A stretch of DNA of 64,000 nt from Nodosilinea sp. E11 (lineage in GTDB: Bacteria; Cyanobacteriota; Cyanobacteriia; Phormidesmidales; Phormidesmidaceae). Location of the stretch: positions 1,358,001 to 1,422,000 of the forward strand of contig NZ_CP136520.1 in assembly GCF_032813545.1 (NCBI RefSeq), read 5' to 3'. A program made the position numbers and the translations under genes. The notes beneath the pieces were generated by a model. The model did no database searches. It worked only from the letters and a program-made list of their open reading frames with translations, and had not been told where the DNA came from. Positions 1-64,000 of this stretch are shown here, piece after piece (positions within the stretch are counted from its first letter, which is position 1; each line of letters begins with the position of its first letter).

Positions 1-140
1 CTATATAAGCAACACTGTCAGCAGGCCAGTGGAACCTTGAGCGCCTAACCACTGTCGGATGTCGCGAGTTCTAAAAACCTTGATGCGCTCATGCTCTAGG
101 CAATTGTCTAGGACTGTTTTTCCTATCAGACTCAGGAGAG

Positions 141-249
141 TTATACGAAATCCGAGTTGGGAAACCCCAATTCATAATCAGAAACCCTGTAGGGACGTAG
201 CATGCTATGCCCCTACGAATCGGGGGTATGCAGTTAGGATTTGGTCTTA
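141..249 (+). repeat. MITE-like palindromic repeat, copy A
   Basis: About 109 bp with a core imperfect palindrome at 189-216 (GTAGGG..., ...CCCTAC). It is flanked by AAACCCC on the left and CGGGGG on the right, with ends resembling TTATACGAAATCCGA and AGGATTTGGTCTTA. The same layout occurs at 14721-14828, 24513-24622 and 38860-38947. It has no coding capacity and lies in an intergenic region. The ends are near-inverted repeats, as in a non-autonomous mobile element, but I see no transposase or clear target duplication. Confidence 0.6.
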
Positions 250-482
250 GTTGTTATTCCAGCGAGAAATTTGTAAGGTGACGGCGGGGGGGCAAGGGTG
301 TGCGTCATCATTTTGTCGGCACCTCTAAGGGCTCAACAGGCCCGTTTGCGAAACTAAGCGCCGACTAACCATTGTCCTTGCTGCACGATGGAGAATCGCT
401 TCAAAGAACAGCAAATTGATTTATTCAGTGACCGCACCTCAACCGGCATGGTGTCGGGTGTTGCTGAGTTGAGGCAGAAATT

Positions 483-514
483 TCGTAAGGGCAAACGGCC
501 CTTTGCCCTTACGA
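483..514. repeat. Perfect 13-bp inverted repeat
   Basis: The arms TCGTAAGGGCAAA (483-495) and TTTGCCCTTACGA (502-514) are exact reverse complements around a 6-nt centre. There is no T-tract after either arm, so this is not a typical terminator. The GTAAGGG/CCCTTAC ends resemble, but differ from, the GTAGGGG/CCCCTAC core of the four-copy repeat family in this window. It may belong to a related palindromic repeat class. Confidence 0.6.
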
Positions 515-717
515 GAGACGTTGCATTTTGACTCCCCCCTTTACCCAGCAGTCCCTTTCGCGACAGATGGCTGCGGTTGTGGTTCGTGGCGTTGCCCTAT
601 GGCTTGCTTAGCTGTAAAACATCTTTTGCCATGGAAGGATATGAAAAAATGTTGATTTCCTGTCATAAAAGTCCAGAGCACTTCTTTTCTCTGAAAAAGC
701 ATGGTATAAGATTTTCA

Positions 718-746
718 AGAGAAGTACTGCAAACAAGTACTTCTCT
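718..746. repeat. 11-bp inverted repeat hairpin
   Basis: AGAGAAGTACT (718-728) and AGTACTTCTCT (736-746) are exact reverse complements with a 7-nt loop. The downstream sequence is not a clean T-run. The role is unknown; a terminator for a gene outside the window or a regulatory hairpin are both possible. Confidence 0.5.
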
Positions 747-806
747 ATGGTTCTCTTATTAAAGAATAAATAGCTTTCTTGAGCCAAAAGCCAGTTTATC
801 AAGCCG

Positions 807-838
807 TTTCACTTCGCTTGCTAGCAAGCGAAGTGAAA
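807..838. repeat. 32-bp perfect palindrome
   Basis: The halves TTTCACTTCGCTTGCT (807-822) and AGCAAGCGAAGTGAAA (823-838) are exact reverse complements with no loop. It lies about 270 bp upstream of the protease gene in non-coding DNA. On the plus strand it is followed by AAATG rather than a T-run. Confidence 0.65.
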
Positions 839-1111
839 AATGTTTGATTAGTTTGGGCATTGTCAGCCAAGGAACTGGAAGATTGAGCAGGCTAAAGCTT
901 TTGTGTTGTTTCCTGTCGGCATGTATCTCGAAAAGCGAAAAATTCTCATTGTAGGCTTATAAAACAGATCAGCAAGACTCTCCTTACTCTTGTATCAGGA
1001 AGTTTGGCAATCATGATTAAGGAAATAACTCTTCTGGGGCTAAAGAAAAGCCTGAAAAGCCTGGCGCTTGAAATGAGAACTAAGTAATAAGCATCTGCCT
1101 GGAGGGTTTGC

Positions 1112-4100
1112 ATGACTACTTTTATGTCTGGCGATCGTGATGAGTTTTCAAATATCCATTCAACCGGCTCTGGTACTGATGACGAGCTGTTTTCATTAAA
1201 TTCAGGAGTCATTACTTCTGCATTTGAAGGTATTCGGAGTAGTCTTCATCAGTTAGCGTTATCATCAAATGCTTTTGAAGAGCTCAATCGCATTTTTGAA
1301 ATTACTAATCTTAATGCAGCAGCAACTCGTTTAGAAGGCTGGGCTGAAGGGGTATTTTCAGATCTGCCTGATATTTCAGTATTGAGTGATGAGGTCTTGG
1401 GGGGTGCTTTAGGCGCTTATTCTGCAGATCGAAACACTATTTATTTGGCAGAATCTCTGATGCACCCTGACAGTTTGACAGGGCTCACTAGGGTGCTGCT
1501 AGAGGAGTATGGACATGCCTTAGATCAGCAGTTTAATTCCGGTGGAGATACTGCTGGTGACGAAGGTGAGTTATTTAGCATGACTGTTTTAGGTGAAGCA
1601 ATCAATGCAGAAGACTTGGGCAGGATACGAGCTGAGAACGACTGGGGGCTATTAAATCTCGATGGCACGTCCCTACTAGTAGAATTTGACAATTCCCTGA
1701 GCACCGCTGTTAATCTTGGCACCTTGAGCGGCAGTCGATCGTTGTCTGGGTTTGTTGGCAGTACCGATCCTAACGATTACTACCGCTTTAATTTGACTGC
1801 ACCAGGTGATTTCAGACTAACTCTCAACGGCCTAAGTGCAGATGCTGATGTGCAATTGCTTAATAGCTCTGGCAGCGTGATCCAGAGCTCTACAGCCAGT
1901 GGCACTACTCCAGAACTCATTACCAGAAACTTAAGTGCTGGCACCTATTACGCAAGAGTTTTTCCATTTAGTGGAGACACCAACTATAACTTGAGTTTGA
2001 CAATCGACCAAGCTGGTAATAGCTTAGGGACCGCCCGCAACATTGGCAATCTGAGTGGTACGCGAACTTATACCGACTTTGTTGGCAGTACCGATCCTAA
2101 CGATTACTACCGCTTTAATTTAACTGCACCAGGTGATTTCCAACTAACTCTCAATGGCCTAAGTGCAGATGCTGATGTGCAATTGCTTAACAGCTCTGGC
2201 AGCGTGATCCAGAGCTCTACAGCCAGTGGCACTACTCCAGAACTCATTACCAGAAACTTAAGTGCTGGCACCTATTACGCAAGAGTTCTTCCATTTAGTG
2301 GAGACACCAACTATAACTTAAGTTTGACAATCGACCAAGCGGGTAATAGCTTAGGAACCGCCCGCAACATTGGCAATCTGAGGGGTACGCGAACTTATAC
2401 TGACTTTGTTGGCAGTACCGATCCTAACGATTACTACCGCTTTAATTTAACTGCACCAGGTGATTTCCAACTAACTCTCAACGGCCTAAGTGCAGATGCT
2501 GATGTGCAATTGCTTAATAGCTCTGGCAGCGTGATCCAGAGCTCTACAGCCAGTGGCACTACTCCAGAACTCATTACCAGAAACTTAAGTGCTGGCACCT
2601 ATTACGCAAGAGTTCTTCCATTTAATGGAGACACCAACTATAACTTAAGTTTGACGATCGACCAAGCTGGTAATAGCTTAGGAACCGCCCGCAACATTGG
2701 CAATCTGAGTGGTACGCGAACTTATACTGATTTTGTTGGCAATACCGATCCTAACGATTACTACCGCTTTAGCCTTAGTTCTCTGAGCAACTTTAACGCC
2801 TCATTGACTGGGCTGAGTGCTAATGCTGACATCCGACTAATTCAAGATGTAAATAACAACGGTATTGTGGACAGTGGAGATGTGCTGACATCTTCCACTA
2901 GAGGTGGAAACGCTAACGATGCGCTTAATGTAGCGCGACTAGGGCCAGGCAATTACTTTGTCAATGTTAGCCAATTTTCTGGCAACACTAACTATACCCT
3001 TAGGCTCTCTACAACCCCTCCTTCACCCTCAACGACACCAAGTAATCTATTGCCTGTTGAAGTTAATCTAGGAGCGTTGAGCAGTGCTACTAGCACTCGT
3101 ACAGGTGCCATAGGAGACCTCAATACTTCTGATATTTACGCCTTTACCGTGGGGGCAAACAGCAACTTAAACGCCGTACTAACGGGTGTAGGCCCCTACG
3201 CCGATGTTGATATTCGGCTACTGCGCGATCTAAATGGTAATGGTATTGTAGATGCGGGCGAAGAAATTGCTCGCTCACAGCGGGGTGGGTCTGCAAATGA
3301 AGCCATTAACTTGGGCGCTTTATCTGCAGGTGCCTACTTCATGCAGGTCTACCAATACAGCGGCAATAGCAACTATACTCTCAGCCTTGACACCAGTCTG
3401 CCTAGCAACTTCTTGACTCGTGAAACTGAAATTGGGCCTGTGGGGCTAAATACCCAAACGTTTACTGGTAATGTCAGTGCCAGTAACACGACTCAGCTCT
3501 ATCGATTCAATCTCAATACACCAAGCACACTAAATGCCTCTCTAACGGGCTTAACATCTGATGTAGACATTCGCTTAATTCGGGATGCTAACAACAACGG
3601 GATTGTAGATGCGGGGGAAGAAATTGCTCGTTCACAGTTGGCTGGTTCGGCATCAGAATTGATTAGCCGGAGCTTGGCCGCCGGAGTTTACTACATGCAG
3701 GTCTACCGCTATAGCGGTGCCAGCGACTACAGCTTAGCGCTCAATGCAACACCGCCCGATCGTGCTGGTAATACCCTTGGCACCGCACGAGCGATTACAG
3801 TTGGTGCCACACCATCTGTGTTTAATGACTTTGTCGGGAGTGCAGATACCAATGACTACTACCGATTTACCCTTGGCAGTGCGGCCAATCTGAATCTAGC
3901 GCTGACAGGGCTGACAGCCGATGCTGACATTGCTCTACTGAACAGCTCTGGCACTATCATCACGAGTTCTACCCGAAGTGGCACGAATGATGATGCCATC
4001 AACTACGCCTTAAATGCTGGCACCTACTATGTACGGGTCTATCCCTTCAGCGGTAATAATACCAATTATCGCCTGCTGCTATCGACCACACCAATTGCCC

Positions 4101-5788
4101 CAACAAGCACGCCCAGTAACCTATTGCCGACAGAGACGAATATTGGCACCTTAGGATCATCGGTAGTCAGCTATTCTGGTACGGTAGGAAGCACAAATAC
4201 GTCAGACGTCTATCGGTTTGTTTTAGGTGCACCCAATAGTCCTTTAAACTTGCAGCTCACCGGCGTCAGTGGCGGATTTCCTAATGACATTGATTTGCGC
4301 TTAATCAGAGATGCAAATAATAATGGCATTGTTGATGCTGGCGATGAATTAGCTCGTTCTACTGCCGGAGTGGGCGGCAGTGAGTCAATTAGTCTATCTG
4401 GTTTGGGCGCAGGTGCCTATTTTGCCCAAGTTTATCAATATAACGGGAGCAGTAATTACACCCTAAGTCTGTTTGGGGGTGCCGGCACCCGAACGGAGCG
4501 TGGGACTTTAGGCGCAGATTCGTTTACCTATGTTCCAGGCTATAGCCGCAGCGTCTTTTTAGGCAATGGCAATGTTGATTATCAAACAGGGGCTCGGGAT
4601 GAGCTCGTTTTCTCGGACATCTCCTCAACTTCAGTAGTGTTTAACTACGCCAATACTGGCACAGGTGGAGTTATTTACAATCCCGGTAACGGCAACCGTG
4701 TCTTCGATGCGTTGACACTATCTAATGGAGCTCGAGTTCTATTCGAGGGGATTGAGCGGTTACGGTTTGCAGATCGCACCATCAACCTATCAGTTACCCC
4801 TAACGACCCCCTCTTTAACAATCAGTGGAACTTACACATGATGGGGGTTCACAACGCCTGGCGATTTACTACCGGTTCGAGCAATGTGCAAATTGGGGTG
4901 CAAGACACCGGTTTAGGGGTAGACGCTAACAATGCGATTCACCCCGATCTGCGATCGACAACCATCTACCCCAACAACTACCAAGATGACTTCTACCGCA
5001 ACTTTACAGGGCCAGGGTTTGGGCCCAAGGCCACTTCCCATGGCACCCCTGTTCAAGGCATTATTGCCGCAGCCACGAATAATGGCGTGGGGATGAGCGG
5101 CATCAACTGGAACTCTCCTGTCATCCATATCGATGTGCTGGATGGCAATGCGTTTGACCAATCGTATGCAGAGGCAGCTCAAAATATGATCAATGTAGCA
5201 ACTCAAGCTGGTCGGCGGTTGGTGATTAATATGAGCTTGAGCGGCGGTGGCGGTACGGCTTTTGAGCAACTGATTGCTGCCAACCCCAATGTGTTGTTTG
5301 TGATTGCTTCTGGTAATGACAACATCAGTTCTATTTCTTACCCATCGAGGCTTGCCAGCCAGTTTACAAATGTCATGGCAATCGGCGCTTCCTGGGGCAG
5401 AAGGGATACCTACGGCAATTCAGTCACACCAGGCAGCCGGATTTCCTATCCAGGGTGGTGGGGTTCTAACTATGGCACTGGCTTAACCCTCATGGGGCCA
5501 TCGGAGGTGACGGCTACCACTGCAACTCGCAGTGCTACGGGGGCTGTCACGTTTGGTTATACAACTAGCTTTAATGGCACCTCTGCCGCTACGCCAGATG
5601 TTACAGGTGTGGCATCCCTCGTCTGGAGTGCTAACCAAAACCTGACGGCCACCCAGGTTCGTAATATTCTTTCCCAAACTGCTTACGATCTGGGCACTCC
5701 AGGATATGACACAGTTTATGGCAATGGGTTTGTCAATGCAGACGCCGCCGTTAGGCGGGCCATGGCTACCGCTCGAGGTGTTGCCTAA
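1112..5788 (+). CDS. Large secreted-type subtilisin-family (S8) protease with tandem PPC domains
   Basis: A 1558-residue protein predicted to be an exported serine protease. Residues 1-190 contain a degenerate zinc-metallopeptidase-like segment (LLEEYGHALD) seen in cyanobacterial calcium-binding surface proteins. About eight bacterial pre-peptidase C-terminal (PPC) domains follow, roughly residues 190-1120, with the repeated motif DPNDYYRF. Several carry EF-hand/dockerin-like loops such as DANNNGIVDAG that probably bind calcium. After a linker domain, the S8 catalytic domain occupies about residues 1240-1550. Its triad is D1265 (in DTG), H1310 (in SHGT) and S1491 (in GTSAAT), with oxyanion Asn N1402 (in SGND). 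The start has a strong GGAGGG site 5 nt upstream. There is no classical signal peptide, so export may be by another route. The catalytic domain lies C-terminal to the PPC array, the reverse of the common order. Base composition is more AT-rich than most of the window. Confidence 0.92.
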   Translation: MTTFMSGDRDEFSNIHSTGSGTDDELFSLNSGVITSAFEGIRSSLHQLALSSNAFEELNRIFEITNLNAAATRLEGWAEGVFSDLPDISVLSDEVLGGALGAYSADRNTIYLAESLMHPDSLTGLTRVLLEEYGHALDQQFNSGGDTAGDEGELFSMTVLGEAINAEDLGRIRAENDWGLLNLDGTSLLVEFDNSLSTAVNLGTLSGSRSLSGFVGSTDPNDYYRFNLTAPGDFRLTLNGLSADADVQLLNSSGSVIQSSTASGTTPELITRNLSAGTYYARVFPFSGDTNYNLSLTIDQAGNSLGTARNIGNLSGTRTYTDFVGSTDPNDYYRFNLTAPGDFQLTLNGLSADADVQLLNSSGSVIQSSTASGTTPELITRNLSAGTYYARVLPFSGDTNYNLSLTIDQAGNSLGTARNIGNLRGTRTYTDFVGSTDPNDYYRFNLTAPGDFQLTLNGLSADADVQLLNSSGSVIQSSTASGTTPELITRNLSAGTYYARVLPFNGDTNYNLSLTIDQAGNSLGTARNIGNLSGTRTYTDFVGNTDPNDYYRFSLSSLSNFNASLTGLSANADIRLIQDVNNNGIVDSGDVLTSSTRGGNANDALNVARLGPGNYFVNVSQFSGNTNYTLRLSTTPPSPSTTPSNLLPVEVNLGALSSATSTRTGAIGDLNTSDIYAFTVGANSNLNAVLTGVGPYADVDIRLLRDLNGNGIVDAGEEIARSQRGGSANEAINLGALSAGAYFMQVYQYSGNSNYTLSLDTSLPSNFLTRETEIGPVGLNTQTFTGNVSASNTTQLYRFNLNTPSTLNASLTGLTSDVDIRLIRDANNNGIVDAGEEIARSQLAGSASELISRSLAAGVYYMQVYRYSGASDYSLALNATPPDRAGNTLGTARAITVGATPSVFNDFVGSADTNDYYRFTLGSAANLNLALTGLTADADIALLNSSGTIITSSTRSGTNDDAINYALNAGTYYVRVYPFSGNNTNYRLLLSTTPIAPTSTPSNLLPTETNIGTLGSSVVSYSGTVGSTNTSDVYRFVLGAPNSPLNLQLTGVSGGFPNDIDLRLIRDANNNGIVDAGDELARSTAGVGGSESISLSGLGAGAYFAQVYQYNGSSNYTLSLFGGAGTRTERGTLGADSFTYVPGYSRSVFLGNGNVDYQTGARDELVFSDISSTSVVFNYANTGTGGVIYNPGNGNRVFDALTLSNGARVLFEGIERLRFADRTINLSVTPNDPLFNNQWNLHMMGVHNAWRFTTGSSNVQIGVQDTGLGVDANNAIHPDLRSTTIYPNNYQDDFYRNFTGPGFGPKATSHGTPVQGIIAAATNNGVGMSGINWNSPVIHIDVLDGNAFDQSYAEAAQNMINVATQAGRRLVINMSLSGGGGTAFEQLIAANPNVLFVIASGNDNISSISYPSRLASQFTNVMAIGASWGRRDTYGNSVTPGSRISYPGWWGSNYGTGLTLMGPSEVTATTATRSATGAVTFGYTTSFNGTSAATPDVTGVASLVWSANQNLTATQVRNILSQTAYDLGTPGYDTVYGNGFVNADAAVRRAMATARGVA
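1684..2775 (+). repeat. Tandem 327-bp coding repeats (PPC modules)
   Basis: The phase markers at 2011, 2338 and 2665 (AGCTGGTAAT or AGCGGGTAAT) are exactly 327 bp (109 codons) apart. A first partial copy starts near 1684, and copy four diverges after about 2775. Within the array the DNA, not only the protein, is nearly identical, with a handful of substitutions per copy. This indicates recent duplication or gene conversion. Confidence 0.85.
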
Positions 5789-5820
5789 AGGCCTAGGCCC
5801 ACATCGCTTCTAGGGTAGGA

Positions 5821-5866
5821 CTGAGTGGGGGTATGAGGGTTCTCTTCTCAACCCCACTCAGCTTTT
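5821..5866 (+). terminator. Rho-independent-like terminator after the protease gene
   Basis: CTGAGTGGGG (5821-5830) pairs with CCCCACTCAG (5852-5861) and is followed by CTTTT. It lies 33 bp after the protease stop codon and before the PrcB-domain gene. It may end or attenuate the upstream transcript. Confidence 0.7.
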
Positions 5867-5900
5867 AGAATAATGAGGGCCAACATTCTAGGAAATAGCA

Positions 5901-6446
5901 ATGCAATGGTTAAGAGTTAGTTTATTGACAGCCATAGCAGTAAGTTTGAGTAGCTGTAGTTCTCTCGATTCTGTCGTGCCATCTGAGCCCCAACCAATTA
6001 CACCCTCTCCAGCAGCTTCTATGACTTCAAACATTCCTTTTCAGATACTTGACTTTGGCCAAACACCACTGGAAGAGCGGTTTGTACCTGAGCCTCAGGC
6101 CTTTGTCTTTTCCAGCACTTCGGATTGGAAAGACTTCTGGCAAAGCAGCACTGTTCTAGATCTAAATTTGCAAAAGCCGCCGGCTCCTAGCGTTGACTTT
6201 CAACAGCAAACGATTGTTGGAATTACTTCAGGATCCCGTACCACTGGAGGCTACGGCATCCACATCGATCGTATAGAGCCCAATCTTCAAGGCAATCGAT
6301 GGATCATACATTACACAGAATCGGTTCCAGCTCACAACTGCGTGTTAACCCAAGAACCTACGACACCAAGTGTGTTTATCACAGTTAAGCCACCAGTGCC
6401 GCCCCTTGAACTGCAAGGACAAACCATAGTCAACGAGTCCTGTTAA
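5901..6446 (+). CDS. PrcB-domain lipoprotein
   Basis: A 181-residue protein with a lipoprotein signal: hydrophobic residues 4-16 and lipobox LSSC with Cys19, so it should be lipid-anchored at a membrane. Residues ~110-165 match the PrcB C-terminal domain family, with the hallmark GSRTTGGYGIHI followed by a hydrophobic strand and a VPAHNCVLTQ turn. PrcB is known as an accessory lipoprotein of the Treponema dentilisin protease complex, whose catalytic subunit PrtP is subtilisin-like. Here the gene lies 112 bp downstream of a subtilisin-family protease in the same direction, separated by a hairpin. A role in processing or anchoring that protease is inference. Standalone PrcB-domain lipoproteins also exist. 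Confidence 0.8.
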   Translation: MQWLRVSLLTAIAVSLSSCSSLDSVVPSEPQPITPSPAASMTSNIPFQILDFGQTPLEERFVPEPQAFVFSSTSDWKDFWQSSTVLDLNLQKPPAPSVDFQQQTIVGITSGSRTTGGYGIHIDRIEPNLQGNRWIIHYTESVPAHNCVLTQEPTTPSVFITVKPPVPPLELQGQTIVNESC

Positions 6447-6583
6447 CCGCACCCGCCATAGCCATCGCCCCTCACTGACGCTGCTGTTCCAGCCACCAGC
6501 CAACGGCTGGAAGCCCCACCATTGTATGGAATTGCCAGCGGCTTGATACTGCTATCATGACGTTCTGCCCATGAGGTAAAGCT

Positions 6584-6691
6584 ATGGCCAAAATCGTTAG
6601 TCGCCAGTCTTTGGGAGTGCAGCCCGTCTACGACATCGGGGTGGCCCACAACCACAACTTTTTGCTGGCCGATGGTCAGGTGGCCGCTAAC
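6584..6691 (+). other. C-terminal half (IntC) of the split DnaE intein
   Basis: The first 36 codons encode the IntC segment. It has the family features SLGVQPVYDIGV, the HNF block (H24-N25-F26) and the terminal Asn36, followed by the +1 residue Cys37 of the extein sequence CFN. In cyanobacteria IntC associates with IntN, encoded at the end of a separate dnaE-N gene, and ligates the two DnaE halves. The three residues before HNF are A-H-N; known DnaE inteins carry an acidic Asp directly before HNF. Confidence 0.95.
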
Positions 6692-7936
6692 TGCTTCAAC
6701 AAGTCGCACTCTACCGCCTACGGGTTTGTCACCTTTCAGACGGCCTACCTGAAGGCCAACTACCCCGTCGAGTACATGGCGGCGCTGCTGACCTCCAACA
6801 GCGGCGACCAAGACAAGGTGCAGATGCACATCGGCAACTGCATCGCCATGGGCATTGAGGTGCTGCCGCCGGATATCAACCGATCGCTGGTCGATTTCAC
6901 CCCCGAGGACAAGAGTATTTTGTTTGGTCTCTCGGCGGTGCGCAACGTGGGTTTGGGGGCGATCGAATGCATTCTCAAGCACCGCGAAGCAGAGGGGCCG
7001 TTTAACTCGCTAGCCGAACTGTGCGATCGCGTCGATCTGCATTCCGTCAACCGCCGTGCCTTAGAATCACTGATTCTCAGTGGCGCGCTCGACCCCATCG
7101 ACCCCAACCGCAACCAGCTAATGCAGGATCTGGGTCTGGTAATCGAGTGGGCCCAAAGTCGCGCCAAGGATCGCGAAATCGGCCAGGGCAACCTGTTCGA
7201 CATGATGATGGGGGGCGGCGATACCCAGGCCGCATCTCCAACCAGTGGCTATGAAACCGCGCCCAAAGCACCCCTGGTGGCCGACTTTGAAGCCCAAGAA
7301 AAGCTGCGCCAGGAGAAAGAGCTGCTGGGTTTCTACATTTCTGATCACCCGCTCAAGTCGGTGCAGCGATCGGCGCGGGTGCTGGCCCCGATTAACCTGG
7401 CAGAGCTGCACGAGCAGCCCGATAACGTGACCCTGAGCGCGATCGTGATTTTGGCTAGCGTGAAGCCGGTGATCACCAAAAAGGGAGACCGGATGGCGAT
7501 CGTGCAGCTCGAAGATTTGACGGGGCAATCCGAAGCCGTCGTTTTCCCCAAGTCTTTTGAGCGCATTGGCCAGCACATCGTCGCTGACAAACGGCTGATG
7601 ATCTGGGGCAAGGTCGATCGCCGCGACGATCGCGTGCAGTTCATCATTGACGATGCCGAATCGATTGAAGACGTGCGCATGGTGATGGTCGAGCTAGACC
7701 CACGCCTGGCGGGCGACATTGAGCAGCAGCACCGCCTGCGCAACGTGATTCGCAACAACCAGGGCGACGACCCCAAGTACGCGCGGGTACCCGTGATCGC
7801 GGTGATTGGCGGTAACCAGCAGCGGCAGTTTGTGCGGCTGGGGGCACAGTTTCGTGTCAAAGACCCCGAGGCAGCGGTAACGGCCTTGGTAAATGCCAAT
7901 TTTCAGGCCAAGGCAACGCCGCTGATCAGCGCGTGA
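6584..7936 (+). CDS. dnaE: DNA polymerase III alpha subunit, C-terminal half with split intein (DnaE-C)
   Basis: A 450-residue precursor. Residues 1-36 are the split-intein C-half and the extein begins CFNKSHSTAYG at residue 37. The extein continues with the end of the polymerase domain, a helix-hairpin-helix region near residues 115-175 (RNVGLGAIE, LILSGALD) and an OB-fold from about residue 283 (KKGDRMAIVQLEDLTG) that contacts single-stranded DNA. A tail resembling the tau-binding region follows. Trans-splicing with the N-terminal half, which is not in this window, makes the full replicative polymerase. The ATG has GAGG 9 nt upstream. The length fits the C-half precursors of other cyanobacteria. 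The gene stands alone, so it is expressed separately from its partner. Confidence 0.96.
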   Translation: MAKIVSRQSLGVQPVYDIGVAHNHNFLLADGQVAANCFNKSHSTAYGFVTFQTAYLKANYPVEYMAALLTSNSGDQDKVQMHIGNCIAMGIEVLPPDINRSLVDFTPEDKSILFGLSAVRNVGLGAIECILKHREAEGPFNSLAELCDRVDLHSVNRRALESLILSGALDPIDPNRNQLMQDLGLVIEWAQSRAKDREIGQGNLFDMMMGGGDTQAASPTSGYETAPKAPLVADFEAQEKLRQEKELLGFYISDHPLKSVQRSARVLAPINLAELHEQPDNVTLSAIVILASVKPVITKKGDRMAIVQLEDLTGQSEAVVFPKSFERIGQHIVADKRLMIWGKVDRRDDRVQFIIDDAESIEDVRMVMVELDPRLAGDIEQQHRLRNVIRNNQGDDPKYARVPVIAVIGGNQQRQFVRLGAQFRVKDPEAAVTALVNANFQAKATPLISA

Positions 7937-7943
7937 TCTCGGG

Positions 7944-8008
7944 AGAGACCCGGTCCCTTCTGTGCGATGCCAAGCTGATCGGCTACACGCAAAAGGGACC
8001 GGGTCTCT
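7944..8008. terminator. Long hairpin between convergent dnaE-C and pentapeptide gene
   Basis: AGAGACCCGGTCCCTT (7944-7959) and AAGGGACCGGGTCTCT (7993-8008) are exact 16-nt reverse complements separated by 33 nt. It begins 8 nt after the dnaE stop. The only tail is TAAAA on the plus strand, so this is not a textbook terminator. Its place between convergent genes suggests transcript ending or 3'-end protection on both sides. Confidence 0.55.
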
Positions 8009-8088
8009 AAAACGCGGAGGCTAGTAGACCGGCGACAGCTGGCCAGATCTACCGCAGACAGCGAAGCGGTGGAAAACTGCCGTACCGA

Positions 8089-8874
8089 TTATTCATTGAG
8101 ACTTGACCGATCGCCATCGCCGCAGTGCTCGTTGTTGATGTCGCCATTGGCCATGCGGGTATTGCAAAAGCGGGCGGTGCTGAGGTCGGTGCGGGTCAAC
8201 CGGGCTCGCAGTAGGTCGGCATTGGTCAGGTCAACACCGGCTAACGACGCATCCCGAATCAGGGCTTCGCGCAGGTCAGCGCCCGTCAGATCGGCTCCGT
8301 CTAGGCGAGCGCCGATGAGGTCGGCACGATAAAATTGGCCGTTGGTGAGGCTGGCATTGGTCAGGTCGGTGTTCGATAGGCTGGCCTGGGCGAAGGTGGC
8401 CCCGTCTAAGCGACTGCCGCTGAGATCGCTACCGTACCAATTGCTGCTGCGGGCCTCGGCGTTCTCTAGGTTGACGTTGGCGGCATTTACCTCCACCAGG
8501 CGGGCTTGGGTGAGAATAGCCCCGCTCAGGTTGGCCTCAGCCAGGTTGGCCCGCGAGAGATCGGCCTCGCTCAGCACAGCCTGGGACAGATTGGCTCGTC
8601 CCAGATCGGTTTGGGTCATCTGCGCCCTGGGCAATCGGGCCTGGCGCAGGTTGGCTCCGGCCAGGGTAGCGTTGGTCAGATCGGCATTGTCGAGATTAGC
8701 CCGAGACAGCACGGCCCCACTGAGGTCGCAGGCTATACAGTTGCGGCTAATCAAAAACTGCCGGAGCTGGTCGTTGGCGGCCCCCGGCGCTGCCATCAGC
8801 CCCAAACCAGCTACCAGACCAATGGCCAGCTGGCTTCGGTTCAGGCTCCGACGGGTTTGGGTGCAGCGTGCCAT
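8089..8874 (-). CDS. Exported pentapeptide-repeat protein
   Basis: A 261-residue protein. Residues 1-33 look like a signal peptide: Arg-rich start, hydrophobic stretch IGLVAGLGLMAA, then APGAA-ND as a likely cleavage zone. The mature part starts with a short segment containing a CxxC pair (NCIAC). An almost unbroken series of A(D/N)LxX pentapeptides follows to about residue 245, predicting a right-handed quadrilateral beta-helix. Cyanobacteria encode many such proteins, often in the periplasm or thylakoid lumen, and mostly without known function. The gene is convergent with dnaE-C and divergent from the gene at 9042. The long frames on the opposite strand are by-products of its repetitive codons. 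Confidence 0.85.
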   Translation of the reverse strand: MARCTQTRRSLNRSQLAIGLVAGLGLMAAPGAANDQLRQFLISRNCIACDLSGAVLSRANLDNADLTNATLAGANLRQARLPRAQMTQTDLGRANLSQAVLSEADLSRANLAEANLSGAILTQARLVEVNAANVNLENAEARSSNWYGSDLSGSRLDGATFAQASLSNTDLTNASLTNGQFYRADLIGARLDGADLTGADLREALIRDASLAGVDLTNADLLRARLTRTDLSTARFCNTRMANGDINNEHCGDGDRSSLNE

Positions 8875-9041
8875 AGAGTAGTATCCCTAAAAAATAGGCC
8901 CAGAATCTAAGATCAAGTCTATAGATTGCTTCTACAATGTGTCAGCATCTTTTGCCTTCAGCAGGAGTTTGAACCAGCAAAGTATGGTTCTGATCTCTCT
9001 GGCTGCTTAGATCTTACTGCTCGCTCTGGTAGTTCGACGTC

Positions 9042-10850
9042 ATGGCATCTACACCGGCATCTTCGCCCCTTAGTTCTCGGCGACGGCAACTACCTAGGTC
9101 AAACCGCCAGGTCAAGCCGTGGGAATGGGTGTGGCTCACTCTGTGGGTGCTTTTGCTGACTGGGTCAGGGGTGTTTTGCGGCTGGGCGCTGATGTGGCTA
9201 ACCCGAATTCCGCCGCTGCCCGACTGTGAGCAAATTACCCCGTTTCACTCGTCGAGTGACCTGCTCTACTGTGCCAAGGCCCAAGCCCGCACCGGGGAAC
9301 CCAACAGCTTGGTGCAGTCGGTGCTGCTGACGGCCAACTGGTCCAAAACCCATTCCCAGTACGAAGAGTCTCAAGAAATTTTGACCGATGCTTCGGAGCA
9401 GCTCTTGGTGCTGGCTAACCGCTGGGCTCAGGCAGGCAAGCTCGACGACGCCGTGGCGCTAGCCGAAAAAATCCCCCTCGATACCCCCCTGAGGAATCCT
9501 GCCCAGGCGGTCATTTTTGAGTGGCGACAAGACTGGCAGCAGGGCCAGGCGATTGAAGCCAAACTCAGGCCCGCTCTGGCCGCCAGCGACTGGGAACTCG
9601 CGAGAGGGTATCTACAAGAATTCAAAACCCTCAAGAGCGACTACTGGCTGGACACCCGCTACCTGCGCTGGCAGCGGCAGCTTCAGATCGAACGGCAGGC
9701 CTGGGATCAGCTCTTGCAGGCCCGCGCCTTGGCAGGCACTAACCAGATCGACAATTTGGCTCAGGCAGTGGTGCTGGCGCGATCGATCGACCTGCGCAGC
9801 CAGGTATGGCAGGCCGCCGAAAACGATGTCGATCGCTGGAGCAAGACCGTTTTAGATGTCGCCCTCCAGCGCTGGCAGGTGGGCAATCGCACCAGTGCCC
9901 TAGAGCTGGCTAGCGTTGTCCCCCCCGGCCCCCAGTGGGCAGGAGCCGACCAGGAGCTGCTGCACCTCAGCCACGCCCAGCGCCTGGCCAGCCAGGCCGA
10001 ACCTACGGGCGAGGGGTTGGCCCCCCGCTATAGCCATCTGTTTAGTCTGATGGAAGCCACCCATGCGATCGCACAGCTGCCGGAGGGCAGTCCTTACGCA
10101 GTGGCGGAGCTAACCCCAGCAGAGCAGTGGCAAGAACAGTTGATCGATCTCAGGCGGCTGAAGTTTAGCGACCTTGTTGCCAGACTAGGGCAGCGCCTTA
10201 CCTACAACTGGGCCATGTATCAGGCCCAGCAGGTAGAGGTAGATCGCCCCCGGCGCATTCAGGGCCAAACCCTAGTCGCTCAGTGGCAGGCTAACATTCA
10301 GCGGATTGAAGACCGGCCCGTTTTGGCTGAAGCCCGCAATCTGGCCCGACCGGGCACTATTCCTGCCCTCGAAACGGCGATCGCCAAGGCCGAAGAGATT
10401 GAGCTAGGGAGAGCCCTGCGAGTAGAGGCTCAAACCCTGGTAGCTGGGTGGCAACAAGAAATTCAGGTGATCGAAGACCGACCGATTCTCGATGCCGCCG
10501 TGGCGCTGGCCGATGACGGGAATTTGCGCGAGGCGATCAGCGAAGCCCTCAAAATTGCCCCTGGCCGTGCCCTTCACAGCCGCGCCCAGGGGCTAGTAGA
10601 CGAGTGGACGGCGTCGATTCAAATTGCTGAAGACAAGCCGATTCTCGATCGCGCCAAGAATCTGGCCTACAGTGGCAGCCTGTCGGCGGCGATCAACCTG
10701 GCGGGCCAGATTGCGTCGGGTCGGGCGCTGTCGGGAGAAGCCCAAGCGGCGATCGCCCTTTGGAAAGCCGAGCGCGCCTATATCTGGTCGATTTGGGAGG
10801 CCGAGGGTAGGCCCACTCCCGGCGGATCTTCGACAGCAGACTCAGAATGA
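9042..10850 (+). CDS. Membrane-anchored helical-repeat protein of unknown function
   Basis: A 602-residue protein. One transmembrane segment lies near residues 30-52, after a basic N-terminus, so most of the chain is probably outside the cytoplasm. The rest is alpha-helical and rich in Trp, Gln and Ala. Residues ~408-575 hold three successive ~53-residue units with the pattern AQxLVxxW, (I/A)ED(R/K)P(I/V)L, an LA-(x)-G turn, and GRAL. These look like TPR-type or similar hairpin repeats. Its last four bases overlap the start of the receiver-DUF3685 gene (ATGA), so the two are almost certainly cotranscribed and may act together. I do not recognise an enzyme domain. Confidence 0.75.
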   Translation: MASTPASSPLSSRRRQLPRSNRQVKPWEWVWLTLWVLLLTGSGVFCGWALMWLTRIPPLPDCEQITPFHSSSDLLYCAKAQARTGEPNSLVQSVLLTANWSKTHSQYEESQEILTDASEQLLVLANRWAQAGKLDDAVALAEKIPLDTPLRNPAQAVIFEWRQDWQQGQAIEAKLRPALAASDWELARGYLQEFKTLKSDYWLDTRYLRWQRQLQIERQAWDQLLQARALAGTNQIDNLAQAVVLARSIDLRSQVWQAAENDVDRWSKTVLDVALQRWQVGNRTSALELASVVPPGPQWAGADQELLHLSHAQRLASQAEPTGEGLAPRYSHLFSLMEATHAIAQLPEGSPYAVAELTPAEQWQEQLIDLRRLKFSDLVARLGQRLTYNWAMYQAQQVEVDRPRRIQGQTLVAQWQANIQRIEDRPVLAEARNLARPGTIPALETAIAKAEEIELGRALRVEAQTLVAGWQQEIQVIEDRPILDAAVALADDGNLREAISEALKIAPGRALHSRAQGLVDEWTASIQIAEDKPILDRAKNLAYSGSLSAAINLAGQIASGRALSGEAQAAIALWKAERAYIWSIWEAEGRPTPGGSSTADSE

Positions 10851-12901
10851 CGGCGGCCCCCCTGCGACTCATGCTAGTGGACGAAGACCCGGTATTTCGC
10901 CTGGGTCTACGCATTTGGCTGGAGCAAACCGCCGGCTACGAGGTGGTGGCCGAGGCTAGCCAAGGAACCGATGCCCTGGCGATTTTGGCCAGCCGCGCCG
11001 CCCTGGGGGCACCGCCGGAGCCGCCCCCAGACTGGCCCCCCGAATCGTCGCCGGACTGGACCGAGGCCTGGGCCACCCCAGACGATGGACCCCAGCCTGA
11101 CCTCGACCTAGTGATTCTCGATCTGGGGTTAGGGGCCGGACGCCCCGACCAGCTGCCGGGGCTGCACCTCTGTGCCGATATTAAAGCCCGCTACCCCACC
11201 CTGCCGGTGCTGGTGCTCAGCGCCCAGGCCGAACCCGTGCTAGAAGCCGCTGCCCAACAGATGGGGGCCGACGGGTTTGGGGCTAGGGGCATGGCCGTGG
11301 GCGACCTGGGTCGGCTAATTCAGCAGTTGGCTGGGCCGAGGCCCGAAATTCCTGCGCCTGACCTTCCTGGGCCTGAAAGTGCTGAACGCGAACAGTCAGG
11401 GCGGTTACCCTCCGCTGCCAGTCCCAACCCCATCCGGCCAGGGCCACGTCCGCCATCGCCCCCGCTGCGAGAGGTGGTCCCCACCGCCATCGCCCCGTCC
11501 GTCGGCCCCTTAACAGCCCTGCGCTTTAACCTGCGGCGATCGTCAGTACAGCAGATTGATGCGGTGATGGCCCAAATTGAGGTCGAGCAGCGCCGGGGGC
11601 GAGGCACCCTGTTGTCGGAGGCGATGCTGGCCGGGCGCTACCGAGAACTCAAAGCCGCCCGCTGGCTGGTGCGTAGACTGCTGGCCACCCCTAGCCTAAG
11701 CAACCCCAGGCCACCGGGCAGGGCCGAACGGCCTGAGCGCGGCCTGGGGGCAAAGAGTATTGCCCCGGCCCAGGGCGGTGGTCGTCCCCCGAGACAGTCT
11801 CCTACCGATGGGCCGGCGGGCGTTCCCGATGAGGCCCTGGTTGCCGCTTCGGGAGCGGCGGCAGTTGCTAGCGATGGTCCCCTAGAGCCGGTGTTTGGCC
11901 AGCGCCTGGCCCTGAACCAGGGCGACCTGGCAACCCTGATATTTGAGCGAGTATTTAACCATCTGCAAGGGTTGCTCGACAACACCAGCGGCATACCGCT
12001 CGAAACCGACATTCTGCGAGATGACAAAAAGCGGGAGCTGCTTTACCTCACCCTGCGCAAGTTCGAAGACGCCCTCGACAACCTGCGTCAGGCTGGGGTG
12101 CCACCGGGGCAGCTAGCCGAAAGCAGCACCTTGGTCCTACAAGACCTGTGGCAGGCCACGGTGACCGACTATTTTGGGCGCTACTACACCCTCCAGGTGG
12201 GTAATCTCGAACAGCCGGTGGTGCCCACCCTACTAGTCGAAGCACCGGTGGTGAAAGCAGCCATTCTCGATCGCTTGCCCCTGGTGCCAATGCTGCTGGG
12301 ACACCTGCTGTTTAACGAACCGATGGTGGTAGACGGGGCGCTTTACGAGGCGGCTACCCCTGAGGCCATAGCCCGTAGCCAGGCGCTGTTAGAGCACCTG
12401 CTGATTCAGATGGCCAACGCCGTGGTGCAGCCGCTGCTCAACCATTTCGCCGATGTGGAGCTGCTCAAAAAGAACCTCTACCAGCGCCGGATGATGACCA
12501 GCCGCGATCTAGAGCGCTTTCGCAACGACCTCTCCTGGCGCTACCGATGGGATGGGCTAATTAACGAACCCAGGGCCATTTTTGAAAGTCAGCATCGGTT
12601 GTTTGGCTTTACCGAACGGGGCATTCAAAGCGACCTGATCTACGTGCCCCGCCGCGACGAGCTAGAGCAGCTCTCGGGGTTACAGCGGGCGGTGACCCTG
12701 GCGGTAGAGGCCCGCGATGCGGTGGCTCCCCGATTTCGCTCGGCGATATCGCTGGTGGGCAGCGGCATTGTGTACGTGCTCACCGATGTGATTGGCCGCG
12801 GCATTGGGCTAATTGGCCGGGGCATTTTGCGAGGGGTAGGGGGTGGCTGGCGCGACCCCCGCTACCGGCGCGATAACCAGGCGGGCGACCTGCGCGAGTA
12901 G
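10847..12901 (+). CDS. Receiver-like domain fused to DUF3685 (Ycf55 family)
   Basis: A 684-residue protein. The N-terminus is a two-component receiver fold with the acidic cluster D12-E13-D14 and a candidate phosphoacceptor D92 (VILDLGLG). D92 lies about 35 residues later than usual because of a Pro-rich insert at residues ~45-82. The conserved Lys after strand 5 appears to be replaced in GARGMA (Arg), so normal phosphorylation signalling is doubtful. A Pro/Arg-rich linker follows at ~160-340, then a DUF3685/Ycf55 region (~350-680). That region is a family found in cyanobacteria and red-algal plastids with no settled function. It starts on an ATGA overlap with the upstream helical-repeat membrane gene, which implies translational coupling. 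Confidence 0.8.
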   Translation: MTAAPLRLMLVDEDPVFRLGLRIWLEQTAGYEVVAEASQGTDALAILASRAALGAPPEPPPDWPPESSPDWTEAWATPDDGPQPDLDLVILDLGLGAGRPDQLPGLHLCADIKARYPTLPVLVLSAQAEPVLEAAAQQMGADGFGARGMAVGDLGRLIQQLAGPRPEIPAPDLPGPESAEREQSGRLPSAASPNPIRPGPRPPSPPLREVVPTAIAPSVGPLTALRFNLRRSSVQQIDAVMAQIEVEQRRGRGTLLSEAMLAGRYRELKAARWLVRRLLATPSLSNPRPPGRAERPERGLGAKSIAPAQGGGRPPRQSPTDGPAGVPDEALVAASGAAAVASDGPLEPVFGQRLALNQGDLATLIFERVFNHLQGLLDNTSGIPLETDILRDDKKRELLYLTLRKFEDALDNLRQAGVPPGQLAESSTLVLQDLWQATVTDYFGRYYTLQVGNLEQPVVPTLLVEAPVVKAAILDRLPLVPMLLGHLLFNEPMVVDGALYEAATPEAIARSQALLEHLLIQMANAVVQPLLNHFADVELLKKNLYQRRMMTSRDLERFRNDLSWRYRWDGLINEPRAIFESQHRLFGFTERGIQSDLIYVPRRDELEQLSGLQRAVTLAVEARDAVAPRFRSAISLVGSGIVYVLTDVIGRGIGLIGRGILRGVGGGWRDPRYRRDNQAGDLRE

Positions 12902-13135
12902 GGGGCTGAGCGATCGCAGGGGCGACTTCGCGACCCAGGTCAACTGGGTAATCACCCACAATTGCCCATTCAAACCACACAAACTCTACCTTTTTTTGGG
13001 ACAATCAGCAGAATGGAACGACTGGCGTGGGCTACATGGGTCAGCTAGCCGTTCTAGTTTGTTAGCGGCATGGCAACGCCGTTCGTCTGCTGATTCTGTC
13101 TTTTTACTTACCCCATAAGGAGTTGGTCAACGCCT

Positions 13136-14683
13136 ATGAAGTTGAGCTTGGCGCTGTTGGCTGAGCCGGTTCTGGCTGGGGCCAGGCGGCTGTTTTGGTT
13201 AAGCACCTGGCTACTGTGGATACCAATGGGGGTATACATTGTTGCGCTAAACCGAGGGCATCACCTAGGACTATTGCAGGGGGCCTTGCTGGTGGTTTCG
13301 GCCATTGGTCTGGTGGTGATCAATATTGAAACCACCGTAGTGGTTTACAGCTGCCGTCGCCCTTACCCCTGGCACCATCGAGGCATGGTACAGCGGTGGG
13401 GGCAGGCCCTGCGGTCCTGGTGCCTTGGGTTCTCCCCTAGAACCGATCGCGCTAGAACTAGGGCCGGGGCCGCAATTTCTGGCCCTAGCCCTTCATGGGT
13501 AGAGCCACCGTCGACAGCCAGCCCGTCGACGGTGCTGCCCCTGGTCTCGATTGTGGTGGCGGCCTACTTGCCCAACGAGCAAGACATCATCGAAGACACC
13601 CTGATTCACTGGCTGACCCAGGTGACTCCCCCGGCCCAGGGTTGGGAAATCATTTTGGCCTACAACACCCCCACGCCGCTGCCGGTGGAGCGTCGACTGC
13701 GGGCGCTGGCGTACCGTCACCCGGCCCTGGTGCTGCTGCCCGTGGACCACAGCCACTCTAAGGCCGAGAACCTGAATGCGGCGTTGCAGATGGTTCGCGG
13801 TGAGATGACCGGCATTTTTGATGCCGATCACCACCCTGCCCCCGACTGTTTGGGGCGGGCCTGGGCCTGGCTCTACCAGGGCCGCTACGATGTCGTCCAA
13901 GGCCGCAATATTATTCGCAATGCCCAAGATAGCTGGCTCACACAGCTGATCGCGGTAGAGTTTGAATGCATCTATGGGGTGAGCCACTACGGGCGATCGC
14001 TGCTGGCCGACACCGCTTTATTTGGCGGCTCCAATGGCTACTGGCGCACGACGGCCCTGCGTCAGCTCGGGTTTCACCACACCCGCCTAACCGAAGACAT
14101 TGACACGACGGTGCGGGGGCTATTGGGGGGTTGTCGCCTGGTGCACGACCCGGCCATTGTCACCACGGAGCTAGCCCCCGATAATCTGCGTGGGCTATGG
14201 TTGCAGCGGCAGCGCTGGAGCCAGGGCTGGCTGGAGGTGGCGGGCCTTTACCTAGGGCGGGTGCTGCGATCGCCCCACCTAGACGCCGCTCAAAAACCCT
14301 ACTGGGCGCTGATGCTGCTGTTTAGCCAAGGCTTTTACCCGCTGGTGTGGCAGGTGGTGCCCATGCTGCTAAGCATTTACATTAGCGATCGCGATCGCGA
14401 CCTCAACTTTGAAACCCTCAACCTGGTGCTGATGGGCCTGTTGACCCTCAGCGTCGTGCTCCAGGTGGCGGTGGCGATGGTGCTGCGCCCAGAGGCATCG
14501 ACCTACACCCGCCGTCACGGACTGTTGTATTGTCTGCTGTCGCCGGTTTACTTTTGGCTGAAGGCACTCATTGGCATGGTGGCCTTGGTCAACCATCTCA
14601 GCGGCAGTCGGGTGTGGCATGTCACTGCCCGCACCAAACGCAAACCCCGCAAGTGGATGCCAGCCCTGCGCGGCGTCAAGTAG
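13136..14683 (+). CDS. Processive family-2 glycosyltransferase (cellulose/hyaluronan synthase-like)
   Basis: A 515-residue membrane GT2. Two transmembrane helices lie at about residues 15-75. A cytosolic GT-A domain follows with the processive signature: D229-A-D231 (metal/nucleotide binding), T319-E-D321 (catalytic base) and Q357-R-Q-R-W361 (acceptor/chain site). Three further hydrophobic segments lie after residue ~385. It resembles bacterial beta-glycan synthases and would extrude a polysaccharide from a UDP-sugar, though the sugar cannot be told from sequence. No PilZ domain is visible. A Shine-Dalgarno AGGAG lies upstream. It is followed by a dispersed repeat and a terminator and does not look like part of an operon. 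Confidence 0.85.
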   Translation: MKLSLALLAEPVLAGARRLFWLSTWLLWIPMGVYIVALNRGHHLGLLQGALLVVSAIGLVVINIETTVVVYSCRRPYPWHHRGMVQRWGQALRSWCLGFSPRTDRARTRAGAAISGPSPSWVEPPSTASPSTVLPLVSIVVAAYLPNEQDIIEDTLIHWLTQVTPPAQGWEIILAYNTPTPLPVERRLRALAYRHPALVLLPVDHSHSKAENLNAALQMVRGEMTGIFDADHHPAPDCLGRAWAWLYQGRYDVVQGRNIIRNAQDSWLTQLIAVEFECIYGVSHYGRSLLADTALFGGSNGYWRTTALRQLGFHHTRLTEDIDTTVRGLLGGCRLVHDPAIVTTELAPDNLRGLWLQRQRWSQGWLEVAGLYLGRVLRSPHLDAAQKPYWALMLLFSQGFYPLVWQVVPMLLSIYISDRDRDLNFETLNLVLMGLLTLSVVLQVAVAMVLRPEASTYTRRHGLLYCLLSPVYFWLKALIGMVALVNHLSGSRVWHVTARTKRKPRKWMPALRGVK

Positions 14684-14720
14684 GCATCGAGTAGGGAGGT
14701 AAACTCTCCAAGGCCATAGC

Positions 14721-14828
14721 TAATACCGAATCCGACCTACAAAACCCCGGTTCAAAACCGGTGCCTCGTAGGGGCATTGCACTGCAATGCCCCTACAAAT
14801 CGGGGATATACAGATAGAATTTAGTTTA
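14721..14828 (+). repeat. MITE-like palindromic repeat, copy B
   Basis: The core is a perfect inverted repeat, GTAGGGGCATTGCA (14768-14781) and TGCAATGCCCCTAC (14783-14796), with a single C between. It is flanked by AAAACCCCGG and CGGGG. The outer ends TAATACCGAATCCGAC and AGAATTTAGTTTA are roughly inverted. It lies 37 bp after the GT2 stop codon. Confidence 0.7.
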
Positions 14829-14849
14829 AGGTAAGCAATTTCTTACTAA

Positions 14850-14887
14850 AAAAATCCCTTCCTTCTACAGTGAAGAAAGGGATTTTT
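14850..14887. terminator. Bidirectional terminator
   Basis: AAAAATCCCTT (14850-14860) and AAGGGATTTTT (14877-14887) form the outer stem, with CTTC/GAAG extending it inward. The A- and T-runs on the two sides make it work in both directions. It serves the GT2 gene on the plus strand and the DUF1328 gene on the minus strand. Confidence 0.8.
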
Positions 14888-14933
14888 CCTCTCAAAGCTA
14901 TCCGGCTTTTACACCATTCACGTCGGTAGATAC

Positions 14934-15098
14934 CTAGGCGCGCTTGAGGAAATTCATGATTAAAGAAATAACAAAGATGGCTAGGAAGATATAGAACAAA
15001 ATTTGAGCAATACCTGCGGCGGCACCAGCCACACCGCTAAAGCCAAAGAAGGCGGCGATTAAGGCTACAACCAGAAAAATAATTGCATAACGCAGCAT
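14934..15098 (-). CDS. DUF1328 family small membrane protein
   Basis: A 54-residue protein beginning [20 protein letters not shown] and ending with LKRA. It has two hydrophobic helices joined by a [10 protein letters not shown] linker, the pattern of the DUF1328 (YtjA-like) family of small stress-associated membrane proteins common in bacteria. The start is fixed by AGGAG 8 nt upstream of the ATG. The stop is TAG at 14934-14936. The gene ends 47 bp before a bidirectional terminator. Its exact molecular role is not known. Confidence 0.85.
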
Positions 15099-15284
15099 GG
15101 CGGTTCTCCTAAATGGAATGGAAAGATTGGGGGGTAAGCCGTAAAGCTAACGCCCCCATTATCCAGATTTGAACCTACTGCCACATCTGCCCCTTGGTTG
15201 GGTTCAGGCATCACTTTGGGCAAGAAAAGGAACCCCTATCCCTGTCTTTGGGTAGTTGTAAAGGGAAATACATTGCCCCACGGT

Positions 15285-16277
15285 CTAATGCGATTGAAAG
15301 ATATTCTGCACCATCTGGCGATCGCTGCCCATTGCAGCTCGATCCAGATCTTCGATTTCTCCGGCGTCGAGCCGCCAGCCCAGAGCACCAGTGTTTTGCT
15401 TGGCCTGAGCCAACGATTTTGCCCCTGGAATCGGGATGGTGCCCTTGCACAGGCACCAGTTGAGGGCAACCTGGGCCGCCGTTTTTTGGCGGTGGGTGGC
15501 GATCGCCGTCACCGTATCCAGCAGCGGCTGAATCTTCGGCAGCAGCTGGCGAAACAGCAACCCACGCAATCCTGAGGGAAACGGCCCCTGAGCCGAGTAT
15601 TTTCCCGTTAACAAACCCAGGGCCAGGGGGCTGTAGGCAATCAGCCGAATGCCCAGTTCGTCGCAGAGATCCTTCAGGCCCAGCTCGGTCACCGGGTAGG
15701 TTGACAGCAGCGAATACTGCACTTGCAGGGTAGCAATGGTCAGCCCCCGCGACTGCAACCGCTGGTGGGCTAGCTTCAGCCGCTTGGGACCAAAGTTTGA
15801 CAGGCCAATGGCCCGCACCTGGCCCTGGGCAGCCAGATCCATCAGGCCGTCGAGAAAGGGGCCTTCCTGCCAGGGGGCGTAGTTGGCGGTAGACCAATGC
15901 ATTTGGGCCAGGTCGATGGGGCGACCCAGGCGCTGGGCCGAAGCCCGCCCGGCGCTGACCACCGAGCCAGCGGTCAATCGCCAGGGGTAGGCGGCTAGCT
16001 TTGTGGCCAGGCACAGAGTATCGCGGTGGGGTCCGGTGTAGGTCTTAGCGAACTGCCCCAACAATGCTTCACTGCGACCCTTGAGTCGCCCGGTGCCGTA
16101 GGAGTCGCCACTGTCAAACAGGGTGACGCCGTGGCTGAGACAGTGATCAAACACCCGCTGCAGCTCGTCATCCATACTCGGGTCGTAGCCCCACAGCAGC
16201 CGGTTGCCCCAGGCCCAGGTGCCGCACCCCATCTCGGGCAAAACAAGGGGGGGTAGAGCAGGGGGGGCAGCAGTCAT
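15285..16277 (-). CDS. Aldo/keto reductase
   Basis: A 330-residue cytosolic NAD(P)H-dependent oxidoreductase with a TIM barrel. The catalytic tetrad is visible: D55 and Y60 (DSGDSYGTG), K93 (LATKLA) and H127 (QMHW). The NADP-binding end carries IPIPGAKS near residue 285. This is close to the plant/cyanobacterial branch of AKRs, with GLSNFGPKRL after strand 6. The substrate is not predictable. The gene lies 29 bp upstream of the start-side neighbour's stop region and reads in the same direction as the DUF1400 hydrolase, but separate promoters are likely. Confidence 0.88.
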   Translation of the reverse strand: MTAAPPALPPLVLPEMGCGTWAWGNRLLWGYDPSMDDELQRVFDHCLSHGVTLFDSGDSYGTGRLKGRSEALLGQFAKTYTGPHRDTLCLATKLAAYPWRLTAGSVVSAGRASAQRLGRPIDLAQMHWSTANYAPWQEGPFLDGLMDLAAQGQVRAIGLSNFGPKRLKLAHQRLQSRGLTIATLQVQYSLLSTYPVTELGLKDLCDELGIRLIAYSPLALGLLTGKYSAQGPFPSGLRGLLFRQLLPKIQPLLDTVTAIATHRQKTAAQVALNWCLCKGTIPIPGAKSLAQAKQNTGALGWRLDAGEIEDLDRAAMGSDRQMVQNIFQSH

Positions 16278-16305
16278 AGGGTAGCGAAGCGTAAGGGCAA
16301 TTCCA

Positions 16306-17985
16306 TTATTCCAGGCCGGGTAGCCCAGACTCTAGTTGTTCTACCACGGCTGCCGGTAGATCGTGCACCCGGTGGAGACGAAACGGATCGGCGCTGACCG
16401 CCTCGACGTAGGCCGCGGTTAAAAACGGCCTATAGTCTTCCCGCTCGGCCAAATACACCTGGCTAAAGGCCACCACTAGAGACTTGTTTACCCCCCGCGT
16501 GGCGGCCAGAGCTTCGTCAAGGCCCTGATCGAAGGCGTCGTCTAGGTACAAAAAGCGCGTGGCCAATTTGGTAAAGTCAGGCCCGTGGGAGGTATTTTCG
16601 CCCAGGTATAGATAGCGATCGCGGCTTTGCAGCCAGCTAAAGGCGGCCACCTGCTGGGGCACCACCGGGGCCAGCAGGTCGACTTCGCCGCCAAACACCA
16701 TGGTGGGCACCGCGATCTGCCCCAACCCCCGAGGGCCAAACAGGTTAGACACCGTGGCAAAGGCCATCACCAGCTTGACCCGCTCATCGTGGGTGCCCTG
16801 GGCAAAGCGCGCCATCACCGCTGAATCGGTCTGCAACTCTAGGGCACGGCACTCCAGCACCATAGCGGCATCGAGCAGTAGGTTGGCGGCAGGGTGGCAG
16901 CGGCGGGCCAGGCGCTCAAAGTCGATGCTGGCCCCGCCCAGGGCCAGGGCAGTATAGCCGCCAAAGGAGTGGCCAACGACGGCTACTCGGTCAACCTTCA
17001 ACCGATTCTCAAAGGTGCTGCCGTTAAGGCGCTCCAGCTCGTCCAGCAAAAAGCTCACATCCAGGGGGCGGTCGAGAAACTCCCGTGCTCTAAAGGTTTC
17101 ATGGTCTAGGCCAGTGAGCAGGGCCTGTTTTTGGGTGCTGTTGCTGCCCACGTGCTCGGGCAAGGCCACCGCCAAGCCGTGGGAGGCCGCGTGGGCCGCC
17201 AGGTCAAAAAAGGTGGTGCGGCTGTCGCCCAGCCCGTGGGAGATCACCACCACGGGCAGCGGCCCGGCTACCGCCGCTGAAGTTTGAGGTAAAAATAGGT
17301 CGACGGCGTAGGTGCGATCGCGACTGGCATCGTTCAGGGTGAGAGAAACCTGACGACTGCCGTAGGGGCCGGGCTGGGTAAGGTCGGGCAGGGCCTCTAG
17401 ATCGAGCAGCGGCGACTGGGCAGCCTCTAATTCTGACTGCTGCTGGATGGCGGCGGCAATGGTGCGGGTGACGGTGGCCTCGGCTTGAACCTGGCGGGCG
17501 ATCGCCCCGGCCTGGGACAGATCTAGCCGCAGACTGCTGGTGGGAAAGTGCTGCACGATGTCGATTGGAGCCAGTTCACCATCAGCGGCGGCGGCCACGA
17601 TCGCCGCCCGCAGCGCCTGCCGTCCATTCAGCCCGGCCTCGGTTTGAACCACCTGGCCGAGAAACTCCAGGCTGCGATCGCCCATGGGGCTGTTAAACCA
17701 TTGAGAAATTGGCACCACATCGACCGATCGGCTGGCAGTCAGCGCCGATCGCAGCCCCTGCTGCTGAGCCGGGCTGAGCCGTCGCAAAAAGGGCGCGAGC
17801 GACCGATCGACCACGCCGGTTTCGGCAAAGGTGACCAGCGACTCGACCGAAATAGAGCGGCTGAAGGGGCCAAACTCTAGCACTAAGGTATCGGCGGCCC
17901 TGAGCGGCCTGGCCATAGCTACAGTGGTGCTCAGGCCCAGAGCAAGGGCCATCAAAAACTTGAACGGGCGATCGCACAGTGGCAT
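16306..17985 (-). CDS. DUF1400-type alpha/beta hydrolase, exported
   Basis: A 559-residue protein. The signal peptide is residues ~1-30 (FLMALALGLSTTVAMA, then RPLRAA). Residues ~31-160 form the DUF1400 domain that precedes the hydrolase in cyanobacteria. The alpha/beta-hydrolase domain runs from about residue 215. It has the oxyanion-side HGLGDS motif and nucleophile S340 in GHSFGG. An acidic residue lies in GGEVDLLAP, and the His is probably that in NTSHGPDF. It resembles dienelactone hydrolase/PAF-acetylhydrolase-type esterases. It likely acts in the periplasm on ester substrates that cannot be named. Confidence 0.85.
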   Translation of the reverse strand: MPLCDRPFKFLMALALGLSTTVAMARPLRAADTLVLEFGPFSRSISVESLVTFAETGVVDRSLAPFLRRLSPAQQQGLRSALTASRSVDVVPISQWFNSPMGDRSLEFLGQVVQTEAGLNGRQALRAAIVAAAADGELAPIDIVQHFPTSSLRLDLSQAGAIARQVQAEATVTRTIAAAIQQQSELEAAQSPLLDLEALPDLTQPGPYGSRQVSLTLNDASRDRTYAVDLFLPQTSAAVAGPLPVVVISHGLGDSRTTFFDLAAHAASHGLAVALPEHVGSNSTQKQALLTGLDHETFRAREFLDRPLDVSFLLDELERLNGSTFENRLKVDRVAVVGHSFGGYTALALGGASIDFERLARRCHPAANLLLDAAMVLECRALELQTDSAVMARFAQGTHDERVKLVMAFATVSNLFGPRGLGQIAVPTMVFGGEVDLLAPVVPQQVAAFSWLQSRDRYLYLGENTSHGPDFTKLATRFLYLDDAFDQGLDEALAATRGVNKSLVVAFSQVYLAEREDYRPFLTAAYVEAVSADPFRLHRVHDLPAAVVEQLESGLPGLE

Positions 17986-18065
17986 AGGGCAGCAGCAAAA
18001 AGTACCCGCATTTTCCCTCAGAATCCTGGGGATTTTCTAGGAAAGTCGTCGTCGTCCCAAATTCT

Positions 18066-18626
18066 CTAAAACCCCAGCGACAGTTGCTCCTGCCCAACCG
18101 CCCTCTTCCCCAGAGCCAGATTCACGCCTTCGTGGCGCAGCAGCCACTGTTTGCGGTCTAACCCGCCCGCGTAGCCCGTGAGCTGGCCCTGGGTACCCAC
18201 TACCCGGTGGCAGGGCAGGGCGATCGCCACTGGGTTCAGCGAGTTGGCCATCCCCACAGCGCGGTAAGCCGCAGGCTTGCCAACCCTGGTCGCCAATTCA
18301 CCGTAGGAGGCCACCGTACCAGCCGGAATCTGCCGCAGCGCCAGCCACACCTGTTGCTGAAAGGGCGTGCCCCCCGGATTGACGGGCACCGCATCAAAAC
18401 TGTGCAGATCGCCATCTAGGTAGGCGCTGAGGCGATCGGTAAAGCCCTGGGGATTGGAACAGGGAGTGAGGGTGACGGCGGCAAATCGCTTGTTTATCAG
18501 CCGCAGCAGACGAGCTTCGTAGTCGGCAAAGTCGAGGGCACAGAGCGACCCCCCATCCGATACCAGCAGAATGTCACCGATCGCCGAGGGTAGGGTGTCA
18601 ATCCAGAGTTCAGTGGTCACAGACAT
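18066..18626 (-). CDS. ogt: Methylated-DNA-protein-cysteine methyltransferase
   Basis: A 186-residue DNA repair protein that removes alkyl groups from O6-alkylguanine by transferring them to its own Cys. The active site is LPCHRVVG with Cys139. The helix-turn-helix has the arginine finger in YRAVGMAN (R122), and the family pattern TPFQQQVW...IPAGTVASYGELA precedes it. The N-terminal ribonuclease-like domain is short and there is no Ada-type regulatory domain, so this is the Ogt form. It is a single gene divergent from the membrane glycosyltransferase at 18862. Confidence 0.92.
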   Translation of the reverse strand: MSVTTELWIDTLPSAIGDILLVSDGGSLCALDFADYEARLLRLINKRFAAVTLTPCSNPQGFTDRLSAYLDGDLHSFDAVPVNPGGTPFQQQVWLALRQIPAGTVASYGELATRVGKPAAYRAVGMANSLNPVAIALPCHRVVGTQGQLTGYAGGLDRKQWLLRHEGVNLALGKRAVGQEQLSLGF

Positions 18627-18861
18627 AACGCCTGATGGGCAAGGTACCCCCGCATTTTAGGGCCAGGGGCAGGCAAAAGGCCGATCGGCAACCCTAAAGA
18701 CAACCTCAGGCAGCAAACGTCTAGGCAGCTCAGCCCCGCATTGGCTATGGGCTCTGCTCTATTAGCCTAAACTTTTTTCTGCTCAATCATCCCCTGTGGG
18801 GGCAACAGCAGGCCTAGGCTTGAAGGTTATGATGCGAGTTTAGATTGTCTCCCTCACCGCT

Positions 18862-20640
18862 ATGCAGTTATTCAAAACTTGGCAGCTACCCGCCCCAGCG
18901 GTGTGGCTAGCAGGGTGGTTTTTGCTGGCTCTCGGCTTGCGTCTAGCGTTTTTAGTCAGCAAGCCCTTCTGGATGGATGAGGTGGCCACAGTTATCTTTA
19001 GCCTGGGCAACAGCAGCTACTCAATGCCCCTAGACCAGGTGATTTCCCTCGATCAACTGCTAACGCCGCTACAGCCGCGCCCTGAGGCAAGCGTGGGCTC
19101 AACCATTCACTACCTGCTTCAAGAAGACAATCACCCGCCTGCCTACTTCGCCCTAGCCCACGGTTGGATGGCGCTGTTCCCGACCTTCCAGGGCGTAGCC
19201 TCCCCCTGGGCGGCACGGGCCTTACCGGCCCTGCTAGGGGCCTTGAGCGTACCGGCGGTCTATCTAGCGGGGTGGTGGGGGTTTCGCTCGGTACTGGCGG
19301 GGCAGATCAGCGCCGCCCTGATGGCTGTATCGCCCTTTGGGGTCGCCATGGCGCAAGAAGCTCGCCACTACGGCATGACCACCTTAATGATCTCCCTAGG
19401 GCTAGCCTGTTTTGCCGTCGGCGCTAGAAGCCTGCATCGTCCCGCCGCCCCAGCCCCACCGCCTGCCCCCATATCACCGGCTTTTGGACTGCTGTGGGTG
19501 GGGGTCAATGCCCTGGCCTTTGCCACCCACTACTTCACAGCGCTGGCGCTGCTGGCTCAGGCATTGGTGCTGCTGGGCCTCGCCTGGCACCAGGGTCGCA
19601 GGCGGCCCCAACTCCTCTGGCAACGGCCCTGGCGACGGCTGTACTGGGTCATGCTCGGCACCTTGGCAACCTGCCTGGTGTGGCTACCAGTGCTGCTTAA
19701 CTTCTATGGCAGCAGCCAGTCCTCAAATTTGGCCATCGACCTCAGCCAGCCTCGGCTGTGGTTAGACCCGATCGCCCAAATGCTGGCCGGGCTGATCTTT
19801 ATGGTGATCACCCCGATTACCCATACCCAGGGAGCGATCGGCCTGGGGGCCGTCGTGCTGTCGGTGCTGGTGCTGCTGCCCGTGCTGCTGTGGCTAGGGG
19901 CGCGGCTAGGGGCAGCTCGCTCCCTGGTTAATCGCTCCGAGGCTGGCCGGTTTGGCCTAGTCGTGATGGGCGGGTTTGTACTGGCTGCGATCGCCCTATT
20001 TTTCGCCGTCAGCTACGGCCTAGCGATGGATATTACCCGAGGTCACCGCTACAACGTCGTCTTTCACCCCGGTGTGATGGTGCTGTTAGGCGGTTTGCTC
20101 GCCGTCTACTGGCCAGAAACAAAGGCACAAAAGACCTCAGGCCGCATCCCCTTCACTCAGCACAAAATCACCGGGCGGCGCAGCGTGCAGATTTTTTGGC
20201 TGGCGGGCTTAGTCAGCACCCTATTTGTCGTTAACAATTTAGCCTTCGCCAAGTATTACAATCCCGCCCAATTTGTCCGCACCGTCCAAAGCGAGTCTAC
20301 CCATCCCGCTCTCGTGGGCTTTCCTAACCCCATTGACGCTAAACCCACAGTACTGGGCCTTGAACTCCTGAGCATTGGCTGGGAGATCCACCGCCATTTT
20401 CATCCTCAAGATCCTGCCAGCCAGTGGTCAGAGCCACCCCAGTTTTTCATCTGGACCTTGCCCAGCAACCCAGCCACACCCCCCGAAGAAAAATTGGCAG
20501 ACATTCTCTCGACCTTGCCGCACCCCTTCGACCTGTGGTTTCTCCACACCGCCGCCGACCTAAGCGACTACGGCTGTACTCAGGTGACCCAGGCCAGCCA
20601 GGGCAGTCACCCCTACAGCCACTACGAGTGCACGTCTTAA
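18862..20640 (+). CDS. GT39/PMT-like integral membrane glycosyltransferase
   Basis: A 592-residue polytopic protein with about nine to eleven hydrophobic helices. The first periplasmic loop carries FWMDEVAT, where the acidic pair matches the catalytic Asp-Glu region of GT-C enzymes of the PMT/ArnT type. A downstream loop has DNHPPAYFALAHGW, the second characteristic motif. Such enzymes use polyprenyl-phosphate sugars to glycosylate lipids, proteins or glycans on the outer face of the membrane. The soluble C-terminal tail (~residues 450-592) has no recognised domain. The acceptor is unknown. Confidence 0.8.
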   Translation: MQLFKTWQLPAPAVWLAGWFLLALGLRLAFLVSKPFWMDEVATVIFSLGNSSYSMPLDQVISLDQLLTPLQPRPEASVGSTIHYLLQEDNHPPAYFALAHGWMALFPTFQGVASPWAARALPALLGALSVPAVYLAGWWGFRSVLAGQISAALMAVSPFGVAMAQEARHYGMTTLMISLGLACFAVGARSLHRPAAPAPPPAPISPAFGLLWVGVNALAFATHYFTALALLAQALVLLGLAWHQGRRRPQLLWQRPWRRLYWVMLGTLATCLVWLPVLLNFYGSSQSSNLAIDLSQPRLWLDPIAQMLAGLIFMVITPITHTQGAIGLGAVVLSVLVLLPVLLWLGARLGAARSLVNRSEAGRFGLVVMGGFVLAAIALFFAVSYGLAMDITRGHRYNVVFHPGVMVLLGGLLAVYWPETKAQKTSGRIPFTQHKITGRRSVQIFWLAGLVSTLFVVNNLAFAKYYNPAQFVRTVQSESTHPALVGFPNPIDAKPTVLGLELLSIGWEIHRHFHPQDPASQWSEPPQFFIWTLPSNPATPPEEKLADILSTLPHPFDLWFLHTAADLSDYGCTQVTQASQGSHPYSHYECTS

Positions 20641-20650
20641 ACCGCTACAA

Positions 20651-20683
20651 AAACAAAAAAGACGCAGCCAGAGGCTACGTCTT
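20651..20683 (-). terminator. Terminator of glnB
   Basis: On the minus strand the stem arms (20673-20683 and 20659-20669) pair with one mismatch around a 3-nt loop. They are followed by TTTTGTTT at 20658-20651. The stem ends 25 bp after the glnB stop codon and faces the convergent membrane glycosyltransferase gene. Confidence 0.75.
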
Positions 20684-20707
20684 GGGTTGAGGCATCAACG
20701 GTGAGCT

Positions 20708-21049
<342 letters not shown>

Positions 21050-21092
21050 TCAGACTAGGGTGCTTCAGCAATTATCTCTTAGCTTCGGTCTA

Positions 21093-21135
21093 TGTTTATC
21101 GGGCCTGACCCTTAGAATACTGTATCGCTAGCTAC
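21093..21135 (-). promoter_or_regulatory. NtcA-activated promoter of glnB
   Basis: 21122-21135 reads GTA-N8-TAC, the exact NtcA consensus. 23 nt downstream on the minus strand is TAAACA (21098-21093), a near -10. This spacing is that of class II NtcA promoters, where the activator replaces the -35 box. The predicted transcript would start about 40 nt before the glnB ATG. Confidence 0.7.
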
Positions 21136-21207
21136 AAAAGCCCCGGCAAACCCTGGGCACCTCGCTCAGCGCATCTGGTCAAACCCCATGGTCAAGGCAT
21201 CGGTGCC

Positions 21208-21888
21208 CTAGCGAGAGTTACTCAATAGGGGTTTCATGATCAAAAATCCGGCCCCAAAGGCACTGATCACAATCAGCAGAATCGTCGCCGCTAACCATAG
21301 CCCACTGAGGTCAGCAGGGCGCTGGCTCAGCTGGCCCGGACGGTTACTCTCTAGCCGCTCTTCGGTGTAGAGCCGCTGGGGCGGAGCTGCCTGGGGCCGC
21401 TGAGGTGGCTTCGATGCCTTTTTGGTCTTGGCCTTAGGCTTCACCATTTGAGTGATTTGGTTAGCCAAAGAAGAGACCCCTTCGCCCATCGATTCCGATA
21501 GACGATCGGGTAAAGACGCGGTCTCTTCATGCACCTGTGTCGGATACAGGGGAGCAATGGCTGAGGCCTCAGCGCCAAAGTTGGACTCCAGCGGCCGCAT
21601 GCCGCTGGCCATCTCCACGGGCTGAGGCTGGCTGCCCTCAATGGCCTGTTTCAGCCGGGCCGCCGAGTCGGCAAAGCGAATCATTTCTTGGCGCAGTACC
21701 TGGTTTTGCTGGGTAATCTGCTGGTTTTGCTGGGTCAGCGAATCTACCATGGCCTGGGTGGCCCGCAACTCGGTAGCCAGCTCTCGATAGACCGAGATCG
21801 GTACCGAAGGCGATTGGCGGTTGCCCTGGGGTGCCTCTGGAGCCACCGCCCCAGGGTAAGCAGAGTCGGAGGAAAAAGGTACGTTCAT
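21208..21888 (-). CDS. Coiled-coil protein with C-terminal membrane anchor, function unknown
   Basis: A 226-residue protein starting at MNVPFSSDSAYPG. A TTG start further upstream (21969) is possible but less likely. Residues ~35-90 contain a Gln-rich coiled coil (LTQQNQQITQQNQVLRQE). A disordered, basic Pro/Lys-rich segment follows (~150-190). One transmembrane helix lies near residues 195-216 (LWLAATILLIVISAFGAGFL) and the tail is short. I do not recognise a family beyond a cyanobacterial conserved protein. The gene sits upstream of glnB in the same direction, but the NtcA promoter lies between them. Confidence 0.65.
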   Translation of the reverse strand: MNVPFSSDSAYPGAVAPEAPQGNRQSPSVPISVYRELATELRATQAMVDSLTQQNQQITQQNQVLRQEMIRFADSAARLKQAIEGSQPQPVEMASGMRPLESNFGAEASAIAPLYPTQVHEETASLPDRLSESMGEGVSSLANQITQMVKPKAKTKKASKPPQRPQAAPPQRLYTEERLESNRPGQLSQRPADLSGLWLAATILLIVISAFGAGFLIMKPLLSNSR

Positions 21889-22080
21889 GATGACGGTAGA
21901 AGGGGCAATAAAGACAAAAACAAGTCTGAAAAGGAGTCGGCTAAATTGGTCTGCCCAAGGGTAGTTCAAATTAGAGCAATTGCACCAGATTTAGTCAAGA
22001 AAAGTTTTTCAAGCTCAACCATGCCAGAAGTGCACAGCAATATAGCCATGATCACCTGGGTTAGGACATCCAGAAGCCCT

Positions 22081-22108
22081 AAGAAGGTTTGAACGTTCAA
22101 ACGTTCTT
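22081..22108. repeat. 28-bp near-perfect palindrome
   Basis: The inner 16 bp (22087-22102) GTTTGAACGTTCAAAC are perfectly symmetric, and AAGAAG/GTTCTT extends the symmetry with one mismatch. It sits in the ~420-bp gene-free stretch 21889-22308, about 190 bp upstream of the coiled-coil gene. An operator for a dimeric regulator or a hairpin are both possible. I see nothing else distinctive in that stretch. Confidence 0.5.
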
Positions 22109-22308
22109 GAGGGAGATGTCTTAACCAGGCTGGCCACAGCAATACCTTGAACACCGTTCCAGCTTGGCAGCAGAGGACGGGCGGGCAGCTAGTACATCTT
22201 GCCTATACCGCTATGGTAGTGGCAAGACGTTGTTTCGGCGAGGCTGACGTAGCTATAGGTAGCCAGGCGCAGCATTCTCAAAAGCTTTAGGCCGCTGGCG
22301 CGCTACGC

Positions 22309-23085
22309 CTAGACTTGTCCCAGAGCCGCCTGGATGGCGGCGCTATCGGTCACAAAGCCAAAGCACTGGTTGACGTTGTAAACCGTGGCCAAGGTGCAGT
22401 AGTCGGGAGAGGTGGTGGCGCTACAATCGCTCACCAAAATGCAGTCGTAGCCTAAAAAGTTGGCGTCTTGCAGGGTCGCCATAACGCACTGATCGATATT
22501 GACCCCGGCAAAGAGCAGAGTGGTTTTGCCCAGATTGCGCAGCATGCTGTCGAGGGGAGTATCCCAAAAGCCACTCATGCGGTACTTATCGACCCAAATG
22601 TCTTGAGGCCCCTGCTCTAGCTCATCCACCACCGCTGCGGCCCAGCTGCCTTTCGTGAGCACTGGGGCTCCGTTGGCGGGTAGGGCATCGCCCAAACCCA
22701 CGCCGGCCCCGTTGGGGTTATAGACGTGGCGTAACCCGGCACTAATGTTGAGCAGATCGGGGCGATTGCCCCAGTTCACCCACACTACGGGCACCTGGGC
22801 CGATCGCAGGCTGGGCAGCAGCCCCTGCAACGGCTCAATGGCCCGGCGGGCGGGGGCGACATCGACCCCAATGCTGGCGAGCCAGCCGTCGGGGTGGCAG
22901 AAGTCGTTCTGCATATCGATCACCAGGCAGGCGGTTTTGCTGAGGTCAACCCGCAGCTGCTTGGTCTGGGTAGTCAGGGTGGCGAGACGGGGCTGTAGGG
23001 CTTGGCGGCTAACGTCAGCTACCTGATCGTCAACCCACCAAACGTTGGGTTCAACACCCAGAGGACGCAGGTTTGAATCTGCCAA
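22309..23085 (-). CDS. Isochorismatase-family cysteine hydrolase
   Basis: A 258-residue cytosolic amidohydrolase. The Asp-Lys-Cys triad is visible: D57 (VIDMQNDF), K167 (DKYRMSGF) and C200 (GVNIDQCVMATLQDA), with the usual cis-peptide segment just before the Cys. The GVNIDQCV sequence and the N-terminal extension resemble ureidoacrylate/biuret-type hydrolases (RutB-like) more than true isochorismatases. No rut genes are nearby, so the substrate is open. It is a single gene with no close partner. Confidence 0.85.
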   Translation of the reverse strand: MADSNLRPLGVEPNVWWVDDQVADVSRQALQPRLATLTTQTKQLRVDLSKTACLVIDMQNDFCHPDGWLASIGVDVAPARRAIEPLQGLLPSLRSAQVPVVWVNWGNRPDLLNISAGLRHVYNPNGAGVGLGDALPANGAPVLTKGSWAAAVVDELEQGPQDIWVDKYRMSGFWDTPLDSMLRNLGKTTLLFAGVNIDQCVMATLQDANFLGYDCILVSDCSATTSPDYCTLATVYNVNQCFGFVTDSAAIQAALGQV

Positions 23086-23260
23086 AACAGCCCTCCTCAG
23101 AGGTCAGGGGACAGGAAACCAAGGGAATAGCAGGCGACGAGCCGTTCAGTCATCCCATAAATAATGCAGGAATGCAGGCTTTGGCCAGGGAGTTAGAACC
23201 CGAGTCAAGGCTCCAATTGTAGGCTGGGGCCGCAAACAAGAACGGCCAGCCCGCAATACA

Positions 23261-24355
23261 TCAACCCATTTTGAGAGCTAGGGTGGCTAAGGCGGCCGTC
23301 AAGGCGTAGGCAACCCCAACCACCTGAATTTCAGACCAGCCCGACAGCTCAAAGTGATGGTGCAGAGGGGCCATCTTAAAGAAACGCTTGCCAACGCCGT
23401 CTGGCCCCTTGGTTGCCTTAAAATAGCCAACCTGAATAATTACCGATAGGGTTTCGGCAAAGAATAAAAGAGTGAGCACCAGCAAGGCAAATAGGTTGCC
23501 GCTGAGGATACCGACCGCTCCGAGGGCAGCCCCGAGAGCTAGGGAGCCCGTGTCGCCCATAAAGACGCGGGCGGGGTTGTGGTTGTGCAGCAAAAAGCCC
23601 AGGCAGGCTCCGGCCATCGCGGCACAGAAAACCATGAGATCGGGGTGGCTGGGGGCCACGATCGCCGCTAGCCCCATAAAGGCGATCGCGCCGGTGCCGC
23701 CCATCAGCCCATCGAGACCATCGGTAAGATTGGTGGCATTGCTCTCAGCCACCAGCACAAACCCAGCCAGGGGCCAAAACAAAAACCCAAGGGGCAGGCC
23801 CAGGCCCAGGGGCAGCGCCACGGTCGTAATGCTCTCCGGCTGACTGGTCAGCACCCAGAGACAAAACAGCATCGCCACAGCAACCTGCAAGCCCAGCTTG
23901 GTGCGGGGCGAAATTCCTTTATTCGAGCGGCGTTGAATCACCTGCCAGTCGTCAATCCAGCCAATGGCCCCGTAGGCCAGGGTAAGAGCCGATACCGCCA
24001 AGGCATCGCGGGCAAACCCCGTGGCCACCAGCGCGGTGATTACCGCCACAGGCACAAAAAAAGCGCCACCCATGGTAGGAGTGCCCGCTTTTTTCAGGTG
24101 TCCCTGGGGACCTTCTGCGCGAATAAATTGACCGGTTTTGAGCGCCCGCAGCAGAGGCACCCCCCAAAAACCCGCCAAACTGCTGCCCAAAGCCGCTACC
24201 AAAAATGGCACTGTCATCGAGGTGCCTAAGCCCAGACTGTGGTCTAAAACCCCATCTAGCCCTAGGGCAGCGGCACTGAGACCTAGGCTAAGCAACCAAA
24301 ACAGCCCCTGACCATTCAGCGACAGCCGATTGGGTGTTGAGAACTTCGCATCCAC
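23261..24355 (-). CDS. mraY: Phospho-N-acetylmuramoyl-pentapeptide transferase
   Basis: A 364-residue polytopic inner-membrane enzyme that makes lipid I from UDP-MurNAc-pentapeptide and undecaprenyl phosphate, the first membrane step of peptidoglycan synthesis. Conserved motifs are KKAGTPTMGG (nucleotide side), NLTDGLDGL with the catalytic Asp pair, FMGDTGSLALG, and LHHHFELSGWSE near the C-terminus. I chose the GTG at 24355 because GAGGAA lies 8 nt upstream and the protein then starts MDAKFSTPN. An earlier in-frame GTG at 24385 lacks such a site. It is not in a division/cell-wall cluster here, as is common in cyanobacteria. Confidence 0.95.
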   Translation of the reverse strand: MDAKFSTPNRLSLNGQGLFWLLSLGLSAAALGLDGVLDHSLGLGTSMTVPFLVAALGSSLAGFWGVPLLRALKTGQFIRAEGPQGHLKKAGTPTMGGAFFVPVAVITALVATGFARDALAVSALTLAYGAIGWIDDWQVIQRRSNKGISPRTKLGLQVAVAMLFCLWVLTSQPESITTVALPLGLGLPLGFLFWPLAGFVLVAESNATNLTDGLDGLMGGTGAIAFMGLAAIVAPSHPDLMVFCAAMAGACLGFLLHNHNPARVFMGDTGSLALGAALGAVGILSGNLFALLVLTLLFFAETLSVIIQVGYFKATKGPDGVGKRFFKMAPLHHHFELSGWSEIQVVGVAYALTAALATLALKMG

Positions 24356-24512
24356 TAACAATTCCTCAATATCGTCACACCACACACCAACAGGAGTCTA
24401 CTGGATGATCTTCCGATTGACTACGGTTTGGCGTCAGGAAATAGTCAGGAAGTTTAGACGACAGTCTCACACTAGGTGGCGAAGGTTAACAACACTTAAC
24501 GACAAATTGGCT

Positions 24513-24622
24513 CTTATCCCAACTCCTGGTTAGCTACCCCCGGTTCAGCAGGGCGCATGCCATGCACCCCTACGGGTTGGCCTTTTGGGAATTGGGGTTT
24601 TGTGAGTCGGATTTGGTATTAG
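24513..24622 (-). repeat. MITE-like palindromic repeat, copy C
   Basis: Read on the minus strand it begins TAATACCAAATCCGAC, has AAAACCCCAATT, and a core starting GTAGGGGTGCATGG and ending GCGCCCTGC. It then has TGAACCGGGGG and an end resembling AGGAGTTGGGATAAG. The core matches copy D more closely than copies A and B. It fills much of the 315-bp interval between mraY and the DUF3134 gene, where I see no gene. Confidence 0.65.
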
Positions 24623-24670
24623 TCAGGACTGTCTGACCAGATTTGACCTTTTGGGTCAAGTCTTTCCCGG

Positions 24671-24919
24671 TTAGTCATCATCATCGAGGGCAAGATCGGT
24701 ATCGTCATCTTCCTCAAAGCCGTCATCATTGCCCATCAGGTCTGAAATTTCTTCGTTTTCGGCCTCGTCAGGAATAGTTTCGATCACATCGCGGCTGCGC
24801 AGGCGGCCAATTTCCTCGAGCCAGCTCAGAATGGACGATCGCCCAGAAGACGGCAGAATAGGTGCCTTGGCGTCGCGGGGCACCTGGCGCAGAGAGGGGT
24901 TATAAATTTTTTCAGACAT
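24671..24919 (-). CDS. DUF3134 family protein
   Basis: An 82-residue acidic protein. The family start is recognisable: NPSLRQVPRDAKAPILP, then SSILSWLEEIGRLRSRD. The C-terminal third is almost entirely Asp/Glu. DUF3134 proteins are small and confined largely to cyanobacteria, with unknown function. The acidic tail suggests binding to a basic partner or cations. It is divergent from the fibrillin gene. Confidence 0.8.
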   Translation of the reverse strand: MSEKIYNPSLRQVPRDAKAPILPSSGRSSILSWLEEIGRLRSRDVIETIPDEAENEEISDLMGNDDGFEEDDDTDLALDDDD

Positions 24920-25044
24920 AGCAGTGGCCCTTTAGCGGCATACAGACGCTGTTATACAGACATTCCATGGTAACAGAGCGGCTTGGCGGCTGAGCCGCGA
25001 AGTTTTGCCGTATCATGCCCGTGGTACTGCCGTGGAGACTGGCC

Positions 25045-25638
25045 ATGTTGGGTAAAGCAGAGCTACTCGATGCCGTGGCCTCGGTCAACCGAGGTATTGC
25101 GGCCACCCCCAGCGATCGCACCGCCATTCAAGCGGCTGCCGCCACCCTAGAGGGCCGCAACCCCACCCCTCGACCGCTAGAGGCCAGCGATCGCCTCAAT
25201 GGTGACTGGCTACTGCTCTACACCACCAGCCAAGAGCTGCTAAATATCGATCGCATTCCCCTTGCTGCCCTAGGCCCGATCTACCAGTGCATTCGCCTGG
25301 CCGAAAACCGCATCTACAATATTGCCGAAGTCAACGGCCCACCCCTGCTCTCGGGCCTAGTGGCCGTGGCCGCCACCCTAGAGCCGGTCTCGGCCCAGCG
25401 GGTCAACGTGGGCTTTGAGCGCGGCGTGGTCGGTCTGCGCCAGGCCCTGGGCTACCGATCGCCCGCCCAGTTTATTCAGGCGCTGCAAAGCACCCCTAAG
25501 TTTTCGCTGCTCCAGGGCCTCGATTTTAGAATTAACCGCGATCGCTCCGCTGGCTGGCTCGAAGTCACCTACCTAGACGACGACCTACGCATTGGCCGGG
25601 GCAACCAAGGCAGTCTGTTTGTGCTGCAAAGGGTTTGA
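25045..25638 (+). CDS. PAP/fibrillin family lipid-associated protein
   Basis: A 197-residue protein of the plastid-lipid-associated/fibrillin family, lipocalin-like proteins tied to thylakoid lipid and photoprotection. Signature pieces are the early LNGDWLLLYTTSQELL strand, the central RVNVGFERGVVGL and the C-terminal GWLEVTYLDDDLRIGRGNQGSLFVL. I chose the ATG at 25045, preceded by GGAG, over an earlier ATG at 25015. It lies upstream of the glycan export permease but is probably not functionally linked. Confidence 0.88.
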   Translation: MLGKAELLDAVASVNRGIAATPSDRTAIQAAAATLEGRNPTPRPLEASDRLNGDWLLLYTTSQELLNIDRIPLAALGPIYQCIRLAENRIYNIAEVNGPPLLSGLVAVAATLEPVSAQRVNVGFERGVVGLRQALGYRSPAQFIQALQSTPKFSLLQGLDFRINRDRSAGWLEVTYLDDDLRIGRGNQGSLFVLQRV

Positions 25639-25757
25639 GCATCGCCGTTGGGTTACATGAGTTACCACCAATCGCCTCTAGGGTTGATACCCTTAGCCCT
25701 AAACCGGGGCATCTTGGGACGATACTGGCAAACCCTTTATTGTTTAAGACTGTGCCC

Positions 25758-26621
25758 ATGCCCCGTCGCCCCCGCCCCCGCCGCCCTACCCCCGCCGCCC
25801 CGCCCGAGCTCATTATCGAAGCCGGACGCACCGAAGCCCAGTATTTCCGAGATCTGTGGCGCTACCGAGAACTGTTTTACTTTCTCGCCTGGCGCGATAT
25901 TTTGGTGCGCTACAAACAGACCGCGATCGGGGTAGCTTGGGCACTGATTCGTCCGTTTTTGACCATGGTGGTGTTTACGGTGGTGTTTGGCCAGTTAGCC
26001 AACCTGCCAACAGAGGGCAATGCCCCCTACCCCATTCTGGTGTTTGCGGCCATGTTGCCCTGGCAGTTTTTTGCCAACGCCCTCTCTGAGTGCAGCAACA
26101 GCCTGATCACCAACGCCAACTTAATCTCTAAGGTGTACTTTCCCCGGTTGGTGGTGCCCACCAGCGCGGTGATCGTCAGCTTTGTCGATTTTTTGATCTC
26201 GGGCATTATTTTGCTGGGGCTAATGGCCTGGTATCAGCAGGTGCCCTCGTGGCGGGTGGCAACGCTGCCGCTGTTTATTGCTGTAGCCTTTGCGGCGGCG
26301 ATGGGAGCAGGGCTGTGGCTGGCGGCGCTTAATGTGCAGTACCGAGATTTTCGCTACGTGGTGCCGTTTTTAGTGCAGTTTGGCCTCTACGTGTCGCCCG
26401 TGGGGTTTAGCAGCAGCATCATTCCTGAGCGCTGGCGGCTGCTGTACTCGCTGAACCCCATGGTGGGGGTGATCGACGGATTTCGCTGGGCGATTATCGG
26501 CGGTGATGTGGCGCTGTATTGGCCAGGCTTTTTGCTGTCGCTGCTGCTGGTAATACTGCTGCTCATCACCGGCATCCTCTACTTTCGCCGTATGGAGCGC
26601 ACCTTTGCCGATGTGATCTAG
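25758..26621 (+). CDS. ABC-2 type permease for polysaccharide export (Wzm/KpsM-like)
   Basis: A 287-residue inner-membrane protein. A Pro/Arg-rich N-terminus is followed by RDLWRYRELFYFLAWRDILVRYKQT, the amphipathic interface motif of the Wzm/TagG family. Six hydrophobic helices follow, and the C-terminus has RMERTFADVI, also typical. It pairs with the ATPase at 26939 to export a lipid-linked glycan across the inner membrane. I took the ATG at 25758; an earlier in-frame TTG at 25635 would overlap the fibrillin stop. About 317 bp separate it from the ATPase gene, unusually far for this pair. Confidence 0.9.
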   Translation: MPRRPRPRRPTPAAPPELIIEAGRTEAQYFRDLWRYRELFYFLAWRDILVRYKQTAIGVAWALIRPFLTMVVFTVVFGQLANLPTEGNAPYPILVFAAMLPWQFFANALSECSNSLITNANLISKVYFPRLVVPTSAVIVSFVDFLISGIILLGLMAWYQQVPSWRVATLPLFIAVAFAAAMGAGLWLAALNVQYRDFRYVVPFLVQFGLYVSPVGFSSSIIPERWRLLYSLNPMVGVIDGFRWAIIGGDVALYWPGFLLSLLLVILLLITGILYFRRMERTFADVI

Positions 26622-26938
26622 CTAGCGAGGCAAGATCGCATGAAAGCTGACCAGCTTTACTCTCAAATTTTTCTGGCCAGTGCTCCATCAACCAGCCGCA
26701 CCAGAAGAGACCACAGACGGCTAGGTAGCCAGAAACTGTAGGCTAGGGCGCGCTTCACCCCGTTTTGGCTAAAGGATGGTGGCTGAGTGCAATGCCCCAT
26801 CTCCTGGGTTGAGATCAATCTGGGCTGTGGGCCTGGGTAACTAAGTGTGTGATCATGCAATTTTCATAAAGCCAGAGGGCACAATGAGCACAATGGCCGA
26901 TGCGCCAGTCAGTGAACCGCCCCAGTTCTACAGCCCCC
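26622..26938. other. Intergenic gap between permease and ATPase genes
   Basis: 317 bp without a supported gene, although permease and ATPase genes of this type are normally adjacent. The short minus-strand frame at 26663-26860 has no recognisable domain. A possible ATG near 26900 would add 13 residues to the ATPase, but the conserved family start is at 26939. A promoter for the second half of the cluster or a deletion scar are possible. Confidence 0.5.
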
Positions 26939-28231
26939 ATGTCTGACACGGTTATTCAGGTCGAAAATCTCGGCAAAAAGTATGTTCTTGGCCAACAACA
27001 GCAGGGCAACTCTCGCTACGTCGCGCTGCGCGATGTAGTGGCCGATGGGGTTAAGTCTGTAGGCCGCCGCCTGCGTCACCCGCTTAAATCGCAGCCTGCC
27101 CGCCACGAAGAAGAGTTTTGGGCGCTGAAGGATGTCTCGTTTGAGGTGAAGCAGGGCGAGGTGGTGGGCATTATTGGCCGCAATGGGGCGGGTAAGTCGA
27201 CGCTGCTGAAGATTCTTAGCCGCATTACAGAACCCACGGAGGGGCGGGTGCGCCTGCGGGGTCGGGTGGCGAGCCTGCTGGAGGTGGGAACGGGGTTTCA
27301 CCCAGAGCTGACCGGGCGCGAAAATATTTTTCTCAACGGCGCAATTTTGGGCATGAGCCGGGTTGAGATTAACCGCAAGTTCGATGAAATTGTTGACTTT
27401 GCCGAAGTTGAGCGGTTTTTAGATACGCCGGTCAAGCGCTACAGCAGCGGTATGTATGTGCGGCTTGCTTTTGCCGTCGCCGCCCACTTGGAGCCAGAGA
27501 TTTTAGTGGTGGATGAAGTTTTAGCAGTAGGTGATGCTGCATTTCAGAAGAAATGCTTGGGTAAGCTCCACAACATTGCCAATTCTGAAGGCAGGACTGT
27601 TGTTTTCGTTAGCCATGATCTGCCAGCGGTACAGTCCCTTTGTAGCAGAGCCCTGTTGATAGAACAGGGCTTAATCAAAATTCAAGCTAATACGGATAAA
27701 GTTATTTCTGCTTATCTTGGAATGGGCAGAAAAAGATCCTCCGATAAAATTGATTTACTAGAGCATCCAGGCAGACTTCGCTCAAGAGAAAAAGCTTTAA
27801 AAAAAATTTGGTTATTAGATGAAATGCAAAGAGTAAAGAATGAATTCAAAATGGGAGAAGGAATATCAGTCCTTTTCTCATTCGACTGCGAATCAAGTGT
27901 TTCGTCTCCTGGCTTTGGATTTGGATTCGAAGATCAATCTGGCAGACGAGTTTTTTCTCTCAATAATTACATGTGTCCAAGTTTGCATGGCAACTTGAAG
28001 ATTGTAAAAAAGGGAGTCGCAAGTCTCAGAATTAATAAGCTACCTCTAATGCCTGGGCGCTACTCAGTCAGCATTTCACTTGTCGAGAACCAAACTGAAT
28101 GGGTTGACTTTATTGAAAGAGCAATAGAATTTGAAGTTTTCCCGGCTGACGTATTTGGATCTGGCAAGATTCCTGACCGTTCTCATGGAATAGTTTTTCT
28201 GCCTGGAGAAATAGAGATTGAAGCCAACTAA
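26939..28231 (+). CDS. ABC transporter ATPase with Wzt-like C-terminal domain
   Basis: A 430-residue protein. The nucleotide-binding domain has Walker A GRNGAGKST (80-88), signature YSSGMYVRLA (168-177), Walker B ILVVDE with D192-E193, and H-loop SHD (H226). The insert before EEFWALKDV is typical of O-antigen exporters. From about residue 255 a separate domain resembles the Wzt C-terminal carbohydrate-binding fold (FGFGFEDQSGRRVF, MPGRYSVSISL). That domain recognises the capped glycan end in Wzt proteins. Base composition changes abruptly near nucleotide 27500, from GC-rich to clearly AT-rich. The C-terminal part thus appears to have a different origin from the ATPase part. Confidence 0.92.
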   Translation: MSDTVIQVENLGKKYVLGQQQQGNSRYVALRDVVADGVKSVGRRLRHPLKSQPARHEEEFWALKDVSFEVKQGEVVGIIGRNGAGKSTLLKILSRITEPTEGRVRLRGRVASLLEVGTGFHPELTGRENIFLNGAILGMSRVEINRKFDEIVDFAEVERFLDTPVKRYSSGMYVRLAFAVAAHLEPEILVVDEVLAVGDAAFQKKCLGKLHNIANSEGRTVVFVSHDLPAVQSLCSRALLIEQGLIKIQANTDKVISAYLGMGRKRSSDKIDLLEHPGRLRSREKALKKIWLLDEMQRVKNEFKMGEGISVLFSFDCESSVSSPGFGFGFEDQSGRRVFSLNNYMCPSLHGNLKIVKKGVASLRINKLPLMPGRYSVSISLVENQTEWVDFIERAIEFEVFPADVFGSGKIPDRSHGIVFLPGEIEIEAN

Positions 28232-28283
28232 TGAGAATCTCACAAAGATTTTTTGCATCTAAAAACTAACTGTGAACTTATAA

Positions 28284-29015
28284 ATGTCTAGCGAACCAAT
28301 GAATTCAATTAAAAAGGCTCACAGAGGGTGGGTTTATTCTGAGGCAGGAGACTATCATAGATATCTTGATTTAGGGTGGTCTTATGCGCCCACTTATCTT
28401 CAGAAAATCAAGTTAACCAGGAAGTTCATTGAATCTCTTAACCCAGACTATAAAATCTTAGATATTGGCTGTGGAGAGGGAGTTTTCGTTGAAGAATATG
28501 TCCGCCAGGGTAGAGATATTCAAGGAATAGATTTGAACTATGAGAGCGAGTTTGTGCGGCAGGGAAATATTCTTGACTTACCTTTTCCCGACTCACATTT
28601 TGATACGATAATGTTGCTAGATGTATTTGAGCACATTGCCTTTAAAGATCAGCCTAAAGCACTTACTGAGATTTATCGAGTACTTAAGCCAGAAGGATTG
28701 TTTTTTACTTCCATTCCCAATCTTGCTCATTTTAATTCTCGCGTTATTTTCTCCATTTTTGGCCGTCTGGATCGCACCGACAATGAACTTGACCATCTAG
28801 GTGAGCGGCCCTTCAAAGAAAATCGAGAACTCTTAGAAGCTGCGAATTTCAAGCTTTTGAATTGCGTCGGAGTCACTCTATCAGTTCCCTACATTTATAG
28901 GCGACTGATTTGCCGTCATGCTAAGCAACTGCGGTTCCTCCACGATCTATTCGAACCAATCGCCCGAGCTGCTCCTGGGTGGGCCATGCTGGATTTTTTC
29001 ACCTGCCAAAAATAA
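28284..29015 (+). CDS. Class I SAM-dependent methyltransferase
   Basis: A 243-residue protein. SAM-binding motif I is ILDIGCGEG at residues 58-66. The acidic tip after strand 2 is in GIDLN, and motif LLDVFEHI precedes the acceptor region (FFTSIPNLAHFNSR). It resembles methionine-biosynthesis MetW-like and glycan methyltransferases. In this cluster it may cap or decorate the sugar chain. The whole gene is AT-rich, like the end of the ATPase gene, and differs from genes further downstream. Confidence 0.85.
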   Translation: MSSEPMNSIKKAHRGWVYSEAGDYHRYLDLGWSYAPTYLQKIKLTRKFIESLNPDYKILDIGCGEGVFVEEYVRQGRDIQGIDLNYESEFVRQGNILDLPFPDSHFDTIMLLDVFEHIAFKDQPKALTEIYRVLKPEGLFFTSIPNLAHFNSRVIFSIFGRLDRTDNELDHLGERPFKENRELLEAANFKLLNCVGVTLSVPYIYRRLICRHAKQLRFLHDLFEPIARAAPGWAMLDFFTCQK

Positions 29016-29042
29016 CTCTCTTTCACTGAGAAATGTGTTCTA

Positions 29043-30062
29043 ATGTTTGCTGAAAACAATCAAAAAACAATTGCCTTAAGCATTGCAATCCCCACCTATC
29101 GTCGTCATCAGTTATTGATGGACACTTTAGACAGTGTAGTATCGCAGAGGCCAGGCTTTGATTTTGAAGTGTTGGTGCTGGACAACGAATGCAGCCTCGA
29201 CCTCAAAACACGAGTAGAATCATTTGCCCAAAGTATCACAGTGCCGCTTCGCTATCTTTCTGTAGAGGCGATTGGGCTTCACAACGGCAGAAACACAGGT
29301 GCTCAGTTAAGTTCTGGAGACATCATTGTCTACATTGACGATGACGTTATTGCGCCGCAGGGATGGCTTGAGAACATCTGCCAACCCTTCTTAGATCCCG
29401 CAGTAGGAGGCGTAGGTGGTAGAACTCTGCCCCGGTGGGAGTCTCCTCCCCCCAATTGGGTAAAAGCCCTAGAGCCATCTTTTTTTAGCCTACTGGATTT
29501 GGGTTCAGAAACTAGGGCTATGACTGAGAGCGAACTGCCCTACGGTTGCAACATGGCCTTTCGTCGAGACCTGGTAGTTAAGCTTGGGGGATTTCCCCCC
29601 GATGGCGTGGGCGGCGGTTGGATTGAATGGCGTCGAGGGGATGGAGAAACGGGCTTTGCAAGGAAGGTCAAACAGGCGGGCCACGTTATTATGTACAGTG
29701 CCGAGGGCTGGCTATACCACCGCATTCCCCTATCGCGTCAAAGCTTCAAATTTATTCGTCACCGAGCGATGAAAAGCGCAGTTAGCGGCTCTTATACCAA
29801 GGCTCGCCAACACAACCTTTCCCGTTCGGAATTATTGAAGGATACCTTCAGCAACACCAAAGGACTTATAAAGGCCACAATCGCTTGGGTAGTTTACTCC
29901 CTGTGCCCTCGCCAAGCCAGAGTCGATCGCGAAATTGAGTTGGTGTTCTATAGTGTTAGTCTGCTATATACCTTGCGGCTAATTGTCGATCAGTCATTGC
30001 GACAATGGGTCAGTCAAAATAGCTATTCGGTGATTGGCAGTACTTCCCAGATGGAGAGCTGA
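29043..30062 (+). CDS. Family-2 glycosyltransferase
   Basis: A 339-residue GT-A enzyme. The N-terminal strand LSIAIPTYRR starts the nucleotide-binding fold, and the metal-binding IDDDV (99-101) fits the DXD role. A later segment (LPYGCNMAFRRDLV...GGFPPDGV...GDGETGFARKV) contains the probable catalytic base of GT2 enzymes. No transmembrane helix is evident. Its first ~300 bases are AT-rich and the rest returns to the local high GC, so one edge of the AT-rich segment falls here. It adds one sugar to the exported glycan; donor and acceptor are not known. Confidence 0.85.
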   Translation: MFAENNQKTIALSIAIPTYRRHQLLMDTLDSVVSQRPGFDFEVLVLDNECSLDLKTRVESFAQSITVPLRYLSVEAIGLHNGRNTGAQLSSGDIIVYIDDDVIAPQGWLENICQPFLDPAVGGVGGRTLPRWESPPPNWVKALEPSFFSLLDLGSETRAMTESELPYGCNMAFRRDLVVKLGGFPPDGVGGGWIEWRRGDGETGFARKVKQAGHVIMYSAEGWLYHRIPLSRQSFKFIRHRAMKSAVSGSYTKARQHNLSRSELLKDTFSNTKGLIKATIAWVVYSLCPRQARVDREIELVFYSVSLLYTLRLIVDQSLRQWVSQNSYSVIGSTSQMES

Positions 30063-30064
30063 CT

Positions 30065-31303
30065 ATGGCCGCGATCGCCGCATTCCAAGGAGAATGGCCC
30101 GTCCAAAAGCACACTTTGTACCTGCTCGATGGGTTAGCCCATGCTGGGTATGATGTCGATTTTTTCTGTCTAGAATCGTTTTTTACAGACGACCCTAAAG
30201 ACTTTTGTGGTAGTGGGGTGCACATCCATCGCTTCAGTTACTCAGAGGCAAAACCGGGCGACTTAAACGGGCTACAACATCAGGCAGCATGGTTTGCCGA
30301 CAAAACGCGATCGCTTCACCGCAAGTACCTCAACCTGACCCAAAATACCCGCTCCTTTATTCCGGCCGCAATCAACCGCAGAGTTCAGACTGTGGCCACA
30401 GCCAAGCAATACCTATGTCTGATCGGCATCGAAAAACTGGGCCTGGTGTGGGCTGCCCAGTGGGCTGAGCAGTGGCACATCCCTTATCTGTACTACAGCC
30501 TAGAGCTTTACACCCGCGATCACTTTTTTATCACCAGTCGCCGCTACTGGCGACGGCTCAAAAAAGCCGAGCAGTTTTACTGCCAGAACCTAGCTGCCCT
30601 GATCATTCAGGATCAGGCCCGAGCTGAGGTTTTGCTCAAGGACAATGAGCTGGGCGATCGCCCCGTCATTCCCTTACCGATCTCGCTACCGGGATCGCCC
30701 TATTCCAAATCCAGCACCTACCTGCGCGATAAATTTCAGCTGCCCGCCGATAGCGTGCTTATTCTACAGTTTGGCCAAATTCAGCGGTACGGCAAAGCGC
30801 TAGTACAGCTAGCCCAGCAGTTTCCTGAAAAGTATCGACTAGTGCTCCACGACGGGCTCACCCAAGATCTCTGGCAGTGCGAAGCTTTTGTGGAGGAGCT
30901 GAAACAGCTCGATCGCAAAAACCGGGTGGTGTTTTCGCTAGAAAATTTGCCCTTTGACCAGATACAGGCCCTCAGCGCCTCTGCGGATGTGGGCCTAGTG
31001 TTTTACAGCAACACCCCCATTAACGATCAGCTCACCGGGCGATCGTCCGAAAAGCTAGCCCTCTATTTGCAGTGCGGCCTGCCCGTCATTGGCTTTCGCT
31101 ACCCCGGGTATGAACCCATTGAAACAGCCCAGGCAGGAGTTCTCATTACTGATCTAGAGGAGATTGGCTCGGCAGTACAAACCATTCTCAACGCCCACCC
31201 CACCTACCGTCACCGTGCCCAACAGCTCTTTTTAGCCGAGTACCAGTTTGAAAAAAATGTTCAACCGCTAGTGCAGTACCTGGCTAGTCTAGCCACACCA
31301 TAA
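30065..31303 (+). CDS. GT-B fold glycosyltransferase (GT4-like)
   Basis: A 412-residue cytosolic protein. The N-terminal part starts with HTLYLLDGLAHAGYDVDFFC, the helix and strand typical of GT-B enzymes. The C-terminal half has LILQFGQIQRYGKALVQLA, a donor-binding segment (LPFDQIQALSASADVGLVFY) and EKLALYLQCGLPVIGF, where the Glu contacts the nucleotide-sugar in GT4 families. The start follows the previous stop by 2 nt, so the two genes are translationally close. It is probably one of the chain-assembly enzymes. Confidence 0.8.
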   Translation: MAAIAAFQGEWPVQKHTLYLLDGLAHAGYDVDFFCLESFFTDDPKDFCGSGVHIHRFSYSEAKPGDLNGLQHQAAWFADKTRSLHRKYLNLTQNTRSFIPAAINRRVQTVATAKQYLCLIGIEKLGLVWAAQWAEQWHIPYLYYSLELYTRDHFFITSRRYWRRLKKAEQFYCQNLAALIIQDQARAEVLLKDNELGDRPVIPLPISLPGSPYSKSSTYLRDKFQLPADSVLILQFGQIQRYGKALVQLAQQFPEKYRLVLHDGLTQDLWQCEAFVEELKQLDRKNRVVFSLENLPFDQIQALSASADVGLVFYSNTPINDQLTGRSSEKLALYLQCGLPVIGFRYPGYEPIETAQAGVLITDLEEIGSAVQTILNAHPTYRHRAQQLFLAEYQFEKNVQPLVQYLASLATP

Positions 31304-31393
31304 CCTGCACCGCCGTTGACGGGCAGCCTTAAGCCGCGATGGGCACTGTCCACACTAGCTTTCTCACCTCTTATCCCTTCGCTGATCCACTCC

Positions 31394-32305
31394 ATGCCCG
31401 CCCCCGTCGCTGTTTTCGCCTTCAACCGCCCTCACCACCTCCACCAAACCCTGACCACCCTGGCACAAAACGAGGGAGCCGAGACTACGACTGTCACGAT
31501 CTACTGTGACGGCCCTCGCCATGAGCAGGATCACTCGAACATCGAGGCCGTACGGGCGATTGCCCACGGAGGGAATGGGTTTGCCCAGGTGCAGGTGGTG
31601 GAGCGCGAAGCCAATTGCGGTCTGGCTCGGTCGATTATCATGGGTGTCACCGAGCAGCTCAGGCAGCACGAGCAGGTGATCGTCGTCGAAGACGACCTGG
31701 TAACGTCGCCTTTTTTTCTGCGCTACATGAACCAGGCGCTGGAGGTCTATGCCGAGTGCGATCGCGTCATCAGCATCCATGGCTACATTTATCCCATTGA
31801 TACGCCACTACCCGAAACTTTTTTCCTACGGGGGGCTGACTGCTGGGGTTGGGCCACCTGGCGGCGTGGTTGGGCGCTGTTTAACCCCGACGGCCAAGCG
31901 CTGCTGACAGAGCTAGAGCGCCAGCAGCTACTATTGGCCTTTGACCTGGAGGGAGCTTACCCCTTTTCCCAGATGTTGCGCGACCAAATTGCCGGACGCA
32001 ACAACTCCTGGGCCATTCGCTGGCACGCCTCCGCGTTTCTGGCCGATCGACTGACACTGTATCCTGGGCGATCGCTGGTGCACAACATCGGCCACGACGA
32101 CTCGGGCACCCACTCCCAGCGCACCGGCACCTATGATGTGGTCGTGAGCCCAACGCCCATTCGGGTAGAGGCGATCGCCCCGGTACCCTGCGCTGCTGCC
32201 CGCGCCGCTGTCAAACAGTACCTGGGGCTAGGGCAGTGCTGCCCTAGCCCAGTAACTCGGGTGCTGAGCCAGGTCAAAAAGCTGTTTTACTCTGCTCCTT
32301 TCTAA
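31394..32305 (+). CDS. GT-A glycosyltransferase, GNT-I-like
   Basis: A 303-residue protein starting MPAPVAVFAFNRPHHL. The sequence has VFAFNRPHHLHQTLTTL, then VIVVEDDLVTSPFF with E99-D100-D101 as the metal-binding motif, then GWATWRRGW. This arrangement, with an acidic EDD and the preceding REANCGLARSI, resembles the GNT-I-like glycosyltransferases found in bacterial glycan clusters. The ATG at 31394 is preferred to a TTG at 31316. The substrate is unknown. Confidence 0.75.
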   Translation: MPAPVAVFAFNRPHHLHQTLTTLAQNEGAETTTVTIYCDGPRHEQDHSNIEAVRAIAHGGNGFAQVQVVEREANCGLARSIIMGVTEQLRQHEQVIVVEDDLVTSPFFLRYMNQALEVYAECDRVISIHGYIYPIDTPLPETFFLRGADCWGWATWRRGWALFNPDGQALLTELERQQLLLAFDLEGAYPFSQMLRDQIAGRNNSWAIRWHASAFLADRLTLYPGRSLVHNIGHDDSGTHSQRTGTYDVVVSPTPIRVEAIAPVPCAAARAAVKQYLGLGQCCPSPVTRVLSQVKKLFYSAPF

Positions 32306-32322
32306 GCTGAATCAACCCCGTT

Positions 32323-33234
32323 ATGACGCTGAAATCTCTCGCCCGCAATCTGCTTCCCCCTGGGCTCTATCCCCTAGCCCTACAGGTGGCTGGCAAATCC
32401 GCTGACCAACAGCTCAAGAAGTACCACCAGGGGGGCCGTATTCCCTGGTCTGAGGGATACCTTATTCACAAGACTCAAGCAGTGGCAGCTGCCATCCGCG
32501 ATCGCGACCTGCTGACGGTATTTCGCGATCGCCGCCCTCTGCCCAAAAACTACGGTCTCGGCCTGGACGAGCGTTGTGTAGAATATCCGTGGCTATTTGC
32601 CCACCTGCCCGAGACCGCTAGCACCCTCCTGGACGCCGGGTCGGTGCTCAACCACGACTACATCGTCAGCCACCCCTATTTCGACAGTCGCCGCCTCCAC
32701 ATTGTCACCCTGTCCCCCGAAGCAATGGCTTACTGGGAGCGAGGCATTGGCTATTTCTATGACGATCTCCGCCATCTACCCCTGCGGGATGAGTTCTACG
32801 ATGCGATTGTTTGCCTGTCTACCCTAGAGCACGTGGGCTTAGACAACAGCATTTATACACGCTCCTCTGACGACATCGAAGCCAAATCCACCGACTTTAT
32901 AGCTGCTCTTCATGAACTCCGGCGCGTGCTCAAGCCCGGGGGAGCACTGTTTATCAGTGTGCCGTTCGGCACGTACCAGAATTTTGGCAGCTTTCAGCAG
33001 TTTGATGCAGCACTTCTAAACAAGGCGATCGCAGCCTTTGGCCCTGCCCAGGTAGTAGAGAAAACCTACTTTAAGTACTTCATAAATGGATGGCAAGTAG
33101 CTACAGAAGCCGACTGTGCCAATTGTGAATATGTTCAGTCCGATGAGTGGTTTACCCAGACACCGGGAAAACCTAAACCCAGCGACGGGGCAGCAGCAGC
33201 GCGGGCTGTTGCCTGTGTTCACTTGCTGCGTTAG
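32323..33234 (+). CDS. SAM-dependent methyltransferase
   Basis: A 303-residue protein. The SAM-binding glycine region is modified (LLDAGSVLNHDYI). A later Rossmann strand (YDAIVCLSTLEHVGL) and the following ELRRVLKPGGALFISVPFG are typical of class I methyltransferases in polysaccharide clusters. It starts 17 nt after the previous gene, so it is cotranscribed. It may methylate a sugar of the exported glycan. Confidence 0.75.
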   Translation: MTLKSLARNLLPPGLYPLALQVAGKSADQQLKKYHQGGRIPWSEGYLIHKTQAVAAAIRDRDLLTVFRDRRPLPKNYGLGLDERCVEYPWLFAHLPETASTLLDAGSVLNHDYIVSHPYFDSRRLHIVTLSPEAMAYWERGIGYFYDDLRHLPLRDEFYDAIVCLSTLEHVGLDNSIYTRSSDDIEAKSTDFIAALHELRRVLKPGGALFISVPFGTYQNFGSFQQFDAALLNKAIAAFGPAQVVEKTYFKYFINGWQVATEADCANCEYVQSDEWFTQTPGKPKPSDGAAAARAVACVHLLR

Positions 33235-33395
33235 ATCCTCTGCAGATGGAGCAACACCTGAACGGAATGACCCAATCTGTTGATTTAGTTAAACAGGCTA
33301 CGCGATCGCCGCCATCCTGGGCAGACTAGAACTAGTAGGTTGCCCTGTCCTTTCGCAGGCGCTGCCTTCTTTCCTTTACCCAAAGGCTCTGCCCC

Positions 33396-33866
33396 ATGCC
33401 ATCCTCCCCCACCGTCACTGCCACTCAGTTCTCCCCCATACAGCAAATCGTCCACAACAGCGAAATGCTGGCGCTGATTCTCTCCCACCGCTTTGCTGAG
33501 CCGGGCATTCACTTCTTTACCCCCAACGAGCTATCGCAGCAGCTCGCCTACATGAAATACGACGCAGGCAAAACCATTCCCGCCCACGTCCACAACCCCG
33601 TGCACCGCGACGTATTCCACACCCAGGAAGTGCTATTTATCAAAAAAGGCAAGCTGCGGGTCGATTTCTACAGTCAAGAGCAGGAGTACCTGGAGAGCCG
33701 CGTGCTAGAAGGCGGCGACGTGATTTTGCTGGTGACGGGCGGCCACGGCTTTGAAGTGCTCGAAGACCTGGAGATGGTCGAGGTCAAGCAAGGCCCCTAC
33801 ATGGGCGACCAAGACAAAACCCGCTTCTCTGGGATATCGTCTAGCCAGGCCACCATTACAGGCTAG
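33396..33866 (+). CDS. Cupin-domain protein
   Basis: A 156-residue protein. The cupin motif 1 elements are partly visible: HVHNPVHRDVFHTQEVLFIKKG, where His residues and Glu could bind a metal. A beta-strand-rich C-terminus follows (GGDVILLVTGGHGFEVLEDLEMVEVKQGPY). Similar small cupins occur in O-antigen and capsule clusters, sometimes as sugar isomerases or epimerases, but the enzymatic role here is not shown. It is 6 nt upstream of the aminotransferase gene and probably acts in the same sugar pathway. Confidence 0.7.
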   Translation: MPSSPTVTATQFSPIQQIVHNSEMLALILSHRFAEPGIHFFTPNELSQQLAYMKYDAGKTIPAHVHNPVHRDVFHTQEVLFIKKGKLRVDFYSQEQEYLESRVLEGGDVILLVTGGHGFEVLEDLEMVEVKQGPYMGDQDKTRFSGISSSQATITG

Positions 33867-33872
33867 GCAGCT

Positions 33873-34988
33873 ATGGCGTTTATTCCGGTCAACGAGCCCG
33901 CCCTCAACGGCAACGAAAAAAAATACCTGCTGGAATGCCTCGACACCGGCTGGATTTCGTCCGAAGGCCCCTTTGTCGATCGCTTTGAGACCGAGTTTGC
34001 CCAGCGGGTGGGTCGCCAGCACGGGGTAGCGGTGGCCAATGGGTCTGCTGCCCTTGATGTGGCGGTGGCGGCCCTGGGGCTGGGGCAGGGCGATGAGGTG
34101 ATCTTGCCTACGTTTACGATTATTTCCTGTGCGGCGGCGATCGTGCGGGCGGGAGCCAAGCCCGTCGTGGTTGATGCCGACCCGATTACGTGGAATATGG
34201 ATGTCGGTCAGATCGAAGCCTGCATTACCCCCCAGACCAAGGCGATCATGGTGGTACACATCTATGGTCTGCCCGTAGACATGGAGCCGCTGCTGGCGAT
34301 CGCCCAGCGGCACAATCTAGCGATCATCGAAGACGCCGCCGAAATGCACGGCCAGACCTATCGAGGCCAGCCCTGCGGCAGCTTTGGCGACCTCAGCACC
34401 TTTAGCTTTTACGCCAACAAGCACATCACCACGGGCGAAGGCGGCATGGTGCTCACCGACGATGCAGAGCTGGCAGAACGCTGCCGCTCCCTGCGAAACC
34501 TGTGCTTTCAGCCCCAGCGGCGCTTTGTCCACGAAGAGCTGGGCTGGAACTTTCGCCTGGGCAACCTGCAAGCCGCCCTGGGGGTGGCTCAGCTAGAGCA
34601 GCTCGACAGCTTTATTGCCCACAAACGAGCGATCGGGCGACGCTATACCGAGGGGTTGGCTGGAGTCGCTGGGCTGCAACTGCCGCTGGCCACCACCGAC
34701 TATGCCGAGAATGTCTACTGGGTTTACGGCCTGGTGCTCGACGACGGGTTGCCCTTCGATGCGATCGAGGCCATGCAGCGTCTCAAGGCCAAGGGCATCG
34801 GCACCCGCCCCTTTTTCTGGCCCATGCATGAGCAACCCGTGTTCCACACCATGGGGCTATTTGAAGGCGAACACCACCCCGTGGCCGAGCGCATCGCCCG
34901 GCGCGGCTTCTATTTGCCCAGCGGTCTGGCCCTCACCGACGCGCAGATCGACCAGGTAATTGTTGCCGTGCGGGAGGTGATGGCGTGA
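33873..34988 (+). CDS. DegT/DnrJ/EryC1 aminotransferase (perosamine synthase-like)
   Basis: A 371-residue PLP enzyme that would convert a nucleotide-linked keto-sugar to an amino-sugar. PLP-binding features are D154 (IIEDAAEMHG) and internal-aldimine K183 (YANKHITTGEGG). The EDAAE and TGEGGM pattern and overall length match GDP-perosamine synthases and related sugar transaminases. The neighbouring cupin and glycosyltransferases fit a rare amino-sugar in the exported glycan. No dehydratase for the keto-sugar is in the window, so the precursor must be made elsewhere. The stop overlaps the next start. Confidence 0.88.
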   Translation: MAFIPVNEPALNGNEKKYLLECLDTGWISSEGPFVDRFETEFAQRVGRQHGVAVANGSAALDVAVAALGLGQGDEVILPTFTIISCAAAIVRAGAKPVVVDADPITWNMDVGQIEACITPQTKAIMVVHIYGLPVDMEPLLAIAQRHNLAIIEDAAEMHGQTYRGQPCGSFGDLSTFSFYANKHITTGEGGMVLTDDAELAERCRSLRNLCFQPQRRFVHEELGWNFRLGNLQAALGVAQLEQLDSFIAHKRAIGRRYTEGLAGVAGLQLPLATTDYAENVYWVYGLVLDDGLPFDAIEAMQRLKAKGIGTRPFFWPMHEQPVFHTMGLFEGEHHPVAERIARRGFYLPSGLALTDAQIDQVIVAVREVMA

Positions 34989-35755
34989 GCGTGTTCAATG
35001 CCTATGCCCAGTACTACGACCTGCTGTATCAGGATAAAGACTACGCCCAAGAGGCCGCCTTTATTCACCAACTGCTCAAGACCCACGCCCCAGCGGCTCA
35101 GCACCTGCTAGAACTGGGCAGCGGCACCGGTCGCCATGCCGAATACCTGGCCGAACGGGGCTACCAGGTCACCGGAGTCGAGCGCAGCGAGGAGATGCTG
35201 GCTCGCTGCGGCGATCGGCAGGCGGCTCAGTCCCAGGAACTCGCCCAGCGGCTCAAATTCCTCCAGGGCGATCTGCGGCAGGTGCGGCTGGGGCAAACCT
35301 TCGACGGTGTGCTGTCGCTGTTCCACGTGATCAGCTACCAGACCAGCAACGCCGATCTGGCGGCGGCCTTTGCCACCGTAGCCCAGCACCTGAAGCCGGG
35401 GGGCATGTTTATATTTGATGTGTGGTATGGGCCTGCGGTACTGTACGACCAGCCTCAGGTGCGGGTCAAGCGCCTGCAAAACGAGAATCTGGCCATCACT
35501 CGGATTGCTGAGCCGGTGCTGCACCCCAATGAGAATATTGTGGACGTGAATTACCACATTCTGTTGCAGCCCACGGGTACTGATACCTGTCAGGAGCTGC
35601 GCGAGTTGCACCGTATGCGCTACCTGTTTAAGCCCGAGTTGGAGCTGCTGCTAGGGCAATCGGGGATGAGTCTGGTGACCTATAGCGAATGGATGAGCGA
35701 TCGCCCCGCTAGTCTCGACACCTGGGGCGTCTACTTTGTTGCCGTCAAGTCATGA
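34985..35755 (+). CDS. SAM-dependent methyltransferase
   Basis: A 256-residue class I methyltransferase. Motif I is LLELGSGTGRHAEYLAERGY from residue ~41, with VERSEEML after strand 2. LHVISYQTSN, GGMFIFDVWYGPAVL and a beta-rich tail match the family that acts on amino-sugars or glycan termini. It starts at GTG in a GTGA overlap with the aminotransferase stop, so the two are coupled. An N- or O-methylated amino-sugar is a reasonable guess, not shown. Confidence 0.8.
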   Translation: MSVFNAYAQYYDLLYQDKDYAQEAAFIHQLLKTHAPAAQHLLELGSGTGRHAEYLAERGYQVTGVERSEEMLARCGDRQAAQSQELAQRLKFLQGDLRQVRLGQTFDGVLSLFHVISYQTSNADLAAAFATVAQHLKPGGMFIFDVWYGPAVLYDQPQVRVKRLQNENLAITRIAEPVLHPNENIVDVNYHILLQPTGTDTCQELRELHRMRYLFKPELELLLGQSGMSLVTYSEWMSDRPASLDTWGVYFVAVKS

Positions 35756-36999
35756 AGGTCGCTATCCCCGTGTCCTCAGCGTTTCCATCAGCCGGGGGCG
35801 GCTACACTTTTGAGTCCGAAATCGTGGCGGCGCTGATCGACCTGGCCCCGACGATGCGCCACCAGATCACGATTTTTAGCGGGGCTCAGGGCGACGAGGC
35901 GGTAACGCCTCACCCCAATCTCACCATCCTCCACCCGCCCACCCAGCTGATGCCAGGGGTGCTGAGGCGGGGGGTGGAGCTGGCCTACGGCAGCGGTTCC
36001 CCCAAGCTGGCCAACCAGGCCGACAAAGTTCAGGCCGCCTATGTGCGACACTTCATCACCAAAAACCGCTTTGACTTTAGCTGGGTGCTGGCCCCCGCCG
36101 CCCTGATCCAGTGCCCCAAGCATCACACACCCTACGCCCTGACTATTTGGGATTTGCAGCACCGCCTGCAGCCCTACTTCCCAGAGGTGAGCCAGGGGCG
36201 CGAGTGGGGCAAGCGAGAGCGGTTCTACCGAGGCAATCTGCCTCGGGCCACCTATGTGATTACCGGTACCGAGCGGGGCAAGGCTGAGATCGAGCGCTTT
36301 TACCAGATTGCTCCAGAGCGCATTCAGGTAATTCCCTTCCCGACGCCAAGACTGGCGGAAGCGTTGGCCAAGCACGCATCCACAAAAGAAGATTTCTTGG
36401 CCCAGCACGGCTTACCCAATCAATACTTCTTCTATCCGGCCCAGTTCTGGCCCCACAAAAACCACTACACTCTGCTGAAAGCATTCAAAACCCTGGTTGA
36501 CCAGCACAAAGATATTGGCCTAGTGCTGACCGGGTCGGACAAGGGTAACGCAGGCTATATCAAGCAGCTGATCCACGATTTAGATCTCATCGCCAGGGTT
36601 CACATTCTGGGGTTTGTCTCTCGCACCGACTTGGCCAACCTCTACAAGCACGCCCTGGGGCTGGTGTTTCCCACCCACTTTGGGCCTGACAACCTGCCGC
36701 CCCTTGAGGCGTTTTCCCTGGGCTGTCCGGTGATTGCCTCCGATGTACCGGGAGCGATAGAACAGCTAGGCGATGCAGCTCTGCTAGTCGATCAGCGCAA
36801 TGCAACCCAGCTGGCCCTGGCGATGAAAGCCCTCTGTGAGAACGACACCCTGCGCTATGACTTGATTCAAAAGGGGCTGACGCGGGCGGAAAGTTGGCAA
36901 CCTCAGGACTATGCGAAGCGGCTGATCGCGCTTTTAGATGAGTTTGAAACCATTCGTTACGGCTGGCCCAACAGCACCAGCCATCCTGCTAATACATAG
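35752..36999 (+). CDS. GT4 family glycosyltransferase
   Basis: A 415-residue GT-B enzyme. After an N-terminal KVAIPVSSAFPSAGGGYTFESEIVA, the C-terminal donor domain includes FYPAQFWPHKNHYTLLKAF, LVLTGSDKGN, VHILGFVSRTDLANLYKHA, and PPLEAFSLGCPVIASDVPGA with the conserved Glu of the E(x7)E motif. It resembles mannosyltransferases of O-antigen clusters. It starts on an ATGA overlap with the methyltransferase. Confidence 0.87.
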   Translation: MKVAIPVSSAFPSAGGGYTFESEIVAALIDLAPTMRHQITIFSGAQGDEAVTPHPNLTILHPPTQLMPGVLRRGVELAYGSGSPKLANQADKVQAAYVRHFITKNRFDFSWVLAPAALIQCPKHHTPYALTIWDLQHRLQPYFPEVSQGREWGKRERFYRGNLPRATYVITGTERGKAEIERFYQIAPERIQVIPFPTPRLAEALAKHASTKEDFLAQHGLPNQYFFYPAQFWPHKNHYTLLKAFKTLVDQHKDIGLVLTGSDKGNAGYIKQLIHDLDLIARVHILGFVSRTDLANLYKHALGLVFPTHFGPDNLPPLEAFSLGCPVIASDVPGAIEQLGDAALLVDQRNATQLALAMKALCENDTLRYDLIQKGLTRAESWQPQDYAKRLIALLDEFETIRYGWPNSTSHPANT

Positions 37000-37006
37000 C
37001 GTGCTT

Positions 37007-37912
37007 ATGGATGACAAGGTATACATTCTAATTCCGGTACACAACCGCAGGGCGATTACCCTGGGCTGTTTGCAAGCGCTCGATCGCAACGGTGACCTGA
37101 CCCGCCACCGGGTAGTGGTGATCGACGACGGCTCCACCGATGGCACCGGGGCAGCCATCGCCGCTAGCTTTCCCACGGTGACGGTGCTGGTGGGCGACGG
37201 CAACCTGTGGTGGACGGGGGCGATTCGCCTGGGGATGGAGTATGCGATCGCCCAGAATACAGCCTACATTGTCTGGCTCAACGACGACTGCCGCCTGGCC
37301 CCCGGCACCCTGGCTGGGCTAGTACAGTTCTGCACCGACCGTCCCAACGCCATCGTTGGTGCCCAGGGGTTTGAACAGGACGTCCCTAACCGCCTCTCCT
37401 TCGGCGGCAAGCGCAAGACCTGGCAGGGTTACCGCTTTCTCACCCTGCCTCCCGGCCAAACGGTACCTTGCGATCTGTTCAGCGGCAACTTGGTCTGTCT
37501 GCCTAGGGCGGTGGTGGATGCGATCGGCTATCCCGATCCGCAGACTGGCCCCCACTATGGCGGCGACTCGCTGTACCTGCTACATGCCCAAAAAGCCGGG
37601 TTTCAGCTCTGGGTGGATAGCCGCTATACCGTTACCAACCACGCCGCCGAGTCGCGCCTGTGCCCCAGCGACTGGCTAATGACCCCCGGCGACCCCTGGC
37701 AGCTGGTGCGGCTGGCCTTTAACCCCTACTCCGGGCTGAGCTGGCGGCTGTGGTGGCGGCTCAACTGGCTAGCCTATGGCCCCTGGGGCATTGTTATGTT
37801 CGCTAAAAAATACGTTTCTATACTGCCGCTTACCGTGCTGCGGCTGCTGCCTGTTACTATACGGCAGCGGCTGTTTCGTCCGGCGCAGGTATCCCCCAAT
37901 CAGCCCACCTGA
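37007..37912 (+). CDS. Family-2 glycosyltransferase
   Basis: A 301-residue GT-A enzyme. It starts MDDKVYILIPVHNRRAITLG. The nucleotide-sugar site is VVVIDDGSTDGTG, and the metal motif is probably in VWLNDDCRLAPG. A GGDSLYLLHAQKAGF segment lies where rhamnosyl-type GT2 enzymes have their base. The ATG at 37007, 7 nt after the previous stop, is the most family-like start. A longer frame from 36938 would run inside the preceding gene. Near the C-terminus is one hydrophobic stretch (YGPWGIVMFAKKYVSILPL). Confidence 0.82.
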   Translation: MDDKVYILIPVHNRRAITLGCLQALDRNGDLTRHRVVVIDDGSTDGTGAAIAASFPTVTVLVGDGNLWWTGAIRLGMEYAIAQNTAYIVWLNDDCRLAPGTLAGLVQFCTDRPNAIVGAQGFEQDVPNRLSFGGKRKTWQGYRFLTLPPGQTVPCDLFSGNLVCLPRAVVDAIGYPDPQTGPHYGGDSLYLLHAQKAGFQLWVDSRYTVTNHAAESRLCPSDWLMTPGDPWQLVRLAFNPYSGLSWRLWWRLNWLAYGPWGIVMFAKKYVSILPLTVLRLLPVTIRQRLFRPAQVSPNQPT

Positions 37913-37921
37913 GGGACATCA

Positions 37922-38842
37922 ATGGCCAATTCACCCACCCTGAGCGTTGTCATCACCTGCTACCGCGAGGGCGACCTGCTACTAGAGGCGGTAGAGAGCG
38001 TGCGCCAGCAGACCTTGTCACCCCTGGAGATTGTAATTGTCAACGATGCCTCGCCGGACGATCGCACCAACCAGGTCTGCCGCCAGCTAGAGACTGAGCC
38101 AGACATTACCCTGGTGTGGCAGGCCCAAAATGGTGGCCCCTCAGTCGCCCGCAATGCCGGGTTTGCCACCGCCCAAGGCGAGGTTCTGGTGCCCCTCGAT
38201 GCCGATGACCTGCTGCCCCCCGACGCGCTTAGCCACATTCAGCAGGCCTTTATCAGCCATCCCGATGCCGGGTTTATCTACGGCAGCTATCTGTGCCAGC
38301 GTTATGCCAACGATGCTCGCCTGGTTCGGGCAGAGCCGATTTCGCTGAATTCGCTGCTGCGATCGCGGCGGTTTTCCCTCAGCACCAACTGGACGCTAAT
38401 TGGCACCGCCCCGCTGCGCAAGTCACTGTGGGAAGCCGTGGGCTACAGCGACCCCGAACTAGGAGCCGAAGATCTGCACGATTTAGAATTTTGGCTGCGG
38501 GCGATGGCGCTGCCCTGCGGCTACTACGGCACCCCAGAGGTAATTTACATCTGGCGTAAGTACCTAGGCAGCAACAGCCGCCAGGTCAACCCGATGTCGT
38601 GGTACCGTATTGCCCAAAAACATTTTGATGTGTATTGCCAAAACGGTTTGGAGTACCGAGCCCACGAGCTGCTGCTGCTGGGCAGCAAGTGGATGAACTG
38701 GCCCGAGGACATTCATCGCTATCGCCACGCCCTGGCAACCTGCATTAGCAGGGGCAAGTTTCAATTTTCATCCCTGGTGGCCCTAGCCATACCTGCCTTT
38801 TTGTTTCAGCCCATGGCGCGGCTGGCCAAGCGATTTCGCTAG
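37922..38842 (+). CDS. Family-2 glycosyltransferase
   Basis: A 306-residue GT-A enzyme. N-terminal LSVVITCYREGDLLLEAVES and IVNDASPDDRT bind the nucleotide. LVPLDADDLLPPDAL supplies the DXD metal site, and LGAEDLHDLEFWLRA contains the probable catalytic acid pair (ED). It is the last gene of the export cluster and is followed by a palindromic repeat and a strong bidirectional terminator. Confidence 0.87.
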   Translation: MANSPTLSVVITCYREGDLLLEAVESVRQQTLSPLEIVIVNDASPDDRTNQVCRQLETEPDITLVWQAQNGGPSVARNAGFATAQGEVLVPLDADDLLPPDALSHIQQAFISHPDAGFIYGSYLCQRYANDARLVRAEPISLNSLLRSRRFSLSTNWTLIGTAPLRKSLWEAVGYSDPELGAEDLHDLEFWLRAMALPCGYYGTPEVIYIWRKYLGSNSRQVNPMSWYRIAQKHFDVYCQNGLEYRAHELLLLGSKWMNWPEDIHRYRHALATCISRGKFQFSSLVALAIPAFLFQPMARLAKRFR

Positions 38843-38859
38843 CCTAGATTATTCGCCAG

Positions 38860-38947
38860 AGCCAACCCCAATTTCCCAAGGCCAAACTGTAGGGGTACAG
38901 GGCATGCGCCCTGCTGAACCGGGGAACTAAATAGGATTTAGTATTGG
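38860..38947 (+). repeat. MITE-like palindromic repeat, copy D
   Basis: CAACCCCAATTTCCC, a core GTAGGGGTACAGGG...GCGCCCTGC (38889-38914), then TGAACCGGGG and the end AGGATTTAGTATTG. The left end is degenerate compared with copies B and C. It sits directly after the last glycan gene. Confidence 0.65.
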
Positions 38948-38954
38948 ACCATCC

Positions 38955-38985
38955 AAAAACGGTCTGACATAGCCAGACCGTTTTT
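38955..38985. terminator. Bidirectional terminator
   Basis: AAAAACGGTCTG (38955-38966) and CAGACCGTTTTT (38974-38985) pair exactly around a 7-nt loop. Further CATC/GATG pairing extends the stem with one bulge. A- and T-runs serve both strands. It separates the glycan cluster from the convergent phosphoketolase gene. Confidence 0.88.
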
Positions 38986-39033
38986 GATGGAGACCGGCCA
39001 GCGATCGCCTAGTCCCTCAAGATAACCCCAACC

Positions 39034-41433
39034 CTAGTAGGGCCACTGCCAGTGAACAATTTCATCTTGATCCTTGCCCTCCGTGTGGGCATAGGTGAGA
39101 CACTCGATGATCTTGTTTTTCATCTTTTCTTTGACGTGGGCCGCTGCGGAACCCAGTTTGGGCACCCGATCGATCACGTCAATCACCAGGCTAAAGCGGT
39201 CAATTTGGTTGTTGATCGCCAGTTCTAGCGGGGTGTTAATGTTGCCTTGCTCTTTGTAGCCCCGAACATGAATCCGATCTTGGTTAGAGCGGCGATAGAC
39301 CAGCTTGTGAATCAGCCAGGGGTAGCCGTGGAAATTGAAGATCACCGGTTTGTCGGGGGTAAACAGCGAGTCAAAGTCGCGATCGCTTAGCCCGTGGGGG
39401 TGTTCTCCTGCTGAGATCAAGGTGAACAGATCGACAACGTTAACAAACCGCACTTTTAGGTAGGGAAATTCTTCCCGCAAAATAGCCGTTGCTGCCAGCG
39501 ATTCCTTAGTAGTGATGTCGCCGCAGCAGGCCATCACCACATCGGGAATGTCGGGTTCGGTGCCACAGTCGTCATTGCTGGCCCAGTCCCAGATGCCCAG
39601 ACCTTTGGTGCAGTGCTGTACCGCTTCAGCCATCGGCAGATACTGCAAGTGGCTTTGCTTGTCGGACACAATCACGTTGATGTAGTTGACACTGCGGAAA
39701 CAGTGGTCGGCCACCGAGAGTAAGCAGTTGGCATCGGGGGGAAAGTACACCCGCACCACATCGGGGCTTTTGTTCGTGGCTAAATCGACAAAGCCGGGGT
39801 CTTGGTGGCTAAAGCCGTTGTGATCTTGCCGCCACACCAGCGACGACAGCAAGATATTTAACGACGATACCGATCGCCGCCAGGGCACATGGTTTTTGCA
39901 GATATCGAGCCACTTGGCGTGCTGGTTAAACATCGAGCTGACCACGTGGGCGAAGGCCTCGTAGGTGTGAAATAGGCCGTGTCGCCCGGTCAGCAAGTAG
40001 CCCTCTAGCCAGCCCTGGAGCGTATGCTCACTGAGCATTTCCATCACCCGACCATCGCGCGATAGCTCGCCGCCATCAAGATCTTCGGGTAAAAAGTCGG
40101 CCATCCAGGCTTTTTTGCTCACCTCATACACCGGGTGCAGCCGGTTTGAAGCGGTTTCATCTGGCCCCATCAACCGGAAGTTTTTGGGATTGTCGCGCAT
40201 GATCTCACGCATGAGAATGCCCAGAGCCTTCGTGTTTTCGTACTCCACCGTGCCGTGCTTGGGCACATCAATGGCGTAATCGCGAAAGTCGGGCATCGTC
40301 AGCGCCTTGCGCACCAAGCCACCGTTAGAGTTCGGGTTGGCGCTCATGCGGCGTGGGCCGACGGGGGCTAACTCCTTGAGCTCAGGCACTAAGGTGCCAT
40401 TCTCGTCGAATAGCTCTTCGGGGCTATAGCCGCGCATCCAGTCTTCTAACCGTTGCAAATGCTCAGGGTTGCTGTGCATGCCGCCCATGGGCACCTGGTG
40501 CGATCGCCAGAAGCCTTCCACCTTGTGGCCATCGACCTCTTTCGGGCCGGTCCAGCCCTTGGGGGTACGCAGCACAATCATGGGCCAGCGGGGGCGCTCG
40601 GTGCCACCATTGATGCGGGCTTCGCGCTGCACCTCTTTAATTTTGAGCACGCACTCTTCCATCACGGCAGCCATTTTTTGGTGCACCAGCTCTGGGTCAC
40701 TGCCCTCGACAAAGTAGGGCGTGTAGCCGTAACCCCGAAACAAGCAATCGAGTTCTTCGTGGGAGACCCGCGAGAGAATAGACGGGTTGGCAATTTTGTA
40801 CCCGTTGAGGTTGAGAATGGGCAGCACCGCTCCATCACGGGCGGGGTTAATAAACTTGTTGGAGTGCCAGGCAGTGGCGAGGGCACCGGTTTCGGCTTCA
40901 CCATCGCCAACCACACAGGCCACCAGTAGGTCTGGGTTGTCTAGCACAGCCCCGAAGGAGTGGGAGAGGCTATAGCCCAACTCGCCCCCTTCGTGAATTG
41001 AGCCAGGGGTTTCTGGAGTGACGTGGCTACCAATATGCCCCGGAAAGGAAAACTGCTTAAAAAAGCGCTGCATGCCTTCGGCATCTTCACTCTTATCGGG
41101 GTAGGTCTCGGCGTAGGTGCCTTCTAGATACACTGGCCCCAGCACCCCTGGCGCACCGTGGCCCGGCCCAGCCACAAAGATCATGTCGAGATCGTATTTT
41201 TTAATCAGCCGATTGCAGTGAACGTAGGTAAAGCTGAGGGCCGGGGACGACCCCCAGTGGCCCAACAGGCGGTGCTTGACATGCTCTGGCTTCAGCGGCT
41301 CTCTGAGCAGGGGGTTCTCGCGCAGATAAATCATCCCTACAGCGAGGTAGTTACAGGCTCGCCAATAGGCATGAATTTTGCGGAGTTCTTCGTCAGTCAG
41401 GGGTTTAGTTTGGGGAGGGGAAGCTACTACCAT
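39034..41433 (-). CDS. xfp: Xylulose-5-phosphate/fructose-6-phosphate phosphoketolase
   Basis: A 799-residue TPP-dependent enzyme that splits xylulose-5-phosphate (and often fructose-6-phosphate) with phosphate to give acetyl phosphate plus an aldose phosphate. Conserved blocks are [47 protein letters not shown] and [11 protein letters not shown] (the TPP-binding GDGE motif). The length is as expected for the family. In cyanobacteria this pathway supplies acetyl-CoA precursors under dark or stress conditions. It is a single gene with a plausible sigma70-type promoter upstream. Confidence 0.96.
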
Positions 41434-41497
41434 TGAACTAATTCCAGCAAGAAGTACTCGTTATGTTTGTGAGGCCAGCCTCTAAAATGACAGAGCG

Positions 41498-41526
41498 TTT
41501 TTAATTTCCTAAAAATACTCCGACAA
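41498..41526 (-). promoter_or_regulatory. Candidate sigma70-type promoter of phosphoketolase
   Basis: On the minus strand, TTGTCG (41526-41521) and TAAAAA (41503-41498) are separated by exactly 17 nt, each matching 4 of 6 consensus bases. The predicted start lies about 58 nt upstream of the phosphoketolase ATG. This is a sequence match only. Confidence 0.35.
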
Positions 41527-41780
41527 AATTAAGTTTTGGCCATGGCGACCTAAGGGCCTATGACCCTAGATATCTTTTAATAGGGGACTTTGGCGCTTAA
41601 ATGCGATCGCTACCGCTCAGACTAACCCATCCCTCAACTTGCTTAATTTGATTGCACAATTAAATCTATAGAAAGACGTAAATTTTCCCCTGATGTCTCT
41701 CATAAACAAGCCCAGCAAGCCAGATTTTTGTGATTTTCGTTACATCTGCTTGGGCTCATTTGTTATTTAGCTAACGAAAA

Positions 41781-41801
41781 ATTTTCTTGCTTAGAGAAAA
41801 T
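41781..41801 (-). terminator. Weak terminator hairpin after the HhH gene
   Basis: ATTTTCT (41781-41787) pairs with AGAAAAT (41795-41801) around a 7-nt loop and is followed on the minus strand by a short T-run. The stem is AT-rich and so weak, but its place 20 bp after the stop codon fits. Confidence 0.35.
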
Positions 41802-41820
41802 AATGCTAAAGCTTTGTGGC

Positions 41821-42351
41821 TTAGGGCCGCAGGTAATACATCAAGGCCTGCACTAGATCAGGTGGCAGTCTAAGGCGGCGCTGCAAATCGGCCAGGTCTT
41901 GGTAGGAGCCATGGCGCGATCGCTCTTGCACAATCGCCTGGGCCAGCGTGGGGGGCACTCCCGGCAACCCGCAGAGCTGCTGGGCAGTAGCCTGGTTGAG
42001 GCTGAGCGCGGGTAGGGCACCGCCATACTCGTCGTAGTAGCAGAAAGACAACACTGGGGCCAAGGGCTGCAAGTGGGCTGGCGCAACCCCTAACGCTGCC
42101 GCCAGATCATCTAGGCAGTGAAACTGTACCCCCGTTTGGCGCAGGCGCACCAACCCCTGGGCCTGACGAATGGACAGCCCCGGCAGCCGCAGCCAGTCGT
42201 CTACCGTAGCCCGATTGACATCGAGCGAAAATCCTAGGCGGGCCGCCTGGTCTACCTCCTGGTACGACCGTAGCCGGTAGCTCGGATCTTGGCCCAGCCG
42301 ACTAGCCAGGGGATTGAGCTGCGCCCTCAGGGTTTGCCAATGCTTCAGCAC
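41821..42351 (-). CDS. ComEA-like helix-hairpin-helix protein
   Basis: A 176-residue protein with two helix-hairpin-helix units. The first is around residues 44-88 (LDVNRATVDDWLRLPGLSIRQAQGLV), the second around 115-160 (LSLNQATAQQLCGLPGVPPTLAQAIV). Each matches the ComEA/PsbU-type HhH repeat (NxAxxxxLxxLPGI). No signal peptide or membrane segment is evident, so it differs from true ComEA receptors and may be cytosolic. DNA binding is expected. The exact role is unknown. Confidence 0.75.
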   Translation of the reverse strand: MLKHWQTLRAQLNPLASRLGQDPSYRLRSYQEVDQAARLGFSLDVNRATVDDWLRLPGLSIRQAQGLVRLRQTGVQFHCLDDLAAALGVAPAHLQPLAPVLSFCYYDEYGGALPALSLNQATAQQLCGLPGVPPTLAQAIVQERSRHGSYQDLADLQRRLRLPPDLVQALMYYLRP

Positions 42352-42561
42352 CGCGAATTCTGCCTTGCCTTAGGGGTTAACCACTCAACTCTAATCGCTC
42401 CACCCAAAAACGGGGTGGATGCTGACTGTAGCCCTGGTAAACTGCCAAGCCAAAAATGACCCGTCAGGGGGTATAGAATTCAGGGTTTGTTGTGTCAAGT
42501 ACTAGTTGTGCCAAGCACTAGCTCACGCTGCGGTGCTGAACAGGCAGAGCAGAACAGGCAA

Positions 42562-42945
42562 CTAGGTAACTTGTTCTAATAGGTGGCGGCGTTTCTGCTC
42601 AAACTCCAGTTCTGAGATTAAGCCCTCCTGGCGCAGGGTATCGAGCTCCCGCAGCGCCACCCCCAGGGCACTCACCTGAGCGCTCACCCGAGTCGGGTCC
42701 AGGGGAGAACTCGCCTGTGCCACCGAATCGCTCCAGCGCTGGGCAAAGTCATCCGCTGACTGGGTCAGCAACATCACCCCTTCGATGGCGCAGGCTACCT
42801 TAGGAATGGGAGTCAGCCCTAGCAGCAAGTACAATATTCCCCAGAAGGGTTGCCCCAGATAAAATTTGTGTAGACCCGAGAGCGGTGTCAACACTCCTAC
42901 CCACGCCAAAATAACGGCTGTCCGACGGCTACGCTGTGCCAACAT
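42562..42945 (-). CDS. TM2-domain membrane protein
   Basis: A 127-residue protein. Residues ~10-62 match the TM2 domain: LAWVGVLTPLSGLHKFYLGQ, then WGILYLLLGLTPIPKVACAIEGVMLL, giving two helices with a short loop. The soluble C-terminus (RELDTLRQEGLISELEFEQKRRHLL) is like the short SHOCT helix pair that often ends small membrane proteins. The function of such proteins is not established. Confidence 0.8.
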   Translation of the reverse strand: MLAQRSRRTAVILAWVGVLTPLSGLHKFYLGQPFWGILYLLLGLTPIPKVACAIEGVMLLTQSADDFAQRWSDSVAQASSPLDPTRVSAQVSALGVALRELDTLRQEGLISELEFEQKRRHLLEQVT

Positions 42946-43117
42946 GATTGCCCTTCGCTATTCCCTAAAGCCCGTAGAGTGTAAAGCTTTAATCTAATAA
43001 TCTTGTGAATTCAGTATAAGACGGGCGTAAAGAATCGACATTGCCACCCTCTATCGACTCTGCCTCACCGATCCCATCCGTAACAATAAGCAAAACCCTC
43101 CCTAGCGCTGCACCTGC

Positions 43118-44071
43118 ATGCCTCACGCCGCCTTCTCTCCCGAATGGCTCCATCGCTTTACAGATCCCTACGCGCTGCTAGGGGTATCGGTCGCGGCGGA
43201 CGAGCGCCGCATTCTCAAGCGCTACCGGGCGGTGGCCAAGCAGCTCCACCCCGATGCCCTAGTAGAAGTGCCAGCAGATCTACGCCAGTTCGCCGATCAG
43301 GTGCTGCCTAAGCTAGTCAACCCAGCCTATCAACGGCTCAAGCAAGAAAAAGGCCGCAACGAGGTGTTGGCAACGTTGCGATTCAAGGTGCGTCGCCTCA
43401 GTCGCGAGCAGCAGCTTAAGCCTACTGCTGAGCCCAGCCAAGCCTTACTCAAGGTGCCTGAGCTTGAGATCGATGTGTTTTACGAGCAGGCGGTAGAACA
43501 GCTGTGCGATCGCCAGTACGAGACCCTAGCCGAATTTGAGACCCGTACCCAGCAGCTCAGCGAACTCAACTTGGTCTATCTGTACCGCAAGATGGGCGCA
43601 CCGGTGATTCGAGAAAAGCGGACTGGGCTTATGGCCACTGCGGCTACACCCAAGTCGCCAGGGGCGATGCCCGATCTTCCCGGCGATAACCAGATCCCCT
43701 CAGAACAGGTATACGCCGATCGTCATTTTGGCCGCGCCCAAGAATACCTCAAAGGCAAAAATATTCAGGCCGCCATTCAAGAACTCAAAGATGCCCTCAA
43801 GATTGACCCCCAAAACAGCAGCTACCACTGCCTCATGGGCCAGGCTTACTTACTCAACAAACTACCTGGGATGGCTAAGGTGCACTTTAAGCAAGCCCTG
43901 CGCTTCAACCCCAAAAATGCCGTAGCCCTCAAGTATGCCCAGCAACTCAACGTCAGCCTAGCCGACATCCCTCGCCGCGAGGCGGGCGCAACCGCTGACT
44001 CCAAGGCAGCACCGACCGCCGAAAAGCGATCGCGGTTTGGCGGCCTGTTTTCTAAGGGGCCAACTCGCTAA
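43118..44071 (+). CDS. J-domain protein with C-terminal TPR
   Basis: A 317-residue protein. The N-terminus is a J-domain (TDPYALLGVSVAADERRILKRYRAVAKQLHPDAL) including the HPD motif needed to stimulate Hsp70/DnaK. A central region (~90-190) is unassigned. Two TPR units follow near residues 200-275 (AQEYLKGKNIQAAIQELKDA, then YHCLMGQAYLLNKLPGMAKV). The combination suggests a cochaperone bringing a client to DnaK through its TPR surface. The C-terminal tail is basic and low-complexity. Confidence 0.82.
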   Translation: MPHAAFSPEWLHRFTDPYALLGVSVAADERRILKRYRAVAKQLHPDALVEVPADLRQFADQVLPKLVNPAYQRLKQEKGRNEVLATLRFKVRRLSREQQLKPTAEPSQALLKVPELEIDVFYEQAVEQLCDRQYETLAEFETRTQQLSELNLVYLYRKMGAPVIREKRTGLMATAATPKSPGAMPDLPGDNQIPSEQVYADRHFGRAQEYLKGKNIQAAIQELKDALKIDPQNSSYHCLMGQAYLLNKLPGMAKVHFKQALRFNPKNAVALKYAQQLNVSLADIPRREAGATADSKAAPTAEKRSRFGGLFSKGPTR

Positions 44072-44187
44072 GGCAGATTGCTCTCTGGGGCGCGATTGGC
44101 AACACAGCCTACAGCACAGCGGGGCAGCCAATGTAATAAGATCGCATCGCTATCTATGCCCGTCGCGACTCGGAGAGCCACACCGCC

Positions 44188-46869
<2,682 letters not shown>

Positions 46870-46928
46870 GGGGCCTGAACTGCTAGATCACCCCCGGGCT
46901 GGAACCGAGGTGCCCTGCGTCCGTCAAG

Positions 46929-46951
46929 GGAAAAAACACTCAGTTTTTCCT
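46929..46951. terminator. Terminator-like hairpin after aconitase
   Basis: GGAAAAAAC (46929-46937) pairs with GTTTTTCC (46943-46950) with one bulged A and a short loop. It lies about 60 bp after the aconitase stop. The T-run is inside the stem rather than after it, so efficiency is uncertain. Confidence 0.45.
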
Positions 46952-47100
46952 AACCAACTCCTCAACGACTCGTTAAGACTCCTTGAAGTTGGCCCCAGGA
47001 GCAGGGCAAACCGCCGCCAGGACCTCTATAGTTTGGCCATTGTCCGGGGGAACTCTGACATTATTTTTGACGTTAACCATTACCTACCAGGGATGCCGGT

Positions 47101-48126
47101 ATGTCCTCATCCATTGCCTCAGACAAGGATCCACAAGTGGCCGAAGCACAAACCCCAGCGGATGAGATTGTAACGCCCTGTGTTGTTAGCGTACCGTCAA
47201 CCTTGACCGTGGTTGAGGCAGTTGAGTTTGAACAGCAGGTAAAGCGCCAGAGCTCGAGCCAGCCAGCGCCTAAAACCATCGTCATCGACTTGAGTCAGAC
47301 TGGCTTTATTGACAGCAGCGGCCTAGGGGCCTTGGTAATCTGCTATCGCACTTGCCACGGCAAGGGCATCTCTATGGTGCTGCGGGGCGTTCAAGAGCAG
47401 GTACGTATGGTGCTAGCGCTGACCGACTTAGAACAGCTGTTCACCTTTGAGCCAGTGGCAGGCGCATCTGCCGAACCAGCTCCCCCGCCCGAAATGCGGT
47501 TTGTGGCTCTGACAACCCATCCTTCAGTGACCTCTCGGGGCAAGCGAGCGATGGATATTATCGGGGCAATCGTGGGGCTTTGCATTACTGCGGTGCTGGC
47601 GGTACCGATCATTGCGGCCATCAAGCTTGAAGACGGTGGCCCTATTTTCTTCAAACAAGTGCGCTGCTCGTGGATGGGCAAGAGGTTTGAAATCTGGAAG
47701 TTTCGCTCTATGGTGACCGACGCCGAAGCGCGTAAGGCCCAGGTTAAAAATGAAGTAGAAGGGCCGCTGTTTAAAAACGAAAACGATCCTCGCATTACCA
47801 AAGTAGGTCGGCTGCTGCGCCGCACTAGCTTAGACGAGCTGCCTCAATTTTGGAATGTGCTGAAGGGCGACATGAGCCTAGTAGGCACCCGCCCCCCTAC
47901 CCCAGATGAACTTGAACAGTACAAGGTGCCCGAGTGGCAGCGCCTTGATGTGAAGCCCGGCATGACCGGCGAGTGGCAGGTCAATGGTCGCTCCAGCGTG
48001 AAGAAGTTTGAAGACGTGATTCGCATGGACTTGGACTACCAGAAAAACTGGAGTCTGATGTACGACATTCAGCTGATTGTCAAGACTATTTTGGTGCTGT
48101 TTTCTAAGAAGGCAGGGGCGGCCTAG
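47101..48126 (+). CDS. STAS domain fused to a polyprenyl-phosphate sugar-1-phosphate transferase
   Basis: A 341-residue fusion. Residues ~28-118 form a STAS domain of the anti-sigma-antagonist type, with the phosphorylatable motif IDSSGLGAL (S72/S73). After a short Pro-rich linker, residues ~143-335 are a bacterial sugar transferase (WcaJ/PglC type). It has SRGKRAMDIIGAIVGL with a membrane re-entrant helix, KFRSMVTDAE, and the catalytic Asp-Glu dyad D245-E246 (LDELPQFWNVLKGDMSLVGTRP). It would load a sugar phosphate on undecaprenyl phosphate and so start a glycan chain. The STAS part suggests control by Ser phosphorylation or by binding a switch protein; this is inference. The N-terminal four-helix region of long WcaJ proteins is absent. 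Confidence 0.88.
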   Translation: MSSSIASDKDPQVAEAQTPADEIVTPCVVSVPSTLTVVEAVEFEQQVKRQSSSQPAPKTIVIDLSQTGFIDSSGLGALVICYRTCHGKGISMVLRGVQEQVRMVLALTDLEQLFTFEPVAGASAEPAPPPEMRFVALTTHPSVTSRGKRAMDIIGAIVGLCITAVLAVPIIAAIKLEDGGPIFFKQVRCSWMGKRFEIWKFRSMVTDAEARKAQVKNEVEGPLFKNENDPRITKVGRLLRRTSLDELPQFWNVLKGDMSLVGTRPPTPDELEQYKVPEWQRLDVKPGMTGEWQVNGRSSVKKFEDVIRMDLDYQKNWSLMYDIQLIVKTILVLFSKKAGAA

Positions 48127-48229
48127 GCCGTCAGCAAAGGGTTAAAGGAGGGTTGACTGTAGAATCTTGGTCTGACTTGGCCAGCCACGATACAGTGGTG
48201 GTATTGAGGTTGCGGGCACACCGAAAAAT

Positions 48230-49327
48230 ATGGGGGTTCAAGTTCTGGCGATCGCGGTTTGGCTAGGCAGCGTTGCCGTTTATGGAGCCGCCTTTTTCTT
48301 TCCGGAAGTTCATCGCCGCCACGATTTTTTTTGGAGTGGGGTCGGGGCGTTTTATGGCTTAGTGCTGTGGTTTACGGCAGCCCAAACCTCGCCCACCGAG
48401 CTGCTGGGCCATTGGGCCAGCGTTGTGCTGCTGGGCTGGCTGGGCTGGCAAACTCTGACCCTGCGCCGCAAGCGCACCCCGCTCGATCTGCAAACTCCCC
48501 TCACGGCAGACTCCTGGCCTACCTTTGGGCGGCAGCTCAAGCAGTCGGTGTTGACCCTGCTCAAAGCGACGCCCCTGGGACGCTGGCTGCCTGAGACAGA
48601 TACTGAGAGGCCGCCCGGCGATCCGGCGATCGCCGTCAGCGAAATTCGAGTCTCATCGCTCAAAGATGTGGACTATGAGTTTGTCGATGAGCTGACACCT
48701 CGCTCAGGCCGGGCTGCTCCAGCCACAATTCTCCCAGTCACTACTGCGCCCACCGATGCAGAGGTACCTGTATCTCCCGTACCACCGGTTAGGATAGCGC
48801 GATCGCCCCGCCCCTCCGCCCCCCAGACGGCTGCCAAGCCCAAACCTGCCCCTAGCGCTCCCCAACCAAAGTCCATTCCCATCGGCACTAGGCTGGCTGG
48901 CCTCAAAGCGTGGGTGGGAGAGGTGGTAAAAGCCAAGACAGCCCCCAAACCCAAGCGAGCGGTGATCGAAATTCCGCCCCGCCCCTCACCGCTGGGCCGC
49001 AAGAAACCTAAGCGGGAGACCATAGATATCCCGCCCCGCCCTTCGCCCCTAGATCGATCAAACAATCCGCCCGACAGAGAGGACGTTCCCCCTGCCGAAA
49101 CCGTGACGATTGTGGATGCGGCGGCAGTAGAGAGCGATGCCCCAGCGGCCCCCATGGCCCCAGATAACTCCCCCATGGAGAACAGCGCAGCCGTCTCACC
49201 CGATGCTCCGCAGACCGACAATACCCATGGTCCAGTCAAGGCTACGGACAATGCTACGGGCAATTCAGGAGGCAATCAGGCAGAGACCAATTGGGATGAT
49301 GACGAGACCAACTGGCTCGATGACTGA
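48230..49327 (+). CDS. Ycf66 family protein
   Basis: A 365-residue protein. The N-terminal ~90 residues are the Ycf66 core: helices LAIAVWLGSVAVYGAAFFFPEVHRRHDFFWSG, then FYGLVLWFTAA, HWASVVLLGWLGWQTLTLRR and TPLDLQTPL. The rest is disordered and Pro/Ala/Lys-rich, with two near-copies of the motif (V/T)I(E/D)IPPRPSPL. The end is acidic (WDDDETNWLDD). Ycf66 is conserved in cyanobacteria and some plastids with no settled function. It is probably a thylakoid or plasma-membrane protein. Confidence 0.88.
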   Translation: MGVQVLAIAVWLGSVAVYGAAFFFPEVHRRHDFFWSGVGAFYGLVLWFTAAQTSPTELLGHWASVVLLGWLGWQTLTLRRKRTPLDLQTPLTADSWPTFGRQLKQSVLTLLKATPLGRWLPETDTERPPGDPAIAVSEIRVSSLKDVDYEFVDELTPRSGRAAPATILPVTTAPTDAEVPVSPVPPVRIARSPRPSAPQTAAKPKPAPSAPQPKSIPIGTRLAGLKAWVGEVVKAKTAPKPKRAVIEIPPRPSPLGRKKPKRETIDIPPRPSPLDRSNNPPDREDVPPAETVTIVDAAAVESDAPAAPMAPDNSPMENSAAVSPDAPQTDNTHGPVKATDNATGNSGGNQAETNWDDDETNWLDD

Positions 49328-49499
49328 GGTCAAGCCTGCGGCTTAGCCTCCAACCGCAATCTCCCCTCCCCTGCTGCAATTGCCCGCAACCTGACCTAAT
49401 GTAGAGGAATGATCGCTTAGAGACGGCCTACCGGAGATGTTCCCAGGGCCAAATCTGCGATAATGACGCGAACTATCCTTCACCCTCTGACCTCAGGCT

Positions 49500-52382
49500 G
49501 TGACAGACCCTAAAAGCTACAAAGATACCGTTCTGCTGCCCCAGACCAGCTTTGACATGCGGGCCAACGCCACCAAGCGGGAGCCCGAAATTCAAGCCTT
49601 TTGGGCCGAGAACAAAATCTACGAGACCCTGTCGACCAGCAACCCCGGCGAGGTGTTTGTGCTGCACGATGGGCCTCCCTACGCCAACGGCGACCTGCAC
49701 ATTGGCCACGCCCTCAACAAAATTTTGAAGGATACGATCAACAAGTACCAGTTGCTCAAGGGCCGCAAGGTACGCTACGTGCCCGGATGGGACTGTCACG
49801 GTTTGCCGATTGAGCTAAAGGTGCTCCAGGCTATGGATGCCGAGGCGCGGGCCAACTTGACGCCCATCAAGCTGCGCTACAAGGCCAAGGCCTTTGCCCT
49901 CAAGGCCGTCGATCGTCAGCGAGAGAGCTTCAAGCGCTACGGCGTCTGGGGCGATTGGGACCATCCCTACCTGACCCTGCGGCCAGAGTACGAGGCGGCT
50001 CAGATCGAGGTGTTTGGCCAGATGTACCTCAAAGGCTACATCTACCGTGGCCTCAAGTCGGTACACTGGAGCCCCAGTTCCCAAACGGCGCTGGCCGAGG
50101 CCGAACTGGAGTATCCCGAGGGCCACACCTCTCCCAGTATCTATGCAGCTTTCCAGATGGTGAGCGCGTCGCCGGAAGCTCAGACGGCCCTGGAGCCTTA
50201 CCTAAGCGAGCTGGGCGTGGCGATCTGGACCACGACTCCCTGGACGATTCCGGCCAACCTGGGGGTGGCAGTCAATGCCGAGCTGACCTATGCCGTGGTG
50301 GAGGTGGCCTCGGGGACACCGTTTAAGTATTTGATCATCGCCAAGGATCTCTGCGATCGCATGGCCCAAGTACTCGGTTCCGAACTCACCCTCAAAGCCG
50401 AAATCAAAGGGGCAGCGCTGGAGCATTCTACCTACCGTCACCCCCTGTTCGATCGCACCAGCCCGATTTTGATCGGCGGCGACTACGTGACCACCGAGTC
50501 GGGTACGGGCCTGGTGCACACCGCCCCCGGCCACGGCGACGAAGACTTTAAGGTGGGGCAGCGCTACGGCCTGCCGGTGCTCTGCCCCGTGGACGAGAAG
50601 GGCGATATGACCGAGGAGGCTGGCCCCTTTGAGGGCTTGAACGTGCTCAAAGATGCCAACCCGGCAGTGATCGAAGCGCTGAAAAAAGCCGGGTCACTGC
50701 TCAAGCACGAGCCCTACGTGCACAAGTACCCCTACGACTGGCGCACCAAGCAGCCCACCATCTATCGCGCCACTGAGCAGTGGTTTGCCTCGGTGGAGGG
50801 TTTCCGCGACGAAGCCCTGAAGGCGATCCAGTCGGTACAGTGGATTCCGGCTACGGGCGAAAACCGGATTACGGCTATGGTGGGCGATCGCTCCGACTGG
50901 TGTATCTCGCGCCAGCGCACCTGGGGGATGCCAATCCCCGTGTTCTACGACACCGAGACCGGCGAACCGCTGCTGAACGAAGACACCCTGGCCCACATCA
51001 AGGCGCTGTTTGCCGAAAAAGGGTCTGACGCCTGGTGGGAGCTGAGCGAGGCCGATCTGCTGCCCGAGGCCTACCGCGACAATGGCCGCACCTACCGCAA
51101 GGGCACCGACACCATGGATGTGTGGTTTGACTCAGGGTCTTCCTGGGCGGCGGTGGTGCAGCAGCGCGGCGAACTAGACTACCCCGTCGATATGTACCTA
51201 GAGGGCTCTGACCAGCACCGAGGCTGGTTCCAGAGCAGCCTGCTGACCAGCGTGGCGGTGAATGGCCATGCCCCCTACAAAACGGTGCTCACCCACGGCT
51301 TTACCCTCGATGAGCAGGGTCGCAAAATGAGCAAGTCGGTGGGCAACGTGGTCGATCCGGCGATTGTGATCAACGGCGGCAAAAACCAAAAGACTGAGCC
51401 GCCCTACGGGGCCGACGTGCTGCGGCTGTGGGTGTCGTCGGTAGACTATTCCACCGATGTGCCCCTAGGCGGTAACATTCTCAAGCAAATGGCCGATGTG
51501 TACCGCAAAATTCGCAACACGGCGCGGTTTTTGCTGGGCAACCTCGACGACTTCGACCCGGCCAAAGATGCGGTTCCCTACGATCAGCTGCCTGAGCTCG
51601 ACCGCTACATGCTGCACCGCATGACCGAGGTATTTGCCGACATTACCGACGCCTTCGAGACCTACCAGTTCTTCCGGTTCTTCCAAACGGTGCAGAATTT
51701 CTGCGCGGTGGATCTGTCGAACTTTTACCTGGATGTTGCGAAGGATCGGCTTTACATCAGCGCGGCGGATTCCCAGCGGCGGCGGAGCTGTCAGACGGTG
51801 CTGGCGATCGCGATCGAAGCCCTGGCCCGCTCCATCGCCCCGGTGCTCTCCCACATGGCCGAAGACATCTGGCAAAACCTGCCCTACCCCACCGCCCACA
51901 AGTCGGTATTCGAGGCGGGCTGGGTAACACTCGATGCCCAGTGGCAACAGCCGGAGCTGGCCGAAACCTGGAGCCAGATCCGCACCGTGCGCCAAGAGGT
52001 CAACAAAGTCCTCGAACAAGCCCGCACGGCAAAGGATATCGGCTCCTCCCTGGAGGCAAAGGCGCTGATCTACGTGGCCGATGCCGAACTGCGCGGGAAG
52101 CTAGCGGCGATGAATCCTGAGGATGCGACCACCCCCAGCGGCAACCATGTGGACGAACTGCGCTATCTGTTCCTGGTGTCGCAGGTGGAGGTGCTGGAGT
52201 CTCCTGAGGCACTGGCTGGGGTTAAGTGCAGTAGTGAATCCGACGCGCTGGGCATTGGCGTAGTGGATGCGGAGGGCCAAAAGTGCGATCGCTGCTGGAA
52301 CTACTCGACCCACGTAGGGGAGAGTGCCGAAGATCCGACCATTTGCGATCGCTGCGTTGAGGCCCTGGCCGGTACGTTCTAG
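49500..52382 (+). CDS. ileS: Isoleucyl-tRNA synthetase
   Basis: A 960-residue class I aminoacyl-tRNA synthetase that charges tRNA-Ile. The nucleotide-binding motifs are HIGH (67-70, in GDLHIGHALNK) and KMSKS (609-613). An editing (CP1) domain lies between them, with TTPWTIPANLG and HTAPGHGDEDF. The C-terminal zinc site uses C929, C932, C949 and C952 (CDRCWNYS, CDRC). This is the bacterial IleS form. The start is GTG. It is convergent with the hybrid kinase gene and has no operon partner. Confidence 0.97.
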   Translation: MTDPKSYKDTVLLPQTSFDMRANATKREPEIQAFWAENKIYETLSTSNPGEVFVLHDGPPYANGDLHIGHALNKILKDTINKYQLLKGRKVRYVPGWDCHGLPIELKVLQAMDAEARANLTPIKLRYKAKAFALKAVDRQRESFKRYGVWGDWDHPYLTLRPEYEAAQIEVFGQMYLKGYIYRGLKSVHWSPSSQTALAEAELEYPEGHTSPSIYAAFQMVSASPEAQTALEPYLSELGVAIWTTTPWTIPANLGVAVNAELTYAVVEVASGTPFKYLIIAKDLCDRMAQVLGSELTLKAEIKGAALEHSTYRHPLFDRTSPILIGGDYVTTESGTGLVHTAPGHGDEDFKVGQRYGLPVLCPVDEKGDMTEEAGPFEGLNVLKDANPAVIEALKKAGSLLKHEPYVHKYPYDWRTKQPTIYRATEQWFASVEGFRDEALKAIQSVQWIPATGENRITAMVGDRSDWCISRQRTWGMPIPVFYDTETGEPLLNEDTLAHIKALFAEKGSDAWWELSEADLLPEAYRDNGRTYRKGTDTMDVWFDSGSSWAAVVQQRGELDYPVDMYLEGSDQHRGWFQSSLLTSVAVNGHAPYKTVLTHGFTLDEQGRKMSKSVGNVVDPAIVINGGKNQKTEPPYGADVLRLWVSSVDYSTDVPLGGNILKQMADVYRKIRNTARFLLGNLDDFDPAKDAVPYDQLPELDRYMLHRMTEVFADITDAFETYQFFRFFQTVQNFCAVDLSNFYLDVAKDRLYISAADSQRRRSCQTVLAIAIEALARSIAPVLSHMAEDIWQNLPYPTAHKSVFEAGWVTLDAQWQQPELAETWSQIRTVRQEVNKVLEQARTAKDIGSSLEAKALIYVADAELRGKLAAMNPEDATTPSGNHVDELRYLFLVSQVEVLESPEALAGVKCSSESDALGIGVVDAEGQKCDRCWNYSTHVGESAEDPTICDRCVEALAGTF

Positions 52383-52401
52383 TTCCGTCGGGCTAGCCCC
52401 T

Positions 52402-54396
52402 TCAGGCACCGGGCTGAATGCGCTGTAGCAGCTCTTGGTGGGTGAAGGGCTTTGGCAAGAAACTCTCAAAGCCCTGCTGCTCGGCCTTAGCAACCGCCTC
52501 GGTGGAATTGAGGCCGCTCATGGCAACCACCCGCAGGCCAGGATTGATGGACTTCAGCAGCGGAATGGCCGTCAGGCCATCCATGGTGGGCATCATCAGA
52601 TCCATCAGCACGGTGTGGATGGTGGTGGGGTGCGCACTCAGCAGGGCGATCGCCGCTTGGCCACCATCGGCCACCATCACCCGATAGTTGTGCAGCTCTA
52701 ACACCGTACGCACTACCTCACAGACAGCGGGTTCGTCATCGACAACCAACACAGTTGTCTGATGGCCATCGAGCAGGGTCAGGGGGGCGTCGGCTTCTGC
52801 ACTGGGTTCGAAGCTGGCCCGCAGATACACCTGGAACTGGCTACCCTGGCCCACCTGACTCTGGACATCGACAAAGCCACCGTGGCTTTCTACAATGCCC
52901 AGCACTGCCGACAGCCCCAGGCCTGTCCCCTGGCCAAAGGCTTTGGTGGTAAAGAAGGGGTCAAAAATTTGGTTGAGCACCGCTGGACCCATGCCAGTGC
53001 CAGTATCAGCGATGGTCACTCTGATGTAAGGACCAGGCTGGGCTTGAAAATATCGCTGGGCCGAGGCCGGATCGAGGGTCAGGTTCTCGGCGGTCAGGCG
53101 CAGCGTACCCCCAGCAGGCATGGCGTCGCGGGCGTTGACACAGAGGTTCATAAACACCTGATGCAGCTGGGTGGGGTCGCCCCAGACCGACCAAAGGCTG
53201 TCTGGCACCTCGGTGTAAATATCGATGGATTTGGGCAGGGTCTGCTGCACCAGCTTGCGAATATCCCCCAGCAAATGGTTGACCTGGAGGGCAAAGCGCT
53301 TGCCCTCAACCCCCCGCGTGAAGGCGAGAATCTGCTTGACTAAGTCGGCTCCCCGTTGGGCGCTGGCTTCTAAAATGTCCAGCTTGCCCTGCATCCAAGG
53401 ATCGATGGTTTTGAGCTTGAGCGGCAGCAGCTGCACCACCAGCAAAATCGGCGTCAAAATGTTGTTGAGGTCGTGGGCAATGCCGCTGGCCAGGGTGCCC
53501 AGGCTCTCTAGCCGCTGCGATCGCAAGAACTGCGTCTCTAGCTGCTTTTTATCGGTGATGTCCATATGAATGCCCAGCAGGCGTTCGCTATGGGTCTCGA
53601 GATCGCAGATCAAGCTGCTGTTGATGGTCAGCCAGTGCACCCGATCGCCCACCAAAATACGAAACTCGGTGTTGAGCCCCTGGCCCTGCTGGAGAGCCTG
53701 CCTCAGCTCCTGAACGACCCGTTCTGTGTCGTCTGGGTGCATGGGCCAGGGCCAGCTGGCGCTAAAGCTGGCCATCATGTCAGCCAGGGGCCAGGGCATG
53801 TCTGGCGCTGACCTTGAGGCATGCAACGGCTGGGCAGGCGCATCGACACACCATTCAAAGGTGCCAATGCTGGCCGCATTTTGGGCCAGGGTCAGCCGTT
53901 CCTGAATGCGCTGGCGCTGCTCAATCTCCTGGCGCAGGTGGCGGTTGGCCGCCTCCAGCTCGGCGGTACGGGCCTGCACCCGGTCTTCTAAGATTTCGTT
54001 GGCATCTCGCAGGGCCTCTTCGGCCCGCTGCCGCTCGATCGCATAAAACAGCGATCGCACTAGCACCTCCTGTTGGAGCGATCGCTTCATCAAGTAGTCT
54101 TGGGCACCGTGGCGCACGGCGGCCACCGCCAGCTCATCATCGTTGGTGTTGGTCAGCACCACTACCGGCAAGTGGGGGGCCGTTTGCAGCAGCACATCCA
54201 GCGAATCGAGGCCGGTACTGTCGGGCAGAGTGAGATCGAGCAATGCGATGTCAAAGCTGTCTTGATCCAGCCAGGCGATCGCCTCCCCCAGGCGCTTAGC
54301 GTGGCTGAGCAGGAAGCGACTGCGGGGTGACCCCTTTAGCACCTCCTGCAAAAACCGGGCCTCGGCCAGGTCGTCTTCAATCAAAAGCACGCGCAC
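52402..54396 (-). CDS. Hybrid sensor histidine kinase with receiver domains at both ends
   Basis: A 664-residue protein if started at the GTG 11 nt after the rcp1 stop, giving the typical VRVLLIEDD beginning. A TTG at 54447 inside rcp1 would add 17 residues and has GAGG upstream. Domains: receiver 1 (~1-115, phosphoacceptor in ALLDLTLPD, Lys in YLMKRS), a coiled coil and PAS domain (~175-285), and HisKA (GIAHDLNNILTP). An HATPase follows with FMNLCVNARDAMP, IADTGTGMG and GQGTGLGLS. Receiver 2 is at the C-terminus (VLVVDDEP, TVLMDLMMPTMDG, LPKPF). The HDLNN type is NtrB-like. It follows rcp1 so closely that it is probably the next step of phytochrome signalling. Confidence 0.88.
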   Translation of the reverse strand: MRVLLIEDDLAEARFLQEVLKGSPRSRFLLSHAKRLGEAIAWLDQDSFDIALLDLTLPDSTGLDSLDVLLQTAPHLPVVVLTNTNDDELAVAAVRHGAQDYLMKRSLQQEVLVRSLFYAIERQRAEEALRDANEILEDRVQARTAELEAANRHLRQEIEQRQRIQERLTLAQNAASIGTFEWCVDAPAQPLHASRSAPDMPWPLADMMASFSASWPWPMHPDDTERVVQELRQALQQGQGLNTEFRILVGDRVHWLTINSSLICDLETHSERLLGIHMDITDKKQLETQFLRSQRLESLGTLASGIAHDLNNILTPILLVVQLLPLKLKTIDPWMQGKLDILEASAQRGADLVKQILAFTRGVEGKRFALQVNHLLGDIRKLVQQTLPKSIDIYTEVPDSLWSVWGDPTQLHQVFMNLCVNARDAMPAGGTLRLTAENLTLDPASAQRYFQAQPGPYIRVTIADTGTGMGPAVLNQIFDPFFTTKAFGQGTGLGLSAVLGIVESHGGFVDVQSQVGQGSQFQVYLRASFEPSAEADAPLTLLDGHQTTVLVVDDEPAVCEVVRTVLELHNYRVMVADGGQAAIALLSAHPTTIHTVLMDLMMPTMDGLTAIPLLKSINPGLRVVAMSGLNSTEAVAKAEQQGFESFLPKPFTHQELLQRIQPGA

Positions 54397-54407
54397 CGCC
54401 CCTGGGC

Positions 54408-54854
54408 TTAGGGGGTAGGCGAGGGCAGCGTCGCTGTTTCTAGCCAAAATGCCTCAATTCCTTGCACAATTTTGAACAGCTGGGCCAAGTTCCGCGATTT
54501 TGAGATGTAGCAGTTGACGTGCAGGTCATAGCTCTTACCGATGTCGTCCTCGTTTCGCGAGGTAGTCAGCACAATGATCGGAATGTGCTTCAGCGCCTCG
54601 TTGGCTTTGATCTCCGCTAGCACCTCACGCCCATCCTTTTTGGGCAAATTTAGGTCAAGCAAAATCAGGTCAGGGAGAGTGGCCGACGCAAACTCCCCCT
54701 GGTGCTGTAGGTAGGCCATCGCCTCCATGCCGTCCCGGGCGATCACAATCTCGCACGGGGCGGCGGTGCTCTTAAGGGCCTCCTGAATCAGCCGAATATC
54801 GCCGCGATTATCCTCGACTAAAAAGATAGTTTTGGGCCTTGCGTCCGTTGCCAT
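54408..54854 (-). CDS. rcp1: Phytochrome response regulator Rcp1
   Basis: A 148-residue stand-alone receiver. Start MATDARPKTIFLVEDNRGDI; phosphoacceptor in LPDLILLDLNLPKKDG; conserved Thr in VLTTS; and Lys in NCYISKSRN. The family partner of Cph1 in Synechocystis is Rcp1, which it closely resembles in length and in the C-terminal helix FKIVQGIEAFWLETATLP used for dimerisation. The chosen ATG lies inside the end of cph1, so the coding regions overlap by 47 nt. Phosphotransfer from Cph1 is expected. Where the signal goes next is not known, but the adjacent hybrid kinase is a candidate. Confidence 0.93.
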   Translation of the reverse strand: MATDARPKTIFLVEDNRGDIRLIQEALKSTAAPCEIVIARDGMEAMAYLQHQGEFASATLPDLILLDLNLPKKDGREVLAEIKANEALKHIPIIVLTTSRNEDDIGKSYDLHVNCYISKSRNLAQLFKIVQGIEAFWLETATLPSPTP

Positions 54855-57126
54855 GGTGGCGATCGCGTCCTTCAACGGGGATAGTGAAATAGAATGTCGC
54901 CCCCTGGTCGGGGACTGCCTCTACCCAAATGCGCCCTCGGTGGCACTCCACAATTTTTTTGCAGATGGCCAGACCCATACCCGAGCCAGCATACTCGTCA
55001 CGGGTGTGCAGCCGCTGGAAGATGACAAAAATGCGCTCGGCAAACTGCGGGTCAAAGCCGATGCCATTGTCCGCCACCGAAAACAGCCAGTGCTCCTCCT
55101 GACGCTGCACCCCAATGTGAATCTGGGGCGTTTCGCCGGGCTGACGAAACTTAATGGCGTTGCCCACCAGGTTTTGGAACAGCTGCATCAGCTGGGTGCC
55201 ATCAGCCACGATGGTAGGTAGCGGGTCCACGGTGATCACCGCGCCCGTTTCGGACACCCGTCCGCGTAGGTTGCCCAAAGCCTGGTCGAGGGATTGCTGC
55301 ACTTCGGTCAGCTGCCACTCAATCCCCTGGAGATCGACCTTGCTGTAGGCCAGCACGTCATCGATCAGGGTCTGCATCAGGCTCACCCCTTCCACGGCAA
55401 AGCCGATAAACTCTTTGCCGTCGTCGTCGAGCTTGGCGTCGTAGCGCATCTCCAGCAGCTGTACAAAGTTGGCCACCTGGTTGAGCGGCTCTTGCAGGTC
55501 GTGGGAGGCGATGTAGGCAAATTTCTTCAGCTCAGCGTTCGATCGCTCTAGGTCATTGGCCAGCAGAGCCAGTTCCTCAGCCTGGCGCAGCACAATGTTG
55601 ACGATCGCCTTGCGCAGCTCTAGGGCAGCTTTGATTTCCACCGGCTGCCAGGGCAGCGATCGCAGGCTCACCGTCTCCTTCCACAACTCAAAGGACTGGC
55701 GGGGGCACAGCCACTGCTCTTCGCCCTCACCCACCAGGGTATAGGCCTCATTGGGGTTGCCGCCCCAGTTCACCGTCTGAATCACCTCGGGGCGAAACCA
55801 CAGCACGTAGCTACGCTTGGAGATGGGAATCGCCAGCAGCCCGCTGGCCACATCCTTAAACCGCTGGGCCTCGGTGTAGTCCAGGGGCAGGGCATTGGTG
55901 ACGACAATATCCTGCTCCGATTGGTCGGCCTGGTTGGCCAGCCACTGCACCAGATAGTTCAGTTCCTCCTCGGGCGGGGTGCGACCCAAAATCGTCCACT
56001 GACCGCCAAAGCAAATCGCGGCCCCCTTCGCGCCCACCAGATCCAACAGGCTGGGGTCGTGGCGCACCAGGCCATCGACGAAGTAGTCTTCCCGCGCCAT
56101 CTGGTCGATCAGCGCCGACTGCACCGCCGCCAGCTGCAGCCGGTAGCTCTGGTCGGCCTCCTCTTCTAGGGTCGAAATTTCAGCAAAAATCACCCGGCCC
56201 AAAAACTCGCAGGCCTTACGCAGCTCGTAGGACACATACTTGGGCGTTTTGTGGTGGCAGGCAATCAGCCCCCATAGCTTCTGATCCTTCATCAGCGAAA
56301 TGGTCAGCGACGCCTCCACGTTCATGTGGTGCAGGTACTCGGTGTGGCAGCGGTAGGGCTGGCGCAAAATCGACATCACCAGGTCGGTGCCGTGGTGGGT
56401 CACGGGGTTGAGGGCGGGCACCAAATCCACCGGCTCGGCACTGGCGTTGGGAATCACCCGAATCCAGTTGGAGAGAAACATCTTACGAGCGGGCTGGGGC
56501 ACGTCCGACTCAGGGAAATGTAGGCCCAGGTACGATTCCATATCGTCGAGCTTTTCTTCGGCCAGCACCTCGCCGTGGCCGTCGTCATCAAATTTGTAGA
56601 GCATTACCCGGTCAAAGCCCGTCACCTGCCGCACCTCGTGGACAATGATGCGGCAAAAATCGGCCAGGCTCGCCGTTCCCGCCTCCAGTTGCCCGATTGA
56701 GGCCCGCGCCAGGTGGTAAAAGCTCAAAAACGGAATCGACTCGTGGGTTGAGGCCGGCTCTAGTTCTAGAATCAGGCAGCCCTCGCTGTTGCGGTGAAAG
56801 ATGGCATCGTACACGCCGTAGTCATCGCCCCGTCGCCGAACCCATACCTTAGTGGGGTTCAAGACATCTAAATTGTCGTGGCGCAGGCCCGCGCGAATCT
56901 GATCTACCTGATAGGCATCCAGCAGATCGTCTAGGGTTTGGCCCAGCACCTCCTCCGCCGATAGACCAAAAGCATCGCGGGTGTTGCGACTCACCTGCAC
57001 AATCGACAGATCGGCCTCCCGCAGCACCAGCAGCACGCCGTGGGGCTGCACCTGGGTCAGGGTATGAATCTCGGGCTGTTTGAGACTCACGAGCTGGGCG
57101 TCAGGGTTTAGATTCCGAAGGGTCAT
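54808..57126 (-). CDS. cph1: Cyanobacterial phytochrome (Cph1-type) histidine kinase
   Basis: A 772-residue red/far-red photoreceptor kinase. PAS (~20-125), GAF (~140-320) and PHY (~330-500) modules are followed by HisKA and HATPase. The bilin-binding Cys is C260 next to H261 (YRCHTEYL), aligned with C259 of Synechocystis Cph1. Tyr177, the DxP motif (D208-V-P210, with Val instead of the usual Ile) and the PHY tongue motif PRQSF (475-479) are present. The phosphorylated His is H542 (ASHDLQEPL). The start has AGGAG upstream of the ATG. A C-terminal extension of ~20 residues beyond the Synechocystis end runs into rcp1. It likely binds phycocyanobilin. Confidence 0.97.
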   Translation of the reverse strand: MTLRNLNPDAQLVSLKQPEIHTLTQVQPHGVLLVLREADLSIVQVSRNTRDAFGLSAEEVLGQTLDDLLDAYQVDQIRAGLRHDNLDVLNPTKVWVRRRGDDYGVYDAIFHRNSEGCLILELEPASTHESIPFLSFYHLARASIGQLEAGTASLADFCRIIVHEVRQVTGFDRVMLYKFDDDGHGEVLAEEKLDDMESYLGLHFPESDVPQPARKMFLSNWIRVIPNASAEPVDLVPALNPVTHHGTDLVMSILRQPYRCHTEYLHHMNVEASLTISLMKDQKLWGLIACHHKTPKYVSYELRKACEFLGRVIFAEISTLEEEADQSYRLQLAAVQSALIDQMAREDYFVDGLVRHDPSLLDLVGAKGAAICFGGQWTILGRTPPEEELNYLVQWLANQADQSEQDIVVTNALPLDYTEAQRFKDVASGLLAIPISKRSYVLWFRPEVIQTVNWGGNPNEAYTLVGEGEEQWLCPRQSFELWKETVSLRSLPWQPVEIKAALELRKAIVNIVLRQAEELALLANDLERSNAELKKFAYIASHDLQEPLNQVANFVQLLEMRYDAKLDDDGKEFIGFAVEGVSLMQTLIDDVLAYSKVDLQGIEWQLTEVQQSLDQALGNLRGRVSETGAVITVDPLPTIVADGTQLMQLFQNLVGNAIKFRQPGETPQIHIGVQRQEEHWLFSVADNGIGFDPQFAERIFVIFQRLHTRDEYAGSGMGLAICKKIVECHRGRIWVEAVPDQGATFYFTIPVEGRDRHHGNGRKAQNYLFSRG

Positions 57127-57715
57127 AGCGATCGCTCTCCTGGCAAAAATAGGGGTGTTTGTAGGCGTGGCTGTGGGTAGGCGTGGTGGATTTGGACCTT
57201 TAAATCAACAATCTACCGATTCAAAAGCATCTGGAATAACACACTCAGCTAGACAAATACTTAACTAGACAAAACCGTAGATTGATCGAACCCAAACAAG
57301 ATGTTAATAGGTTGCATTCATCCTTCAAAAACCGGAACCATACAGCATCAGCCTAATTCGCCCCTGCTGCGGCACAACCCATAGCGAATTCGCACCAGCT
57401 AAACGCTCTTTAGCACTCTGACCTTAACGGACAGAGAAGCCTAAGAGCCTCAACAGAACAGGGCACCAAACCATCCAGCTAGGCCAATTCATCGTCAACC
57501 ATTCACTGCAACGAGATCATCGTGCCCTGAAATGGCTCTATACCAGCAGCATATCTCAGATAAATTGAGGCACCGGAATAAGGTTATTAAGAAAATAAGA
57601 AGCTTACTTTTTAGGTAAATTTAGATTTCAATCGCCCCATAAAACCGAGTTTTCAAGCAACAGGACTATTGGATAGTTTTTGTTTATTTACTAAACGTAT
57701 TGAAGCGAGGGAGGC
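57127..57715. other. 589-bp gap upstream of cph1
   Basis: No gene is seen. The cph1 ribosome binding site AGGAG, followed by a HIP1 octamer, is at its left end. At 57249-57257 and 57265-57273 the nonamer CTAGACAAA is repeated with a 16-bp period, a possible regulator site. The right third is AT-rich and lies downstream of the Rcp1-like gene; a small stem AAAAC/GTTTT near 57642-57655 could be a weak terminator. Confidence 0.5.
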
Positions 57716-58201
57716 TTACCTCAGCGGTAGCGTTACAATGCCAAGCCAAAACGATTCAATCTGTTGCACCGTGTGAGACAACTGCGCTAAATCAGCCGCC
57801 TTCACCACGTAGCAGTTGCCCTGGCTGGCATAGCTCCGCAGAACATCTTCACTGTGGTCTGACTGCGTGAACACAATCACCGGAATTCGCTTCAGGTGGG
57901 GGGTTGTCTTGATCGTGGTGAGAATGCTGTGGCCGTCGTGCCCCGGCAGATCGAGATCGAGTAAAACTAAATCTGGACGAGGTGCCTGGGTGTACTGATT
58001 CCGCTGGAGCAGGTAGTCAATCGCCTCATTCCCATCCTCGATAATGTCAAAGCGATTCTGGGACCGATACTCGGCCTGAGACGCCTGAACGCGCCAGGCA
58101 TCGTCACCAGAGGACTGGGCCAAAACCTGCTGCACCAGTTGGGCATGCTCCCGGTGAGGATCAATGATCAAAATGAAGCGATCGCGTTCTAGCTCTTGCA
58201 T
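57716..58201 (-). CDS. Rcp1-like response regulator
   Basis: A 161-residue stand-alone receiver of the same small family as Rcp1. The N-terminus FILIIDPHREHAQLV has D-P-H where active receivers usually show a D-D or E-D pair, so metal binding may be weaker. The phosphoacceptor is in LVLLDLDLPGHDG. The conserved Thr/Ser position is in FTQSDH, and Lys in NCYVVKAAD. The tail TVQQIESFWLGIVTLP mirrors that of Rcp1 (IVQGIEAFWLETATLP). The ATG at 58201 is preferred. It lies upstream of cph1 in the same direction, which hints at a second output or competitor for the same kinase. Confidence 0.85.
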   Translation of the reverse strand: MQELERDRFILIIDPHREHAQLVQQVLAQSSGDDAWRVQASQAEYRSQNRFDIIEDGNEAIDYLLQRNQYTQAPRPDLVLLDLDLPGHDGHSILTTIKTTPHLKRIPVIVFTQSDHSEDVLRSYASQGNCYVVKAADLAQLSHTVQQIESFWLGIVTLPLR

Positions 58202-58387
58202 AGGGCCTGGCCATTTAAGGCTGGTTGAGTACGGCTGAGCCCCATCGACACACCTGGCTACAACACCAGGGTGGGCCACGCAGCGCACCTTGCTACTGCA
58301 CGCTAGCGACAAATTACCCACAGCCGCCCATTGTGCAGAAAGTTGTAAGATTCGGCCCGCTCAGGCCGGCGGTGGTGTCAGTGGCCT

Positions 58388-59449
58388 TCAGCGACGAATC
58401 GGACTGATAATTTGGCTCAGCAGCCGCAGCTGGTCGGCGTTGCCCATGCTGATCACCATATCGCCGGGGTAGAGGCGGGTGTCGGCGCTAGGGGCAAACA
58501 TAAGCACCCCATCGTCCCGGCGAATCGCCAGAATTAGCGCCCCAGACTCACGACCTAGCTGAGCCTCCGCCAGGGTTTTGCCGACAACTGGGCAGCTCTC
58601 GGGCAGCAGCAAAAATTCTTCCACATAGACCGCGCGTTCCGCCCCAGTGAGCATGCCGTCCAAAAAATCCACCACCTGAGGGCGCAGGGCGGCGGCGGCC
58701 ATGCGCTTGCCGCCGGTGATGTAGGGCGACACCACCACATCGGCCCCGCCTCGCTGTAGCTTGAGTATGGCCTCTTCACTGCTGGCGCGGGCAATGGTCC
58801 GAATACCCGGCGACAGGGTCTTAGCCGAGAGCACAATGTAGAGGTTTTCAGCGTCGGAGGGCAGGGCGGCCACCAGGCAGCGAGCCTGCTCTACCCCCGC
58901 CTGGAGCAGCATTTGATCTTGGGTGGCATCACCCTGGAGGGTGATGTACCTGAGCTGCTGGGCCGTCTGAATCGCCACGCTGTCGGAGTCAACTACCACA
59001 AAGGCAAGGGCCTCAGCCGCAAACTCGGTCGCCACCTGACGACCCGTACGCCCAAACCCGCAAATAATATAGTGTTCCTGTAACGATTCCATCAGTCTGC
59101 GCCGCTTGAGTAACCGAAACCCGGCCTGAAAATGCCCCTGCACAATGGCATCGGTCAAGCTGTTCAGGATGTAGGCAATCACGCCCACACCCATCATGAT
59201 CAGCAGGATGGTAAACAGCCGCCCCCGGGGACTGAGCGGGTTAATCTCGCCAAAGCCCACCGTCGAGAGCGTGATCACCGCCATATAGGTGGCATCGAGC
59301 CAGCTCCACCCCTCCATGAAGCGATACCACAGCACCCCCGAGAACACGACACCCCCCAGGGCGATCGCCCCGCGAGTTAAGTGTCGCCGGGTGCGGCGGT
59401 AGTTTTCCTCAACAGCGGTTTCGCCATAGCGAATGCGGTTTTGGCGCAC
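58388..59449 (-). CDS. Potassium channel protein with TrkA-N/TrkA-C domains
   Basis: A 353-residue protein. Two helices flank a pore loop with the selectivity filter TVGFGE (63-68), the canonical TVGYGD with Phe and Glu substitutions. A cytosolic RCK/TrkA-N domain follows: IICGFGRTGRQVATEF binds a nucleotide, and VVDSD ends strand 2. The TrkA-C domain is at ~265-350. It resembles MthK-type gated channels. The start is GTG (59449), with no strong ribosome site. Confidence 0.88.
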   Translation of the reverse strand: MRQNRIRYGETAVEENYRRTRRHLTRGAIALGGVVFSGVLWYRFMEGWSWLDATYMAVITLSTVGFGEINPLSPRGRLFTILLIMMGVGVIAYILNSLTDAIVQGHFQAGFRLLKRRRLMESLQEHYIICGFGRTGRQVATEFAAEALAFVVVDSDSVAIQTAQQLRYITLQGDATQDQMLLQAGVEQARCLVAALPSDAENLYIVLSAKTLSPGIRTIARASSEEAILKLQRGGADVVVSPYITGGKRMAAAALRPQVVDFLDGMLTGAERAVYVEEFLLLPESCPVVGKTLAEAQLGRESGALILAIRRDDGVLMFAPSADTRLYPGDMVISMGNADQLRLLSQIISPIRR

Positions 59450-59530
59450 GGGTAGATAGTCCTAAGCGGTGGTCCTAAAAGCTGACCCGGCCTAGGCCGA
59501 CAACGATGGGAATGCCCAAATTGTAAAAGG

Positions 59531-59565
59531 AAAAGCGCCCTGGGGTTAGTCAGGGCGCTTTTTTT
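59531..59565. terminator. Bidirectional terminator
   Basis: GCGCCCTG (59535-59542) and CAGGGCGC (59551-59558) form a GC-rich stem with A-run before and T-run (59559-59565) after. It ends the small minus-strand gene that stops at 59584. It lies upstream of the channel gene. Confidence 0.85.
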
Positions 59566-59583
59566 ACCATCCTGGAGAAAAAC

Positions 59584-59781
59584 TTAGTCGGCCAGGCGCA
59601 CTCGCCCGGCCCGAATGCTGTCAAACATCTGGTTGATGTACTGGCGATCGCGGGCGGTCAGAGCCGGGTTGCTGAGCATTGCCGTCGACAGGCTGAGGTG
59701 ATCGCGGCGGCTCAACCGGCCCTGCTGAAGGGCGGTGTGCACCAGGGTTTGAATATCGGCAGCAGGCAGAGACGACACCAT
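59584..59781 (-). CDS. Small conserved cyanobacterial protein, function unknown
   Basis: A 65-residue protein starting MVSSLPAADIQTLVHTALQ, with GAGG about 10 nt upstream of the ATG. A longer frame from 59838 is less likely. The body is predicted as three helices: QTLVHTALQQGRLSRRDHL, LSTAMLSNPALTARDRQ and YINQMFDSIRAGRVRL. I recall similar short proteins in many cyanobacteria, none with a known role. It has a terminator after it, so it is its own unit. Confidence 0.7.
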   Translation of the reverse strand: MVSSLPAADIQTLVHTALQQGRLSRRDHLSLSTAMLSNPALTARDRQYINQMFDSIRAGRVRLAD

Positions 59782-60035
59782 GATTGCAGATCCTCGGTTC
59801 AGGAGTGACGATAGTAGGTAGGAGTAGGTAGGCGGCAAAGGCGTGGGCTACCCCAGAGACCGCCCGAGGCAATGTAACCAATGCTACATTTGCATCTTTC
59901 TCAAGCATGCCCAATCCCTAGAGGTTACGGTGGGGCAACCGATAAAGATTCAGTAAATCTGCATTAAACCTGAGTTAAGGGTAGATTTGCCACGGAGAAG
60001 ATACGGAAGCAATGGCGCACAGCCAGGAGAGCAAC

Positions 60036-60827
60036 ATGGAAATTCATCGGGTAGCGGCCTTTCGCGACAACTATATTTTTGTGCTGCACGATGCAACCCA
60101 AGGGCAGGCTGCGGTGGTTGACCCTGGCGATGCCACGTCAGTGCTGCAAACCCTAGATCGGCTGGGGGCGAAACTGACGGCTATTCTCAATACCCACCAC
60201 CACAGTGACCATGTGGGCGGCAACCAGCAATTACTAGAGCACTTTCCCCAGGCCCAGGTCTATGGGGGCAGCGAGGACAGAGGCCGCATTCCAGGGCAAA
60301 CCCATCTGCTTCGCGAAGGCGATCGGGTCAGCCTATTCGAGGGTTCGGCGGAGGGCCAATGCACCGCCGACGTCTTCTTTGTGCCTGGGCACACCCGAGC
60401 GCACATTGCTTACTACTTTGCCCCAGCTACCGCCGCCGACTGGGGTGAGCTATTTTGTGGCGACACGCTGTTTGCCGGGGGCTGCGGTCGGCTGTTTGAG
60501 GGCACCCCCCAGCAAATGGTTGAGTCTTTGGGCAAACTGCGGCAGCTCCCCGATACCACGAGGGTGTGGTGCGCCCACGAATATACCCTCAACAATCTCA
60601 AGTTTGCGCTGACGGTCGATGGGGCCAACCTCGCTCTGCGCGATCGCCTGGCCCAGGTAGAAGCAGCCCGCGCCCACGATCGCCCCACCGTACCCGCTGA
60701 GCTTGGGCTAGAAAAACAAACTAATCCCTTTCTGCGGTGGGATCAGCAGACGCTACAGCAGGCCACGAATAGTAGCTCAGCCGTTCAAACCTTTGCCCGG
60801 CTGCGGGGCAAGAAAGACTTGTTTTAA
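60036..60827 (+). CDS. gloB: Hydroxyacylglutathione hydrolase (glyoxalase II)
   Basis: A 263-residue metallo-beta-lactamase-fold enzyme that hydrolyses S-lactoylglutathione to lactate and glutathione in methylglyoxal detoxification. Metal ligands are in [10 protein letters not shown] (H54, H56, D58, H59). Further His/Asp ligands are in VPGHTRAH and [17 protein letters not shown], then [13 protein letters not shown]. The tail NPFLRW...FARLRGKKD is the glyoxalase II glutathione-binding end. The ATG at 60036 has AGGAG 6 nt upstream and gives the family start MEIHR; an earlier ATG at 60012 is possible. Confidence 0.94.
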
Positions 60828-60934
60828 GCTCTGGGGTGGGGCAGTTGCTATACAATCAACAAGAGTAGCGCCACCCTGGGAGCAAACTACCCCAGAACGA
60901 CCACATTGGATTCCCTAGAGGGCATAACCTGGCT

Positions 60935-61285
60935 ATGATGCTCAAATCGACCACCCGGCACGTCCATATCTACACCGCCACCGTCGCCGATAACGAACTG
61001 GTGCCCAGCGACGACAAACTCACCCTCGACATTGACCCCGACAACGAGTTCAACTGGCCCGAAGACGCCCTCAAGGCTGTCTATGCCGAGTTTGACCGCC
61101 TTGTCGATGCCGCCGCTGGCGAAGATTTAACCGACTACAACCTACGACGCATTGGCTCAGATTTAGAGCATTTTGTGCGCCAACTCTTGCAGCAGGGAGC
61201 GATTAGCTACAATCTCAAGAGCCGCGCCCTCAACTACAGCATGGGTTTACCCCGAGTCGAGCCTGACCCATCGGCAGCAAGCTAA
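60935..61285 (+). CDS. ndhM: NAD(P)H dehydrogenase-like complex subunit M (NdhM)
   Basis: A 116-residue subunit of the photosynthetic NDH-1 complex, which moves electrons from ferredoxin to plastoquinone. Strong family identity: LKSTTRHVHIYTA, DKLTLDIDPDNEFNWPEDAL, GEDLTDYNLRRIGSDLEHF and SRALNYSMGLPRV. The protein is soluble and peripheral on the stromal/cytosolic arm. Two ATG codons in a row start it. It is not near other ndh genes, as usual in cyanobacteria. Confidence 0.95.
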   Translation: MMLKSTTRHVHIYTATVADNELVPSDDKLTLDIDPDNEFNWPEDALKAVYAEFDRLVDAAAGEDLTDYNLRRIGSDLEHFVRQLLQQGAISYNLKSRALNYSMGLPRVEPDPSAAS

Positions 61286-61413
61286 GCTTGGCGGCTGGCG
61301 TAGGCTCGGCGACCCATCGATTGGCAGCGCTCTCCGCACTTCCCCTAGGGTTGGGTACTATTGAGACGTTACAAGTGAAACGTTCAGAGCTGTTTATCTG
61401 CGCCTAGAGGATC

Positions 61414-63756
61414 GTGATCCAGTGCTCTAATCCAACCTGTCGAGCCGCTTCGACGCCACCCGCCAGTCGCTGTAAGGTCTGCGGTACGCCACTGCTGTAC
61501 CGGTTTTTGTTGGCCGTGGGCGAAGGGGCGCGATCGCTGCGTTCGGGCACGCTGGTAGCCGGGCGGTTTTTGGTGTGGCGCGATCGCCTTTGGCTAGACA
61601 CTCGGCCCGACACCCCGCCCCCATCCCTGGAGAAGATTTTGCCTCCGGTGATGGTCTATCTCAAGCTCTTTTATCTGGCCCAGCACGTTCCCCGGCCCTA
61701 TGCCTACCTCATTCCTGAAGAAACGGGCCTAGCCACGCCGGTACTGCTGCTTGATGCCGCCCCCATTGCTACTCGCCTCAAGGGAAATCTGGAGAGCTCG
61801 TCGCCGCAGTCGCCCGAGCAGATCGAGGCCATGTTGCTGCCAAATTTGTCTCAGGCCTGGGCCAGTGGGTCGGCCCTGCGGCAGCTCAACTGGCTGCGTC
61901 AGGTGGCCAGTCTGTGGCCCGCTCTCGCTGACCAGCAGGTGGCCTCAACCCTACTCAATCTAGACGATCTGCGAGTTGATGGGGCGCTGCTGCGGCTCAC
62001 CACCCTAGTCACCGACGAGACACCCCCCGCCCTCAGCGCCCTAGAGCTGCCGTGGCGAAAATTAGTCGCTACGGCTCAGCCTGCGGTGCAGGAATATTTG
62101 GGCTGGGTAGTCAAGGCGCTGCGCGACGGCAAAATCACGACTGCCGCCGACCTAGAGGCTGACCTGGAAGGAGCCCTGCAAACCCTGGGGCAGGGGCTAT
62201 TGGTAACCATTGATTGGGCCGCAGGGACAGACCAGGGGCCAACCCGCGATCGCAACGAAGATGCCTGCTACCCCGATGGCGAGTCTCGCCAGCAGCGGTT
62301 AACCGGGTCAGCCATCGGCGTTGATCCGCCACCGCTGCTGTTGGTTTGCGACGGCATTGGTGGCCACGAACAGGGCAGTGTGGCCTCTCAAACCGCCATC
62401 AAGCTACTCCAGCAAGAGCTAGAACCCCTGACCCAGCAGCCCCATCTACCGCCAGCGGCGATCGCCCAGCGGCTCAAGCAGGCCATTATTCTGGCCAACG
62501 ATGCCATCTCAGCCCGCAATAACGACGAACAGCGATCGGCCCGAGCCCGCATGGGCACCACCGTAGTAGTGACGTTAGTGCATTTTCCCTATGTATCTAT
62601 TGCCCACATTGGCGACAGCCGCGCCTATCGAATCAGCCCACACACCTGTTACCAAATTACCGTCGACGACGACGTGGCCTCTCGGGAGGCCCAGATGGGC
62701 TATGCCCTCTACTCAGAAGCCGTGCAGTTACCCAGTGGCGGAGCGCTTATTCAGGCCCTAGGCATTAGCGACTCGGGCTACCTCTACCCCTCGGTACAAC
62801 ACCTGCTGCTTGACGATCCTGCCCTGCTGCTGCTGTGCTCCGATGGCCTCAGCGACTACGACCGGGTTGAAGCCTTGGCCCCCCATCTGGTGGCCCCGCT
62901 GACCGCCACCGCTGGCCCTCTGGGAACGGCGATCGCCGAGTTGATTCAGCAGGCCAATCGTCTAAACGGCCACGACAACGTGACCGTGGGGTTAATGCGG
63001 TTTATTCCCCAGGTAGCAACGCTACCCAGCCTGCCCGCCAGCAGCTTAAAACAGGCTCCGGTCCCTAGCCAGCTTGCAGCCACAGGGGCAGCAGGCCATG
63101 CCCCACCCCCAACGACGCGTCTAGTGGCCCCTGCCGCTGCCACCGCTCCGGCTGCAAGGCCAGGGCGAGCGGGCTTTCCGTGGGCCGCTTTTCTAGGCGG
63201 CATGGCCGTGGTGCTAGCAGCCCTAGGGGCAACGGGGTGGTTCTTAAGTCGTCGTCAGTCGTCTGCCATGGCCATCCAGCCCCTTACGACAGACTGGCCT
63301 ATCCCGGCGCTGGCCGGTCAACCCCTACCCAGCTCGGCCCTAGCTGCCACCGTCGAAATCCCCATCGGATCGTTTTGGCAAGCGACCAACGCTGGGGATG
63401 GCCGCGACCTGGATCTGCGGCAGCAGCCTGGTGAGGCGGCTGGGCTAACAGAGCCAGGGCCAACAGAGCCTCCTGCGGTAGCTATTGGTAGCATCGTCAG
63501 GGTCATCAGTCGCCAAACCACCGCAGACAATACTGACTGGGTACGGCTCCAAATCTGCTCTATTCCCTCGGGGGACTCCCTTGAACAAGCTCCCCAGGAA
63601 ACCGATCTAAGCGAGCCCTTGGCCAATAACCCAGATCTCAGCCAGCGCCTATCAACCCCAGGGGATGAAGGCTGGATGCAGACCCGACAGCTCTATCGGG
63701 CCACAGCATTTTTAGAGTTAGTGACTCCGACCCAAGCCGGTCGCTGTGTTCCCTAG
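61414..63756 (+). CDS. Membrane PP2C-type Ser/Thr phosphatase with zinc-ribbon N-terminus
   Basis: A 780-residue protein. Residues 4-23 form a zinc-ribbon-like CxxxxC...CxxC pattern (C4, C9, C20, C23). Residues ~30-265 are a helical region of unknown family. The PP2C domain spans ~265-530 with metal-binding D283 (RDRNEDA), D313-G314 (CDGIGGHEQG), D477 (CSDGLSDY) and D521 (GHDNVTVG), plus IGDSRAYR. A Pro/Ala-rich linker leads to one transmembrane helix (~587-611) and an external domain of ~170 residues (SH3-like pattern with DLRQQPG, VRVISRQT). The catalytic part is thus cytosolic. The start is GTG. It is likely a regulatory phosphatase opposing a Ser/Thr kinase such as those encoded widely in cyanobacteria. 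Confidence 0.88.
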   Translation: MIQCSNPTCRAASTPPASRCKVCGTPLLYRFLLAVGEGARSLRSGTLVAGRFLVWRDRLWLDTRPDTPPPSLEKILPPVMVYLKLFYLAQHVPRPYAYLIPEETGLATPVLLLDAAPIATRLKGNLESSSPQSPEQIEAMLLPNLSQAWASGSALRQLNWLRQVASLWPALADQQVASTLLNLDDLRVDGALLRLTTLVTDETPPALSALELPWRKLVATAQPAVQEYLGWVVKALRDGKITTAADLEADLEGALQTLGQGLLVTIDWAAGTDQGPTRDRNEDACYPDGESRQQRLTGSAIGVDPPPLLLVCDGIGGHEQGSVASQTAIKLLQQELEPLTQQPHLPPAAIAQRLKQAIILANDAISARNNDEQRSARARMGTTVVVTLVHFPYVSIAHIGDSRAYRISPHTCYQITVDDDVASREAQMGYALYSEAVQLPSGGALIQALGISDSGYLYPSVQHLLLDDPALLLLCSDGLSDYDRVEALAPHLVAPLTATAGPLGTAIAELIQQANRLNGHDNVTVGLMRFIPQVATLPSLPASSLKQAPVPSQLAATGAAGHAPPPTTRLVAPAAATAPAARPGRAGFPWAAFLGGMAVVLAALGATGWFLSRRQSSAMAIQPLTTDWPIPALAGQPLPSSALAATVEIPIGSFWQATNAGDGRDLDLRQQPGEAAGLTEPGPTEPPAVAIGSIVRVISRQTTADNTDWVRLQICSIPSGDSLEQAPQETDLSEPLANNPDLSQRLSTPGDEGWMQTRQLYRATAFLELVTPTQAGRCVP

Positions 63757-63838
63757 CCGCCCGGCCTGGTCGCCGTATTTTCTGGCCCTGCCGCCGCCTC
63801 AATTTTCATGATTTGGCCCTCTTGCCTTAGGCCTGCCT

Positions 63839-64000
63839 ATGCTGTCGTCTGACGCCCTCACCCTTTGTATTGCCATCGATCGCCTTACTCAGGCCGACTC
63901 CAACCACTATGCCATCTGGGTGCTAGAAAGCCCGTTTCCCGGGGGATACGCCCACCACGATCGCATCTGGGATGATCAGATGGCGCAGATTTGGGACAGC
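63839..64000 (+). CDS. N-terminal part of a protein cut by the window edge
   Basis: 54 codons are visible: MLSSDALTLCIAIDRL, then YAIWVLESPFPGGYAHHDR, then WDDQMAQIWDS. It lies 82 nt after the PP2C gene in the same direction. The sequence pattern (LxxxRL...VxxPFPGGYxxHD...W) reminds me of the start of cyanobacterial CHAT-domain (caspase-like) proteins, but too little is present for a firm call. The downstream sequence is needed to settle it. Confidence 0.5.
   Translation, partial: MLSSDALTLCIAIDRLTQADSNHYAIWVLESPFPGGYAHHDRIWDDQMAQIWDS

Follow-up and report, generated by a model that had tools for sequence, protein, structure and literature searches.

A split DnaE intein with a private loop variant in Nodosilinea, and a possible origin of its split from a mobile three-gene unit

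The naturally split DnaE inteins of cyanobacteria supplied the Npu and Cfa tools and are widely used in biotechnology. Their split is said to have been traced by Caspi et al., in 2003, to one ancestral rearrangement, and the loop that concerns us here reportedly tunes extein tolerance, according to Stevens et al. in 2017. A related arrangement is that of the fractured genes, reportedly described by Dassa et al. in 2009, in which a split intein has a free-standing endonuclease, of a family other than LAGLIDADG, between its two halves. We compared with these systems a stretch of 64,000 nucleotides from Nodosilinea sp. E11 (the window). Its intein shares with the Ssp and Npu DnaE split inteins, whose C-halves also belong to NF005616, the insertion site, a 36-residue C-terminal half (IntC), Asn36, Cys+1 and a separate dnaE-N gene carrying the N-terminal half (IntN), but it differs from them in having Asn at loop position 23. 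Several relatives of the window resemble the fractured genes in that a free-standing endonuclease gene lies between their intein halves, although the enzyme of the relatives is of the LAGLIDADG family and the host gene is a chromosomal replicase; unlike the fractured genes, the window's own locus contains no endonuclease.

The dnaE-C open reading frame (6584-7936, forward strand) starts with ATG and encodes 450 amino acids, of which the N-terminal ones are MAKIVSRQSLGVQPVYDIGVAHNHNFLLADGQVAAN followed directly by CFNK. The IntC occupies 6584..6691 on the forward strand and ends in Asn36; the Cys+1 codon (6692-6694) comes next, and then Phe-Asn. dnaE-C scores 714.5 bits against NCBIfam NF005616, the model of split DnaE C-halves (cut-off 646), and the NCBIfam model intein_Cterm matches its residues 14-37. 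From Cys+1 onward (6692..7936, forward strand, stop codon included) the frame encodes the C-extein, which is the C-terminal part of DNA polymerase III alpha as identified by NCBIfam and by the Pfam domains HHH_6 and tRNA_anti-codon. The IntC thus has a C-terminal intein motif, a terminal Asn and Cys+1, and leads into the DnaE C-half, as do members of this class. Residue 17, which we take to be the catalytic Asp of block F, is Asp in 104 of 104 sampled IntCs, and residue 35 is Ser in 81 of these and Ala in 23, with Ala in the window. The original prediction had described a 36-residue DnaE IntC with A-H-N before HNF, Asn36 and Cys+1, and both the translation and NCBIfam confirm it. Judged by its sequence, 6584-6691 is the C-half of an ordinary, naturally split DnaE intein, and probably of an active one.

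The loop A21-H22-N23 (codons GCC CAC AAC, 6644-6652, forward strand) is followed by H24-N25-F26. For a census of this loop we sampled 386 cyanobacterial genomes evenly and used 104 IntCs, namely all those visible in a genome's listed match. Of these, 98 have Asp at residue 23, three have Asn, and one each has Val, Glu or Tyr. The original prediction that Asn here replaces a highly conserved Asp is therefore correct; its broader statement, that known members carry Asp directly before HNF, agrees with these 98 and fails for the other six. The three IntCs with Asn23 are those of the window's genome (AHN), G282 (AKN) and G336 (ERN), and beyond this sample Asn23 also occurs in the genus-mate G425 (AQN) and in G476 (EKN). 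Among 18 other IntCs of the genus, 17 have Asp23 and one, that of G425, has Asn23, while His22 is found in eight (AHD or GHD); the 104-genome sample contains two further His22 loops, both EHD. The six nearest named IntC records, three of them labelled Nodosilinea and with dnaE-C 92-95% identical, are divided equally between AHD and AQD. The original prediction would have been weakened by AHN being common in the closest relatives, and as worded this is not what we found: AHD is common, and AHN was seen in one genome only, the window's, among the IntCs examined.

The original prediction had also read His22 as an extra residue. Since the IntC has 36 residues, the same as its relatives, His22 has replaced another residue at a position that varies and does not lengthen the loop, and its presence in 8 of 18 genus-mates likewise rules out the reading as an insertion. 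At residue 23, the AHN codons are a single base away from those of most AHD relatives (GAC to AAC). Four species of family f11 in which all three genes (dnaE-N, endonuclease and dnaE-C, see below) are open have Asn (G336, G476) or Glu (G039, G457) at this residue, so the site tolerates change. Taken together, these comparisons mark A-H-N as a private variant, one base removed from AHD, at a change-tolerant site, which is an ordinary finding and, by itself, of little importance.

A loop that alters splicing rate or extein preference relative to Asp-bearing inteins could be argued for from the near-constancy of Asp23, from the fact that residue 23 adjoins the conserved His24, and from the effect on extein tolerance reported for the loop. 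Against this, Asn23 recurs (G282, G336, G425, G476) and Glu or Tyr is found elsewhere with all genes open, His22 is frequent in the genus and Asp17 is retained, and we consider such a functional change rather unlikely. Still more improbable, to the point that we give it very little weight, is an error of sequencing or assembly at the Asn codon, with AHD as the true loop: the single transition from GAC and the restriction of AHN to one genome would fit an error, but the assembly consists of 7 contigs for 6.1 Mb, and Asn23 was recovered from other genomes as well. The excerpts available of PMC12371501 and of the literature found by searching contain nothing on loop residue 23.

A matching dnaE-N, which the original prediction had proposed to look for, is indeed present as a separate gene with IntN at its end. 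It lies at G000:C7:1354098-1356698, just left of the window, on the same strand as dnaE-C and 7.9 kb upstream of it. It is the only dnaE-N of the genome, and its IntN is 108 amino acids long with Cys1 and TADH (a TxxH motif, by eye). Because these intein residues are present, the window's IntC is predicted to pair with this upstream IntN and to join the DnaE halves by trans-splicing. The same contig also contains a second, weak intein N-terminal match (G000:C7:4014629-4014865, in a frame of 1127 amino acids, E 2.3e-4). Between the two halves are a RelE-like fragment (by eye), XisI, an S8 peptidase with PPC repeats (1112..5788, forward strand, 1558 amino acids, Pfam Peptidase_S8 and PPC) and a protein of 181 amino acids with a PrcB C-terminal domain (5901..6446, forward strand, Pfam PrcB_C). 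To the right of dnaE-C, a reverse-strand gene (8089..8874) encodes 261 amino acids that resemble pentapeptide repeats by eye and that are 69% identical (tblastn) to the product of a gene right of the intact dnaE in the intein-less congener G416; the next gene (9042..10850, forward strand, 602 amino acids) is 80% identical to its counterpart in G416 by the same method. To the left of dnaE-N, within about 16 kb, tblastn found no match to the neighbours in G416, G418, G428 or G410.

In 13 of 103 genomes with both halves, dnaE-N precedes dnaE-C on one strand within 10 kb, 12 of these being split and one fused. Three others have the halves within 20 kb with dnaE-C first, 45 have them further apart on one contig, and in 42 they are on different contigs. 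In the window's family, 9 of the 26 genomes that have both halves carry them in tandem, and the spacers measure about 0.75-7.9 kb. Of the 12 split tandem pairs found across the phylum sample, four have an endonuclease gene in the gap and eight have other, unrelated genes there. Among the unrelated occupants are a gene of the Uma2 family in G011 and, in four genomes of the window's family (L147:5174-5857; G215, G431 and G432), an ORF of 226-228 amino acids that is PD-(D/E)XK-like by eye. This ORF, which we considered as a candidate second homing nuclease, matched no Pfam family; it occurs in 6 of 63 genomes of the family, namely in the four gaps, 4 kb after IntN in G411, and elsewhere in G396. 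The reversed order was seen in G089, G179 and G247 of family f19, where dnaE-N follows, on the same strand, about 14 kb downstream of dnaE-C. The predominance of distant pairs (45 of 103 share a contig but are separated by more than 20 kb, and 42 do not share one), together with the unrelated genes in the gap, would fit a split that came first, by one ancestral rearrangement, with free-standing endonuclease genes invading the gap of tandem halves only later.

The endonuclease gene bears on this question. In G399, G336, G354, G039 and G286 the gap consists of one ORF of 252-260 amino acids whose N-terminal part is HTH-like and which contains two LAGLIDADG motifs. All three of the proteins that we compared with Pfam PF14528 matched it (1e-9 to 1e-10 or better), and a profile of the gap endonuclease matched the putative homing endonuclease of PDB 2dch (7.6e-7). 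The motifs and the profile matches thus place the gene of the relatives in the LAGLIDADG family; a single-sequence structure model had a mean pLDDT of 45.6. The alignment searches scored few candidates per genome, so that remoter copies may be missed, and used overlapping genome samples; with this proviso, 11 of 386 genomes of the phylum sample matched (four full copies and one remnant in the dnaE gap, and six weak matches to the HTH part only), as did 17 of 61 in family f11 (12 full-length copies including two with a stop, plus one interrupted copy and four remnants), 1 of 63 in the window's family, which here is also its order (G399), and 9 of 388 in the class sample. Six of these nine are at dnaE (G039, G399, G286, G571, G525 on two contig ends, and G517 as a remnant), two (G508 and G610) show 23-25% identity with no intein alongside, and one (G249) matches in the HTH part only. 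The remote gene in G508 (L384, G508:C1:4835135-4835938) is an HTH-LAGLIDADG gene with about 25% identity and no dnaE intein near it.

Counting 16 full-length copies (two with a stop and one interrupted), IntN is directly upstream in all 16 and IntC directly downstream in 15, the exception being G448, whose contig ends first. The genomes with an endonuclease in the gap belong to four families (f1, f11, f19 and f29), and among the genomes searched all matches above 50% identity are confined to the dnaE intein gap. In this confinement the gap gene differs from the free-standing HTH-LAGLIDADG homing endonucleases of phages and from PDB 2dch, which it otherwise resembles in its LAGLIDADG motifs, in length and in the 2dch profile match. 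These more distant relatives, found in viral contigs, phages and plasmids, are 23-33% identical; the phage ones have the same domain order, so the gene may have entered later into a gap that was already there, as the split-first reading would have it.

The junctions are regular. The dnaE-N stop is 1 nt before the endonuclease start in eight loci and overlaps it by 25 nt in five, which accounts for 13 of 14 measured loci; in the fourteenth, G486, the endonuclease start is ambiguous. The endonuclease and IntC frames share 8 nt, stop over start, in 10 of the 14 loci; G571 has the same junction. Of the four loci without this overlap, two contain premature stops (G471, G480), one a late frame change (G286), and one is cut off by the end of its contig (G448). 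For the 45 pairs of ten f11 endonuclease copies, one of them with a stop, the NG86 dN/dS ratio is 0.09-0.20, which indicates that the gene is kept by purifying selection in f11. Various stages of decay are also seen: stops in G471 and G480, an interruption in G477, and remnants in G255, G483, G489, G478 and G517. The insertion in G477 (L278:4204-7515) is about 2.5 kb long and contains ORFs that are transposase-like by eye. In the window's genome, a profile search found no endonuclease remnant, and there is none in its dnaE loci or the gap between them. A tail pattern like that of the endonuclease precedes IntC in 13 of 13 loci of the endonuclease set and in 2 of the 99 other loci from the phylum sample; these two are G255 and G123, the latter probably by chance. 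This low frequency does not support such a tail as a general trait of dispersed genomes. The codon GTT at IntC position 2 proved too weak as a fossil of the overlap, being used for 42 of 82 Val codons in other phylum-sample loci.

Within the genus of the window, the neighbours of the tandem split dnaE in G410, left and right, are those of the contiguous, intein-less dnaE of G418, G417 and G415. In family f11, the endonuclease-bearing G457, G477 and G354 share both flanks with the intein-less G099, G203 and G195 and, to the extent of its contig, with G464. In the same family a fused form, G157, has both flanks in common with intein-less G262. G286 has no flank in common with the other genomes of this comparison. 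In G255 the halves are 1.6 Mb apart, with the left flank remaining at dnaE-N and the right flank at dnaE-C, and IntC is directly preceded by about 45 codons, in decay, from the 3′ end of the endonuclease gene. The divided flanks and the remnant of G255 show that, in that lineage, the dispersed form arose from a tandem locus with an endonuclease. The split-first reading, for which the free-standing relatives in phages and plasmids also speak, is difficult to reconcile with G255, with the 8-nt overlap that fits the endonuclease gene to its junction, and with tandem flanks that equal those of intein-less dnaE in two families, because a dispersing rearrangement would not leave these. We regard an ancestral rearrangement followed by invasion as the less likely account, though it is the most serious of the competitors considered here.

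We favour instead the explanation that the window contains an ordinary split intein with a private A-H-N variant, and that the split is the relic of a mobile three-gene unit, which we hold to be likely, with some reserve. By this explanation, a free-standing HTH-LAGLIDADG gene would have occupied the place between IntN and IntC where inteins canonically carry their endonuclease, and the intein would then have been read as three adjacent ORFs within a dnaE locus that was normal in other respects. The endonuclease would subsequently have been lost, spacer genes would have come and gone, and the chromosome would have broken between the halves, with the tandem form, as in the window, and the dispersed textbook form as the outcomes. 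Split DnaE inteins would thus descend from a mobile unit of IntN, endonuclease and IntC; we infer such a three-ORF origin for cyanobacteria at large, and with it that the window's lineage once passed through the three-gene stage. Against this origin, the endonuclease is found in only 4 of 12 split tandem genomes and 1 of 63 in the window's family and has left no remnant in the window's genome, and the window's right neighbours match intein-less congeners while its left ones, within about 16 kb, do not.

A mobile unit would presumably have moved by homing, including cleavage of intein-less dnaE by the endonuclease, and the trees, all of which are unrooted, are compatible with horizontal movement. 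In the C-extein tree, f11 is one clade (support 100/100). The endonuclease tree, with three copies from outside f11 and some long branches, rejects such a clade (p-AU 0.0156 with 14 rows, 0.0006 with G571 added) and groups G286 with G480 and G448. The grouping of G286 with G480 and G478 is rejected by the C-extein tree (p-AU 0.0002); in the intein tree G286 is beside G480 and G478, with support of only 94/74. A fuller version of our explanation, which we would neither back nor dismiss, is that the split was born in place when the free-standing gene fractured the dnaE intein, that the unit is still homing in some lineages, that the dispersed form is a derived end state reached repeatedly, and that reversion to a fused cis mini-intein can occur, as may have happened in G157.

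If true, an in-place, mobile origin would replace the single-rearrangement account of two-gene, one-protein DnaE that is attributed to Caspi et al. 2003. The tandem, three-gene, decayed, scarred and re-fused loci that occur in nature are material with which to examine such an origin, and they offer a candidate endonuclease dedicated to a conserved dnaE site as well as naturally occurring split-intein pairs with different residues at loop position 23. In the excerpts of the literature that we compared, which leave Dassa et al. 2009 and Caspi et al. 2003 outside, we found no previous report of a dnaE-gap endonuclease or of tandem dnaE halves, so an earlier description is possible; the portions available of PMC7765530, PMC3229294, PMC9403480, PMC6801210, PMC12702839 and PMC7090010 describe neither.

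Several dnaE loci have further peculiarities. The fused gene of G157 (L164:847-5622, on G157:C50) joins IntN and IntC in cis by a few linker residues in one ORF of 1591 amino acids, which also contains a second intein upstream of the fused one. Extra partial copies of the IntN tail are found downstream of dnaE-N at G193:C24:20434-23406 (three copies), G411:C167:9284-9499 and G423:C1:102418-102522. G413 has additional IntN-tail copies at G413:C89:817-1038 and G413:C198:18394-18507, one of them on the contig of dnaE-C. Finally, in two draft genomes IntN is spread over two frames (G414:C245:5795-6239 and G431:C127:12453-12889), which may reflect a real frameshift or an assembly error.
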